Assembly (NCBI GenBank): GCA_037176845.1 | Contig: JAYKXP010000022.1 | Span: forward strand, 186,001 to 250,000 | Reading direction: 5' to 3' | Source: Paramarasmius palmivorus | Lineage: Eukaryota; Basidiomycota; Agaricomycetes; Agaricales; Marasmiaceae | DNA: 64,000 bases | Shown: positions 1 through 64,000 of the stretch, one piece after another | How the letters are laid out: every line of letters begins with the position of its first letter | How positions within the stretch are numbered: position 1 is the first letter of the stretch | The notes under the pieces: generated by a model | Databases searched by the model: none | Seen by the model: the letters and a program-made list of their open reading frames with translations, nothing else | Told to the model about the DNA's origin: nothing | Program-made: the position numbers and the translations under genes

Positions 1-1425
1 CAACACCATGGAGGTGCGCTTTGGGGATGTTGCCCGAGTTGCGACGTGACCAGAACTTTCACAGTAGCGTTCGTCGACTGTTTACCTCTCAACCTCCCGT
101 GACGATTCTGATGCACTATGGTTCGCAGGCATGGCTCATCGCCCAGGCCTATCGCGAATTCGAACGTGGCACTCAGATGATGATGGAGATGCAGGTCGGA
201 AGCAACAACATGGTCAACGTGAATCTCGGTGCCTTGGAGTTAATTTCAAACGCTGTGACATATGACCCCAGGGTCTTCCATGTACCTAATCCCTCTTGGC
301 TACCGAAGTTCAACCAGCAAGGTATGTCAATCGTCATTCAATGTAGCATTGTCCAGTTGAGCATTCCATTGGCTAGTGATGGCGGAAAGTCAGCTTCGAA
401 ACGCTTGGACTCTCGATGGACCCGATAAGGTTTTTCAAGAGGCGGAGAATCGACTACTTGAGAAGGGGTGGGATGATGTGCGACCTGCTGTGAGCACCAC
501 TGTACGGTAAGCGCGTTTTTGTTTGCCGTTTCAGATGAAGCATGTCCCAATACATGAACTATCAGATGTTGGATCTTACGTGGACTACTGGAAGGCGGTC
601 TTCGCTCTAATCATATAGCGGAGGTCGAGTACCTGAATCGCGCGATTGAGGTGATTGAATGGGGCCGCAAAGTTTGGAAAGACGTAGACGCGAGCTTACG
701 AGGTGCCATCTTCCGTGATACTTTCTTGCGTGGCGTCAAGAAGCTCCATATGGACGCTTTGATGCAGGTTAGTGTCCACTATGTCCATCCGTGCTCCATT
801 AACGGGAAACGTCCAGGCTTGCCACCAAGAACAGGATCCTGAGGTCAGAAGTCGTCTTTTCGATGAAATGGTCCAGGAAGCAGATGCGATTATCAAAGAT
901 GTCGATTCCGAGCTGATACCGCCACGCGAAAATGACCCTTCCTTTGCTGAGGCATATTACTACTATCCCCGGGCAGTATCCCAATCTGTCAAGGCCTTTT
1001 GCTATCGTGAAAGATCCCAATCCACGAGCGATCAACAGGAATCAGATAGTCTCTTGATGAAAGCTGCTCAAGCGTACATAGACGCAGCCAAAGACTTTCC
1101 TGAAGACGAAGAAAAGTATGCTGGTGAGTGAACCTGAACGCATCCTCGTACGAGATGAGCTCAAGCATTTCCAGCTTTCCTCAATGGCGCTCTTGAGAAC
1201 ATCATGCGTGCTGGTGCACCCGTCAAGACGCAGCTGCAACTGATGAAAGAACTCAGAGCGGCGCTTTCGCGGATACAAAAGATCTGGGGCAACTCAGCAT
1301 CTGCAGTTTCAGGTCGCGATGGCATCATAAAGCGGAACCTACAGTACGAACCTCAGCTTCGTCAGCTCTTAGCCAAGGGCACTGTCACACAAGAAGATCG
1401 ATATCGTTGGTCTCCTGCGGACTGA
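1..1425 (+). CDS. Uncharacterised Agaricomycete protein, 3' part, cut by the window edge
   Basis: The reading frame is open to the left edge, so the true start lies outside the window. I read about five exons: one ending near 331 (FNQQ, followed by gtatgt), one near 356-509, one near 533-767, one near 816-1121 (AYYYYPRAV, then AAQAYIDAAKDFPEDEEKY) and a last one from about 1176 to the TGA at 1423-1425. The region LNRAIEVIEWGRKVWKDV through YIDAAKDFPEDEEKYA looks helical and TPR-like, but I see no catalytic motif. It resembles a widespread Agaricomycete family without known function that I recognise only by overall texture. It converges on the Msb1-like gene. Function is not assigned. Confidence 0.6.
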
Positions 1426-1853
1426 AGGTGTTGGGCTTGACAGGAATATGTATTCAAGACTGTACGGGGAGCCCAGTTATAGTCGCTAGATAGAAATGTC
1501 AAACTGTAAAAGCAACCATAGCAATGAACGGGGGATATCAACTGATTCCAGAGCACAGACGAATGATACCATGAGGCAACTACGAGTAGAAAGTATGTAG
1601 GAAACAACAATGCGAACTGATCAAGCAATGACCGTGAGATTGACATTAATAGCGAAGAGATAATATGACGAAAGATAGAGTTCCATAGATTGGCAGGAAT
1701 TAAAGGAGTGATGCGAGGGTAAACTCAAAAATGGTCCAAAGACAGGCCACGACGAGCACGGGTATCGAAGAGCAGCAAACCGCGAAGTAGTTCAAATCTA
1801 TTGTTTGGATGTAAGGATGTGGTAAAGGATAGATCGGGCTCAACCCACAACAA
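1426..1853. other. Convergent intergenic region
   Basis: This is the 3' side of both flanking genes. It is AT-rich with no convincing coding frame. The minus-strand open frame at 1362-1646 has no splice or family support and overlaps the coding end of the left gene. Confidence 0.5.
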
Positions 1854-4800
1854 TTATGCTGTTTCCTTCTCAGCGGAATCCTGGGTATGTGTAAGAGGTA
1901 TAGTAGTTTCTAGAGCTAGAGAGCACGTCAGCATATGTCACGGATGTCAATAAAAAGACTTACGTGAATTCTCTTTGTCCTTGTCCGCATTGTCAGAACC
2001 ATTTTCCTGTGCGATTGGTTCGCTCGAACTCAATGCGACCTCTGGGCCGGGGGTATCGCCTGCAGCAACTACGCTCGCAACGGCCGGAGGTAAATGGGAG
2101 GTGTTATCTGACGTGTTTGGGCTCTCGATTCCATCTCGGGGTTCAGCTTGCTCTTCAAAAAGATCGATCGGAGGAGGTTGCGTCGAAATTCTCTGTGGCA
2201 GAGGCTCCGAGTCGACTATGGGCACTGGAGGAAGAGAAAAATCCCCTTCTTTGGAGTCGGAACTATCATTACTTGTCTGTTCCGTGAGAGTGGGAGGTGC
2301 AGTTTGTTCATCGGAAACCTCGTGAGTTGGTATAACATCAACCTCCTGCGAGGGCTGCTCTGTGGTTGCCTCTTCGATCGCTTGACCGTCTTCGGATTTG
2401 ACGAATGCTCCACTATCAACTTTGGGATCCGCTTCCTCCTGTACCTCATCAGGCACCACTGAATCCAGAGTATTGTGAGCCTCTGGTGCATTGTCCGATT
2501 CCTGAGAAATGTCATTGGCGTCTTCTTGCAGAACCGATATTTCGGTGGGTACATCGCCCCCCTCCTCTTCACCTTTGATCTCAGCCCTTTCAAGAGGAGG
2601 CTCTGTCGCGGTAGTATCGGTGGCCAGGACCTTGTCAGCCTCTTCACCATCCTCGACGATATTGGTGATGGATTCATGGACTGGATCACTTTGTTCCGGT
2701 TCGACAACTGACTCGTTGCCGGGGATTTCAGCGGTGTCAGTAGTAACCGGAAGGTGCGGTTGATCAACAGGTTCTGCCGGAACAGTTTCAACCGCTTTCT
2801 GTTCTTCTTCGACCTCTTCAACGACATTTGCATCCGCTCTGTCGTCTGCGACCACCTCGTCAACCAGATCTGTCACCTCACCAGAGGATATGAAGGTCTG
2901 TTGTTCAGGAGTTTGAGAATCTGAAGTGACAGCCACCTCGGGGTGCTCAGTAGCGGATGGAACGGCCTCGGGAACTGGTTCGCTGATAGTAACTGTGGAA
3001 GGTGCGGCAGAATCTGCGCTTTCGTCTGTAGCTCCTACCGTGTCAGATTCGGTGACGATATCAGAATGCGGAGTCTGTTGGTGAACAGAAGCCACCTCTT
3101 CATGGCTTTCGGCATCTTCCTGATTTGTCACTTTGAGCTTGTCACTAGATGGATCGGACGTTGTGCGAGCCTCAACAGCCTGCTCCTCTGCTATTGGCGG
3201 GGTAGATGTTTGGGCTATCGGCTCAGAAATGTGCTCCGTAGATGTGGGGACGGTCTCGCCAGCATCGCGGACCTCTTGCACTTGCTCCGCTTCTTCTGCT
3301 TTCTCGGAGTGTCCGACGGTCTGATCGACGTGTTGGTTTTCAACAGTATCGTCTCGCGTCGTATCAGCAGTGTCGAGAACCACACGAGTGCTCTGTTCCT
3401 CTGCCAAAGGCTCTGGGATCATGGGTTCGGTTGTAGAGGCAGGTTCCTCGAGTTCCTGAGCTTTCTCGGCCTTGCTCGTCGATTGCACATCCTCAGTCTC
3501 TGTCTCAACCTCCTGCGCTGCTCTAGTGTCACTCTGCTCTGTCTCAACTGCCTCAACGGGTGGTATAGCCTCGGTAACTTCGGGATCATCTGCGAGCTGG
3601 TCCTCAGGATGTTCGACAACAGCCTCCTCGGTACTAGTGGTAGAGTTGACTGGAGGGGTGACGGTGCTTTCGGAAAGAGGGGTCTCCAAGGCCGTTTTTG
3701 GTTCAGCGACGTCTGAGAGGGCTTCTTCAGCGGCACCGGCAGCGATGACGCCTACCGCAACCGCAGCGACACCAGATACCGGCAATTCCTTGTCGTCATC
3801 AACTTGCGATTCGCTAGTAGTCTGTGCGACAGGCAGCCCTTCTTGAACCTCAACATCCAGGTCGACCTCTTTTGCCTCGGTTGTACCTGGCTGCACCGCA
3901 ACTTGCTCTTCTACCTTGGGAGCCTCGTGCTCAGTTTGGAAAGGCTCCTCTGTCGCAGCGACCGCTGGCACTTCATCGACTTCCGGCGAGAGCTTCGCGG
4001 CACCTTCCGTCTCTAACACGTCACCATTCACCTGGGCCAGTACCTCTGGCTCAGTTACCTGGTGGTCGTCCTCGACCTTCTCCTCGACTTTCACCTCTTC
4101 AGCCTTCTCCTCAGCCTTATCTTCAGCCGTCTGCTCGACTTTGTCCTGCCCTTCCTCAGCCTTCTCCTCGATCTTCTCCTCGGCCGTCTCCTTCTCCTCA
4201 ATGTCCTCAACCTTCTCCCCATTGACATTCACCTCCTCAGCTTTCTCTTCAACCTTGTTCTCTGTCTCGGCGGTTCCATCAACCCTGTCCTCATCTCCTG
4301 CTATAATCCCGGCAGTCACACCGGCAGCAGCACCGGCAGCAATCACCCCAGTGGCCAATGTAGCAGCTCCAGAACCTGCTTCCTTCTTCTCGTTGCTTGC
4401 TTGGTCTTCCGTGGCAGATGTTTTCTCGGGTTCCTTGACTTCCGACCCCTTGACTTCAACGGGTGTCGATACACCCTTCTTCTTCACGGTCTCCACTTCA
4501 TCTTCCTCCTTCAGAATCTCGCCCATCTCTCCAACCTTTGGAGAGGACGCGGTGGCACCCTTCTTCTTCTTCGTCTTGCTTGGCTTCTCAACCTCGTCGT
4601 CTTTATCCTTGTCCTTGTCGGAAGACCAGAACGTGAACCTCTTCTTAGCACTGGAACTGAAGGATCTGAACGACGGCTTCGGCGATGTCGGTCTCGGTCT
4701 AGGTGTCCCAGACTCTGCCGTCGATGGAGAGGCTGTTTCCGTCGCAGAGGTCGGTGTTGCCTCGATTGTAGCCGGTACAGATGGAGCAGGTTTTACAAAC

Positions 4801-7061
4801 TTTTGCTCAATGACCAGCCATTCCAATTTCTTTCCTTCGCTTAGTTCGGTCTCGGAGAGTGAGGATTTCAATCGACAAATAACGAAACGAGGCCATCCTT
4901 CTGAAATAGGATCTAGCAACGCATCTGCCCAGAAGTCGACAAACGCCTCGTCGAGCTTAACGATAGAGATCTGGGTAGCTCGAGAGACAAGCTTGTTCTC
5001 ATCAGTCTCGGGTTTGTCCTTCTCAACGTTCACGTTGGTGTTGCCAGGTATCGAAATAGGTGGCAAGGCATCCAGAGACTTTCTCCCCCTGCCAGGCCTC
5101 TTCTCGGAGGACTTCCTGCTCGGGGATTTACGACCAGACAACGTTGGCGATGGTGGTTTGGTGACTTCAACATCTTTATCCATCAACGTCTCGGCCAGGG
5201 GAGCACCCATGAGAGACGATTCGATGAAACCACTGCTAGAGAACTGTGACCAATCAAGAGCGATACCATTTCCAGAACCATTCGCCTTGTCACCTGATGA
5301 CGGTACAAGTTTGCTTATCGTAGGTAACACGGGCGCACCGTGTGAGTGGGATTCGGAGATACTCTTGCGATGTCCGGGAGTGTTCGATCCTGATTTAGAC
5401 CCATTATTCAACGAGAGCGATCGTTTTCTCTGAGGCGTCTCGGATGCTGCCAGGTTCAGAATGGGCGTGGTCGGCGCGTTTGGCTCTAATAGAGACAAAA
5501 GACGAAGAGTGTCATCGGACAAGATTAGGGTGATATCAACTGTCTCTCCAGACGTGACAAGCTGCTTGAGCTTCTCCCAAACCTGTTTGCTGTCGCTGGA
5601 GTCATCGGACGCGAAGTTCGCGGTAAGAGCGGCTGAAAGAAGCTGCGTGAACGACTTGGGCGGTTTAGCTGCGTTGCTCCGTACTTCCGTGTCGACGTGA
5701 ATGAAAAGGGCGTCATAACGGCGAGTTGAGAAACGAGTTCGAGGCAGTAAACCGGAGTCGAGAGTAGGGGAAGATGTGTACGGATATTGTGAGACTAACT
5801 CTGTTAATCGTTTCGGCATAGGAGTGGAAGCAGCTTCATCCCTGGGCCGTCATGTCAGCCTCGACATGGACATGATGAATACGGTACGAACCTGATGTGG
5901 GCCAAGAAAAGATGCTCGAGTATCCTGCCATTCCTTTCCCAACGATCATAGAATGACTTCCAGTCGTCTCCTGATTCGGATCTCTGGGATGTGAGCAGCC
6001 ATAGGCCGAGTAGCATGCTAAGCTTGCTTCCTCCGCTACCGTTTGCTTCAGCATGGGCAGCTAAGGATGAGAAGATAGCAAGGGCGGCGTTCAAAAGGTC
6101 CAAGTGAGGGCGTGGGAGCAATGGGACCAGTTGCTCGGAAAAAGCCCGTGGAGGATACGACGCGTTTCGCTCTGCTTCAAAAAATGTGCTGTACCATCGA
6201 GAGTCGTGCCCAAAAGATGAGCCTTCAAGCTGGAGGTGTCGGATACCCCAGCGCAGGACGGCAGCTACGTCATGCATCGACCGAGTCGAGGAAATATGAT
6301 ATTCAAAAGATGAGGTATCGGTAGAGAGCGTGGTGGAGGGGCTTTTGGAAGCCAAAGATTGTAGGAAAAGCGTGATGAGTCGCCGTTGTGTCTCTGGAGA
6401 GGCAGAGTACCAGTGGGGGTGCATAATGCCTAGGGTTTCTAGACCTATAATAGGGAACAAGAATCAGCATTAAGCACACAACACTCGAAGGATGTAGATA
6501 TTATAGGCCGGAAGCTGGGTTACATTGCCTCCGACCACTCTATTGCACAGAAAAGGGGCACTCACCATGAGCCATAATCTCTTGTGAACATGAACGTACA
6601 AGTGCTAACGTTTCCGTCGGATTCAAACGTCTTCTGCCTAAAGCAGCATCACCGAGAGTAGTTGGTGCATCGTCTCCTTCGAACACTACACCTAAAGCTC
6701 GGTTGGAATCATCCTTTGGTGCGCTGGGAAGATTCAGTGACAAGAAATAATCCTGATTCTTGGATGTCGTCGGAGATGAATCCGCTGGAGAAGCAGGAAC
6801 CGAGGACTTTGTTCTGAGCAGTCCAAAGCCATCCTTCACCTTGCCTCCCTTCTCCTTCTTCTTTCCATCTTTCTCCTTCTCCTTGCCATTTCCTAGGGGG
6901 ACATTGGCAAAATTATCTGCAGTCGGAGAGACATTTGGCGACACCCTCTCGAATTTTCCCTCTAAAAGGGAAGGATCCGAGTGACGATTCGAAGCGTTCG
7001 GTTGGTCCTTGTCTTGCTTTTTACGTGGATTGCCAAAGACCTTGGAGAGGAAAGAGGGCAT
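1854..7061 (-). CDS. Msb1/Mug8 (DUF1708)-type cell-polarity protein with a very long acidic tail
   Basis: Four exons were read on the minus strand. Exon 1 is 7061-6566 (MPSFLSKVFG start, LLEGKFE motif), exon 2 is 6444-5892, exon 3 is 5841-1964 and a small last exon is about 1909-1854. The joints keep frame: MAHG|LETLG and AHIR|DEAAS. The open frame itself runs on to 1947, but at 1963 it crosses a perfect donor (gtaagt), and a downstream exon ending QDSAEKETA-stop at 1854 fits better. The product is about 1660 aa. The N-terminal ~350 residues match the Msb1/Mug8 domain, which in yeasts acts with Rho and Cdc42 signalling at growth sites. The remaining ~1300 residues are Ser/Pro/Lys-rich, then Glu/Lys/Val/Thr repeats, and look disordered, with two Gly/Ala hydrophobic patches. 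The family call is from memory of the N-terminus. Confidence 0.75.
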
Positions 7062-8057
7062 ATTGATGCCCTTTGAGGTAATAATTAATCAGGAAGGATA
7101 GGAAGGAACAGATGACGGTCCTCAGCAAAGTTAGATATAGTCTAGCTTGCTGCCGGCGTCAGTGACGGGAGGAAAAGATGGAACGACGGCAAAACTGATT
7201 TCCTGAAATTCCTTTTGCACGTGGCTAGTTTCCCCCGCTTTTGCTCCCATGCTTTACCTCAATGCTTGGCCACGAAACCCCTCTTCAGTTTCTCTCTCAG
7301 TATGTGCCAACATTTTCAGATTTAATCATTGATTCTACTTAGCAATTCACGGTCGATCGAGAACAGGAATACTTCGCTGATCCAGGTCAGAGACCTTGAT
7401 TCGGAAATCATCATCTCGATTTCGCGTTCAAGCGAATGATACATGGTGGCGAGATATCCTGGAGTAGGATGCTTTTGGAGCGTAGCATTTCAGAACCCCG
7501 GCCTGTGTCACTCTGGGGAGGAAACCCGCACTGACATGGCTAGCAGTTAGAACTCAACTGAAGGGTATGACAACAACAACGATCTGGAGGCAGAGCTTCT
7601 CGTAAACCCAGAGATCACCAATTCAGTTACCGGTGACCGTAGCGTGGTCACTCGGTCTACCATATGGAATCAGGGAAGCAAGAGATTATGTATGATCTGA
7701 ATCATGGGCAGCATTGCGGATGGTCATATGGACGACAGAGGTCCAGTACAACGACCGAGAGGACATGGCTGGTATTCAGTATATCTGGAAATGTGACCAA
7801 GATTGCGAAGGTCACTAGGGCTTGAGGATTTCGCGCTGTGTCCGTCAATGGACTTCGAGAACTCTTCTCGTTGACCGCGGACCCAGAAATTCTGAACAGG
7901 TCAACACAGATCTAGGATCGTTTTAGTTGTATAGGGCCGGGGGAGTCGTTGTTGAGCTTATAAGATCATGGGAAGAAATCATAACTTTCGGTAGAAGCAA
8001 TTACATAGCAGTCATCCACACATACACAAATCCTACAGAGCAATTTCTACGTCCAGC
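7062..8057. other. Intergenic region: 5' flank of the Msb1-like gene and 3' flank of the Nup93 gene
   Basis: About 1 kb without a supported gene. It contains the presumed promoter of the Msb1-like gene near 7062-7300. I saw no repeat, no RNA gene and no coding frame with plausible splice sites. Confidence 0.5.
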
Positions 8058-11000
8058 CTAGCGAGATACGAGTACACATCGGGGGACATGCGATATTTCA
8101 ACAAGCCCGCAAAGACCATTAGTGATCTCGATTTTTTCCTGAGGTTGGCGAGCGTCTACGGGCAAAAGCTATCAGACTTGTACGGGCTGATTTAGTGGAG
8201 ATTACACTCACCGCTTGCCGTGTTGTGTCTGCTACCATGGAGTGCTTCACCTTTTGGTGAACACCCGCTAGCACATCCATTATTAGCGTAAGATAAGTCG
8301 GCAGGTTACGTTGCAAGGTTTCATGAAGGTCCTTGAAGTCTTCCGCCCGGCGGGTGATCCTTGCAACGTCACCTTCAAGAGGTACGAGATCGATAGACTC
8401 AAGTATCTGCAAGGTGCATCAGAACAAGTACAGTGCAGAACAGAGCAGAACACGACCTCAAGGGCAACCTCAGACCTTCCTTCTGCTCTCCTCTCCATCG
8501 CTTCTCGTACCCGGAGTAATTTACCAACCGCCTCACGCTCCTTATTCCGACCACCTGCCAACCCCTTGTTCGTCCTCTCATAACTTCTCAGAATCTCCAT
8601 AGCCGTTCTCTCGATTTCCCTTGCCCTCTCATCCGGACTAGGCTGGGCAATCGTGTTTCCAAGCGCCTGAGCCAAACACGAAATGACAGTGTTATAATCT
8701 CCTGCCAGGTTATACAGCTTGATAGCCTCGCATATCCGGTCATTCTCCTCGGCCGCTCTCGCAGATGCAATGAGAATGTGGGTAGCGTAGGCCTCTGAGT
8801 TGGGCAGGTTCAGAAGTGGCGAGAACTGTTCGATGGTGCCCGTGAATCGTGTGCCATCAGGGCGGAAGCCTCCAACAAGTTCTTCCCATGCTGGACCTCC
8901 ATTTGCTAGAACGACAATCCTGCGAACGAGTTCCCAGGCATTCTCGACTTGTTCTTTGCCGACATCACCTTGATCTGCAGAAAGACATACACAGTAAACG
9001 TACTGTAATGCCTCCTTCGCATCCATTTTAACGAATTGACGAATGTATCGCCATATCAAGTTGGAAAGGTTGAGTGCAGGAGGATTGATAGGCGACAAGG
9101 TAACTTGGGACACACCATTAGAATCTGCATTAGAGATGGAATGAAAGAACGTACGTGGTGTCAGGTCCGACGTCTCTGCTCTTGAAGGGACGCGTAATAA
9201 TCCATGGTATGCAAGTGCTACAGCGAGATGCACTGCTTCCACCTCCGTTTCTTGGTGTTCCCACAGTGCTGCCACAGCCTATAAATGATGAGAATCTATA
9301 TGTAAACGTGCCGATGAAGCTCACCCTCTCGAATTCACCGCACATGAGAAGCACACTGGCCCAAACACCCCTTCTCTCCTGTCCAGGTTGACCATCGAAG
9401 TGTCGTTCTCCGTATCCGAGAAGAACCTGGGCCAAGCTCTTTAGGCCATTGTTCTCGTCCTCCTCATCGAGCATGGCTAGCTGGAACCACAGCCAATCTT
9501 CCGTCGTCGTTGTGACATGTGGTACACTCCTTCTTTGAGGCTCAAGTTTACCTATAAGCTTGTACAAGGCAAGCTTGAAAGGATCAGTCGTATTTGAGTG
9601 CAACATATGGGCATTGTAAATGGACTGGAGGTGATCCCGATGGTTTTTGGGTATCCTGACGACTTCGTTAGCAACAGTCAATCAAAATATAGGTAGCGCT
9701 TACTTTCTATCAGGACTCTCAACCCACATCCTGAAGCATTCTACAAACCCAGCCTCCCTTTTCTCAATCGCCTCTTTCCATAGACCACCATCGCGACTAT
9801 AGAGTTCCTCAACTGCCTCCACAGCGTGACCGGTTCTCACCAAAAAGAACAGGCGAGCCCAGACAGGTTGTCCTCTCACCAGCTCTATCCTATCCTCCCA
9901 CTCGCCACCGCGGTAGTACCTGACTGCCAGGAACGCTCGGATTTTGTTGCCTACGGTCGGATCACCGCCCAGCTGAGCTTGTGTGCTATGCGTGTGCACC
10001 GTTCGGTCAATGACAGAAAAATATTGTTCTTCCAGGGCCTCACGAGCACCAAAAGCAATCTGTTTACGCAGTGCGATTGCTTCCCTGGATGTTGGTGACG
10101 AAAGCAGGTATGCTTTCGAGAATTTTCGGGCAGGCGAGGAAGGCGTATTGAGTAACGAGAGAGATGAGGAGGCGTGTGTCGGCGGAGGTAGGCTGGAGGG
10201 TTCCTGTGTGATCTTTGAAAGAACGTGGAACATTTGTGCCAGTTGATTTGTATGGGACTATAGTTATCGTGAATTACCGAAACTTTTATGAGCGGGAACC
10301 AAAGACTTACGTCGGGAGATACGGAGAGTGCTACGTCAATGAGGTTATGGATGACAGGGAATGAGGTGCCGCGAAGTCGAGCCGCATTCAGCTCCGTGAT
10401 AACGCGGTCGTAGGCCATCATTTTACTTTGCATTTGGAGGCTCAATGTAGGTTGCGGCGCAGACTGTATATCAGCGTCAGTAGAAATAACATACCAGAAG
10501 GATCTAAACCATACCAGTAGCGAGCTTTTCCCATGGAAACTCTTTTTCAACTCTGCCACAGCCCTATTATCCACTCTCACTCTAGCACCTAGCTCCTCAA
10601 AGACACGCTTCTTTTTCGCCTCCCAATCTTTGTTCATCCGGTCTTCCAGCATCTGGTAAAATGCCTCTTGCGTTTCTTTTCGACCTTCTTCAATTGTAGA
10701 AATGAGATTTTGCTCGTGAGCATGGCGAAGATAGCCGGCGACATCGGTGTCTTGAATGGCTTGCAGCGGGGTGAAAGTAGATGCAGCATTCAAGTGAGCG
10801 ATAGAGCTTGAAAGAGCAGATGCATCTACACGTGCTTGTGCTAGTAAGTAGTTTCTGAAAATGAAATGAACACAGAGCAAGCAGTAGCGCACTAATACAC
10901 GCACGCTTTGTCGGCATCGCTTGACGTCCCTGGATGCCTTGAAACCAACCGGCGAGATTGTGCTTCAATTTGATCCAATGAGAGGTTGACAGAAGGCAGG

Positions 11001-11068
11001 TCTGGCTTTGATAGGTGAGATGTGAGGCCTTTTGAAGCCGAGAGCAGTGAGGAAAGGTCCGAGGTCAT
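8058..11068 (-). CDS. NIC96: Nuclear pore protein Nic96/Nup93
   Basis: This is a scaffold nucleoporin of the inner ring of the nuclear pore complex, which anchors the FG-nucleoporin Nsp1 complex and Nup188/Nup192. The start at 11068 gives MTSDLSSLLSASKGL, followed by a helical N-terminal region. The diagnostic part is the central and C-terminal alpha-solenoid: ALAYHGLLRVP, NPPALNLSNLIWRYIRQF, ALQYVYCVCLSAD, GTIEQFSPLLNL and AIKLYNLAGDYNTVISCLA. It is broken into about a dozen short exons. The end was placed by splicing after DTTRQA (donor gtgagt near 8212) into a last exon that stops with TAG at 8058-8060; reading through instead would stop at 8119. The length, about 900 aa, fits the family. 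The gene is single and looks intact. Confidence 0.85.
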
Positions 11069-11526
11069 TGTTGAACTTTAGCTTCGTCGTGATAGGTTTA
11101 GGGAATGTTGTTTTGGGATGCCTTTGGATCCAATTGGAGGACCCAGAAAACGTTGGAGGTATCCGTTAGGCCGACCGACGAACTCCCTGAAAATTATGGG
11201 TTTGATGAGGATTGCCTAAACGAAGTCAGTGACCAGTGAGAAATTTTAACGAGATAAAGATTCCAGGAAAACTAGCGCACCTTCCTTTAGGTATGCCCTT
11301 TACACTGCAGGCTACCCTTGTCCTCGTCGTTAGGGCCGTTACTGAAGGTCGCGTCGCGGTTGTGGTTCAAAACGTTCACGATGCGCGTGCAACAGCTATG
11401 TTTGGCAACGACCTCGGTTTGTTTGGCCCTCCTTCCCTTAAATGCAGGACAGCGGGATAGTGCACTTTGAATATTCTACTTGAAATTGTATACAAATGTT
11501 CCAACAAGTAATCTCTATGTGGTATG
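11069..11526. other. Spacer between two minus-strand genes
   Basis: This is the 5' flank of the Nup93 gene and the 3' flank of the transporter. Short open frames on both strands (for example 11236-11460) show no family features. No RNA gene was seen. Confidence 0.5.
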
Positions 11527-13039
11527 TCATCGACTCCGTGAAGGTTGCTTCGCTGAAGCAGACGAAGTTTTGCCATTTCCCATCGTAAACAATAAACTCC
11601 CTGAAAACACCATGGCAGCTCCTAGAGCTAATTTAGGATTCCAGCCACCAAACCACCATACGCTTATGCACAGGCTGATTGCCTTCCTTGTCGTGAGTAT
11701 CAGATTCGTTGAAACGGAGGACACCCGCTACCGGCATAGTCAATGCTCAGCACCGCGATACAACTGAAGCGAGCACCTACCGAAGTCAGCCGGTTGACCC
11801 CCGAAACGCAAATTAGTTGTGTAGCCAAGTTTGCAGCTAGCATTAGCCATGACGCCGTCGAAGATGCTTTGTTTTCGGAGAGACTCGCGAAGCCTTGCTT
11901 GAGGTCGGCACCAAGAAAGAGGAATGCAGGCAGTGCAAGGAAATGCTTTGCAAGCTCAAAATTAGCCAAGAATGTTATGTATGTGAACGCGCTCACTGTG
12001 TAGAAAACCCCCTCCTGCCAGCAAGGTCCGTACTTTTTATATGCTTTCTCTTGAAGGATACCAAGGACACCTGTCAAAAGCAGTGATACAACAAGCATCG
12101 ATATTCCGATTGCATAGTCGTTTAGATTGTCGTGAGCCGATGTCTTCGTGCTTGCAGATGAAGATTTAGACAAGGTCGCAAGCACGACACCAACTGAGAC
12201 TATAAGGACAGACACCTAAATCCGAATCAGCAAGTTGTCTGGCTAGTTACAGCATTCACGCACCACTTGATATACATTGTATCGTCTCTTCAACACAAAA
12301 TATCCCAAGAGCATGGAAACAGCAAGGCCTGACAGTAACAACGCCTCATAAGCAAGGGTGTCTTCTATATAGGTATCAGAGACTCACCAGCGGACCGGAA
12401 TACAATCATCACCGCCAATGGAACATTGAAAGCGAACGCCCAGTTATTCAACAATGTCCCACTAGTCAAAACGAAAACTTGCAGGATCCACTCTGCCAAA
12501 GGTACTTGTCTAGGTTTCAAACGGGGTATCCAACTCGTTGCCTTCCCTTGGGTATTTCGGGGTAAGATGAGGAACAAAGGAATCGACTGTACGGTGATGA
12601 ACACCATTTGCGAGAATGTCAGTGCTGAGCCTGAAGACCAAGTCAGCTCAAGACATGCCAAAACAGACTAGGTCAACACACCAATCCTAGGATTAAGCAT
12701 GAGCAACTGCTCATATGTCCATACGTTCCTAGCCCTTGTTTACAATGCAAGCCCAATATTTCATGTAGACCACAGACTCACGCACAACAACCACCGAATA
12801 CCATCGCAAGGATCTTACATCCATTGTCAGCATTAGAATGGAATTCCCGAAGCATAATAACCCACCGAGGAATAGTCTACTAGTGCAAATCCAGCATCAG
12901 ACAGCTTGACTCCAGGGTCTGATCGACGTTCTAGCTTGTCTGTATGGTTCCTCGAATCATTTGGGGTCTGTTTGTCTTGCTTCCTTCGTTGCGTTAGCGA
13001 TGATTCGCCACCATTGGCTATGGGTGTACCGAAGGACAT
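11527..13039 (-). CDS. YEA4/SLC35B4-like nucleotide-sugar transporter (UAA family)
   Basis: This is a multi-pass Golgi or ER membrane carrier that exchanges a nucleotide sugar, in this family usually UDP-GlcNAc or UDP-xylose, for UMP. The start at 13039 (MSFGTPIANGG) is followed by a hydrophilic N-terminal leader of about 55 residues, longer than in yeast Yea4. Family blocks in order: ILAMVFGGCC, NVWTYEQLL, TFSQMVFITVQS, SGTLLNNWAFAFNVPLAVMIVFRS, the stretch GLAVSMLLGYFVLKRRY, then GVVLATLSKS and LLTGVLGILQEKAYKKYG near the middle, and WNPKLALGAAMVFSGSLLFT near the end. The stop is at 11527. At least seven exons are needed and no break was seen. The substrate cannot be told from the sequence. 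Confidence 0.8.
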
Positions 13040-13400
13040 CTCAGAGCCCGTTGATAGTTGATGATTGTGAGATAGAATGCGAAGAATGAAAAGGTACCAT
13101 GAGGGTCAAGGAAGTGAGATGTTGGACACGTCAGTGGTCCGTGCGCGGGTGTGCCTTCCCGGTTATCTCGTCGGCACAATCTTGGCCAAATTATTCAACG
13201 GGCTAATCAACCGTACATTGATACATCGGAAGGTATACAGGGGCACTATCGCATTAAGAATCCATGGATGGGTTCTGGTATATGTATAGCGAGATAAAAG
13301 TGAATGAAGGGCTACTGATACTGATAAGATAACCTTAAACCTAATACAACAACGTTGGAGCACCAGTCTCCAACTTGCCAGCAAGTCTTCGAAGCTGACC
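13040..13400. other. Intergenic region between the transporter and the Ser/Pro-rich gene
   Basis: It holds the transporter 5' flank and the 3' flank of the next gene. Nothing further is supported. Confidence 0.4.
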
Positions 13401-14651
13401 TCACGCATAGACATCTACTGGACCCAACGATGGCTGCCGAGAAGCCTTGCGTGAGCCACGGAACAAAGTCGGTAGGGAAGGGGACCTCGAAAGTGATTTC
13501 GATGATTTCGAAGACTTCATCGAAGTCGCAGGCGAGAGGGGTGGAAAAATCGGTGAAAGAGGTGTAGGAGTCTGGAGGTAAGGGCATTCGGTAGTCCCAG
13601 TGTTCGATAAAAGTAGTGGAGAAGGTCGCGGTCGCGGTGAAGATGCACGAAGTACCGGCTTTGGTGCTGGATGCTGGGACAGTCCGAATAGAGGCGAAGG
13701 TGGGGGCGACGGGAGAGGCGTAGAATACATGGAAGGTATGGGTGATGGAAGAGGCGATGGCAACATTGGCATATTATCGAAATGATTGGTATGGGTTGTG
13801 GACGTGCTTTTGGCAGAGGAGGATCTGGCAACCGGCGGCCTAGAGACCTTGACCGCAGGTACAGATGCTGAACGATCTCTACTACCCTGATCATCGCCTT
13901 GTTCTAAAACCTGTGCCTTGCGATTTCCGGTCTGTTGCCTCTTCGAGCTCCATGTCTTAGAGGCATTGCTCTGTGCATGATGCCTATCCGATTTCATCTG
14001 TTCTCCAACTCGGAAGATCATCTTTGATGTCGTCCTTGGATACGTGCTCGGATCTGTGGCGGTACAGACCATGATGAAGGTCGATCCTGCGGCTTTCACT
14101 TGAGCTCCCTTCCCTTCCTGGATCGGGACTTCAGGCCTTCGTCCAAAACTAAAAGTACCACGAATCTTCCAAGCAGGAGAACCGTGGCTACCGTCTGAGG
14201 TGTTAGGCCGCTTTCCGACAGAACGCAATACGTCCTGCTCCTCGCCTGCACTGCTGCCTCTCCGATCTGACATGCTACAGCCTCCTGGCTTGCCCGACTT
14301 CCTGAAGCCCATCGAGGCCTTGCGTTTGAGGCCGAATTGAGTCTTGGAGGGTAATGGGGGTAGAGGTGGTAGTTTGGTGTTGAGTGGGATTTTAAAGGCT
14401 GGCTGGGATAATGATCGGGTATGCATGGGTCGGCGAGTAGAGGTGATAGGTGAGGTAGGTGGCGTAAGCTGAGTATTTACACCAGTGGAGTACCCGCGGA
14501 CACGAGTGTACGTTGAGCCAGCGGCTGAGTATTCCATGTCGGTAAGAGAGATCCTGCCGTTCCACTGCATTTCCTTCGCAACCATAACTGCCTTTGGAGT
14601 TGCTCGACGGAATAAGGATGTAAATGTCACAGGTTTTCGCCCTTCCGACAT
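13401..14651 (-). CDS. Ser/Pro-rich protein of unknown function
   Basis: A single uninterrupted frame of about 416 codons ends at 13401 (SLGPVDVYA). I chose the start at 14651 (MSEGRKPVTFTSLFRR); an in-frame ATG at 14666 is possible. The first 60 residues contain the only ordered-looking segment (KAVMVAKEMQWNGRISLTDM), and a short block near residues 200-225 (GSTFIMVCTATDP and FRVGEQMKS) may be folded. The rest is rich in Ser, Pro and Arg with many SPLPSP, PPPSP and SKSSKS runs, typical of a disordered cytoplasmic or nuclear adaptor with many phosphorylation sites. Codon use is like that of its neighbours and there are no introns. I do not recognise a family. Confidence 0.6.
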   Translation of the reverse strand: MSEGRKPVTFTSLFRRATPKAVMVAKEMQWNGRISLTDMEYSAAGSTYTRVRGYSTGVNTQLTPPTSPITSTRRPMHTRSLSQPAFKIPLNTKLPPLPPLPSKTQFGLKRKASMGFRKSGKPGGCSMSDRRGSSAGEEQDVLRSVGKRPNTSDGSHGSPAWKIRGTFSFGRRPEVPIQEGKGAQVKAAGSTFIMVCTATDPSTYPRTTSKMIFRVGEQMKSDRHHAQSNASKTWSSKRQQTGNRKAQVLEQGDDQGSRDRSASVPAVKVSRPPVARSSSAKSTSTTHTNHFDNMPMLPSPLPSPIPSMYSTPLPSPPPSPLFGLSQHPAPKPVLRASSPRPRPSPLLLSNTGTTECPYLQTPTPLSPIFPPLSPATSMKSSKSSKSLSRSPSLPTLFRGSRKASRQPSLGPVDVYA

Positions 14652-15010
14652 GATGGGTCGAGTCAAGAATCCACAAGCAGAGAAGGGTAATAAATAGTTG
14701 GAAAAAGGTGGGGCCAGAGAGTTTTGTGGATCGTGGAAACGTGGAAGCCAAACTTCCGTTGGGTATCTTTTGAGTGGCAGCTTGGAAACCCTTTTCCCGA
14801 CTCAACGAGACGTTTCATGGAGTTTTGACCCCTGTCTTCTTGACAAGAACCTCGGAACCAAGTGATCATCGTATCGTGGTCAAGGTACACATCGAAAAAG
14901 CAGTACCGAAGACATGCCGGGAAAGGGGTCGCTGGGCTCAACTGTAAAATTAGCTCATCTAAGCTGCTGCGCAGTGAAACTAGGATGCTCACCAGTCATG
15001 TATACATGTT

Positions 15011-15891
15011 TCAACTTTCGGCCGCTTCTGCTTGACCACCGTTGGGGCCATCACCACCATCGCCCACATCTCCTCCGTCGTCTGAATCAGGTCTCTTCCT
15101 CTTTTTAGCACTTCTCTGAGATTTCCTCCGGGGCTTCTCCTTGGCGGCCGCCCCATCGTCTTCGTCTTCACCGTTTGCGTCATCCGTCCCTTTTTTCCCC
15201 CTCCTTTTCCTCTCTTTTTTCTTAGGTTTCTCTGCGCCGTTGTCACGACCATCGTTTGCCTCTTCCTCTTTTTCTTTAGGTTTCGGCCCTCGGCGCCTAG
15301 TCTTCTTTTGCGGTGCTTCCTTTCCAGTTACGCAGTCTAATCCATGAGCGTATCCACTGGGCGGAACTTGCTCATCAGCGGGGCTCCCGCCATCCTTTTC
15401 TGTTTGTTCCTCACTTCCATCCAGTTTAGGCTTGAGCTGGACTTCTTTAAACCGAATGCGCTGGGAAGTTGAACCGACATAGGAAAGATGTCTTTTAGAA
15501 CGATCGTGTTCGTCTGAAGATAGTCAATGATGAGGTGATCCCGTAATAAGAGACAAAAAAAAGACCTTTCTTCTCTGTGAATAGCAGCTCGGACCCCAAA
15601 AGTAGATCGTGACTTCCTTTAAATATGGTTCCAGAAAGTTGAAGATATGGCGTAGGTGTATCCAGACCCTATAATGGTACTTGAATATGCAATCCAAACG
15701 AGAAAAATAGCATGACTTACGATGAGCCGGATATACTCAGTGCTCGAGAGCAGAGTCGGTTCTATATTTCCCAGATCCAACGTAACAAATTCAACTTCCT
15801 CTTCATCCTCGTACTCTTCGTCAGCTGCAAATTCGTCGACCCTTGTATATCCAGGACACAGCGAATCTGAAGGTAATGCGATGCCAGACAT
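15011..15891 (-). CDS. RNA polymerase III initiation factor TFIIIC, sub6 (tau55/GTF3C6-type) subunit
   Basis: TFIIIC binds the A and B boxes of tRNA genes and recruits TFIIIB. The protein starts at 15891 (MSGIALPSD). After an acidic stretch comes the TFIIIC_sub6 core: FVTLDLGNIEPTLL, then EYIRLI joined by splicing to GLDTPTPYLQLSGTIFKG, then LLLGSELLFTEK. Three exons keep frame: about 15891-15721, 15670-15562 and 15511-15011. The C-terminal half is a highly charged Lys/Glu/Asp tail (KKKERKRRGKKG and similar) ending at a TGA at 15011-15013 in the acidic frame. Another open frame ending at 14989 overlaps this exon but breaks the charge pattern, so I rejected it. The family call rests on the core motif. 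It is the smallest TFIIIC subunit in most fungi. Confidence 0.78.
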
Positions 15892-16001
15892 GGTGGACGA
15901 CAGCGGTGAGACACAAAGTCGCGCGTTGTCACATACGCGTCACACGGAAAACGAATTTGCATAGTACGAACTAGTACGAACTACTTGACACGACCTGGTC
16001 G

Positions 16002-17853
16002 TCATACCATGCTATCTGACAGAGCAGCACTGTGCTGTAAGATACCATTCAGCTCGTCTCTCTTCACACAGCTTTCGAAGTGGAAGCTCCTCGCCAAGGC
16101 ATCCAGCTGTCCCGCCCAATCATCTCTATCCGCAAACTCACAAAACATTTCGGCCCACTGCTGCACCAAATATTCCGCTACCAAGATTGTCCTCGAAATA
16201 CGTGTTACTCGTTCCTCAGTACTCCACAAAGGAGGATAGAGTCGCCTCGAAGGATCATCCGAATTAGGCACTGCTTCCTTTATGAGCTGAACGATGGGAT
16301 CGTAAATCGACTTGACGAGCTTGTCGTCTGCGCCCCACGCATCTGCGGCCATGCGGTATTTTTTGAGTAAAAATTCCCGAAAGTGCTTCATATACGGTGT
16401 ATCCGGTGAGACATACACCATTCCCTGGAAGCCTATGTCTTTGTAAAGCCATATCGACCAGCTGAGTCGGTCCTGTACAAGGAGATGAGTTGCGCGTCCA
16501 ACGACAAAGCGTTCCATGTACCTGACGATATATCTCCAGCTGGTCTTTCAACACCATATACCTTCTCTTGTTGATTTCGTCCATCTTCTCTTTTCCCCCA
16601 TCGTATTCTTCTCTGGCATACACAGGCCCCCATTCACCATTCCATACGCACAATCCCCTTTCATCCATCCATTGCCTCTTTCCTTTGTATGTCTTCTTCA
16701 TCTTCTCTTTCTGCTCGTCACTCCCCGTGTAGACGCCGTGACTAGAGCGGTTCTCAAATTTTGGAAATCCATAAGTTGCATAGTCGTGGATAGCAAAAGC
16801 AACGTTAGAGCCCCAGCGAGTACCGGCATCGTCAGGAAACTGACTGAAGTCAGTGCTAAAGGTGTTGCCATCTAGGAATATGATATGATTCGTATCGATG
16901 GCATGGATGGCTGCGATCGTTTGGTCATACAAGTTCATCAGCCGGGTTTGTTTTGGGTGTGGATCTGCGGGTTCGTTGAGAAGCTGCTCATGTGTGGTCA
17001 GCTCAGCAACTATTTTATAACGAATTGTCGCTTACATTATAACCAGCAACCCAAATGTTGTCTTTGTACCGCTGAGCGATCTCTGTCCAAAGCCAGACGA
17101 AACGATCCTGAAAGTCTTTATGTACCCAGAACTTCCCGAGATGTGTCCCTGCATCAGCGTGCCAACCTCCGCTTTGACTGAAATGGTGTTAGTGGTCGCA
17201 TTTGAAAGATGATCAGGTCTACCTACCCACCTGGAGCCGCATGCAAATCGATGACTGTGTAGATCCCATGTTTAGCACAAGCTTGAACGGCTCTATCGAG
17301 GTGTTTGAATGCGTTTGGTTTGAGAACACGGGGGTTCATGTCATCTGGTGAAATTTTAATGACCATTATGCCAACGATGAAATCAACCTGCTTACCTTCA
17401 AAATGCTTGTAATTGATAGCAATTCGGATACAGTTCATCCCGAGAGACTTGTAAAATACTGCATCGGATTCCGTGAAGAAATGCTCGAGAAACTGCGAAT
17501 ATCCTTCAGATTGCCAACGTTATCAAGATCCAATTGCACCACGAACCTTCTCAAAGAAATATTCAGCCTTTTCCTTTCCAATTGCCTCTGCCAAAGCTTC
17601 TCGAATCTGAAACTCGCATGCAGGAAATCCTAGATATTTGTCGGTGAAAAATTTCACAGGTAGGACTAATTGCATCCGCACCTGAGATGAAGTTCTCCAT
17701 CCTGCATAGAAGGTTAGAATCGATCTAGAGCGTAATGTCTGCTACTCACATCATCCATCCTCCTAGCCCCGCCCCTCGTAGAATGACCTCCTTCTCGTTC
17801 CCATCGCCGTCGGGTACTACAAACTTGGTTCCGCGAACTCGTACGAAAGACAT
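16002..17853 (-). CDS. Glycoside hydrolase family 5 enzyme, probably intracellular
   Basis: A retaining beta-glycosidase with a TIM-barrel fold. The start at 17853 gives MSFVRVRGTKFVVPDG with no signal peptide. Order of blocks: GAGLGGWMM, REALAEAIGKEKAEYFFEKF, GMNCIRIAINYKHFE joined to DDMNPRVLKP, GIYTVIDLHAAPGG, GGWHADAGTHLGKFW, then LLNEPAD at about 16975-16955 with the acid/base Glu, HDYATYGFPKF, and WNGEWGPVYAREE with the likely nucleophile Glu. A C-terminal extension of about 170 residues follows the barrel (WSIWLYKDIGFQGMVYV to SDSMV at 16002). About seven exons were read and all key residues are present. The subfamily and substrate (beta-1,3-glucan, steryl glucoside or other) are not decidable by eye. 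Confidence 0.82.
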
Positions 17854-18600
17854 GGGTGTTCTCTTGTCGGGTATTCGTCGGTGACTCGGTCAGTTTTTAA
17901 GAAAAGTCATCGCAGAATGCCGTCGTCTTCCGCGGGAGTCTATGTCGGTCCGGACTGGTCATCTGGTTGTTGACGAATGGAGAGAGGATAAGAGGGCATG
18001 TACTTATAGTATGCCGACTAAGTATGGGGAAGTTGCATCTAAGATAGGGAGCTTGCGCAAGTGAGGTCATCACATGACCCAAGCGTGACAAAACGGCAAG
18101 AATTTGAAGAAAATTTAATAACAATTCGTACTGTGCATAAGAAACAAATTGGGCTCCGATGAGACCTTCAGAAGGTAAGAACAAAGGCCTCATCGGAGCC
18201 CGATTCTCGATTTTTTGAGGCTAGAATTAATTATTAAATTTTTTGTGATTTTCAATGATAGATACAGCTGATGGCGGATCCCAGGCGGCGGGCGCTCAAC
18301 TCTTCCATACACCACCACCATCACAATGGCAGCAATTGTTCACGACTTCTCGCAATTGTGCAGGGCATCAAGATCTTCGGGCGGCAGGGAGATGGCAGCA
18401 TTTGTGGTGAAAAGTGCAGTAGTGAAGATTGGTGGACACTACCGCGCACGCTCAAATTTGCAGAAAACCCAAAGAAAACCTCGACCATCGCAATTCCGGA
18501 ACATACCTAGGAGAACATTACGACGTTCGCCGCCGCGGCTCCCGCCCATTTCCCGTTTAGTCGCTTGACGTCAGCGTCAAACCGTGATATCTTTGACAGC
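17854..18600. other. Intergenic island with a strong hairpin
   Basis: No gene is supported. It contains a 13-bp perfect inverted repeat (18151-18163 against 18189-18201) followed by an AT-rich stretch, and a palindromic TGACGTCA element (18566-18573). The short open frames at 18271-18568 are arginine- and proline-rich noise without splice support. Confidence 0.5.
18151..18201. repeat. 13-bp perfect inverted repeat (hairpin, 25-nt loop)
   Basis: The arm GGGCTCCGATGAG at 18151-18163 pairs without mismatch with CTCATCGGAGCCC at 18189-18201. It is flanked by AT-rich DNA (ttaataacaa on the left, attaattattaaatttttt on the right). This could be an end or core of a short non-autonomous element, or a structured RNA. 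I see no clear target-site duplication. Confidence 0.7.
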
Positions 18601-18614
18601 TTCCGTTGATTCCA

Positions 18615-18708
18615 AGGTGTCATAGTATAGTGGTATTGACTACCACGTAGGGTGTTTTTAGTTTTAGAACCCGCAGGGTTCGATCCTCCCTGTAGGTATT
18701 CTTTTTTT
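18615..18708 (+). ncRNA. tRNA-like Pol III unit (degenerate tRNA or SINE head)
   Basis: A box-like TAGTATAGTGG lies at 18623-18633, B box-like GGGTTCGATCC at 18676-18686, and a T-run terminator (ctttttttct) lies at about 18701-18710. Spacing and order fit an internal Pol III promoter. The T arm can pair CAGGG with CCCTG only with a 9-nt loop, and the acceptor ends (GGTGTCA and the 3' end) do not pair, so it is not a canonical tRNA. A decayed tRNA gene or tRNA-derived SINE are the likeliest readings. Confidence 0.45.
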
Positions 18709-18711
18709 CTG

Positions 18712-18890
18712 CAGAGACCGCGCAGCGGTCTCTGGCGCGAAGCGCCTCGAGTTGGAGGCAGGACGGTTAGGGGTTGGGGTTAGGAATCTTGCACCACCAG
18801 GGGTGGGTTCGGGGCTTGGATCTGGAGGCAAGTCGGTTAGGTTAGGTTAGGTTAGGTTAGGGGTCAGGCGTTAGGGGTTAGGCAATAAGG
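18712..18890. repeat. Short hairpins and (GGTTA)n telomere-like repeat
   Basis: Directly after the Pol III T-run come two tight palindromes: AGAGACCGC-gca-GCGGTCTCT at about 18713-18733 and GGCGC-gaa-GCGCC at about 18735-18747. Then come G-rich direct repeats: tggaggca twice, and ggttaggggttggggttagg. An uninterrupted pentamer run of GGTTA covers about 18835-18861, followed by ggggtcaggcgttaggggttaggc. It resembles interstitial telomere-type DNA, but the unit is 5 nt, not TTAGGG. Confidence 0.65.
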
Positions 18891-19061
18891 TCAGGGCCTA
18901 GAATATATGTATAAAAAAGCGGGAGAAAGTGAGCGGCGGGAGGTGTTACCTTTTTTGGTTTGACAGGGCGCGGGAACTGCTGACCAAGAAGTGGCCACAT
19001 TCAGCACTCCCTTCGAACGGGAATTGCTTGATAATCACCTTTTCCTCCAACTCCCAATGCC

Positions 19062-20071
19062 ATGCCACCCCTGACACTGTTCACTCTGCCTCTACCGTCG
19101 GAGGGCCCACCCCAAGGATACGGTTGGGAAAATCAGTCTGCATCGGAATCATCGTCCACTACAGCCTTCTTTACCGGCTTAGACGATCGAGATCAATTCC
19201 TTGGACAACCTCGATGTGTCGTCTGCGGGGAGGACGAGGTCGCTGCGCTTGAACATTGCCACATTATCCACCAGTCAGAACAACATATTGTAAGTCGAAA
19301 ACGACTTTTATATTTCATCTCACTAACCTGTGGCACTCACAGTGGGATGACCTTAAGAAGCGCAAATGGCTACCGTCGGAAACCAAAGATCACCCCACTC
19401 ACGAATCGCGCAACGGCATGATAATGTGTAGTAATCACCACTACGCGTTCGACGCGTATTTATTCTTCATACGTTACAACCCAAATGTGAGTCAGAGTCA
19501 CCTCCTTCGAGCCCACCACTCAAATTATTGCCAACAGACTCAGAAATTTATATTTATCAATTATTCCGGAAAACAATCACAAGCACGGTACCACGGAAAA
19601 GCCATTGCTTTGGACATAACCCACCGCAAAGCGCCCTTCCCATCGCTCTTCATAGTCCATGAGATGCGTGTTCCTGGTTTTCATCCTTTCCGATCTACAC
19701 CAGACATGCCCAGTTCTGTCCAGTGGCAAGACTGGATAACGTCTTGGGGGATGTTAAACAGCTCCAACTCCACAACCCTTTTTCGTCGGGATATGCCAGA
19801 CTCGGGTGACGACAACGGCAACTACAATACTCCACCGCAATTTCAGCAACAGCAACAGCCTCAGTCGCAGTCTCAAACTACTCTACCTGGACATGCCCCG
19901 CTAGCTAGTCTCAACGATTCTATTGCCGGCATTCTCGCTGCTACGCGTTCCATGCCATCCTGGAAAGCGTGTCAAATGGAAAACACCAGCTGGGCAGGCA
20001 CAGCGGACGAGAACATTCAAAAGTACATCACTTCAATTGGTGTGGAATCGAATGTGGAATCGGTTGGATGA
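19062..20071 (+). CDS. HNH-nuclease domain protein (fungal HNH_2 type)
   Basis: Three exons with checked joints: 19062-19289, 19343-19486 and 19538-20071, giving about 301 aa, all phase 0. The HNH core spans the first two introns: CVVCGEDEVAALEHCHIIHQS with the zinc-ligand CxxC-like pair and the His-rich motif, then WDDLKKRKWLP, then HESRNGMIMCSNHHYAFDAYLF, which supplies the Asn/His pair. Basidiomycetes carry many such proteins of unknown role. The C-terminal part has a Gln-rich tract (QFQQQQQPQSQSQ) and looks disordered. The exact start is uncertain because the frame is also open in another register upstream. It lies just downstream of the repeat island, a typical setting for expanded, lineage-specific families. 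Confidence 0.75.
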
Positions 20072-21765
20072 CTGTACGTAGCGCCACACTCGCATATGGT
20101 ATGTAATCATGCTGTGAGTCAGTGACCACTTGTGTTGTACTTTACGCAGCGCTGGTATCGTGATGTTGTAGTTCATCCTCTCATGAATGAGAACCAAACG
20201 TTTGGTGTTGCAATGACTGTCTGGATGCGTCAAACTACAAAACTTAGGACTATCTTCTGAAGTACGACATATACCAAAAACCTACATTCTCTGATGTGGT
20301 AACTCGTGAGTTGACGCTGAAGGATAAGGACATCGGGACCAAGATGGAATTACAGATACCTACAAAGGTTTTGTGCGTGTCATATCCCTCTCTTGACTTC
20401 TATTTCTTACTGAATCATTAGTTGCTCCCTTGAACTATCCGACTCCGACCTTCGTGCATCACGCCAACTTTGCCTTCACCTTTGGACTTCATCTCACACT
20501 CTACTTGGATCCCATCAAGAGCAGAACAGCCTCGTTTGAAGACCTACCCGTTAGTCAGTCTGCACTTTCGTCTTAGCTCCGGTATAGATTTCCTCTGAAC
20601 ACATTCAACCCGCCTAGTAGGAAACTTCAAGATCGTGTAGTCGAATCCTCTGCCTTGATTTTCACACTCCTGAGTCTCCAAGTCTTTGCTAGCACATGCG
20701 ATGACGCGAATGACAACTTATCAGACGATATCTTTGGCGTGAACGGACCACTCACGCGCAGAGCTAATGAGTGAGTACCTGAGTCGTCGTGTTCGTATTC
20801 AAATCCCTTGAATTTTCATCGATCATTTCTCTTGGATGGATTGCTCTGCCATAGGTTCGATCTGGAAGAACATTCCAGAAGATGACTGGCTCTCACATTT
20901 ACAGTTCCGCTTGGCATTGAATCTTTCTGAAAAAGTCCTGCCTATCTGTACTCGCCACAATTCTAGATCTAAGCTACTGGATAACTCGCACGTCAACCGT
21001 CTATATTAGTGTCAAAGGGACTCTACTATTAGCGTCGTCATATCTGCTGGACTCTGTGGTCGATGTCGGGGTCAAGATTAGGCAGGACAACATTCAGCTC
21101 ACTAGTCGCACTATTGATCAAGACTCATATTCGAGTGGATATTGCCCTTGTTGATGATCAGGACGGCGGGACGGCTCATCTTCCTCAATACAGATGGTTT
21201 ATCGTCATGGATCCCAGGCGCGTGAAAGCGAATCACCAAGAAAGGGCAAGTGCAAGGGCGGACGTGAAAACAGATATGCGTCTGGAAGTTATCGGGGTAA
21301 GTGCTATGCATTGTTTAATAGCAGGTCTGGTGTACTGATTCGCCTTCATCCAAAATAGCCCCTTGTTGGCCTGGTATTGATTTGCCTCCTCTTCGACCCA
21401 TACAACATCTTCTTGATTTCACCCTTACAATCATCACCAACTTACGAGGATCTTCCCGAGCCAATTATCCGTATCTTGGTCTCGCCATTGGCATGGACCG
21501 GAAAACTGTGTCAAATGGCCCTGAACGAAAGTTCCAGAGTCTTCGCTGGAAGCTATCAACTCACGGTGTTGGTTCAATTACTGTAATAGAAAAAGTGCTC
21601 CAACTCGCTCTGTTGTCCGAGCATGTGATTGGACGGTACAGTCTGCGTTTGGGCCTCTGTGTCCAGGATGCCATTGACATGGTGATACTTGCAGGGTTAG
21701 GTTGGCAGGCTGTCCGATTGTCGCGCCATACTACGGGAAACGGTGGGGAAGAGGATAGTCTTTGA
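20072..21765 (+). pseudogene. Multi-exon membrane-protein-like gene, probably frameshifted
   Basis: Coherent exon-like segments line up on the plus strand: VVTRELTLKDKDIGTKMEL (near 20300), PLNYPTPTFVHHANFAFTFG (near 20430), RKLQDRVVESSALIFTLL through DIFGVNGPLTRRANE (20590-20770), NIPEDDWLSHLQFRLALNLS (20860-20950), VKGTLLLASSYLLDSVVDVG (21013-21080), ALVDDQDGGTAHLPQYRWF (from about 21147) and PLVGLVLICLLFDPYNIFL (from 21359). They do not join in one frame: a register change is needed near 21140 and another near 20855, where the straightforward joint stops at 20885. This suggests a decayed gene for an uncharacterised protein with a few hydrophobic segments. Sequencing error or unusual splicing are alternatives. 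Confidence 0.4.
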
Positions 21766-22883
21766 TGGTATGAGCAATGTGATTCTGGGGTTACGATAGT
21801 GCCCGCCGACCGGTTTTTTTGGAGTGCGTACCATGGGGAGGTGGCCTTCTGACTTCTTTATTTAGACATGTACAAATTATGAGAATCCACGCGGCGACTG
21901 CCTCCCTTCCCCCAGGGTCGTGTCTGGTAGGGTCCTCAAGGGTCCTCAGCAGGAATATTGTTGAAGATTCTTATGTACAAGATTGCCGCGGCAAGATTGA
22001 CGCTCTGCATTTGCTTTGTTCCGGCTAATTTTACTGTGATGATGGATGTCCGCCTGTGTCCGCCCTTAAGTACTTGCCGCGACGGACTGGCGGCAAAGTA
22101 AAGCCGTAAATCTTTCAGGTTTCCAAGGTGACATTCTTGAATTTGAGGGATCATGAGGGCTACTCGAAACAGTTCACTCTACTTAGGACGATAAAATGGT
22201 TTATCCAGAAAAGGCACCAAATCACTCACCTTGGTTCGCTTCGGCCTCTATATAGGCCTCAGGTCTTAGGCTTTTGAGTTCTCGGCGGGTCAAAATATCA
22301 GAAATGATCCTCAGAACCCGTTTATTAAAGAAGTAACAACCGCTCATTTTATCGCACGAGAGATTTCGCACATGCTTTAGCGAGTGCGAAAACCATGTTT
22401 TCACACTCGATATGTACAATGAGAACCCAGCTGAAGATCTACGGGCCTCGACGAGAGGCATGTTCAAAAGGAACTGAGACGCGGCTCTATTCCTTTACGG
22501 AGTAAAAGGAAACAAATGGAGCGTACGAACTTCCGCACATCTCCAAGTTGCCGTCGCTCTGGAATAATCATACTTTTATTTCTCACCAAGTCCAGTATTC
22601 GAGTACATAGAAAGTAGAGAGCCAAGCGATAGCATTGCAATGATAGTTCGACTGGTTCGGACTCGCGCACGATATGCACATCGGAGTGATTATGGGTGTG
22701 AGTGGGCAAGTCCCAAGCCCAGGGGTATGTATCGTAGTTTTGTATACAAGTGTATCTTGCCAAAAGGCATCCACACACGAAACTCCAAGGTCTATACGCC
22801 ACTAGACCTTAGATTGGGCTACGTAGAAACAATCAGCGTTTAGTAATAGGTATGTTAGAGCATGCGGCCTTCGACGTCACCGT
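21766..22883. other. Intergenic region without a supported gene
   Basis: Several short open frames occur on both strands (for example 22222-22802 minus), but none has family features or a coherent exon chain. I see no strong repeat. Confidence 0.4.
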
Positions 22884-24960
22884 TCAACGGCGAACACAGA
22901 CGGAGCGGTGTCCTTCGGAGCCGCACGTATGATAACTAGACCTCACCTGCGATTTCACATCCAAGATCTCGCTAGCGTCCAGGTTCGCTTTGCGGTCACC
23001 AGTGTATTCTTGTGTTGTGTCAATCCGGATAGATATGTTTTGACTGCGACCGACGTTCGTGGGAGGCGGGGACATGACACTTGAGGGAATCGAAACCATT
23101 TTGTGGTCATCTTCCGTACCCCGTATCGTCTTTCTGGCGTTCAGGGCTACCAGTAGCGAGTTTGTATATACTGGGTGCAATAGCATCAGCTAAGCCACTG
23201 AATGGAAGTGTCACTGTGGGGCTTACGTCGTCCGATACAAAAGTAGAAAAGAGCGTAAATGAGCGTGTTTGGAGATGCCACCAGCTTTAAAAATAATTCA
23301 GATATTTCGACAAAGAAATCGAAGAGAAGGGTTCTTACCGATATCAACGATGCCATAGCACACATACTGTTCAGTTAAGCATCACATCATTTGATAGGAG
23401 CGAATGCGACGGGAAGGGAAATACCTCGTTGCCCTAGTAAGATTTCAGAGATTGAAGACAGCAAATAGAACAAAAAAAAACTCACAGGCCTGTATTTGCA
23501 CTGAAGCTGATCTGAACACATGATATCCGTGAGTCGTTATGCTTCTCTTACATGGAAGATGGAAGATACTCACCAACCTGCTGATCATGGTGTCGGACCT
23601 ATGTATTGGAAGTGTGTCAATGTGGCTACCGAGAATAGACCGACTCAGCATACCGCTTGAACCCAGTCTTTGCACGGTAAAGTATGATACAAAGAGCAGC
23701 AGCGATCAGCACATCTGCTGCGGCCGAAAGCGCGTTGATAGAGATGGTGAGCCCCTAGGAGATTGTCGGTTAGGAGAACTCGAGGTACGGGTTGTTGGGC
23801 AAACGACGCACGTTGATCTTGAGGAGATCTGTGTACGTCTTCATCTGAAGCCTGTAATATAGATCTGTAAGGGGAGCAATATGCATACTTATAACAGAGT
23901 ACGTACGATATGATGACCCACGCTAGCATCGGGGAACTGCGGTTAGTGAACCAACTCCTGGTTCAGCTGTACGTGAAGCACATACCAGTACCACATGCTA
24001 TCATAGCTGAGCTTAGTATTGGGCTCAAACAGACCAGCCATGTTCACTTACCAGTGTTCGCAAATACTATGACAAGAATTATACCAGCGAGGAAATAATT
24101 CTTTTTGCTCACTGTGAATCCGCGTTAGCAGGCAATAGGGACGAGAACCGAAAGTAACTACTTACATCGCCAAACCCGAATGGTGTAGAAGCTGTCTCCA
24201 AGTGTCAGCGAAGGTCGCCATACCAATGTATCCAACACTTACCACTGAACCAATGTGCCCGAGACACCCTTGACCATATCGCGTGGATATCAGAAAGAAG
24301 GAAAAGAACATAGATGACTCTTACTGTGGGAATAGCCTCTGCCTTTATGAAGTAACTAGTAAGCGCGTCGTTATTCCAACAAGTCGAAAAAGTCCTCACC
24401 AAGACGGACCTGCAATATCATTAGTCGACTTCTCAGTTCTCTGAAGTAGCCAACTTACCAGATCATCACCGTCAGCTGATTCTTGTCACTTGCGGCAAAA
24501 GATAGTGAGGACACGGACAGTGTTACTCGAGTAAACAACCCACTAGTATGTCGTGATTGCGTAATGGTAGACTGCGGGGAAGCCATGGATGAGTGGCCAT
24601 TTGAAGAAAGCATCGTGAAGGTGCGTACTAGTATGCGTGATAAAGGCCAGATGCATTGTATCGAGGACCAAAGTGAGTGCAACCTGAGCCGAGTTAAAGG
24701 CGGAGATGTCAATGTACTCGCGACCTCACGCACCAGATATTTCAGATACCAAGGATCGGTAGGGTATCCTAAATATACTTTTTGTTTAGTACAGACACCC
24801 CGGAAACGAATACAGGTCGCTGCTCACGGTTATAATAGTACACTGTCTGAACCAGCGAGATACCATAGAGAACAGCACTGACCATCACTCCGATGAACAT
24901 GACGCCCATCGTGTTGTCGAGCGGCTGCTGCTCGCCAGGAGCCTGAAGGGTGGCGGGCAT
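22884..24960 (-). CDS. DUF6534 family membrane protein (Agaricomycete seven-transmembrane type)
   Basis: The start at 24960 gives MPATLQAPGEQQPLDNTMG followed by the first membrane helix (GVMFIGVMVSAVLYGISLVQ) and YYYN. Short exons then give YPTDPWYLKYL, VALTLVLDTMHLAFITHT, AVYYAITTY, YFIKAEAIPT, NYFLAGIILVIVFANTG, ISINALSAAADVLIAAALC, SDTMISRLV and NTGLATSMCAMASLISI. The end is YTNSLLVALNARKTIRG and a polar tail to about 22884, or earlier if the donor at the DVKSQ codon (gtgagg) is used. The order and texture match DUF6534 proteins, whose function is unknown. About a dozen exons are used, including one of only 9 nt (23425-23433). I saw no disabling change. It is divergent from the P450 gene. 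Confidence 0.72.
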
Positions 24961-25686
24961 TGGTGTGGCAGCTGGAGATGAACAGAGAAAATGAGAGAAG
25001 GATACCAAGCAGACAACATTTCTCGGCCTTTCGTATAAATAATTTGAAGTTCGTAAGCTCGTCCCTGAGTCCCAAATGGTGTGATATGTTTGATTGACCC
25101 GCGAGTGACGAGTCGATGGAGTTTGGAAACAAACCAGTTTAGGCGCACGTGGCACTAAAATTGCCCAAGCCCCAAGCGGCAAGTACAAATTACGTTACGA
25201 TTTCACTTACCTAACTCGAATCATCATGTCATTTGGACCCACATCGCTTATTTGTCGCTTACTTCGCATCTCCCAACTGCCAACTGCGCGTATGAAGTGC
25301 CGATGCAAGAGGCATGTGCTTCGACCTTAGATCCTTCTTTTGGTGTATCTCATCATGCTGTAAAGTTTATTGAGGTATTGCGGAACACACCATAGCCGGG
25401 ATAACCAATGTCCCTCGCCTATCGGATGCCGTAGGATCCAGATATCTTCAACAAAGTGGCACGGTTCGTATCACAAATTCACCTTCGCGTCTGGATCACA
25501 ACCATTGGAAATATGTTCTGATGGACGGACCGTCGGCGCTATCGAGATCTCATCTTATGTCGCTACAGTGTGGCCGCCTGATGACAGCTCCCTGGACCCT
25601 TTTGGTTACTTCCAGACTAGTCTGTTAAATTCCCAGCCTGTAACCTTCACATCCTCATTGGCTCCATTCCTTTCTTACTCTAAACC
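24961..25686. promoter_or_regulatory. Divergent intergenic region between the DUF6534 and P450 genes
   Basis: About 0.73 kb separates two start codons on opposite strands, so both promoters must lie here. Open frames at 25370-25903 run into the P450 gene in another frame. I could not name a specific operator. Confidence 0.5.
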
Positions 25687-27761
25687 ATGTCGTTCTTTCG
25701 CCGCAAGTCACCTCTCCCTCCCGGTCCTCCAGGACTTCCCCTGGTTGGGGTATGCAATTTTTCGTCTCTCCGCCGTCCTGCTCTCACCTTTTCCCCTCCA
25801 GAATGTCCTTGATATGCCCTCTGGTCAAGAATGGTTAACCTTTGCCGAGTGGGGCAAGAAATACGGTGCGTCTGTACTCCAGTTAAGCAAAGAATTCTAT
25901 TGAAATCTCGTACAGGAGGGATCTGTTCCGTTACACTTATGGGTCAGCCCATGATCATTATTAACTCTGCTGATATCATGGCGGAGCTCGACAAGAAGAG
26001 TTCCGTCTATTCTGACCGCCCGAGGCTTGAAATGGGAGGTGAACTTGTCGGTTATTCAAAGACTCTTGTTCTCGTTCCCTACGGAGATCGCTTCAGGAAT
26101 TATCGTCGCCACATAAGTCGGATGATCGGTAGTCCAAAGGCAGTATCGAAGTTCTATCCTATGGAGGAGAGTGAAATGCACAAATTTTTGAAGAGGGTTG
26201 CTGCAAACCCGGACGAGCTTGGACAAAACCTTAGAAAGTAAGTAACATTGTGATTCAGTCGGTCAGTTCGGGGCGCTCACAGCCAGTCCATTCAATCAGA
26301 ACCTCTGGTGCTATCATCATGAAGCTCACGTACGGTATCGAAGTCCAGGAAAAGGACGATCCATTCGTCGAACTCATTGAGCATGCGAACGACAACTTCA
26401 ATTTGGCAACCGCACCAGGTATAATTCATACCTTGTCCCTGATTACACCTTCGCTTACTTTGGGACCTGTGATCAGGCGCTTTTTTGGTTGACGTCTTCC
26501 CATCGCTGAAGCATATTCCCGCTGGCTTCCCTGGTGGTGGTTTCCATGAATTGGCCGAGAAGTGGGCGAAAGCGTTCAACGACATGGTCGAAGTCCCATA
26601 TGCACACTCGAGGCACTTGATGGTAAGCCGTTCGCAGAGCAATCGTGACTTATTATTGACCTATTTGCGCAGTCCCTAGGCAAGGCACCTAACTCCTTTG
26701 TCACTAGCTCACTAGAGAACGAAGACAAGTTGTCAGAGGAAGAGATCTTCGAAATTAAACACACCGCGGCTTCTTTGTATGGAGGTGAGTTTTTTGATTT
26801 TGATTTCTTTGCAATCAGCTTGCTCAACGATGCGCTTGTTCTTAGCCGGAGCCGATACAACAGTTGCAGATCGTTAGTACAATATCTAATTAACGCTATA
26901 CTAACCCTGAGCTGATTGATCATCTCCAAGAACACGCCTTCTTCCTCGCCATGGTCCGCCACCCTGGTAAGCTGTCGATCCTTCGCTCCACGGCAATGGT
27001 CGTCTAAGCGATTATTCTTAGAGGTGCAGAAGAAGGCTCAAGCCGAAATTGATGCCATCGTTGGCAATGATAGGTTGCCCAATTTTAGTGATAGGGAGCA
27101 TCTGCCCTACGTGAATGCTCTACTCAGTGAAGTGCTCCGCTGGCATAGCGTTGCGCCAACGGGTGAGTCACTACACCCATGTCTCCTATTGTGTAGTCCA
27201 TTCTAACGCTCTATCACAAGGTGTTCCACATCGGGCCACCGAAGACGGTATAATTGGAGGATACCTTATTCCCAAAGGTTCAATTATCATTACGAATCTC
27301 TGGTTGGTAACCACGCGTCTTGACTCCTTGGTAGCTTTTGACGATCGTTTTCACAGGTACATGTTGAACAACCCGGAAGTCTACCCCGATCCTTCCAAAT
27401 TCGACCCAGAGCGATTCATTGATATGCCTGAGAAGCCCGCACAAAAGGATCCACGACATGCGTGCTTCGGATTTGCACGTCGTATCTGCGTAGGCATGCA
27501 CCTTGCTGAAGCATCTTTATGGCTGTGCATCGCCATGTCTCTCGCTGTGTTCGATATCACCCCAGCGATTGGCGAGGACGGTAAGCCAATCATCCCAGAG
27601 CACGGGAACACGAATGGAACGATTAGGTCTGTTCTTTCCTGTGTTTGGTTGCTTCAATTCGCTCATCAGAAGTTTCTAGCCAACCTCAACCATTTAAGTG
27701 CACGATCAAGCCTCGTTCTGAGAAGGCCCTTGCTCTCATCAATAGCGATGTGGCTCAGTAG
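25687..27761 (+). CDS. Cytochrome P450 monooxygenase without an obvious N-terminal anchor
   Basis: A haem-thiolate monooxygenase. The start at 25687 (MSFFRRKSPLPPGPPG) has an in-frame TAA two codons upstream and no acceptor nearby. The proline-rich hinge begins at residue 9, where fungal P450s normally have a 20-30-residue membrane helix first. Motifs in order: WGKKYG, FRNYRRHISRM (C-helix region), AGADTTVAD (I-helix oxygen-binding motif, formed across two introns), EVLRWHSVAP (ExxR), FDPERF (PERF) and FGFARRICVGMHLAEA (haem loop, with Ala where Gly is usual). The last exon ends SEKALALINSDVAQ with TAG at 27759-27761. About eleven exons join in frame. It resembles basidiomycete clans such as CYP5144-like, but the substrate is unknown. 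The lack of an anchor is discussed as a finding. Confidence 0.85.
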
Positions 27762-27923
27762 ACACTTCGACTTCTCTTTTCATATATCCTATTCCCTCGT
27801 TCTTCTAATTCTCATCGGTTATTGCTCGGGTTTGACATCATTATTCCAACATTCATTACATTTTCGGTCACTATTATGGAATCATATAACCTTCTATTTC
27901 GCATATCATACCGGCCACTGTTC

Positions 27924-28565
27924 CTACATACACGCACTAATCTTAGCTTGGCTAGGTAAAGAAGCATCTCGCCGCGGCGGCACCGGAAACGGATGATCTC
28001 TCCCTCTCCGACTTCTACGCGCAACCCATCTCGGGGACAATGTACTTTCGAGGCGAGGATCAACTGGTGAGGGCGTGAAGTCGAGATCCAAATTGTCTCC
28101 GTTCGAGATTTCGACGGCAATAACCTTGATATGACGATTCGGACATTGTGGGAGGCTGTCAACTCTTTGTCGCCGCCGACTTCGGGTTCGCCTAGTTGGT
28201 GCAGGAAGACTAGTGACACTGGCATTGGGAAACTTCTCGAACTTCTCGGATTTTGGCTGACTCTGGGAACGGCGCAGAGGATGAACTGAGCTGTCCTCTG
28301 TGCTACTAATACGTCGTTTAGGAGCCCAAGACTTCCCCCGGAATGACCTGAGCCTTTTCAGTGACAATCCCCTCCTAAGATTCGGCGCTTGTTCGGGTCC
28401 CAGACTGCTTCGCTGGATCCCTTCTGACGTTGATAAAGTATGGTCGAACGAGGTCCCACGACCGGCGGGGGACTTCTGTCGCCGTGATCTGCTCATCGTA
28501 GAGCGAGCCGAGCGACACCGTTTTACGAGCACAGCGGTTGGAGCTTTCGTCTCGTTAAAGGTCAT
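27924..28565 (-). CDS. Small basic, Arg/Ser-rich hypothetical protein
   Basis: A single frame of about 213 codons (MTFNETKAPTAVLV start). It is dominated by Arg, Ser and Pro, with SRRRQR-like and RRSRRGRD-like clusters. A short hydrophobic block, NRHIKVIAVEIS, is the only ordered-looking segment. It converges on the P450 gene. I do not recognise a family. It could be a real disordered nuclear protein or a long chance frame in GC-rich DNA; the codon texture is protein-like. Confidence 0.45.
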   Translation of the reverse strand: MTFNETKAPTAVLVKRCRSARSTMSRSRRQKSPAGRGTSFDHTLSTSEGIQRSSLGPEQAPNLRRGLSLKRLRSFRGKSWAPKRRISSTEDSSVHPLRRSQSQPKSEKFEKFPNASVTSLPAPTRRTRSRRRQRVDSLPQCPNRHIKVIAVEISNGDNLDLDFTPSPVDPRLESTLSPRWVARRSRRGRDHPFPVPPRRDASLPSQAKISACM

Positions 28566-29149
28566 GGATATCGGTGACCAGTGAGAAGTTGGATTGAAGT
28601 CACAAGCGTCAAGAAATCCATTTATGTCCTACAGAGTTGAATTGATGAGTGGTCAGAGGCATAAGAACATTGATGCTCCTACATTTTTGGGTGGATGTAC
28701 AGCGACTGCTACGACCTGGACTTCCTGGACATTCCTACACGCCATCGCCTTCGATTTTTGCCTTCCGACGCACCACCCAAACAGCACAGCACCTCCTTTT
28801 CGAAGAAGCCTCCAACGAGGCAAGTTCGACCTTGTGGCCATTTATGGCAGTGTAAAGAATGAGATGATGCAGGCGATGGACTGCCGCCCTCAAGGTGGTC
28901 TGCTAGCAGGCTAGAGTGATTAGGACGAAAAACTGACATCAAGCTGACCACCATTTGAGTACTTATAAGCTACAAATTTCAAATGATCTTGATCTGGATA
29001 GGTAAATAAAAAGTCTACAATTCTATAGGGTATCAACCGGCTGTTCATATGCACGAACTCCGAAGCCTCCCGCTGTCCAACAACGATACATCGACGCCAC
29101 ATCATACATACATCTAAGTCCCTAACTGGCGTTTGAAGCATGGTTTCAA
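28566..29149. other. Intergenic region
   Basis: This is the 5' flank of the small basic gene and the 3' flank of the next. The open frame at 28594-28914 plus has no supporting features. Confidence 0.4.
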
Positions 29150-30574
29150 TCAATTTCTGGACAAATGCGTCTCGTAACGGCCTTGGTACCTTTGTCGCAA
29201 TACAGACGCTCTGGCATCCAGAGAAAGCCGAATGCCTGCCGCATCAACACCCTGTATTGCAAGTGAAAGTGGCAATGGCCGAATAGGTCTCGTTGGAAAC
29301 GGGCTCTCACGACCTCTGAGGGACGAGGATCTTTGGAGTGGACGAGGCGCGGACGGGGCGAGAATGCTGACGCCTTTCATCGTCGTTGTGGGATTAGTAG
29401 TCTGCAGAGTTGCTCTCCGCATTCGCCTTTCACTAGAATCGACTCCATGAGCACGGCCATTCGCGATGAACGGCGCAGGCTGTAGCTCGTCGTGGAGAAA
29501 GCTTTTCCGCAAGGTTTTAGATATCGAGACGGGAATCATGGGAGTCGTCTCTACATCTTCCTTGTCCTGTATTGGCAAATTGACGGCCGGAGAAAGTATA
29601 AAAGGTGTCGTAACTTCAACGCCATCGTCTTGGTGCTCCCATGGCTGGGGAGAGACCAGGATAAAAGGCGACGGAGGTAAAGACCTAGAAACCATACGAC
29701 GATGTTCTCGACGCGCAACAGACGGTTTGACAACGATGGGTGCCAGATCGGGAGGTCGTCTGTCCTTTTTCTCTGTTGGTTTTCTTGGAGAGTGAATTGA
29801 CTGAGCTGAATGGGACGGGAGAAGAGATGGCATCTTTGGGTTTCTGTTACTGATGGTCTGGTCGGCATCGTCACGTCCCGCCATCTTCCGTTGTACAACA
29901 GTATCTGCCGTCGGGTTGCCCTTTGATCGAATTATCGAGCCTTTTCCGCGAAGTGCAGTGTCGGCTCGACGAGATCGTTGAGGTTCTGGGAGCGTAGATG
30001 CGTCATCCTGTGGCGAATCTTCAGAACAAGCATCACGATCAGGAAGGGATATAGTGATGGGATTGGAATTATCTGTGCGAATGGCGGGACCTTTGCGTCT
30101 ACTGGGGAGGGAGAACGTCGAATGGGCGGACTTTGTTGTTGTTACGGATCCAGATTCCAAGGAAGTCCTCTCCTCTGGAGTGTGCGTCCCGTGCTTCTTT
30201 GATTTGGATTTCGACCGCGACCGAAGTGTGAGGAATTTGGCGGACAACTTCGCCTTCACGTTTTGCAGTCTGCCCCTCGGGGCTGGTGACATGACTTCGG
30301 CCTCCTGTCGGTCATAGAACATCCTCTCTTCCATAGGTGACATCCTCATTCCTCTTTCACTATTGTCTGGAGCAATTTCTTTCTCTTGCTCTTTCTCTTC
30401 CACGTCTCTGCCATCGTCTCCGACATTGAACGCTCCTTCGCCTTCTTCGAACATCCACTGGCTAAGTAGGCTGTTTTCTTTGAGCCCTCCGAGCTGGGTG
30501 AAAACATCTAGGACAGACTGCCGAACAGCCGCCGAGTTTCGAGTGGCGTTGTAGTCGGACATAATCGTCGACAA
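29150..30574 (-). CDS. Ser/Arg-rich protein with an RGRESPFP motif, unknown function
   Basis: One uninterrupted frame of about 474 codons. The start may be 30574 (MSTIMSDYN) or 30562 (MSDYN); a plausible acceptor (tttcag) at about 30595 leaves room for an upstream exon. The first 60 residues (SAAVRQSVLDVFTQLGGL and LSQWMFEEGEG) look helical. A basic segment (LQNVKAKLSAKFLTLRSRSKSKSKK) follows, then long disordered Ser/Pro/Arg-rich sequence. Near the C-terminus is SSSLRGRESPFPTRPIRPLP followed by a short conserved-looking tail, LRQRYQGRYETH. The same motif is in the protein at 38713-41149. The function is unknown. Confidence 0.6.
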   Translation of the reverse strand: MSTIMSDYNATRNSAAVRQSVLDVFTQLGGLKENSLLSQWMFEEGEGAFNVGDDGRDVEEKEQEKEIAPDNSERGMRMSPMEERMFYDRQEAEVMSPAPRGRLQNVKAKLSAKFLTLRSRSKSKSKKHGTHTPEERTSLESGSVTTTKSAHSTFSLPSRRKGPAIRTDNSNPITISLPDRDACSEDSPQDDASTLPEPQRSRRADTALRGKGSIIRSKGNPTADTVVQRKMAGRDDADQTISNRNPKMPSLLPSHSAQSIHSPRKPTEKKDRRPPDLAPIVVKPSVARREHRRMVSRSLPPSPFILVSPQPWEHQDDGVEVTTPFILSPAVNLPIQDKEDVETTPMIPVSISKTLRKSFLHDELQPAPFIANGRAHGVDSSERRMRRATLQTTNPTTTMKGVSILAPSAPRPLQRSSSLRGRESPFPTRPIRPLPLSLAIQGVDAAGIRLSLDARASVLRQRYQGRYETHLSRN

Positions 30575-30913
30575 TACCGACTCGGCGTGTTTCTGAAAGA
30601 AGAGACGAGATGAGCAAGTTTGAAAGAGTCAGACATGCTTGTGTTCATGAGAAGAAAAAACGAGTCTCTAGTTGCCTTGCCAACACCTCGTTTACAGCAC
30701 GTTCCCAACACAAATTCCGAGATGCACGAGGGATACCGCTAATTATTAAGAAGTAGATAGACAACCATCATCCAGATCCCTAACAGTCAAGAGTATTTCC
30801 TGTCAAGAACAATCAAAGCCTATAAAGTTATGATTGAGAAGAAAACGGGGACGCGGTGTAGATATGACCTGTTCCCTCCTCGAGAAGCCGTCGTTGATAT
30901 GCGATAACAAATA
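30575..30913. other. Spacer between the RGRESPFP-protein gene and the RRP42 gene
   Basis: This is the 5' flank of the former and the 3' flank of the latter. No gene is supported. Confidence 0.4.
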
Positions 30914-32087
30914 TCACACTCGATTGATGAATCTATCTCTAGCCTTTTGGTTGCGTCTAAGATCCTCATCTTTCAACTTTGCAGTAAGCGCCGCGTAAAT
31001 TTCATGCCCGTATTTTTCTCCATCCTAGCGGTGCTCTCAATATCGCGTTTGTGTGGAGGTAGACGAGTCACTCACTGTGATTAACGACTTTAATCTCGAC
31101 ATGTCCAATTCCCCGGGACCAAGCATCCGCATCGCCTGGAGCTGCCCACCTGCGGAAGTGAAAGAAAAGACCAAAAGGAGGCGTATCGATGATGATAGCT
31201 CTTCGTGGGGTGTCGCGTCGATGAAATGAGTCGGAGGGATCTATAGTTGTCATGATTCCTACTATTCATTGCCGGAGTCAAAAAAATAACGCACGAGGTT
31301 CAGCGATACACAAACTGGCCACCGTTCTCGGCCATCCAGGACTTCGCCTTCGTCCCAGTAATCTGGAAGCTCAAAATCTATAGCGGAGCTAATCTTTCTA
31401 GTATCAAATCCACTGGAAGTATCTTGATCCACGTCCATATCCCCCGAAGTTGTGTCTTTCGCTCCCAGGCTGCCCTTCTTCGCCTTGTACTCGATACTTT
31501 TCGTCCTGGGAACCTTAGTGTCCCAGAGAGCGGCACGCGCGGCCATGAATAGCGCGTCATAAATGTTCCCGGAATCAGATAGCACGACTAGATCCAAATT
31601 GAGGAGCCATGACTTTTTTCGAGGTAATATCCCCAGGTTCGCGGGATGTAGGGACGGGTGGGAGAGTGTTTGGTGTAGAACTTCGGTGAAATCGTGTTGT
31701 AGATCATCAAGAGCCCCAGACGAATGGTTTGGATATGCAGAAGGAGAACTATCTTCGTGTCATTTAGCTGGAAAAATTCTAGAAAAAAAGTACGAAAGAT
31801 AGAAACACGAACCAAGACACGTTGCACAACATACGACCACCATCAACACCGTCCTCTCCGACGTTCTCGACCTCCAATTTGACAGCTGCAAGTACCTCAG
31901 TTCCCCCACTCCCATCATGCGGGTTTCGGCCAATGTTGAGACGAGCGCTACCATTCGCCAAAGGTGCTACACCAGTTTCGAGAGCGATGGGACGAAAATC
32001 ATGAAGACCACGACCATCTCCACGGCGTGAGGGAGCTCCGAGGATTCCGGCCTGTATGAAGGATTTTTCTGCCTTTGAGATGGACAT
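30914..32087 (-). CDS. RRP42: Exosome complex core subunit RRP42 (RNase PH-like ring)
   Basis: A catalytically inactive RNase PH-fold subunit of the six-membered exosome ring for 3'-to-5' RNA processing and decay. The start at 32087 gives MSISKAEKSFIQAGI followed by RGDGRGLHDFRPI, PLANGSARLNIG and the block GGTEVLAAVKLEVENVGEDG. Next comes LGILPRKKSWLLNLDLVVLSDSGNIYDALFMAARAALWDT, a typical RRP42 block. After a Ser/Asp-rich insert, SGFDTRKISSAIDFELPDYWDEG leads to CVSLNL, spliced to HFIDATPHEEL and MRMLGPGELDMSRLKSLIT, then a last exon DGEKYGHEIYAALTAKL ending at TGA 30914-30916. The gene is intact. A decayed fragment of it sits at 51880-52115. Confidence 0.85.
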
Positions 32088-32147
32088 GATGATGATGGTA
32101 ACGGAGCAAGGCACGGATCTACTCCACCTCTTCTCTCAACCGCCATC
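32088..32147. promoter_or_regulatory. 60-bp divergent promoter shared by RRP42 and the aminopeptidase
   Basis: The two start codons lie at 32087 (minus) and 32148 (plus). Only 60 bp separates them, so both genes must share a compact bidirectional core promoter or have transcripts starting inside each other's first exon. Confidence 0.6.
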
Positions 32148-34080
32148 ATGGTCTATCCTGGTGAATATCTTTCGTACTTTGGATTGTTCGAGCTCTGGAC
32201 ATCTTCACTACAGCCAGCAAACATGCTCTCAAGGTTTTTCAACATCTTGTAAAGCTTTTGCCAGCCAATGAACGGAGCAAGGTGACGATCTCTCGGATAG
32301 ATTGAGTGAAAGGCTGACGAGTTTAGTAGCCTCAAGTACTTCTTCTAGCAGGGGAGGTAACGCCTTTTAGGAATGATACCGACCGTGAAATTGCTTTTCG
32401 CCAGGAATCCAACTTCTACTACATAACTGGATGCACTGTGCCATCGTCGTACGTTCTGGCAGTATACCAAGAAGGCACATCGTTTTCACAAACTCCTTCA
32501 TTGGAGTTATTCATACCAAAGATTGAGCTTGCAGATCTGATGTGGTCTGTTCCCCCGCCAACTCTCGCAGCAGCAGCGGAAACTCACGATGTTACCCACA
32601 TCGACTACCCCTCTGCTCTTCCTGAAGTGATCAAGACCACCATCAAAGCTTTCCCGGATGCATTATTCCATACCTTACCCCGAGGTTCACCTCTTTTCCC
32701 AGTAATCCCGCCTGAGTTCACTCAACTGGTTCTCTCTTCTGATAACAAGGATCTGGCCATCAGCGATCTGTATCTGCTCCCGGCGCTACACCGAGCACGA
32801 TTGATTAAAGACGACTCAGAAATCGCTTTGATCAGACATGCTAACGAGATAAGCTCGCGAGCCCACGAAACCGTGATGAGAGTACTCGGAAAGGCTGTCA
32901 AAGGGGTAATCGAACGAGGAAAGGGCGCCGGTGTCGAAAGGCCGCTTCTCCCTGGCGAATGGCTGATTGAAAAAGAAGCTGAGGCGGAAGCCATCTTCGT
33001 TGCGTCGTGCAGGCGGGAAGGGTAGGCTCCATGTACTTTCTTATTGACCTGCCCTAATCTCATGGTTATCTAGGTCCATCCATCAAGCATACCTACCTAT
33101 CGTCGCGGGTGCCACTCGTGCAGCCACCTTGCATTACTGCTGCAATGGAGGAAACGACCGCGAATTTGCATGGGGGCCCATCGATCCACACGACCATAAG
33201 AACAGGAACGAGTTTGCACATGGTGGGCCCAGGAAACTCCTTCCCCAGGTTCTCCTCATCGATGCCGGCTGCGAATGGAACTGCTACGCATCCGATATCA
33301 CGAGAACGATGCCTGTCGGCAACAACGGCAAATTTACTCCAGAGGCCCGTGCTATCTATGAGCTCGTCTTGGAGATGCAGAAAGTATGGTCAATTCTTTT
33401 TCAATGTCGCACACGTGACTGAGGGATACCTTTCACAGTTATCGATGGACATCATTCGACCAGGACTTCATTGGGATGCAGTCCAGCTCTTGTGCCACCG
33501 AACACTTGTGAAGGGATTCCAACGCCTAGGAATCTTCAAGTCCCCTTCAAAGGCTGCTACTTCATCTACGTCACCCGCAGGATCCGAGGGCTGGAATCCT
33601 GAACACGACGAAGAAGCAATCCTTGCATCAGGTATCAGCTCAGCATTCTTCCCGCACGGACTCGGACATAGTCTCGGAATGGATGTGCACGATGTACCCA
33701 GCGCTAGTAAGCCAGTGGTCAACAACACGATAGGCAAAGGGGTGCAGCTGGGTCATGAGAGCTTCTACACTCATCTCAGACTTCGTTTGCCTTTGGAGAA
33801 GGGCATGGTAGTGGTGAGTTCTTTTGCTGTTACTATTTTGTCTGTGTACTCATGTTGGATGTGCCAGACTGTGGAACCTGGCATTTACTTCAACCCTCAT
33901 CTGCTGGCGCCGATTCGGAACTCCAAGCATATTAACCAAGACGTTTTGGATCAATATGAAAGTGTTGGTGGAGTAAGGATCGAGGACGTGGTCTTGATTA
34001 CCGATGATGGACTCGAAAATCTGACCACGGTCAAGAGTGATGTGGAATGGATTGAAGGCGTATGTTCAGGGGATCTATAA
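32148..34080 (+). CDS. Xaa-Pro aminopeptidase / prolidase-type peptidase M24B
   Basis: A metallopeptidase releasing N-terminal residues before proline. A 13-nt first exon (ATGGTCTATCCTG, donor gtgaat) joins after about 50 nt to CCAGCAAACATGC, giving [17 protein letters not shown]. The AMP_N domain follows ([26 protein letters not shown]). The M24 catalytic half carries the metal ligands: LLIDAGCEW (Asp), [11 protein letters not shown] (Asp), [16 protein letters not shown] (His), TVEPGIYF (Glu) and [11 protein letters not shown] (Glu). Introns interrupt it near 33025-33075, 33380-33440 and 33815-33867. The stop is at 34078-34080. All ligands are present, so an active enzyme is likely. A remnant of its 3' end lies inverted at 51650-51845. 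Confidence 0.85.
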
Positions 34081-34228
34081 TCAAAGGTGCCGGTTGCTGT
34101 CTGCACTCAATAAGCTGTACGTGCGAGTAAAAATACAAATGTAATAACACTGACCCAACCCAAGGCTACAATACACGATAGGAAATAAGCCAAAAACATA
34201 AAACTATGCCGGCCGCTCATGCGCCGAG

Positions 34229-37200
34229 TCAACTCCTAAGCTGCATAGGTACTTTGGTAAGCCAGGTGAAGGATCGTCACCGGAGCACACTTACCGTAAA
34301 ATGGTTATCTATTAACACCTTCTCGTATTTCATGGCCAGTTCCCTCAGCCTATCCCGAAATAGATGCACATCGTATCCTAGAACTGTCGTTCCCGTCTCC
34401 ACGAATAGCTGGCCTGCTATCGCACGAAATCTTTCCCGTTCTGACTGCGAGTTCTGATATTGTCGGATGACTTCGTGAACAAGGCTGAGGTTATACGGCA
34501 TGCTTCCCCCGACCCAAAACAGACATTCGGCAATGACCAAGATGTCTAGGAGTACGACCTTCAACACGTTATGGCTTCTCTGTGGACTGCATACCCACCG
34601 ATGAAGAACGTGAGTAGCTGGAGCTTCGTCGTAACTGATGGATTGACCTGTAGGATCATTAACACAATCCTACAGCCCAAACGAGTACACTTACCCAAGT
34701 TGTTGCAGCGTGAACAATTACACGGACTTGCTCTTGACTTTGCATATTCTGGTAGGTGTTATATCAGCTATGGATTATGACATAGGCGTGAGAACTCACA
34801 GTCTAGATGGAGAACAACGTCGAGCTGTGAGCGAGAGCACCTTGAGACGTGAGTAAGGCAACCTTACATCCTATAGATGCATCAGATCGATGAGTGGCGT
34901 GCTTATATCGAATAAAAATGACTTACCGGCTATATATTATTCGATACAGTCGTCTAAACAGCCTGCATTCTTCAAAAGATTGGTTTACTCACGGACTACC
35001 ATCGACTTTTTCAGTAAAAGAGACGCATTGCCGTGAGATCACGTACCCACTGGAACAAGGAATCAATCGTGAGTGGCACAAAAGCAAAAGATAGCGGAAA
35101 ACTCACGTCCTAAAATGTCAATCGTCAAATGTTAGCGAAGGTCAGAGAAAGAGAAAGTGCAAGTACATCCTGGCACATTTGAGTCAACATTCCCCTTTTC
35201 ATGAGCAGGTTCGAGTACATACATCCTGTTACAAAACCGAATCCCGAAAGGCAACAACGTTGAGCGTCATTCGTGCGACGGAAACCAAGTCATATGCCCA
35301 CCCACTAGAAGCGGAGATCAGCATTGATACTCAAAGATATTCTCAAAGAATCTCACTGTCTGGTCAAAAGCCGCATTTATCACGTTAGTCAAGACCAATA
35401 AATTTTGTTCAGCACGGCTTGACTGACCCACTATTTCAGACGTTCAGTATGATAAGATAACTAACATGAACTGGACTCACATGCTGCATAGTTGAACGAA
35501 TGGTAGCCATCAGCAAAGAGGCGTTACGTTGTTGAGAGAAACATACCCACTAGTGTCATCAAAATTAGTACCACTCTCATACTAAATCAAGCTGAGGAAC
35601 TTACTTCCTGATCAATCCCCAATGAATAGCTGATTTAGTCGAGTAAGCAAATCACCAGTGGTTGTTACACACCCACTGTAATGGTGTGAATCAACGAATT
35701 TCAGGCAAACACGAGTCGGCTCACATCCTGTAAAGGTGGTTAATGACGCTGACATTGCAGACTTGTAGAAGCAACAAACGTTCTGTTTCAAATAGTCTCA
35801 TCAGTCCGCATTATATAAGGATATCAAATTCACCTCCTAACGAGCAAATCGCATTAGTGTGAATAGGCCTCGAAAAGCGGATCATTGCTTACAATCTGTT
35901 TGACCGTAAGTTTGCCTCAGTGGCTTCAGAAATTGATCGACTCACTTTCTAAGCGAACGATTCAGAACAGCACCTTGAAAGACCGTAAAATCACTTACAA
36001 GAAACTTGTGTTTTCACGAATCATCATTGGTCAATGTTTGCTACGGGCGCAAACAAAATCCAGCACGTACTTCCTGAATCAAGGGTTCCAATAAGAATGC
36101 AGAGCTGAGATGAGATGAGAGTGTGTCACGTACTTTCTGTGATTCGGATGAAAACAGTCGGTGCTGCTCAATTCACCGTACGCTTCAACTTGAATAGGCT
36201 TACCCAGTGGGGAAACAATGAAAGCAGTAGGGTCGTCCATGCATATAACTTGCTGTTTTCTCGCCGCACTTGCTCATGTTTCTCCGCTGCTAGGGAGATC
36301 GCACTAATTTTCATTGGACCAATGGGAACGGCGAGAAACTAACGCGACTTACTAGACTAATGCCACACCCATAGAGACTTCAACGCTGGTTCGTTGGACC
36401 ATGGCAAACAAACGCGACACGACTTCTGTTTCAATCGTTCGATGAGTGGCTAATGTTAACGGCTCGCATGTTGTCTCTGGTTTGTCCATCTCTGGCGGCA
36501 TTGAGTGAGCAACAATTGACAGGGATGGTACGATTTACGAAGCTTACTCTGCAGATACACGCAGGCTGCGGGTGGGTATTTCATCCGCTGTCTCCGTTCC
36601 GTCAGTAGGATTTCCCATTCGTACTTGGCCCTTTGCTCTGCCTGCCTCCTTGCTTCTCTGAGCGACAAACCCTCGTCACGGAGTTTGCTGTATGCCTTGT
36701 TTATTCGGGATTCAAACTTGGTGAATATTGCAATGACTGGAACTGAGAACTAGGTTATCGCTACATCCCGTACAATGTTATTACAACTCACCACCGTCCG
36801 TTCCATTCTCAAAAAAGGCCATTTCCGCATCACAGAGAGGTCGATCAGTGTCAGTGGAAAGACAGTACCTGTCACCGAATCAGCTTATGCTCGCAGAGGG
36901 ACATTTACAAAGATGTCACTCACCATATAACGTGTAGTTGCTTGTCGAAGGATTCTTGGCTTCTGTCCTTCATAAATCTCTTGAGGTCCTCTGCTTCATG
37001 TATAGAGCCAGCTTCCATTCCGCGAGAGTCATGGAAGACAAAGCCTGGGTTACTGTTGAGTGAGGGTCGCGTGAGCTTCCTACATTCGGGGTCTTGAGAT
37101 GTGCGTGCCTTGGATATGTTATCTCCCAGTTGATACGACTTCTTCCGCGCTGATTGAAGGGTCAGTGAAAGATCAAAGCGTGTCAGCGCGTATCGTTCAC

Positions 37201-37519
37201 CTCGACGGATGGCTCCAATATCGTTCCAGGGTCTACCTAAAAGAGTCATAAGCTGCCATTACACAGCGAGCATGAATAGCAAAACGCGCACCTGCTTGCC
37301 GCTGTCGTCGTGTACAATAAACTTCCCGTCTGAACTCTGAGTCATTTTCTGCAAAAGCGTGGTCTTCCCCGCATTCCTTCTACCCATGACAAGGACCCGA
37401 AAGCGTGGAACCTTTTCCCGCACGACTTCCTGAGGGGTCCTGGCAGTGGAGGCTGGAGCGAGTCTTGTATGGGGGGATTTCAATGTACCGTCCGATATTC
37501 GACGAAATGGAATAGGCAT
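34229..37519 (-). CDS. G-domain (P-loop GTPase-like) protein with a micro-exon train, copy 1
   Basis: The start at 37519 (MPIPFRRISDG); splicing from an upstream exon ending ISGVGQ near 37665 into IPQTLTD is possible and would lengthen it. P-loop VLVMGRRNAGKTTLLQK is G1, FVFHDSRGMEAG is G3 and VPVIAIFTKFES is the G4 region, with TKFE in place of the usual TKxD. The blocks HVIWYCLSADTDRP and RRQAEQRAKYEWEILL match the Agaricomycete G-domain family. After FPHW the gene runs through 23 micro-exons (34749-36203) before NMQSQEQVRVIVHAATTW. It then continues with the LVIAECLFWVGGSMPY exon and a last 3-codon exon (LRS) ending at 34229-34231. The product is about 475 aa. The role is unknown; related proteins are assumed to bind GTP. 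Confidence 0.7.
34749..36203 (-). other. Micro-exon train, copy 1: 23 exons of 3 or 6 nt
   Basis: On the minus strand the pattern ag|NNN|gt recurs 22 times, plus ag|TTTCTT|gt once. Every unit sits between introns of about 50-75 nt, in the same order and with the same codons as copy 2. Examples on the plus strand are the reverse complements of ag-TGG-gtacgt (near 35045), ag-GAC-gtgagt (near 35108), ag-CAT-gtgagt (near 35482) and ag-AAA-gtacgt (near 36130). The CCG unit near 34927 has a normal GT donor (gtaagt), where copy 2 has GC. Confidence 0.75.
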
Positions 37520-38712
37520 GTCGGTAAGAGTTTGAGGAATCTGTGGTCGCACGACAGATAGCAAGCTTTATAAAGTTCTGGGGTATAGATCAGTGAGTCA
37601 ACCCGACAATGATGTTAATAACCCGAGCGGCACGAATTGCCTTTGATGAACCTTTCGTACCTGTCCAACGCCACTGATCCTGAACCTTCTTGAACTAGTC
37701 ATGTCATGTTCTGGCGCTCTCCTCCGAGGAGGCTGAGCGCATCCTGGTGTTGTCCAGGACTCATGCTGCAGGTCAAACACATTGAGTATCATACGAACCA
37801 TAGGATTTTTGTCTCAAATGCGAAACCAAAAGGAGTCCGTTCGGCTCAGGCTTCCGATCGATACCACCCCTTTTGCACGACATCAGCCAATCGTTGAAAC
37901 TAGTGAAGAACGTGCGTTGTCTGTAGTGGGAAGAAAGGTACATTTTGCAGAGAAAACCGGCGGTAAAGTCATTCGGTGGCTATTCGATCACTAGAATGAT
38001 TGTTCGGGAGACAAAAAAATGCGGCCATTTTTCGTGGGGATGCAGACAAAACGTCTCGAAACCAAGTTCCACATCATTGCCATCCGCAGTACACTGAACA
38101 TATGCACGGTTTCGCTGGCACTGCTCGGCTTTTGAATAACTTGTAGTCATAAATGCTCTCGGAAGGTCTAGAGTCTGGTTTAGAACAGCTAGATGAGCAT
38201 CGAAAGCTATTGTTATGGTTCTGCTGTACGCACTGCGCAGTGATGTCCATGGAAACTCCTTTGTTGCAGTGGCTTGCCCTCGGTTTCTCACCTGAACTGC
38301 TGTAAAAGCATTGCTGTCTTGAATCATTTGAATGTGCAGATACAATAGAAACGAAGTCCTAGAGCTTGAATGGTTCGAAACTGACAGTGATAGCGAAACG
38401 GGTACAAGAGCACAAGCTGACTAATACGACGGACCAGACCCATAGACCAAAGCCATAGACAGGATCAAGGCAAATGAACTCAAGTATATTCTACGTATTT
38501 GTATGTGCAGCCAGGGTATAGTACATGGAGAAACAAGGATCGACATGAATACTACGGAAAGCAGGACCCAGCCAGCCGGATAAACGACAGTATTGTACTA
38601 AAAGTAGACGCATATGATACAGAGCAAAGCATTTTGATCGCAAGCAGAATCACCATCAAAGGAATAAGAGGACAAGGACTTCCATAGATAAAAAGTGGTG
38701 AGCAAAAATTGT
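37520..38712. other. Spacer between the G-domain gene and the next gene
   Basis: It may contain an upstream exon of the G-domain gene on the minus strand (about 37665-37796). The minus-strand frame at 37980-38345 (121 codons) and the plus-strand frame at 37782-37994 have no supporting family features, and I do not annotate them. Confidence 0.35.
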
Positions 38713-41149
38713 TCATATCCAGACCTTTGAAGACGCGCCTTGCGGCAGTCGTGGTACGGGAGGAACAGCAGCGACGGCACCTCTACCAACCCCACGTGTA
38801 GCAGGCCTCTCTCTCCCGCTCTCGTCGTACATCATGTCAACTCTCCGTAAAAACCTTTCCCTTGTCCGTTGGCTCTTTTCATTGTCCATGAAACTTGCCC
38901 GGCTCCCAGATTCCCAACTGCCTCTCCGACTTAAATCTGCACCCAGAGTGCTGTACACCGTCGTCCTCTCGTCGTCCGGATACCTTGACTTGTCATCTGA
39001 CTCTGATTCGTCAATGTCAAAAGATACCTTCCGTTGAACGTTAGGTGATCTCGGCCGACGGCGCCAATTCGAACTACTTGTACCCTCGTCTGTAGGTGTA
39101 GATATAGGTGAAGCGGGAATGCCTCGACCACCACGACCACGAGCGACAGCCAGCGTGACAGCATTCCGAGGATCGTTATATCGATCTCTCAACGCCTCAT
39201 ACGAATGACTTCTGCTCAGTGCAGCCTCAGTCTCCCTTTCCTCTCCGCCATAGTGGCCCAAATCTGAAACACTCTTGTCGCCGAACATCCCATTCACGAC
39301 GTAGTTCATCTCTTCCTCGTCATAGTAGTCGCTGTCTCCGCCATCTTCCCCACCGTATCCCTCATCATCGCTCGGTTCCTCGACCTTGATTCCAACTTTC
39401 GTGCTTTGTCGAGGCCGATGACGTTTGAAGTTTGGCTCGCGACTCGACGTACTCTGCATGTATATATCAGGTATCGGGCTTGTGCCTCTATCGTCGTCTT
39501 CGTCTCCACCTCTCCATCCGTACAAGTCCCTATATCTCTTGACTTTGACACGAGTCTCAAACCCGGCATATCCGGTACCGGCTTGAGATCTATGTGGGCT
39601 GGGAAGGATTGGACGCGAAGGGAACGGCGACTCTCGACCTCGCTGCGGCGTGGAGTTAACCGTCAGATTTGAGTTTGAGTTTACAAGTTCTGGACGACCC
39701 CGTTGTTGAGATGCAAAGTAACTGCCTCCTTGGCTGTCATTTCCGTCTGTTGACGGAACGTCAGGTAAAGGCGATGTCGGTGGAGGCGTTGCTGGAGGTA
39801 GCTCTGAGTGAGATGAATAGTGGATAGTGGGAGGAGTAAAGTGGAGATCATCTGTACCAGGACGAGGTGAAGGTACAATGTAGTCGACGGAAGGAACGAC
39901 AGGAGAGCGTGCAGGGGATTGGTCACGGCTGGGTGTCACTGGTGAAGGAATACGTAGCCTAGAAGGTTGCGTAACCGTGTCTAAGCTACTCAATTTCTGA
40001 GCACCTACTGAAGGTTAAGCATTTCATTCTTGTGAAGAAGACTGTGAGTAATTTACCTGGTCGACGGGGATCTAAGCCAGTTGGTGACGGCGTAGGATTA
40101 GGCGTAAGTACCACAAATGGAGACCCTGCCGGAGACCAATCTTTGGGTAAGGGGCTTCGGTCCATTTGGGGATTCAGAGTCTTCTCTTGATCGGAAGGAA
40201 CGCGGTGGAGGAAAAGAGGTCGCGGTACGTGTTTGGTAGCCCCCTTGTTAGGTGAGGGATTGGGAATGACCTGTATAGTTGGCGGTGAAGGCGGGGGCGA
40301 TGGCGACCGTGTGATCGGATATGATATGACAGGCTGCTTGAGTTTCGAGGCTGTAGGAGGTGATGGTGATCTCGTCGTTGGAAAAGTTACGACGGGTGAT
40401 TTCGTCCTGACTGGGGAGTTATTGGAGGACGTAAAGGAGTCGAACGAAGGGAAGTTCAACTTTGAGAAGAGTGTATTACTACCGGAATGCCCGTGGCTAT
40501 CAGTGCTGCCGCTGTCTCTGCTGCGTACGACACCCTTTTGTTGAACAGAAGTAAAAGGGGAGTGGTTATGCTTGGAAGCGAGGTCGGATAGGAAAGAAGC
40601 CTGGCCATCAAGGAGATCGAGTTCTTTCGGTGTTGTTACGGATGAAGAAGAGGGTGTGGATAACGGAGAATTTATGGATGAACCGAATGGAAGCGAAGGC
40701 GGTGGACCTAAAGGGGGTTCAGCTGTCGCGCCCTTGTTCACGTCGCCAAGAGTTGTAGCAAAACGCTCCGCAATCGGCAAACGGAAGACCGGGAGAGGTG
40801 GGAGCGGCGGTGGGACTTCCTCTGCAGCACGGTTCTCCTCGTCGTCTACATGAGTTTTCGAACGGTTGCCCAGCTTAAAGAACCTGGATCTTGACTTTGA
40901 CTTGCTCAAAGTAGGCGTCGAAGAGACGTAGCCATCGTCAGTCTCGTACCCAGCATCTCCGCTTCCTTTTCGAGCCTTGGACTTCTTCTTCAGCTTCGCC
41001 CGTGTTTTACCGCTGGAGGTCGCATCCGTCTCGTATCCAGCGGTGTCTGTTATAGCTCGTTCTGAAGCATTTGCGGCAGCTGCTTGAGTTTTAGAGGCTC
41101 CGCTCTTCTTTCGTTTCCTATCGGACAACTCCTGGGTATCGGCAGCCAT
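38713..41149 (-). CDS. Large Ser/Pro-rich disordered protein with an RGRESPFP motif
   Basis: Two exons, checked: 41149 (MAADTQELSDRKRKKSG) to about 40059, then about 40008 to 38713 (ending SSKVWI). The joint RRP|VGAQKLSSLDTV keeps frame through an intron that starts gtaaat and ends ccttcag. The product is about 790-800 aa. The N-terminus is Lys-rich (KTRAKLKKKSKARK). Tandem AGYETD segments occur (DTAGYETDAT and DAGYETDDGYVSS), followed by Pro-rich stretches (EVPPPLPPLPVFRLP) and several SPSPP repeats. The second exon carries PQRGRESPFPSRPILPSP and later an acidic run (DYYDEEEMNYVVNGMFGDKS). I do not recognise a family. The motif links it to the protein at 29150-30574. Confidence 0.65.
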
Positions 41150-41508
41150 GGTGTGGGAAAGGAATGAAGGAAAGGAATGTGTGAAGGTCGAGAAGAAAAA
41201 GAACGGGCTGGAATGAAAATGAAAGATGCAACTCTGCAAATTTATCGCCCAGCGACCTAACCAGAGCTTCGAGCTTCGAAGGAGGAAGGAACAAAAACTG
41301 AATAATCTGTGACAGGCTACATACAACGGCAACCACGAGGAACTTGAATCATCTCCGTGACGTAAGTACTCGCACTGTCATGGTAACTCCCCTTTTCAGT
41401 AATTGTCTCGTCAGGTCCCACTAAATTGATTCTTTCATCCAGTCAATAAGGCTGGAGTGCGGTTGAACGTTGAACAGCGAGGGGACAAAATGAGGACAGG
41501 AGGTTTCC
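41150..41508. other. Spacer between two minus-strand genes
   Basis: This is the 5' flank of the large Ser/Pro-rich gene. No other feature was seen. Confidence 0.4.
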
Positions 41509-42671
41509 TCAAAGCACGGGTTCCGTACGAATACCAAAGACTTTGGTTGACGGAAGCATTAGGAGCCTTGTAATTTCGTCGTCGCGACTGCTTCGAATGT
41601 CGTTTAGGCTTCTAGTAAGCTCACGGCGAGGTGTCTGGAAGACTCCCATTAGCTGCCATTGGTAATTGGACATCCAATCTCGACGCGTCATGTCATCAGA
41701 TGCAACAACCGCTCGGGAGTCGCGTTGAATGTTCGAGGTTGCCAAGTAGTACCCCCAATAGCGAAGGTACTGAGAAAGACTCCGCCCCATGTTATTGATA
41801 GTCTTACATTCGGGGCTGGACGATACCTCGAAACCTTTTTTGAATGTTTGTCTCCTAACATGCTTTTGCAAAAGACTAAGCCTTGAAGTACAGTTCTCAG
41901 GTTGGCTACCAACAGATACTGCGCAATCAATGGGATCCGCGGGTACGGGACGCTGGGAAGTGCGCCCTGAATGTCTTCATGCGGAACATCATGAGTAAGA
42001 TGCTAGTAGTCCATGATGGATACTAATTCCTGACCTGAGAACCGTCCAATCGCCGCGAAAACGTACGCTTTGACGATTCAGAAGAAACATCTGTGTCGCT
42101 TTGACCCTGGCTAAGAACTCGTTGATCGGGTGTTGCAGTTGGATGATAAGCGATTGTACGTTCAATGAATACCCTTGAACGCTCCTATCAGCGAACTATG
42201 CAGTCCTAGAGGCCTCGCCCTCTGGCTCTTGAATCGAAGAGGCAAGCGACCCTGCCTTCAACCGCGCGTTCGAAAACCCAAAGACATAAATCAAATACGA
42301 CACGTCTTCATTTCGGTATCAACTCCACCGATCTTCGTTTCGGAAGCGCGTTATTAGCGTAATTTGCAAGTGGGAAGCTTGGAAGAACCAGTAGCAGGGG
42401 TAAAGACCTTTCTTCTCTTTCCGAGACTTCTTGGTCTAGATCGAGTGGCCGAGAGATAGCGCCATGCAACGCTGAGAGGCTCAAGGGCTCAGAAACCTAT
42501 CAATATCATTCATCGTCAGACACACATCCTAGCTGCCTCGGGGATGATAAACAATGACTCACCAATTTCCCGCCATATATATCTTTCAGCGCATACGACA
42601 CCAATCGGTCCAGCCCATGTCAGCCAACGATCAGCCAGAATCGACTTCTTCCGCCTGCCATTGAACGTCAT
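41509..42671 (-). CDS. Multi-exon hypothetical protein
   Basis: The start at 42671 gives MTFNGRRKKSILADRW then LTWAGPIGVVCAERYIWREIGE (an in-frame ATG at 42779 is also possible). Further exon-like segments are SEPLSLSALHGAISRPLDLD (about 42496), VFIERTIAYHPTATPDQRVLS (about 42165), LPSVPYPRIPLIAQYLLVANL (about 41950) and GFEVSSSPECKTINNMGRSL through MTRRDWMSNYQWQLM to a stop at 41509. Joints were only partly checked. There is no recognisable domain; one hydrophobic stretch lies near the N-terminus. It could be a real lineage-specific gene with introns or a decayed one. Confidence 0.4.
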
Positions 42672-43571
42672 GGTTGCTCCGAGTGTGAGATTTGACGGTG
42701 GTGTTGTTGGATTTAGTAGGGATAGAGACAAAAAATACGGTACGCTGAAGTTGCAGTTGACATGAAATTGGAGTGTCACGGTGTGTGGAAGGAAGACAAG
42801 AGCCGTCGGAGCAACGTCGGAGTCCTAAATTTGCTGTAACATCATGTGATGTGACACAGCGCAGCCCTTCTTTTGGATCAACCACGACAGTCCACCTTCA
42901 GGCCCATTTCAGCCCTTCTGCATTTTCTAGGTCGGCAGGATAGTACACAGAGAGGTGATATGGGACGTTGGAGAGTCCATGGATCCGAGGCCTTTTCCTA
43001 TCTCGGGGAATTCTTTGATTTCTCCATCGTGGTCAGCCTCGGGCTTTGACCGAACTTCGGTCTTTAGCCGAACTCAAAGCAGTTGGAACGTACTGTCGAA
43101 GTACAGTAATCCAGTGATCTTCGATAACACCACTGGATCATATGCGTGTACAGTACGTGCCTCGATATCATTGCCTCGGTTGATTTGCGGGTTGAGGTCC
43201 GTTCTGAAATCGCAACCCCCCAGCCCTGGCCCGTTTTCATCGGTTGAAATGCGGATAATCACCGAGCTCCCTGCAGGTTGCAGCGCTCCCGCTTGATTAC
43301 TATTATATTGGTTCAGGCTGTTGGAACACGGAACGGAGCCCTCAGAGTCACCTATTCCACTAGCGATTCGTAAGATCACACCATTGCTTCTTTCAGTGCA
43401 CAACTTTGTGCCGTAGTGCTTCTACACCTATACGACTTCAGTACCAAAGTTTTCCTCTGTAAGTGCACCATTGTTGCCTCATATCTCTAAAGCTGACTCG
43501 ACAGATTGCAGTGGGATTGGGGAGCATACATGCTGGAGGACTTTCGAGAATGCCGGCGGTATTTTCCTAAT
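42672..43571. other. Intergenic region, 5' of the MFS gene
   Basis: Open frames on both strands at 42955-43403 (about 110 codons each) overlap each other antisense, with no family match by eye. I see no RNA gene. Confidence 0.35.
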
Positions 43572-43597
43572 TAGGACGCCGACGCGAACACGGACAC
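43572..43597 (+). promoter_or_regulatory. Conserved element upstream of MFS copy A
   Basis: The string GACGCCGACGCGAACACGG with flanks (TAGGACGCC...CGGACA) lies about 125 bp before the ATG at 43722. MFS copy C has TAGGACACC...CGGACA at 56399-56424, about 98-120 bp before its ATG, differing at two positions. The surrounding sequence is otherwise diverged, which suggests a kept binding site. Confidence 0.4.
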
Positions 43598-43721
43598 GTG
43601 GATTAGTCAGTAATCGATGATTCATGTCGCCTGGCACCAGAAATTTCAAACATGTCGACAACACTTACCCGGTGATAAAAAGCTCCATCTTGTGCAAAAT
43701 GACTTCAACTTCTTCCCGACC

Positions 43722-45666
43722 ATGTCGAATGCATCATCTACGACATATCTTCCACAACCCCAAGATATCGAGAAGGAGTCAAAGCAGATTCAGGATGATT
43801 CCCTTTCGCAAGTGCAAGATCCATATGAAGTCGACCTCAACGCCGACGAGCATCCTCAAAGCATGAGCTCTGCTAGAAAGTGGTTAATTGTGTTGGTCAT
43901 AAGTGGTGCATCGCTATGTGTTACATGCTCGTCCTCTGCAGTACGTATGCCCGTTTTCATTCACTACATGTAATGCTCACTGTTTTATCATCCAGGCTGC
44001 CTTCGCAGAAGGAGGAATGGCGGCAGAGTTCCACGTCTCTCGACTCGTCACGGTCCTTACCATCAGTCTCTTTGTTGCGGGTTTAGGTATAGGTCCCTTA
44101 CTCGTCGGCCCATTGTCAGAGGTATACGGCAGGAACATCATCTACCAAGTTTCTTTCACCATGCTGTTCCTATTGTCTTGGCCAATAGTCTTTGCACCAA
44201 ACATCGGTACGTATCAGGTGCCCTATTCTTCGCTACTAGCCCTGACTTCAGTCTCCCAGCCGTCATGCTTGTATTCCGATTTCTCACTGGATTTTGCGGA
44301 TCTACGTTCCTCAGTGTTGCTGGGGGAACCGTCAGCGACCTCTTTTCCAATGAAACAGTGGCAAAGTAAGTCCGGTCGGAGCTAATTAATTAGCCGGTAT
44401 CTAATTTTCTACAGTCCAATGGCCGTTTATACGCTCTCTCCGTTCATCGGACCTGTCCTTGGTCCCCTATACAGCGGGTAAGATATTATTGAGCTCCGTC
44501 GATGATCATTATGCTCATGGTTCTCATCAACAGTTTCGTCAATCAAGTTCGTCCCCATACTGCGGCTCTTCCATCTCCGATTTAACCGCCTCTTTGCAGA
44601 ATGCGAGCTGGCGTTGGACCTTCCGTGTCCTATTGATCTGGACGTTCATCCAGACTGTTGCCATCTACTTGGTATGCGCTCCATATTTCACATCACTCAT
44701 AGCCCGCTCATTCATGGTTTAGTTCGTTCCCGAGACTTTCGTCCCAGTCCTGCGCAAGAGAAAGGCCGCCAAGTAGGTGTAGCATCATCAACCATATTCC
44801 TGCCTGCTAATCTTTGTTCAAGACTCCGGAAAGCCACAGGAGATGCAAATTATTGGGCACCCCTGGATCGACAAGACAAGGACCTCGCCACATCAATTCT
44901 CATCAGTTGCTACAAGCCTTTCGAGCTGGTCATTTACGACCGCATGGTACTGTTGCTCAACACATGGTGAGTTATTATTTATGGGTCAAACCGTTGCAAC
45001 TCTGGTTAAGTCTCCGATTACAACAGGACTGCACTTATTCTCGGTATCCTATACCTTGCATTCCAAGCTTTCCCAATAATCTTCCAACAAAAACATGGCT
45101 TCGACATGCAACAAACCGGAATGACGTTCCTTGGAATTGGTTTCGGGATGATTCTCGCAGTCTCGACGCAAGGATACTTCAACCGCTACGCCCGTGAGGC
45201 AGGAACTCCCGAATCACACCTTCACAAAGGTGAAATCGGTGGTATACTCGTCCCTGTAGGGCTCTACATCATCGCCTTTACTACTTATGCTTCGGTTCAT
45301 TGGATTGCCCCAATAATTGGCTCCATTCCCTTTGGCGCGGGCGTGTATCTGGTCTTCACGTCGGTATTCACATACCTTGTCACAGCGTATCGACCTATAG
45401 CAGCGAGTACAATGGCATCCAATTCTGCGATGCGATCTGGATTTGCTGCTGCCTTTCCGCTGTTTGCCGGGTTTATGTATGAAGCGCTTGGGACAGTGGG
45501 TGCCACTGCGTTATTAGCGGGGGTTATGACTGTCATGGCCCCATTACCGTAAGTTTATCTCGATCAGAGCGGTTGCAAGATGATACTGACACGGACCATC
45601 AGGTTCATCTTCCGAAGAGTCGGTGCTCGTTTACGACAAAATTCACGTTTCGCTGCTCGGTCATGA
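43722..45666 (+). CDS. MFS transporter, DHA1 (drug/polyamine:H+ antiporter) type, copy A
   Basis: Start MSNASSTTYLPQPQD at 43722, with the conserved N-terminal segment PYEVDLNADEHPQSMSSARKW just before the first helix (LIVLVISGASLCVTCSSSA). Twelve membrane segments are expected. The motif A-like loop GPLLVGPLSEVYGRNIIYQ lies between helices 2 and 3, then GFCGSTFLSVAGGTVSDLFS, WRWTFRVLLIWTFIQT and FVPETFVPVLRKRKAA before the central loop, and IAFTTYASVHWIAPIIGSIP in the C-half. The stop is at 45664-45666. About nine exons all join in frame, including one of 13 nt (44534-44546). It is intact. Substrates of such basidiomycete proteins are mostly unknown; polyamine or drug export is a family guess. 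Confidence 0.82.
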
Positions 45667-46467
45667 AAATAGATGTGCTTTTGGGTTGCTTGGATTGCAC
45701 TGTATTTATGAGTTACCCCCTACTGTAGCATTAGTTGATCGGTACATAAAATCCACATGATAGTCATTACGAGCCATATATCACGACCAGGCTCTGTTTC
45801 TACAATTCTGGCGCTGAACCAATTTCTTGGCCGAGTCGGTATCAACATCGGACTCAAATCGGACTTTGAACTTTCTTGAGTAACGCTTTGACGTGACTCG
45901 TGACAGTGACACCCTTTCCCCAATTCCGGTTCTATATCTAAGATAGTACTATAACCGTACCCGTTCTGGCATTTCTGTTTCCCGAGACTCTGGGCTGGTC
46001 AGAGTGCAGTCATATGGAGAGAGGAGAGAAGAGTCACCGCAGTGGGTGATCAAGTACCTACCAATCCATAAGTGACGACGGTAAGGCAGTGTCGAGGCAG
46101 TGTCGTCGCTGTCTGGTGTGAGAAAATGTTCACGATCTCCCCACTACAGTTCCACACAACACTTAATGCATTCAAGGGTTCATCAACGCTGTCCAGTGCA
46201 CGTTTGATAACACCACTTTGTCCACTCCGTCGTCTTGGTGGTAATGCAGGTGGCTCATACAAACCTTCACCTACATCCCCGGAGTCGCCTTCTTTCCGCC
46301 TTGTTGCAGAAAATCATCGACTCGGTCAATGCAGGCAACGTGCTAAAAATTCTGCTACTTCCGAGTTCCCTCATTGGCTTCTTCAGATTCCTCAGTTGGC
46401 GGCGGACGAGACAGAGGGGCCCAAGGTGTGCGGGGACCACCGTTCATGCATCCATTCAAACTAATCG
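45667..46467. other. Spacer downstream of MFS copy A
   Basis: It includes a segment at about 45965-46030 that resembles 52250-52320. Open frames in 46050-46471 overlap the possible 5' end of the next gene, whose start is uncertain. Confidence 0.4.
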
Positions 46468-49400
46468 GTGAATAGCGCACGCCAGATTATTATTAATGGC
46501 GGATATTTCACCCGAAATTCCATCGCAAGGACTTCCAACGAAGAAGAGTCAGTAGGAGCCCGCGAACCTTCACCACCGTCATCACCGCCATTCAAAACAT
46601 ACGTCAAACACCTAATCCCCCTGGGCTTCGGGTACCCGCTATGGAGCCCTAGCCTAACTCACGATCTTCCACAATCCTACCAGAGAACGGGGGTCTCGAT
46701 AGGCGATGTTGTGACTTTCAACGGTCAGGGTGGAATTGAGTATTTCTTCAACGTCCTGCATGGCCCCAATGATGATCGAAACCTGGGCAGAGTCCCCGAG
46801 AATTTTGAACCACTCGAGTTAACACTCGATATTGCAAGGGATTTACATCAGCATGCTCCAAGGTCGATTATCGCGAGCCCTTCTAGCAAGATAACACTGG
46901 AACCATTGAACCGCTGTAGATCATACCCACATAATGGTGCGTTTGTACGTAGTGTCAACCTAGCTTTGGACTGAGCTTTGGGCCGGAGGTGTTCCTATGG
47001 AGTTTGGATGTGGACTTTCCCTGTTTTCTGGTTCCACCGAAGGTGCAATTCTGATTCTTCCCGAGGGAGGTGCGCGAGAGGATCATCACAATGAAGATGC
47101 CTTCGAACAGTACGCGAGAAGGAACGCGTTGCGCTGGTTTCGGTATATAAATGGGGTCCGCGGGCGGCGTCTGAGCGGAAATGCTCTCATTTTGGTCACT
47201 GGCGTAGACAAAACCAATACCTGGGGCGTAGCTTCCTTCAGTGATGCAGAGCTAGGATCCGTGATGATGGAACTAGTGCCGAACATGTTAGGATCTCACA
47301 CCAAGTACCACTTTCAGCGGTTTGCCTATGCAACGACTCGTACCGGTCCGATAACAACTGGCCAACCTGAAGGGGCAGAGAACAACGTGAATCAGTGCAT
47401 CTTTTTGCGGGGCATCCGGATTGTTGTTGGCCAGCGTCTATTGCCTCGAACGATATCTGTGAAAACTGAGGATGTTCAGCAGTTGCCCCTCGAAGGCAGC
47501 AAATTTGTTCCCTTTGGCTCCCAGCACCAGCACAGTCAGCCAGGCCCATCCTCTTTGTCCCCTTTGTCGGCACCATCGTCCTTGTTCTCTAATTACACAT
47601 CTCCGTCTGGCTTGACCGTTACCACGGAACGGATTCCGCCGCAGGTCTCAGTAAGTTCATGGTTTTTTTCGCGTTTACCCCTCGATTGATGCTGCATCCT
47701 AGGCGTACGATCCTTGCACAACTCTCGGGAATCGTTTGCTGGAACTGGTATCTTCTCGTTGCATGGTTATATTCTTGTTGCTGACGAAACCTGAACTTAG
47801 GTACCTGACGCAGATGTAGCAACGATACGAGACAAACAGCTACTTGAGTTACTGAGAACGGTGAGTCCTTATGTTTTGGAAGAAGAAACTCATTCATCTA
47901 TGACTTAGAGCGACGGGTGCTTGCCTAGTGACGAAGAACTTTTGCATAGAATGGAGCAATATTTCCAAGCTGTGGGAACCAACGGTATATAACAGTCATA
48001 CCAGCCCTGCAATGAGTATTTACTTTGGAATCCTGTAGGATTTGCTTGGTTATCACCACAGGGCTCCGCGAGATCACAATCCCAAACGTCAGCTCACGGA
48101 TATGCCGAATCGGACTCCGACACTTCGCTCAAAACATCAACCTCGCCAGACCGCCAGCTTCCGAAGGAGCCGGGTGTTGTTTCCGAGCTCGAGTATCATA
48201 CTGCGGACTCCTCAGGGCCTCAGATGCATCGTACCGACACGTTTCATCAAATATCGGACGGCAATCAGAAATCGAGAAACGCCCCAGTAACTGCTGTTAG
48301 GACCCCTCCGATGACGAGACCATCTCGTCGAATATCGGACGGCACATTCAAGGCATCGCATTCAAGAACCGCTGCAACTTCCGTTGCTAGAACCCCTCAG
48401 GAAGTCGTACGAGAAAAGGTCCCACGGTTTCGGGTCCTTGTCATGGGTAGAAGGAATGCGGGGAAGACTACGCTTTTGCAGAAGATGACTCAGAGTTCAG
48501 ACGGGACGTTTATTATACATGACGACAGCGGCAAGCAGGTGCGCGCTCTGCTATTCATGCTCGCTGTGTAATGACAACTTATGCTTCCTTTAGGTAGATG
48601 CTGGAACGATACTGGAGCTATCCGTTGGGGTGAACGATATGCGCTGAGACAGTTCGACCTTACACTGACCTTTCACGCAGCGCGGGAAAAGTCGTATCAA
48701 CTGGGAGATAACCTTCAAAAGGCATGCATATTTCGAGACATTGGATGTCAAAGCTCACACAAGCTCACTCGGCAGTAACTTGGGTTTTGTTTTCCATGAC
48801 TCTCGCGGAATGGAAGCCGGTTCTGTATATGAAGTGGAGGACCTCAAGAAATTTCTGAAAGAGAGAAGCCAAGAATCCTTGGACAAGCAAATCCATGTTA
48901 TATGGTGAGTAATCCCCATGCAGGGCGCTCCGCGAGCATGGGTTAATTCCATGACAGGTACTGTCTTTCCGCTGATACCGATCGACCTCTCTGTGATGCG
49001 GAAATGGCCTTTTTTGAGAATGGAACGGAGGGTGGTGAGTTGTGATAACAGTATTTAGGATGTAGCAATAACCTTTTTCTCAGTGCCAGTCATTGCAATA
49101 TTCACCAAGTTCGAATCCCGAATAAACAAGGCATTCAGCAAACTCTGCGACGAGGGTATGTCGCTCAAAGACGCACGAAGACAGGCAGAGCAAAGAGCCA
49201 AGCACGACTGGGAAATCCTACTGACGGAACGGAAACAACGGATGAAATACCCACCCGCCGCCTGCGTGTATCTGCAGAGTAAGCCTCGTAAATTGAACTG
49301 TCCCAGTCAATTGGTTCTCACCCAATGCCACCAGAGATGGACAAACCAGAGACAACGTGCGAGCCGTTAACATTAGCCACTCATCGAACGATTGAAACAG

Positions 49401-51606
49401 AAGTCGTGTCGCGTTTGTTTGCGATGGTCCAACGAACCAGCGTTGAAGTCTCTATGGGTGTGGCATTAGTCTAGTAAGTCGCGTCATTTTCTCCCCGTTC
49501 CCATTGGTCTAATGAAAAATTAGTGCGATCTCCCTAGCAGCGGAGAAACATGAGCAAGTGCGGCGAGAAAACAACAAGTTATATGCATGGACGACCCTAC
49601 TGCTTTCATTGTTTCCCCACTGGGTAAGTCTATTCAAGTTGAAGCGTACGGTGAATTGAGCAGCACCGACTGTTTTCATCCGAATCACAGAAAGTACGTG
49701 ACACACTCTCATCTCATCTCAGCTCTGCATTCTTGTTAAATTCCTTGATTCAGGAAGTACGTGCTGCCATTTATTTATGCTCGTACCAAACATTCATCGA
49801 TGATTATTCGTGAAAACACAAGTTTCTTGTAAGTGATTTTACGGTCTCTCAAGGTGCTGTTCTGAATCGTTCGCTTAGAAAGTGAGTCGATCAATTTCTG
49901 AAGCCACTGAGGCAAACTTACGGTCACACAGATTGTGAGCAATGATCCGCTTTTCGAGGCCTATTCATACTAATGCGATTTGCTCGTTAGGAGGTGAATT
50001 TGATATCCTCGTATAATGCGGACTGACCAACACCTGAGACTGTTTGAAACAGAACGTTTGTTGCTTCTACATGTCTGCAATGTCAGCGTCATTAACCACC
50101 TTTACAGGATGTGAGCCGACTTCTGTTTGCCTGGAATTTGTTGATTCACGCCTCTACAGTGGGTGTGTAACAACCACTGGTGATTTGCCTACTCGACTAA
50201 ATCAGCTATTTATTGGGAATTGATCAGGAAGTAAGTTTCTCACCCAGTGATTTAGTATGGTACTCATTTTGATGACACTATGTAGTGGGTATGTTTCTCT
50301 CAACAACGTAACGCCTCTCTGCTGATGGCTACCATCCATTCAACTACGCAGCATGTGAGTCCAGTTCATGTTAGATATTTCATCATATTGAATGTCTGAA
50401 ATAGTGGGTCAGTCAAGCCGCGCTGAACAAAATTTATTGGTCTGACTAACGAGATAAATGCGGCTGTTGACCAGACAGTGAGAGATTCTTTGAGAATTTC
50501 TTTGAGTATCAATGCTGATCCCCGCGTCTAGTGGGTGGGCATATTACTTGGTTTCCGTCACACGAATGACGCTCAACGTTGTTGCGTTTCGGGATCCGGT
50601 TTGGTAACAGGATGTATGTACTCGATCCCGCTCATGAAAAGGGGAATGTTGACTCAAATTTGCCAGGATGTACTCGCGCTTTCTCTTTCTCTGACCTTTG
50701 CTAAAACATTTGACGATTGTCATCATAGGACGTGAGTTTTCCGCTGTCTTTTGCTTTTGTGCGACTCACGATTAATTCCTTGTTCCAGTGGGTACGTGAT
50801 CTCACCGCAATGCGTCTCTTTTACTGAAGCCGATGGTAGTCCGTGAGTAAAGCAATCTTTTGAAGAATTCAAGCTGTTTAGACGAATGTATCGAATAATA
50901 TATAGCCGGCAAGTCATTGTTATTCGATAAGCACGCCACTCATCGATCTGATGCATCTATAGGATGTAAGGTTGCCTCACTCACGTCTCAAGGGTGCTCT
51001 CATTCACAGCTTGACGTTGTTCTCCATCTAGACTGTGAGTTCTCAAGCCTATGTCATAATCCACAGCTGATATAGCACCCACCAGAATATGCAAAGTCAA
51101 GAGCAAGTCCGTGTAATTGTTCACGCTGCAACAACTTGGGTAAGTGTACTTGTTTGGGCTGTAGGATTGTGCTCATGATTCTATAGGACAATCCATCGAC
51201 TACGACGAAGCTCCAGCTACTCACGTTCTTCATCGGTGGGTATGCAGTCCACAGAGAAGCCATAAAGTATTAAAGGTTGTATTCCCAGACGTTCTGGTCA
51301 TTGCCGAATGTTTGTTTTGGGTCGGGGGAAGCATGCCGTATAACCTCGGCCTTGTTCAAGAAGTCATCCGACAATATCAGAACTCGCAGTCGGAGCGGGA
51401 AAGATTTCGTGCGATAGCAGGTCAGCTATTCGTGGAGACGGGAACGACAGTTCTAGGATACGATGTGCATCTATTTCGGGATAGGCTGAGGGAACTGGCC
51501 ATGAAATACGAGAAGGTGTTAATAGATAACCATTTTACGGTAAGTGTGCTCCGGTGACGATCCTTCACTTGGCTTACCGAAGTACCTATGCAGCTTAGGA
51601 GTTGAT
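46468..51606 (+). CDS. Predicted fusion: uncharacterised Agaricomycete N-terminal module joined to a G-domain protein with a micro-exon train (copy 2)
   Basis: No good ATG was found, so the 5' end is uncertain. The first module runs from INGGYFTRNS (46498) through GFGYPLWSPSL, GAILILPEGGARED, GDVVTFNGQGG, ALILVTGVDKTNTWGVASF and NQCIFLRGIRIVVGQ to MEQYFQAVGTN. It is an Agaricomycete family of unknown function. A 54-nt intron (47985-48038) then leads in frame, without a stop, through GFAWLSPQGSARSQ into the G-domain region: P-loop VLVMGRRNAGKTTLLQ, VDAGTILELSVG, FVFHDSRGMEAG and FTKFES. Next come the micro-exons (49624-51085), NMQSQEQVRVIVHAATTW, and LVIAECLFWVGG with a final LRS exon stopping at 51604-51606. 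The total is about 985 aa. The exon joint near 46950-46985 is unresolved. Two separate genes would be the alternative. Confidence 0.55.
49624..51085 (+). other. Micro-exon train, copy 2: 22 single-codon exons and one 6-nt exon
   Basis: Exon start positions and bases: 49691 AAA, 49754 GAA, 49823 TTTCTT, 49879 AAA, 49932 ATT, 49991 GAG, 50053 AAC, 50108 GAT, 50160 TGG, 50228 GAA, 50286 TGG, 50352 CAT, 50405 TGG, 50475 ACA, 50532 TGG, 50611 GAT, 50667 GAT, 50729 GAC, 50789 TGG, 50840 TCC, 50906 CCG, 50963 GAT, 51032 ACT. Each is preceded by ag and followed by gt, or gc after 50906. The 24 introns run from 48 to 76 nt. All boundaries are phase 0, so 24 residues are added, five of them Trp. Confidence 0.75.
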
Positions 51607-51649
51607 TCGGCACATGAGCAGCCGGCATAGGCAAAACAGCTTTGATTAT

Positions 51650-51845
51650 TTCAGTTGGTCTACCGTGTATTGTAGATTGGGACGGTGTTATTACATTGCA
51701 TTTTTACTCGCACGTCTATCGAGTACAGACAGCAATCAGTACTTTTGATTACAGATCCTGGACACACGCCTCCAATCCATTCTACATTACTCTTGATTGT
51801 GGTCAGATTTTCAACTCCGTCGTCAGTGATCAAGACCACCCAAGA
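51650..51845 (-). pseudogene. Remnant of the Xaa-Pro aminopeptidase 3' end
   Basis: On the minus strand [22 protein letters not shown] matches the last coding exon of the gene at 32148-34080 ([22 protein letters not shown]) over about 22 residues. The upstream catalytic part is missing: the sequence passes within about 40 bp into RRP42-derived DNA. No metal-binding site remains. It was carried with the inverted duplication. Confidence 0.8.
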
Positions 51846-51879
51846 CTTCGGCAACTTCGACAAACGGTAGGCTCGTCTT

Positions 51880-52115
51880 AACATCAGCCGAAACCCACAT
51901 AACGGGAGCGGGAGGAACTGCAGTACTTGCAGCTGTCAAATTGAAGGTCGAGAATGTCGGAGAGGATGGTTTTAGCCGGGGACAAAGAGTGTCGAATACA
52001 ATGCGAAGAAGGGTAGCATGGGACTCGCCAAACAGCGGATTCGATACCAGAAAGATTAGCTCTGCTATAGATTTTGAGTTTCCGGATTATCGTGACGAAG
52101 GCGAAGTCCTGTCGA
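51880..52115 (+). pseudogene. Decayed RRP42 fragment
   Basis: Sequence equivalent to GTAVLAAVKLKVENVGEDG (RRP42 GTEVLAAVKLEVENVGEDG) is followed, after deletions, by SGFDTRKISSAIDFEFPDYRDEG, almost identical to the intact gene at 30914-32087. The intron, the middle block and both ends are missing. It lies in the orientation expected for the mirror-image copy and confirms that the duplicated segment originally extended through the aminopeptidase gene into RRP42. Confidence 0.8.
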
Positions 52116-53022
52116 CCTCCGACTTGTCGAAGGATTGCCATTCGGGGAAAAACGGCGAGAAAGGAGTTCAAACTAAATCTTGCTGTGATAGAGCTGTGAC
52201 TGTGACAAGTAAGCCATTTGTCCGCGGAGCTCCTTCTGCTGTACACCCATATCGGCATTTTTGTTTCCTGAGGCCCTAGGCTGGCTGGAGTATATTGCAG
52301 TACGGTAATATGGAAGGAGACCAGATCTTCAGAGCCCTAGCTTCAAAGTTGTACCCAAGTCGTGCGTTTCTAAAGTTCTGTGATCTCTCCATTACTCATG
52401 GGCCATGGCAGAGGTTGGCAGCGGCATCTGGCTTCAGACAGTATATACTCAAGCTTGACTGGACACAAACTTGAGCAAGGCCCTTGGCTCTCGATATCGT
52501 CGCTCATTTCCGATTCCGTTCTGGAATCGCACTATGAAACACGGAAAATCAACGAGGTCGCCGTCCACACGGCCTGCAGTGCTTAGCGCTTAGCCTTCAG
52601 GAATCAGAACCAGACACCGAGACCTTACTAGTCCCACCGACAGACTGTAAGTGTAAGAGCGTACAACCTTATCCCTTCGTACTGCTCACATCGCAAATAG
52701 GTATTTGGACTTCGCCCTCAATCCAGTTGGCTGTGATATCCGCGGCAACAAGCATAGGCTCAAAGCCATTTTTGTTTGGTCTAGAATGAGGAGGGGGAAA
52801 GGTATGAAGCCGAAGATCAATCAAGAATAGAGTATGCCTGGGCTGCGAACGCGTCTGGAATCGAGTCTGCTCGACATAGGGCACGACCAGCACATGGAGG
52901 TCTGGATTAGTCAGCAACAGTATCGCCTATCGTTGAAATTCCAAAAATTCGCGACGATAAAAGGCAATGTCGTGCTCCCCAGGCGGACTCAATTACTCGT
53001 CTATTTCAACCTCTACCCATCC
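52116..53022. other. Spacer between the duplication remnant and MFS copy B
   Basis: It contains the second copy of a short dispersed segment (about 52250-52320, like 45965-46030). No gene is supported; the open frames at 52380-52917 are short and without features. Confidence 0.4.
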
Positions 53023-55147
53023 ATGTCGACCGCTTCATCTGCGACATGTCTTCCTCAACTTCTGGACCCCGAGAAACAGTCAAAGCAGACCCATAATTCC
53101 CTTACGCGGGCACAAGATCTGTATGAGGTCGACCTCACCCCCGAAGAGCACCCTGAGAGCATGAGCTCTGCTAGGAAATGGTTAATAGTGTTGGTGATAA
53201 GTGGCGCATCACTATGTGTTACATGCTTGTCCTCCGCGGTAAGCATTCTCTTTGTGTTATATCTTCCAGTCAACGATTTTAATGCTCGGCTAGGCCGCTT
53301 TTGCAGAAGGAGGAATGGCTGCAGACACCCCCGAAGAGCACCCTGAGAGCATGAGCTCTGCTAGGAAATGGTTAATAGTGTTGGTGATAAGTGGCGCATC
53401 ACTATGTGTTACATGCTTGTCCTCCGCGGTAAGCATTCTCTTTGTGTTATATCTTCCAGTCAACGATTTTAATGCTCGGCTAGGCCGCTTTTGCAGAAGG
53501 AGGAATGGCTGCAGAGTTTCATGTCTCCCATCTCGTCACAGTCCTTGCTGTTAGTCTCTTTGTCGCGGGCTTTGGTGTAGGACCTTTACTGGTTGGCCCG
53601 TTGTCAGAGGTGTATGGCAGGAACATCATCTACCAAGTCTCCTTCACCTGGTTATTCATATTTTCATGGCCAATAGTCTTTGCGCCGAACATTGGTACGT
53701 GTTCCCTGCCTCAGGCTCGCTTCTATTCTAAGTATTGACTTGGGCACCGTAGCCGTCATGCTCGTATTCCGATTCCTTACTGGATTTTGCGGATCCACCT
53801 TCCTCAGTGTCGCCGGTGGAACTGTCAGTGACATGTTTTCCGACGAAGCGGTGGCAAAGTAAGTCCGAGTCAGTTGATCAGTTGGCATGCTCACTCTATC
53901 CTGTCGTGCAGTCCAATGGCCATTTATACACTATCTGCATTTATCGGTCCTATTATCGGTCCCCTGTACAGTGGGTAAGGTACAACCAGCTTCCTCGATG
54001 ACCACTTTGCTCATGATTCTCACCTGCAGCTTCGTCAATGAGGTGAATTCCTTTGACATGGCTCCTCTGTCTTTGTTCTAATTACCTTCTAGAACATAAA
54101 CTGGCGCTGGACATTCCGTATCATATTGATCTGGACATTCGTACAGACTGTTGCCATCTACCTAGTATGTTCGCCCCGTCTCTACTTCACACAATCTCTC
54201 AATTATGTTGCAGTTCGTTCCGGAGACTTACATCCCGGTGTTACGCAAAAGAAAAGCCGCCGCGTGTGTACAACATTTGTCGGACTATGCACACTTCCAC
54301 TAATCTATTGTGAAAAGACTACGCAAAAGTACAGGAGACCCAAAATACTGGGCTCCCCTGGATCGACAAAACAAGGACCTCGCGAAGTTGATTATCATTA
54401 GTTGCTACAAGCCTTTCGAGTTGATCATCCACGATCACATGGTAATGTTACTTGATACATGGTATTTTGTTTCTTGACCACAGCATCGCAGTCATGGCTC
54501 ACTCTCGAACAGGACTGCAGTCATCCTGGGTATCCTATACCTAACCTTTGAAGCCTTTCCGGTCATCTTTCAACAACAACACGGCTTCACTATGCAACAA
54601 ACTGGAATGTCGTTCCTTGGGATTGGTCTCGGCATGATTCTTGCTGTTCCAACGCAAGGGTACTTCAATCACTACGTCCACGAAGCGGGATCGCCAGAAT
54701 CACAACTTCATAAGGGTGAAATCGGTGGTATACTGGTACCAATAGGACTCTACGTTATCGCATTCACCAGCTACGGATCGGTTCATTGGATTGCCCCCAT
54801 CATTGGCTCCATTCCCTTCGGCGCTGGCGTATACTTGGTCTTCACGTCTGTATTCACATACCTCGTTACAGCGTATAGACCTGTAGCAGCGAGCGCATTG
54901 GCATCCAACTCTGCGATGCGGTTTGCGTCTGCTGCTGCTTTTCCGCTCTTTGCTGGGTATATGTATGAAGCACTGGGGACAGTAGGTGCTACGGCATTAC
55001 TAGCAGGTGTTATGACTGTCATGGCCCCATTACCGTGAGTGTCTTGTTGAAGCTACATAGGTTGATACTGATGAGAGCACCAGGTTTATTTTTAGGAGAA
55101 TTGGTGCTCGTTTACGAAAAAGTTCACGTTTCGCTGCTCAGCCGTGA
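53023..55147 (+). CDS. MFS transporter, DHA1 type, copy B, with an internal duplication
   Basis: Start MSTASSATCLPQLLD at 53023, then YEVDLTPEEHPESMSSARKW and the first helix. A 190-bp perfect tandem duplication (53136-53325 and 53326-53515) contains the end of exon 1, a 55-nt intron and the start of exon 2. Because 190 minus 55 is 135, it adds exactly 45 codons (DTPEEHPESMSSARKW plus helix 1 again) and a second copy of the intron in frame. The rest follows copy A: GPLLVGPLSEVYGRNIIYQ, WRWTFRIILIWTF, FVPETYIPVLRKRKAA, WAPLDRQNKDLAK, a 13-nt exon at 54030-54042 and a stop at 55145-55147. Splicing from the first donor (53239) to the second acceptor (before 53484) would give a normal-length protein. 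Confidence 0.75.
53136..53515 (+). repeat. Perfect 190-bp tandem duplication
   Basis: The unit 53136-53325 is repeated base for base at 53326-53515. The left junction shows CTCACCC before unit 1 and GACACCC before unit 2, with CACCC shared. Each unit holds one complete intron (53239-53293 in unit 1). Confidence 0.95.
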
Positions 55148-56398
55148 ACCATGCTTTGGTCGTTTGACATTGTATTTGGCAGCCGAACCTCATTTCTTAC
55201 TTATCGTACATTGACCGTTCATAGAAAGTACTTTACGAGGATGATAATACAATCGACTTTCGGATAGCACTTGTCACGGGTTGTAGCGACTGGCCCAAGC
55301 GACAAAGCGTTGCTCGGGCTGTCGTAGCAGGCCTAGAATCGATCCTACATAATCACTCCTTGGTGTAGGCGATGCCGCGGGCGACCCTACCGCGCGCAGT
55401 ACTTTAATCGACTGTCATCAAAGTGTTTGCAGCATCTGGTTTCGAGACTGTAGCAGGCCTTTTCCCCGCGTTGTGAATGACTCCCAGATACGCACCGCGG
55501 GCGTTGAGACCAAGTGTATGGTATAGAGGTTTTTGGAGCAATTCTCAAAAATCGATTTGGCACTTGGGATCCTGAAAGGCCTTGTTAGCATTAGCAGCGA
55601 TCCACCGTATTCCTCAGCCTGACCCGCTATGTGTACAATATAAATAGTTGGAGCTCTTGAAACTGATCCGTTTGTGTTGCCGGAGTCGAGGCGGTTCATG
55701 AGGTTCTCCGGGACTGTTGGGGACCATAGCAGCGGGTTTCCTTGAGGTGCAGAGTCACTAGAAACTATCAAGGGAGGAAGTATATACGAAGTTCGAGCCG
55801 ACTGTCGAATATGGGAACCCGGCAAAACCCGAGTTTGGCAACAGACCCACGTGATGTCAATTGTCTCGACTTCGCAACTTGCTCACATTTGCTCAACCCG
55901 ACGACAAACGCAACTCAGTCATCGAGGATTGGTATGTTCCTGTGCTGTGCGGCTTATATCCGACTCATACTCGTCATACTCGTCATATCCTGTCGGTAGC
56001 GCATGTCCGTCTTGAGATCGCAGCGTCGGCAGCACCAAACGAGTTGAACGAACTGAAAATGTCCTTTAGGTCTGGGTAGTGGGGGCAAGTGCCCCACAGT
56101 CGGCCGTTGAAAGAAGCGCATTAAGAGCTATACCCTGCGCCCTGTCACTCAAGAATGATTTCGGAAAGTTGATGTTATCATAACCGACTCGAGTTGTGTA
56201 TAGTATACTCGAGGGAAACCTAGGTTTTGTGCGGTGGCTCGAGGTGCGTATGCCAATTCGTTATTTTCGGCTTGGGCGCTGACATCTATCCTGGATTGTC
56301 AGCGACCATTAGATGTCTGATAGGCTGGAGTGCTGAAGAACGAGGCCTTTTTTTTTAGCACCGCGGCAGTCGTTAGCTGTTGACGCAGAGGAAACCCA
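55148..56398. other. Intergenic region upstream of MFS copy C
   Basis: Minus-strand and plus-strand frames of up to 135 codons (55418-55825) overlap and show no family features. I see no repeat or RNA gene. Confidence 0.4.
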
Positions 56399-56424
56399 CT
56401 AGGACACCGACACGAACACGGACA
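56399..56424 (+). promoter_or_regulatory. Conserved element upstream of MFS copy C
   Basis: TAGGACACCGACACGAACA followed by CGGACA matches the element at 43572-43597 except at two positions, and lies about 98-120 bp before the ATG at 56522. MFS copy B shows only a weaker resemblance in this position. Confidence 0.4.
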
Positions 56425-56521
56425 TTGCTGATGTCGTTAGACCCACAACCGCGACAATAACAAATTTGTCCAGCAATAAAAGCGAAGATTTCTGGATGAT
56501 GACTTTATCACCACCCCAGTA

Positions 56522-58491
56522 ATGTCGACCACTTCAAGAGAATCATCCGACACATCCGACTCATTCCCGCCTCATCCTCAAGATAAAGATGTCGAAAAGG
56601 GCAAAAAGGTCCAAACCATCGTCACAGCGGTTACTGAGGTTCAGGAAGAAGACCCGTACGAAGTCGACCTCACGGCCGATGAACATCCCCAAAGTATGAG
56701 CACGCTTAGGAAGTGGATGATTGTCCTTGTGATAAGTCTCGCCTCCTTGTGTGTTACGGCTTCATCTTCTGCGGTACGTCTTCCACTTAGCGACCTATTT
56801 CCCATGATGTGGCTTAACGATTCTCTTCAGGCTTCAAATACAGAAAGAGGAATGGCTGCCGAATTCCACGTATCACAGGAAGTCACTATTCTTTCTGTCA
56901 GTCTCTTCGTCGCCGGATTGGGTGTAGGGCCTCTGTTGGTTGGGCCTCTGTCGGAGCTGTACGGCAGGAACATCATCTACCAAGTGTCCTTCGTCATGAT
57001 GTTTATCTTTACATGGCCAATAGTGTTTGCGCCCAATATCGGTCCGTGTTAAATTTAAGATTAATATCCATCCGCTAATCTAAGCCTATAGCCGTTGTTG
57101 TCGTTTTCCGATTTTTGTGTGGATTTTGTGGATCAACGTTCCTAAGCGTCGCCGGTGGAAGTGTTAGCGATTTGTTCTCCAACGAGACAGTGGCCAAGTA
57201 TGTTCATTCAAACCTTTGATTTTCGGACTTGTCTCACCATCTTTCCAGCCCAATGGCGATGTACACGCTGTCACCCTTTATCGGTCCCATAATTGGTCCC
57301 CTTTACAGTGGGTATGTGTTCCAAGTTCATAATGTATTTTTCATACTTTACTGACATTCTTCCTTACCAGTTTCGTCAACCAAGTATGTCCTCGTTAGTG
57401 TCATATCAACATGGTCTAATCTCGCACTATAGAATACTACCTGGCGTTGGACATTCCGTGTATTGCTCATCTGGACGTTTCTCCAAACAATTGCCCTATG
57501 CACAGTAAGTTATTCCTATCCTCACATCGCCTTTTCTAATCCGTTATCTAGCTTGTTCCTGAGACATATGTACCAGTCCTGCGTCAGAGGAAGGCCGCAA
57601 TGTACGTTCTCAAGGCTAACTTCCCATCTTTCTCATGGCTGACATACATTCAAGGCTTCGTAAGAGAACCGGAGACGACAAATATTGGGCCCCTTTGGAT
57701 AAGCAAGAGAACAATTTGACCAAAGCCATCATGGTCAGTTGCTACAAGCCTTTCGAGCTGATTGTCTATGATCGGATGATACTCTTGCTCAACACATGGT
57801 ACGTTGCTTCCCCCCACTCTGCGAGGCTCCCATCTAATTGTCTACTACCCACAGGACCTCAGTCATCCTCGGCATCCTTTACCTCGCATTCCAAGCATTC
57901 CCAATCATCTTTGCTCAAAACCACGGTCTCACTGAGGAAGAAGTCGGCATGACCTTTCTTGGCATTGGTGTCGGGATGGTTTTCGCCATGCCAACTCAAC
58001 GCTACTTCAATGCCTTTGTCCGTGCAGCCGGAACACCAGAATCACACCTTCACAAGGGTGAAGTTGGAGGGATACTCGTCCCTATGGGACTATATATCAT
58101 TGCATTCACCACGTACCCGTCCATTCCTTGGATCGCGCCAATATTGGGTTCTATACCGTTTGGTGCTGGGATCTACCTTGTCTTCACTTCCGTTTTCACA
58201 TATTTCGTCACGGCATATCGTCCTGTTGCAGCTAGCACAATGGCGTCCAATTCTGCAATGAGATGCGGATTCGCCGCTGCGTTCCCTCTGTTTGCTGGTT
58301 TCATGTACAACGCGCTCGGGACGGTGGGAGCGACAGCTCTTTTGGCAGGCGTGATGACAGTCATGGCACCCTTACCGTGAGTGTTTCGCAGCTACAGATG
58401 TTTGAACCATCTAATCCATATCTACAGGTTTGTCTTCCGCAGAATTGGTGCACGCCTACGGAAAAACTCTCGCTTTGCTGCTCAGTCGTGA
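56522..58491 (+). CDS. MFS transporter, DHA1 type, copy C
   Basis: Start MSTTSRESSDTSDSF at 56522, with YEVDLTADEHPQSMSTLRKW before helix 1. It keeps GPLLVGPLSELYGRNIIYQ, GFCGSTFLSVAGGSVSDLFS, PMAMYTLSPFIGPIIGPLYSG, WRWTFRVLLIWTF, LVPETYVPVLRQRKAA, WAPLDKQENNLTKAI and the C-half block GILVPMGLYIIAFTTYPSIP. The stop is at 58489-58491. It shares the 13-nt exon (57371-57383). It is the most diverged of the three copies: its N-terminal leader and intron sequences differ more. No break was seen. Confidence 0.82.
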
Positions 58492-58737
58492 ATTTCAATC
58501 TTTGTTGGACTGTAATCGACTTAAAATAAAGACCAGGACCGGTACGGGACTGGGGTCAAATGTCGACAGTAATCAAATCCCGCTCCTCAAGCGGCGTGCA
58601 AACCCACTCTTCTCCGAATCATAAACGAATCCATAAACATACATAAATGATACGTAGTACACATCTCGTGTTTAATTACAACAATCCCGATACCCATGAA
58701 TACATATCTTCGTCTTTCAACAACGCGACGAATGATC

Positions 58738-61700
58738 TATTTTGGAACTGGGATGGCCTCGAGGTTCCAGTAGCTTTCAGCGTATTCATTGATAGCTCTG
58801 TCGGAGCTGAATTTGCCCATCTATGATGCCGATTCAGTGCGAATGTTCAGTTCCGATAACAGGTATAGTACCTTGGCGGTGGTCCTAATCGACTTCTTGA
58901 TCCACTCATCTCTGTCAACATACGCTTCGTCGACGAGGTCAAGGGCAGCCATATCTGGTTAACGTTAGATCAGCAAACAGTATCCAAGTCCGTGGTGAGG
59001 TATTTCTCACAGGAGTCGAAATCATCGGAGAGAAGGTAGTAATCTCCTTGTCTGATGGTGTTCAAGAGTCTATTTTCATTGATTAGCATTGCCAAAGGTA
59101 ATGGAATGTCGATGTACTGACGGTTCGTAGACACCACCGTCACCGAACAGTCCGCCCGAAACCTGGTTGATAACATTGGCGAGGGCAGGGCACTTCTCCT
59201 CGAGTGGAACTGGGTGGTAGACATGCTGGTATCGAAGATCTTCCACGGCCCTGGTAAACACGTTTGAGCTTGACTAAACCACTCGTAGCAGAAAACTCAC
59301 GGGGCGAGATGTCCAAAGAAGACTTAGGAAACACGATGTCACTTTAGGGAACACAAGAACGGGAAGACTGTGCTTACAAACATTGCTCTCGCCGACCTAG
59401 ATGTGCTTTAGTAAAATCTTTGTGGACGGATACTCGATGCGCTCACCTCTTCTGCAATCTCGATGTTCGCACCGTCCACAGTACCAACCAGCAGACCACC
59501 ATTAAGACAGAACTTCATGTTCGAGGTTCCAGAGGCTTCGGTACCAGCTGTGGAAATGTGCTGACTGATGTCAGATGCAGGAATCAACACTTCAGCGAGC
59601 GACACAGAGTAGTCTGGAAGGAAGTAGACGCTGAGAAGATCCTTGGTCTCAGGATCAGAATTCAGGACACGAGCGGCGTTGACGATGAGTCGAATGGTCT
59701 ATAGACATCGTCAACAAAGACGCGATTAGATCAGAGCAAATTTCACATACCAACTTTGCGATGTAGTCTGAATAAGTCAACGGTGATCAGAGAATGCAAA
59801 TCACAACATAAATACTAAAGCGTACATCCTGGGGCTGCCTTCGCTGCGAAGAATACGACACGAGGATTGACTTTCTTGCGTTCAGCAGGGGTCATCTTCT
59901 TGAGTTTTAGGTACCTCTGGCAAAATCACTGTCATTGATGAATGTTCGTATAAATTGTGTTACTCACATGGATGATACCCAAAATGTTCAACGTTTGACG
60001 CTATATAATATGTCAATTAAAATTTCCTCTCCCGAAAAAGTAACTAACCTTGTATTCGTGCAAACGCTACGATGGGCCAAGTCATCAGCCTCGGGTTCAG
60101 ATAGGTGATAATTAGTCCCTACCTTGATTTGAACATCAAACATCGCTTTGGTGTTCACGGTGAAGCCAAGGGTAGTTTGGACATGGTGCGCAAGCCTCTC
60201 CTTGTTTCTTTGCTTGATCGCTGCCCACTCCTCTCTGAACTTTTTGTCTTCGGCAAACTTCAGGAGCTTTTCGAGTTTGTAGAGGTCCTTGAGCCAGACG
60301 CTCTTCTCGAGGCCTAAAGTCTTTGAGATGAGTGCGCTGAGTTCAGGGTTGCACTAGGAGTTGATTTAGTTGAGAAATGCGTTAATGTGTGTGATGGCGT
60401 ATATTACCTGATCCAGCCAACGACGGGGGGTAACTGCGCGTGAGTCAGTAACGATGTCGTATCTCGACAGCAGTTCAACGACTTACTTCCGTTAGTGACA
60501 TTGCTGAACCTGTTGAAGACAATGGTTCAGCGATTAAGACAACGGCGAAGGGAGTCAGACCCTTACTTTCCAGCGCCTTCGAACTCGACGAAGTCCTTGA
60601 GGATGGTTGTCTTGACGAGCTCACTGTGCAACTGGCGAAGAAAAAAAGGTAAGCTTCCCACCAGGATCTTCGAATTGGACCACATACTTCAGCTACACCG
60701 TTCACTTTTCGGCTTCCTATACAAAGCTCAGAAAGGGATTCGATGTCACGATATAGAACGAACCAATGCAAGCAAGGTAGGCCATCCTAACTTGCTTAGG
60801 GAAACCCTCTTGATCGACCATCAGTGACTGGGCACTCGTTTCAGGTAAACGGACACACCTTCAATCAATGACATTCTACCAAGTCTATCTCTGTCACCGG
60901 GGAATTTCTTCTCGACTGCTTGTAGGAAGAATCTGTCGGAGAACCGTTGATGAACCAGATCGCACAGTGATCCTTTGAGGCTTACAGATTCTGCGAAAGA
61001 CGCGTCTCAATCAGAGGTCGGAGAAACGATAACCTCACTTACGATGTCATATATAATTTGCAGGTGTCTGAGGAAAAGACATTAATGGCGTGTCTCGATC
61101 GCGCAGTGGAAGACACATACCTAGGCAACAAGTGTTCCATGAGAGGCACGGGCCACTTCTCTAAAGCTTCCTGTAAGAGAACCGTTAGCCATCGAGGTAT
61201 CATGCTTCAACTTCACGAGACTTACAGGAAGAACAGTATGGTTGGTGTAGAAGAAAACGTTGGTCACAATGGTCCATGCAGCGTCCCATTGAACATCTTC
61301 TTCGTCGATAAGGATACGCATCAACTCCGGAATTGCAAGCGTAGGATGAGTCTGAATATCAATCTCAGTATTAGTATCGCTCATGAAGACGATTCGGTAC
61401 CCCTTACGTCGTTCAACTGAATGGCGACAACTAAACACATAGTGAGCCAGTTGTCATCGAAGAAACGAAACCACATACAATCAGGCAATTGAGTGATATC
61501 CTTGCCAGTATTCTTGAATCGTCGCATAATATCTGCCAGGCTGGCAGCGGTCCAGAAGCTAATCAACAGCTCAGAAGAGTTAACGTGGTGTATGAGGCTG
61601 GGGTACGAACTATTGTTGCTTCAATCGCAACTCCTTTCCGACTGTTGGAAGTTCAGTGCTGACTACGGTCGAACATTGAAGGTACGCTTACAGGTTCTGT

Positions 61701-63150
61701 TTGAAAATAATTGAGAAGGCGGGAGCATAAAAGCAACGCAAGACGTACGTATGGTCATTAGGATAGAGCACGGATGTAATAGCAGCGGCACTATTAGAAG
61801 ATTCGACAGCTCGTTCATAGTCTCCAGCTATGCCAGAATGATTAACAAGGACACAAGACAAGAGGAATAAGTCGACGAACCATTGAACGAGTTCAAGTCA
61901 AAACCTCTCTTCGGCTTACTCTCCCACAGCCTCAAATTGTTTGTATTCTTGGTGTAGCAACCCGGAATCATCACATCGTATGCAACTGCGAGGACTTCCT
62001 GTCCTCCAGTCCAGGCAGCACGACCAGTACCGTCATTCAGACGCTCAGCATTACCGTAGAAACGAACTTCGTATGTGACATCAAGACGCGGTAGCTGAGA
62101 TAGAGGTCATCACAAGCTCGGGTGGATATATCATGCTATGCTTACCTCCCAAGGGTTCTGATTGTCTAGCCAGGGATCAGGGGCCTCGAGCTGCTGACCT
62201 TCAGGAGAGATCAGTTGCTGGAAGATACCATATTTGTATCGAAGACCATAGCCCCACATGGGCAGTTCCTGTTATCTACGGATTAGCTTCTCTTCAAAAG
62301 TTGAAAACGTGCGAAGAAGTCAACCTGAGAAGCTGAAGAATCCAGGTAACAGGCTGCCAGACGGCCCAAACCACCATTTCCCAGAGCAGCATCACGCTCT
62401 TGCTCGAGTAGATCTTCCATGTTGAAGCCGAGCTTATCGATTCCTTCCCTGTACTGGTCTTTCAAGCCGAGGTTCAACAGCTAAGGGCAATATCAGATCA
62501 CGCTTTAACGAAGAAACGTTCGTAGACCCACAGCGTTATCAAGAGTACGGCCCATCAAGAACTCTAGCGAGAGGTAATACGCCCGCTTGGGGGTCTTCTT
62601 CGTGTGGAACAACTGAGTCTCGTTCCAATTCACCTTTTAAACGAGGTATGTGAGGCCATAGTCGCAGAATAAAAGAGATTAGCTGACGATTAAGCTGTCT
62701 CGAACAGACAGTGCTGCGGCTTGATACGCGCCGAAGTTATCTGGAGTATAGATAAGCGCCCGTCACGGAGGAATCTGGGGCAAGGTGCAGCTCACCAAGG
62801 TTGTAAGCTTGACGTGCCAAGGATGTCTGTACATGGTTTACGAATGATTTTGTAATCGACTCGACGTCTATATTCACGGAGGATGGTGAGCGATGTGGAA
62901 AAGACGCGATGAGACAACATATCTACCAGAGTCAACTCCTCTCAGGCCGGCCTTCCATACTTTTTCATCGCCACGGGGCCATTTCTCCTTTCCAGTTTCG
63001 TCAGTCTCAGGAGTATATCCTATATCGAGAAAATCTGTGAGGAATCGCGCTTGTCGACGACGGGGTTAAAAGCGTACCTGTGAGCGTCCTGACGTGTCGC
63101 CTAGCTCTTTGGGGCCTTCCAATAGTCTTAGGATCGATTGTCGAGGTCAT
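58738..63150 (-). CDS. GPH1: Glycogen phosphorylase
   Basis: A cytosolic enzyme releasing glucose-1-phosphate from glycogen. The start at 63150 gives [20 protein letters not shown], then [20 protein letters not shown] and [20 protein letters not shown]. Catalytic-domain markers in order: [80 protein letters not shown] segments in the middle, and [22 protein letters not shown] with the pyridoxal-phosphate Lys. The last exon is [21 protein letters not shown], stopping at 58738-58740. About 25 very short exons are used. The length, about 870 aa, is normal. All key blocks look intact. Confidence 0.9.
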
Positions 63151-64000
63151 AGTGATTGGCGATGAAGATAATCTCGAGTATCACCTCGCTGATATGGTGG
63201 TTGTACAGCAAGATGGTGCTGAGGAAAGAAAGGAAGTCGCAACTCTGGCCTTATACCAAACCCAGACCCAGGGTCATGCACGCGACGTCATCAGGTCTGG
63301 GCTACAAAGGCTTCTGATTCCCCAAGAAATTCCGATTCGTCCTCGACTCCGAGCTCTCGACAACGACACATTCTTCTTTCAACTGTCATTCTTTACATAC
63401 AGGAAGACAGCAACGGGAAAATTCCTATCTCCGTGACAAAAGGAAAGAATTCTAACCGCTTCCTTCAATTTTTATTGGCATGTTCTGGATTCTGAGCACT
63501 CTCGGAGCCAACACAAACCATCACGGCCGCTCAAGACCAGTGTATAAGGTACGTTCGCGACCCCTCGTTCTGAGCCCCAGGTGTCCCAGTTAGAGAAATC
63601 TTGGGATCCGTGAACTGCCGAAATCCATGCAGATATTGGGCAGATGTTTTTGACGTCACTGTCAAGATACTAGGAAATGTATATCAGTCCAGGGCTTGGG
63701 AACTAACAAAAATGAACATACTAGCACTGGTTTCCCGGGATCAGCTGTACTGGAGAGCAGATCAGCAGGTGCGGTGAGACGTCACTCACTCGTCAGAAAG
63801 AAGACAGAATCGCGATACGCCGGGGGATTACCAGGTAACGCGGTGGGGCATAGGGATTCGTGTTCATTTCTTGAAGCAGTGCGGACCGAATGGAAGAGAT
63901 GCGGATCTTGTGCTCCTTATTCCTTGCTTTAGTTGCGCGAGAAGGTTTAAATCTTCGTTTCATTTGACTAGGTTGGAAGTATCAAATGGCAGCTTCAAAC
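63151..64000. promoter_or_regulatory. 5' flank of the glycogen phosphorylase gene
   Basis: This non-coding flank has a palindromic CRE-like TGACGTCA at 63651-63658, about 500 bp before the start codon. Open frames at 63080-63436 and 63696-63932 are antisense or unsupported. I see no other gene in the last 850 bp. Confidence 0.45.

Follow-up and report, generated by a model that had tools for sequence, protein, structure and literature searches.

A putative train of 23 micro-exons, 22 of them a single codon long, in a GTPase-like gene and its inverted paralogue

RESULTS

Organization of the locus

The window, i.e. the whole 64,000-nt stretch of DNA that was analysed (C22:186001-250000 of a 68.3-Mb genome in 393 contigs), contains two copies, in inverted orientation, of a gene coding for a P-loop/G-domain protein. 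Copy A is found at 48000-51557 on the + strand. Its first-exon model begins at 48000 (the true start of the gene may differ), with the P-loop end at 48422-48538 (+), where the GTPase domain begins at RFRVLVMGRRNAGKTT. Seven ordinary exons follow (exons 2 to 8, 48594-49623, +), ending with ...LLLSLFPHW and separated by six introns of 49-56 nt in phases 0, 2, 2, 1, 1 and 2. A GC-AG intron is present in both copies, at 48722-48775 in copy A (+, 54 nt) and at 37108-37053 in copy B (-, 56 nt); its removal from copy A yields ITFKSNLGFVFHDSRG, and when it is left in, copies A and B are out of frame with each other. Downstream of the train of micro-exons described below, the gene resumes with ordinary exons at 51086-51139, 51187-51235 and 51289 to a stop at about 51557 (+), which encode NMQSQEQV...NHFTVSVLR and of which the 3' end is uncertain. 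The P-loop and G-domain exons match the MMR_HSR1 family of Pfam (PF01926) near its curated cut-off of 21.9 bits, with a score of 19.7 bits (E 0.00093), slightly under it, for copy A and of 22.4 bits, slightly over it, for copy B. This domain is upstream of the train and tells nothing of the micro-exons.

Three related genes, transporter-like by eye, lie between or beside the G-domain copies (43704-45658, 53005-55139 and 56649-58492), and their matching pieces are 72-86% identical in DNA. At the start of a transporter-like gene (by eye), a perfect tandem duplication of 190 bp (53136-53515, 2.0 copies, 100% identical) is either a recent event or an assembly artefact. The pentamer GGTTA occurs in about five copies in a row at 18835-18861, distant from any contig end. 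No Rfam family attained its gathering score within the 64,000-nt window. The genome gave 45 matches to the hydrophobin family, versus none in 14 prokaryote controls, and its 34 modelled ordinary introns are of 47-59 nt; the source is hence likely to be a mushroom-forming fungus.

Structure of the micro-exon train

Between the exon ending with FPHW (at 49623) and the exon beginning with NMQSQ (at 51086), 24 intron-like units of 48-76 nt alternate with 23 putative micro-exons over 49624-51085 (+). An earlier note on this DNA had given these coordinates, the number of exons, the lengths of the introns and their phase, and all were as described on recheck. Twenty-two micro-exons are of 3 nt and one is of 6 nt. 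All 24 train introns are in phase 0, versus 3 of the nine other introns of the copy A gene model (phases 0, 0, 2, 2, 1, 1, 2, 0 and 1; Fisher P 7.6e-5).

On the + strand, micro-exons 1 to 8 are AAA (K, 49691-49693), GAA (E, 49754-49756), TTTCTT (FL, the sole 6-nt one, 49823-49828), AAA (K, 49879-49881), ATT (I, 49932-49934), GAG (E, 49991-49993), AAC (N, 50053-50055) and GAT (D, 50108-50110). They are followed by micro-exons 9 to 16, in which every other codon up to the fifteenth is TGG: TGG (W, 50160-50162), GAA (E, 50228-50230), TGG (W, 50286-50288), CAT (H, 50352-50354), TGG (W, 50405-50407), ACA (T, 50475-50477), TGG (W, 50532-50534) and GAT (D, 50611-50613). The series is completed by micro-exons 17 to 23, which are GAT (D, 50667-50669), GAC (D, 50729-50731), TGG (W, 50789-50791), TCC (S, 50840-50842), CCG (P, 50906-50908), GAT (D, 50963-50965) and ACT (T, 51032-51034). 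Together they encode 24 residues, KEFLKIENDWEWHWTWDDDWSPDT; IENDWEWHWTWDDDWSPDTNMQSQEQVR is an example of a peptide that crosses this segment. Tryptophan comes at alternate places four times running in KEFLKIENDWEWHWTWDDDWSPDT (residues 10, 12, 14 and 16), an arrangement matched by 0.8% of peptide shuffles. Spotted after the fact, it would suit a strand whose aromatic residues share one face.

Splice sites and introns of the train

The train introns have the attributes of spliceosomal introns, i.e. GT/GC...AG ends and near-ordinary site strength and length. Their donors averaged 4.8 nats in copy A and 4.9 in copy B, versus 5.1 for the 34 ordinary introns that were used to build the splice models, and their acceptors 3.2 and 3.3 nats versus 3.6. 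They are slightly longer, with means of 57.9 nt (A) and 57.6 nt (B) versus a range of 47-59 nt for the same 34 introns. The repeated ag|NNN|gt pattern proposed in the earlier note is present, save that the donor of intron 22 (50909) is GC and not GT in copy A; it is GT in copy B. The strict branch-point motif CTRAH was found in 13 of the 24 introns of copy A and 15 of the 24 of copy B, and a loose version in 21 of 24 in each, these counts being for the train introns, with no ordinary-intron baseline. The last exon base is T or C in 11 of the 23 micro-exons versus 4 of 34 ordinary exons (P 0.005). The triplets are therefore not adapted to the donor consensus, from which their last base departs; this would be expected if that base were set by the codon and not by the splice signal.

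The introns resemble one another little. Tandem Repeats Finder listed no tandem array in the train. The mean similarity of intron pairs was 0.232 versus 0.196 (sd 0.010) after shuffling, a small excess; the best pair (0.667) was inside the range of the shuffled maxima (mean 0.589, top 0.785), and neighbouring introns were no more alike than others (0.212). A 1801-base query matched only two places in the genome. An introner origin, which calls for introns that are alike or dispersed, was rejected on these pair scores and the two-place match; an old introner origin, with the similarity since lost, is possible. A tandem origin of the introns was likewise rejected, given the lack of a repeat array and of any greater likeness between neighbours. 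A 25-nt match extending over acceptor, exon and donor (49739-49763 against 50774-50798, 80%) is too slight to carry an argument. RNA structure was also discarded as an explanation, the folding energy of the train being ordinary (z 0.70 versus 12 shuffles).

Statistical significance of the pattern

An acceptor and a donor exactly 3 nt apart (YAG-NNN-GTRNG) were found 17 times in the copy A train and 18 times in that of copy B, versus 0.26-0.29 expected (Poisson P about 3e-24 for a mean of 0.3). At every other YAG-to-GTRNG spacing from 0 to 30 nt there were at most 2 occurrences in A and at most 3 in B, for a background of about 0.25 per spacing. Runs of AG-NNN-GT at intervals of 45-80 nt reached a length of 17 in copy A and 21 in copy B. 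Elsewhere in the genome the longest run was 4, in 39 pieces totalling 240,144 bases that were read on both strands (L037 and L051, which overlap other pieces, had been removed, as had the loci within copies A and B); among 300 dinucleotide shuffles of copy A it was 5.

A chain search was carried out with donor and acceptor models derived from the 34 introns outside the train, exon length being left free from 1 to 30 nt and the frame being ignored. In copy A it called 25 introns, among them 22 of the 24 proposed ones, with a score of 23.7 nats; 20 of the 24 exons called were of 3 nt, one was of 6 nt and three were of 17-25 nt. In copy B, 26 introns were called and 19 of the 24 proposed ones recovered (32.4 nats). 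The maximal scores were 11.7 nats in 196,417 background bases and 10.0 nats in 200 shuffles of copy A; this background, and that used with the shuffles, included two pairs of overlapping pieces. For introns 10 and 23 the search favoured alternative acceptors further downstream; in either copy, their use brings a stop codon into the frame.

The outcome was mixed for two parsers that take the reading frame into account. The first, given a 5% tail of long introns and a density of one intron per 200 nt, preferred a path of two introns in copy A, one of them proposed, and of seven in copy B, six of them proposed; one of its 34 training introns had been wrongly cut. With the second, in which introns were restricted to 40-85 nt, the 24 proposed ones had a mean posterior of 0.94, 0.81 and 0.61 in copy A, and 0.93, 0.82 and 0.70 in copy B, at intron rates of 1/5, 1/50 and 1/200. 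Raising the limit to 120 nt lowered these values to 0.65, 0.49 and 0.27 (A) and to 0.72, 0.54 and 0.37 (B). At low intron density, or when longer introns are permitted, the parser retains some introns as exon or skips exons. It follows that splice-site strength alone is no proof of the train. Chance is nevertheless ruled out as the source of the pattern by the uniform 3-nt spacing, and it is this exact spacing, together with the paralogue, rather than the single-site signals, that constitutes the strongest evidence.

Comparison with the inverted paralogue

The two copies belong to an inverted duplicate (33988-37510, -, versus 48320-51839) that is 89.8% identical in DNA. The earlier note had named a second locus at 34690-36210; it holds the same train, 13 kb away, at 34749-36203 (-), and its 23 micro-exons, from micro-exon 1 at 36136-36134 to micro-exon 23 at 34802-34800, are all intact, with codons identical to those of copy A. 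Since all 23 units are found in both copies, the train would be older than the gene duplication, unless there was conversion between the copies. Beyond the main duplicate, short inverted similarities of 84-89% link 51851-52111 and 31337-31967, the B side being about 2 kb further out; the duplication may once have been larger and have been broken later.

Copies A and B, which make one evolutionary comparison and not two, differ at 0 of 72 positions in the micro-exons, 0 of 72 in the acceptors (-3 to -1) and 4 of 142 in the donors (+1 to +6), versus 84 of 1157 in the intron bodies. Gap events numbered 0 in the micro-exons, 0 in the acceptors, 1 in the donors and 9 in the intron bodies. Relative to the intron bodies, Fisher P values were 0.005 for the micro-exons and 2.5e-5 for exons plus sites. 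Had the micro-exons changed at the intron-body rate, 0 changes out of 72 would have a probability of 0.004, a departure from chance that is no more than moderate. The gene-wide coding rate predicts 4.5 changes over the 72 nt (P of none 0.011), and the rate of the downstream part of the gene 2.2 (P of none 0.11). A coding segment in this part of the gene could be conserved to the same degree as the train; taken alone, the 0/72 value does not separate coding from splicing constraint, as constraint on the splice sites might give the same result.

Over 457 aligned codons, train included, dN was 0.044 and dS 0.181 (dN/dS about 0.24), with no frame break. Judged by this ratio, the trains and their flanking exons form one open 457-codon frame that is under purifying selection. 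The exons just upstream of the train (49335-49623 versus 36491-36204) are near-identical, silent sites included (dS 0 to 0.03), and the train intron bodies are 7% different; local gene conversion is possible.

Search for relatives

Copies A and B were the only members of the gene family found in the genome among the best-scoring candidates. The PF01926 search of the genome gave 35 matches, two of which were copies A and B; 30 were made into loci, and a P-loop pattern applied to these 30 retained 16 stretches, one being copy A and 15 being other GTPases or ATPases by eye. Some of the searches, in the genome and outside, used a 440-aa gene model in which one intron was read as exon. No intronless or diverged copy was detected in the same genome with an 88-aa query around the train. 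This query hit four places beyond the exons of the known copies (E 0.008, 0.048, 1.8 and 3.1). The two best, C4:381216 (E 0.008) and C25:428505 (E 0.048), were dismissed as chance matches, the 4 kb around each giving no above-chance G-domain match (tblastn and translations of the strand bearing the hit). A short Trp-rich run between stops was found by eye in the C4 stretch and is absent from the tblastn list. Elsewhere, no relative was confirmed among 16 pattern-matched stretches of genome_contigs and 3 of viral_contigs, a search whose reach was close relatives and which covered no fungal genomes. Solved structures, searched by sequence, yielded no strong match (best E 0.087).

DISCUSSION

Interpretation of the train

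The train probably consists of 23 coding micro-exons in a GTPase-domain gene, with introns removed singly by way of intron definition. The earlier note had read it as real micro-exons handled in this way, and the conserved codons and acceptor triplets, the near-ordinary strength of the sites and the open frame lend support to that reading. Each 48-76 nt intron would be recognised as a unit across the intron, this being the range of sizes where the machinery pairs the two intron ends. Since the 3 nt between introns are too few for two spliceosomes, the introns would be removed one by one, and the sum of the steps would insert the Trp/Asp-rich segment between FPHW and NMQSQEQV. From the sequence we infer both this one-at-a-time removal and the inclusion of all 23 exons in the main mRNA; any role of the 24-residue segment is likewise putative. 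At an accuracy of 98% per intron, simple arithmetic gives 62% of complete transcripts. Because each unit is a multiple of three in phase 0, skipping of a 3-nt unit costs one residue and causes no frameshift. This may be why such units alone persist, and for the same reason variable inclusion is compatible with the structure.

The train could indeed be real but with micro-exons skipped in many combinations, which would generate in-frame linkers of 0-24 residues. Any subset of the micro-exons would be in frame (2^23 combinations), some of them were skipped by the parser that accepts introns of up to 120 nt, and three donors of copy A have low scores (1.0, 1.7 and -0.2 nats for introns 8, 15 and 18). 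However, a skip requires an intron of about 100-135 nt, made up of two adjacent introns and the 3 nt between them and double the size of the 34 other introns, and the weakness of the donors of introns 8 and 15 is the same in copies A and B; we consider this possibility unlikely. Recursive splicing, in which the AG-NNN-GT sites would serve as stepping stones for the removal of a 1.46-kb intron and the triplets would matter little or be lost in the end, appears improbable. A permissive parser does favour a single very long intron accompanied by a few short ones, but an intron with exactly the bounds of the train had a low posterior (0.036 in A, 0.006 in B). All the sites do lie in one phase-0 interval, the single-step removal of which keeps the frame open, but acceptor and donor adjoin directly (YAG-GTRNG) in 0 cases in A and 0 in B, versus 17-18 cases with a spacing of 3; the triplets end in a base that does not follow the donor consensus, and in an ordinary step a triplet between AG and GT gets spliced in, not lost.

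The division into 24 introns would be excessive if some of the intron-like stretches were exonic and the exons fewer and longer. The earlier note had stated that no intervening frame stays open. This holds for 21 of the 24 introns of each copy, which break the frame or bring in a stop if kept, but not for introns 2, 12 and 19, whose retention leaves the frame open in both copies. Parses at low intron density use exons of 24-200 nt, and, both strands counted, 49500-51200 is overlapped by 13 stop-to-stop frames of 50-130 codons. Intron 19, on the other hand, has strong ends (GTGAGT and TTCCAG), and the length of six introns (7, 14, 15, 18, 22 and 23) differs between the copies by a non-multiple of three (that of intron 20 differs by three), so that the intron stretches cannot all form one conserved reading frame. 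Fewer and longer exons are, in our opinion, very improbable. Hardly credible is the view that the train is an accidental pattern or belongs to a dead gene: the GC donor of copy A and the failure to find relatives in the searched collections (genome_contigs and viral_contigs) would agree with it, but it is opposed by the spacing, run and chain-search statistics, by the unbroken frame of 457 codons with its dN/dS of about 0.24, and by the 23 micro-exons intact in both copies.

If the train is made of coding micro-exons, as we favour, its equal phases and near-fixed exon length of one codon argue against random gain of introns into an old 72-nt exon, which would scatter both phases and exon lengths. 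As a conjecture, it may have originated by the stepwise addition of codon-plus-intron units or through codon-sized exons born within one phase-0 intron; as the introns are hardly alike now, the addition of such units would be old. A bolder proposal, which we regard as doubtful, is that the segment is assembled almost residue by residue, with each step skippable in frame so that any of 2^23 linkers could in principle be made, and that it has grown by codon-plus-intron units.

Exons of 3 nt are at the edge of known splicing capacity; should RNA confirm the train, the known limit of gene fragmentation would move. The literature search was limited, but we know of no train of this length in print, and the reported cases of 3-nt exons are, to our knowledge, single ones. 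If the train is real, we know of no longer run of single-codon exons, and it would be a case from nature showing that intron definition sets next to no lower bound on workable exon size. Present in two copies, a train of 22 3-nt exons would be a test object for asking whether introns 3 nt apart always leave singly, in what order and with what accuracy. It could also show whether codon-sized exons are tolerated, are used for diversity or have grown by a duplication mechanism. Gene finders that impose a minimum exon length would mis-annotate such genes.

Comparison with known systems

The micro-exon genes (MEGs) of schistosomes contain long series of small exons whose lengths are multiples of three, so that skipping is frame-neutral and variant transcripts are produced. 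These exons, mostly of 6-36 nt, encode secreted proteins and hold most of the coding sequence. The train is similarly tandem and symmetric (23 of 23 exons are multiples of three and 24 of 24 introns are in phase 0). It differs in that 22 of its 23 exons are of exactly 3 nt and the other is of 6 nt, in that it is located in a GTPase-domain gene with introns of 48-76 nt, and in that it holds only 24 of the 457 compared codons. The neural micro-exons of vertebrates resemble those of the train by being codon-sized and often multiples of three; they are isolated among long introns and rely on dedicated splicing factors. At the ratchet points of recursive splicing the acceptor and the donor are directly adjoining (AG|GT), and at these points, as in stwintrons, the sites adjoin or nest and add no codon. 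The likeness to the train would lie in the stepwise removal of adjacent intron units, and the difference lies in the 3 nt present between the sites.

The APC11 gene of Arabidopsis has a constitutive exon of 1 nt (Guo and Liu 2015, PMC4674806). Its authors judged exon definition very unlikely, and intron definition with successive removal of the introns more plausible; the smallest exons known at the time are given as 3 nt for alternative and 6 nt for constitutive ones (PMC4674806). A potato micro-exon, cited in the same paper, has its second intron removed ahead of the first (PMC4674806), from which it follows that the order of removal need not be 5' to 3'. APC11 has one micro-exon, submitted to an in vivo GFP-fusion test (PMC4674806), whereas the train has 23 putative ones in a row, in a probable fungus; what the two have in common is an exon far under the usual size.
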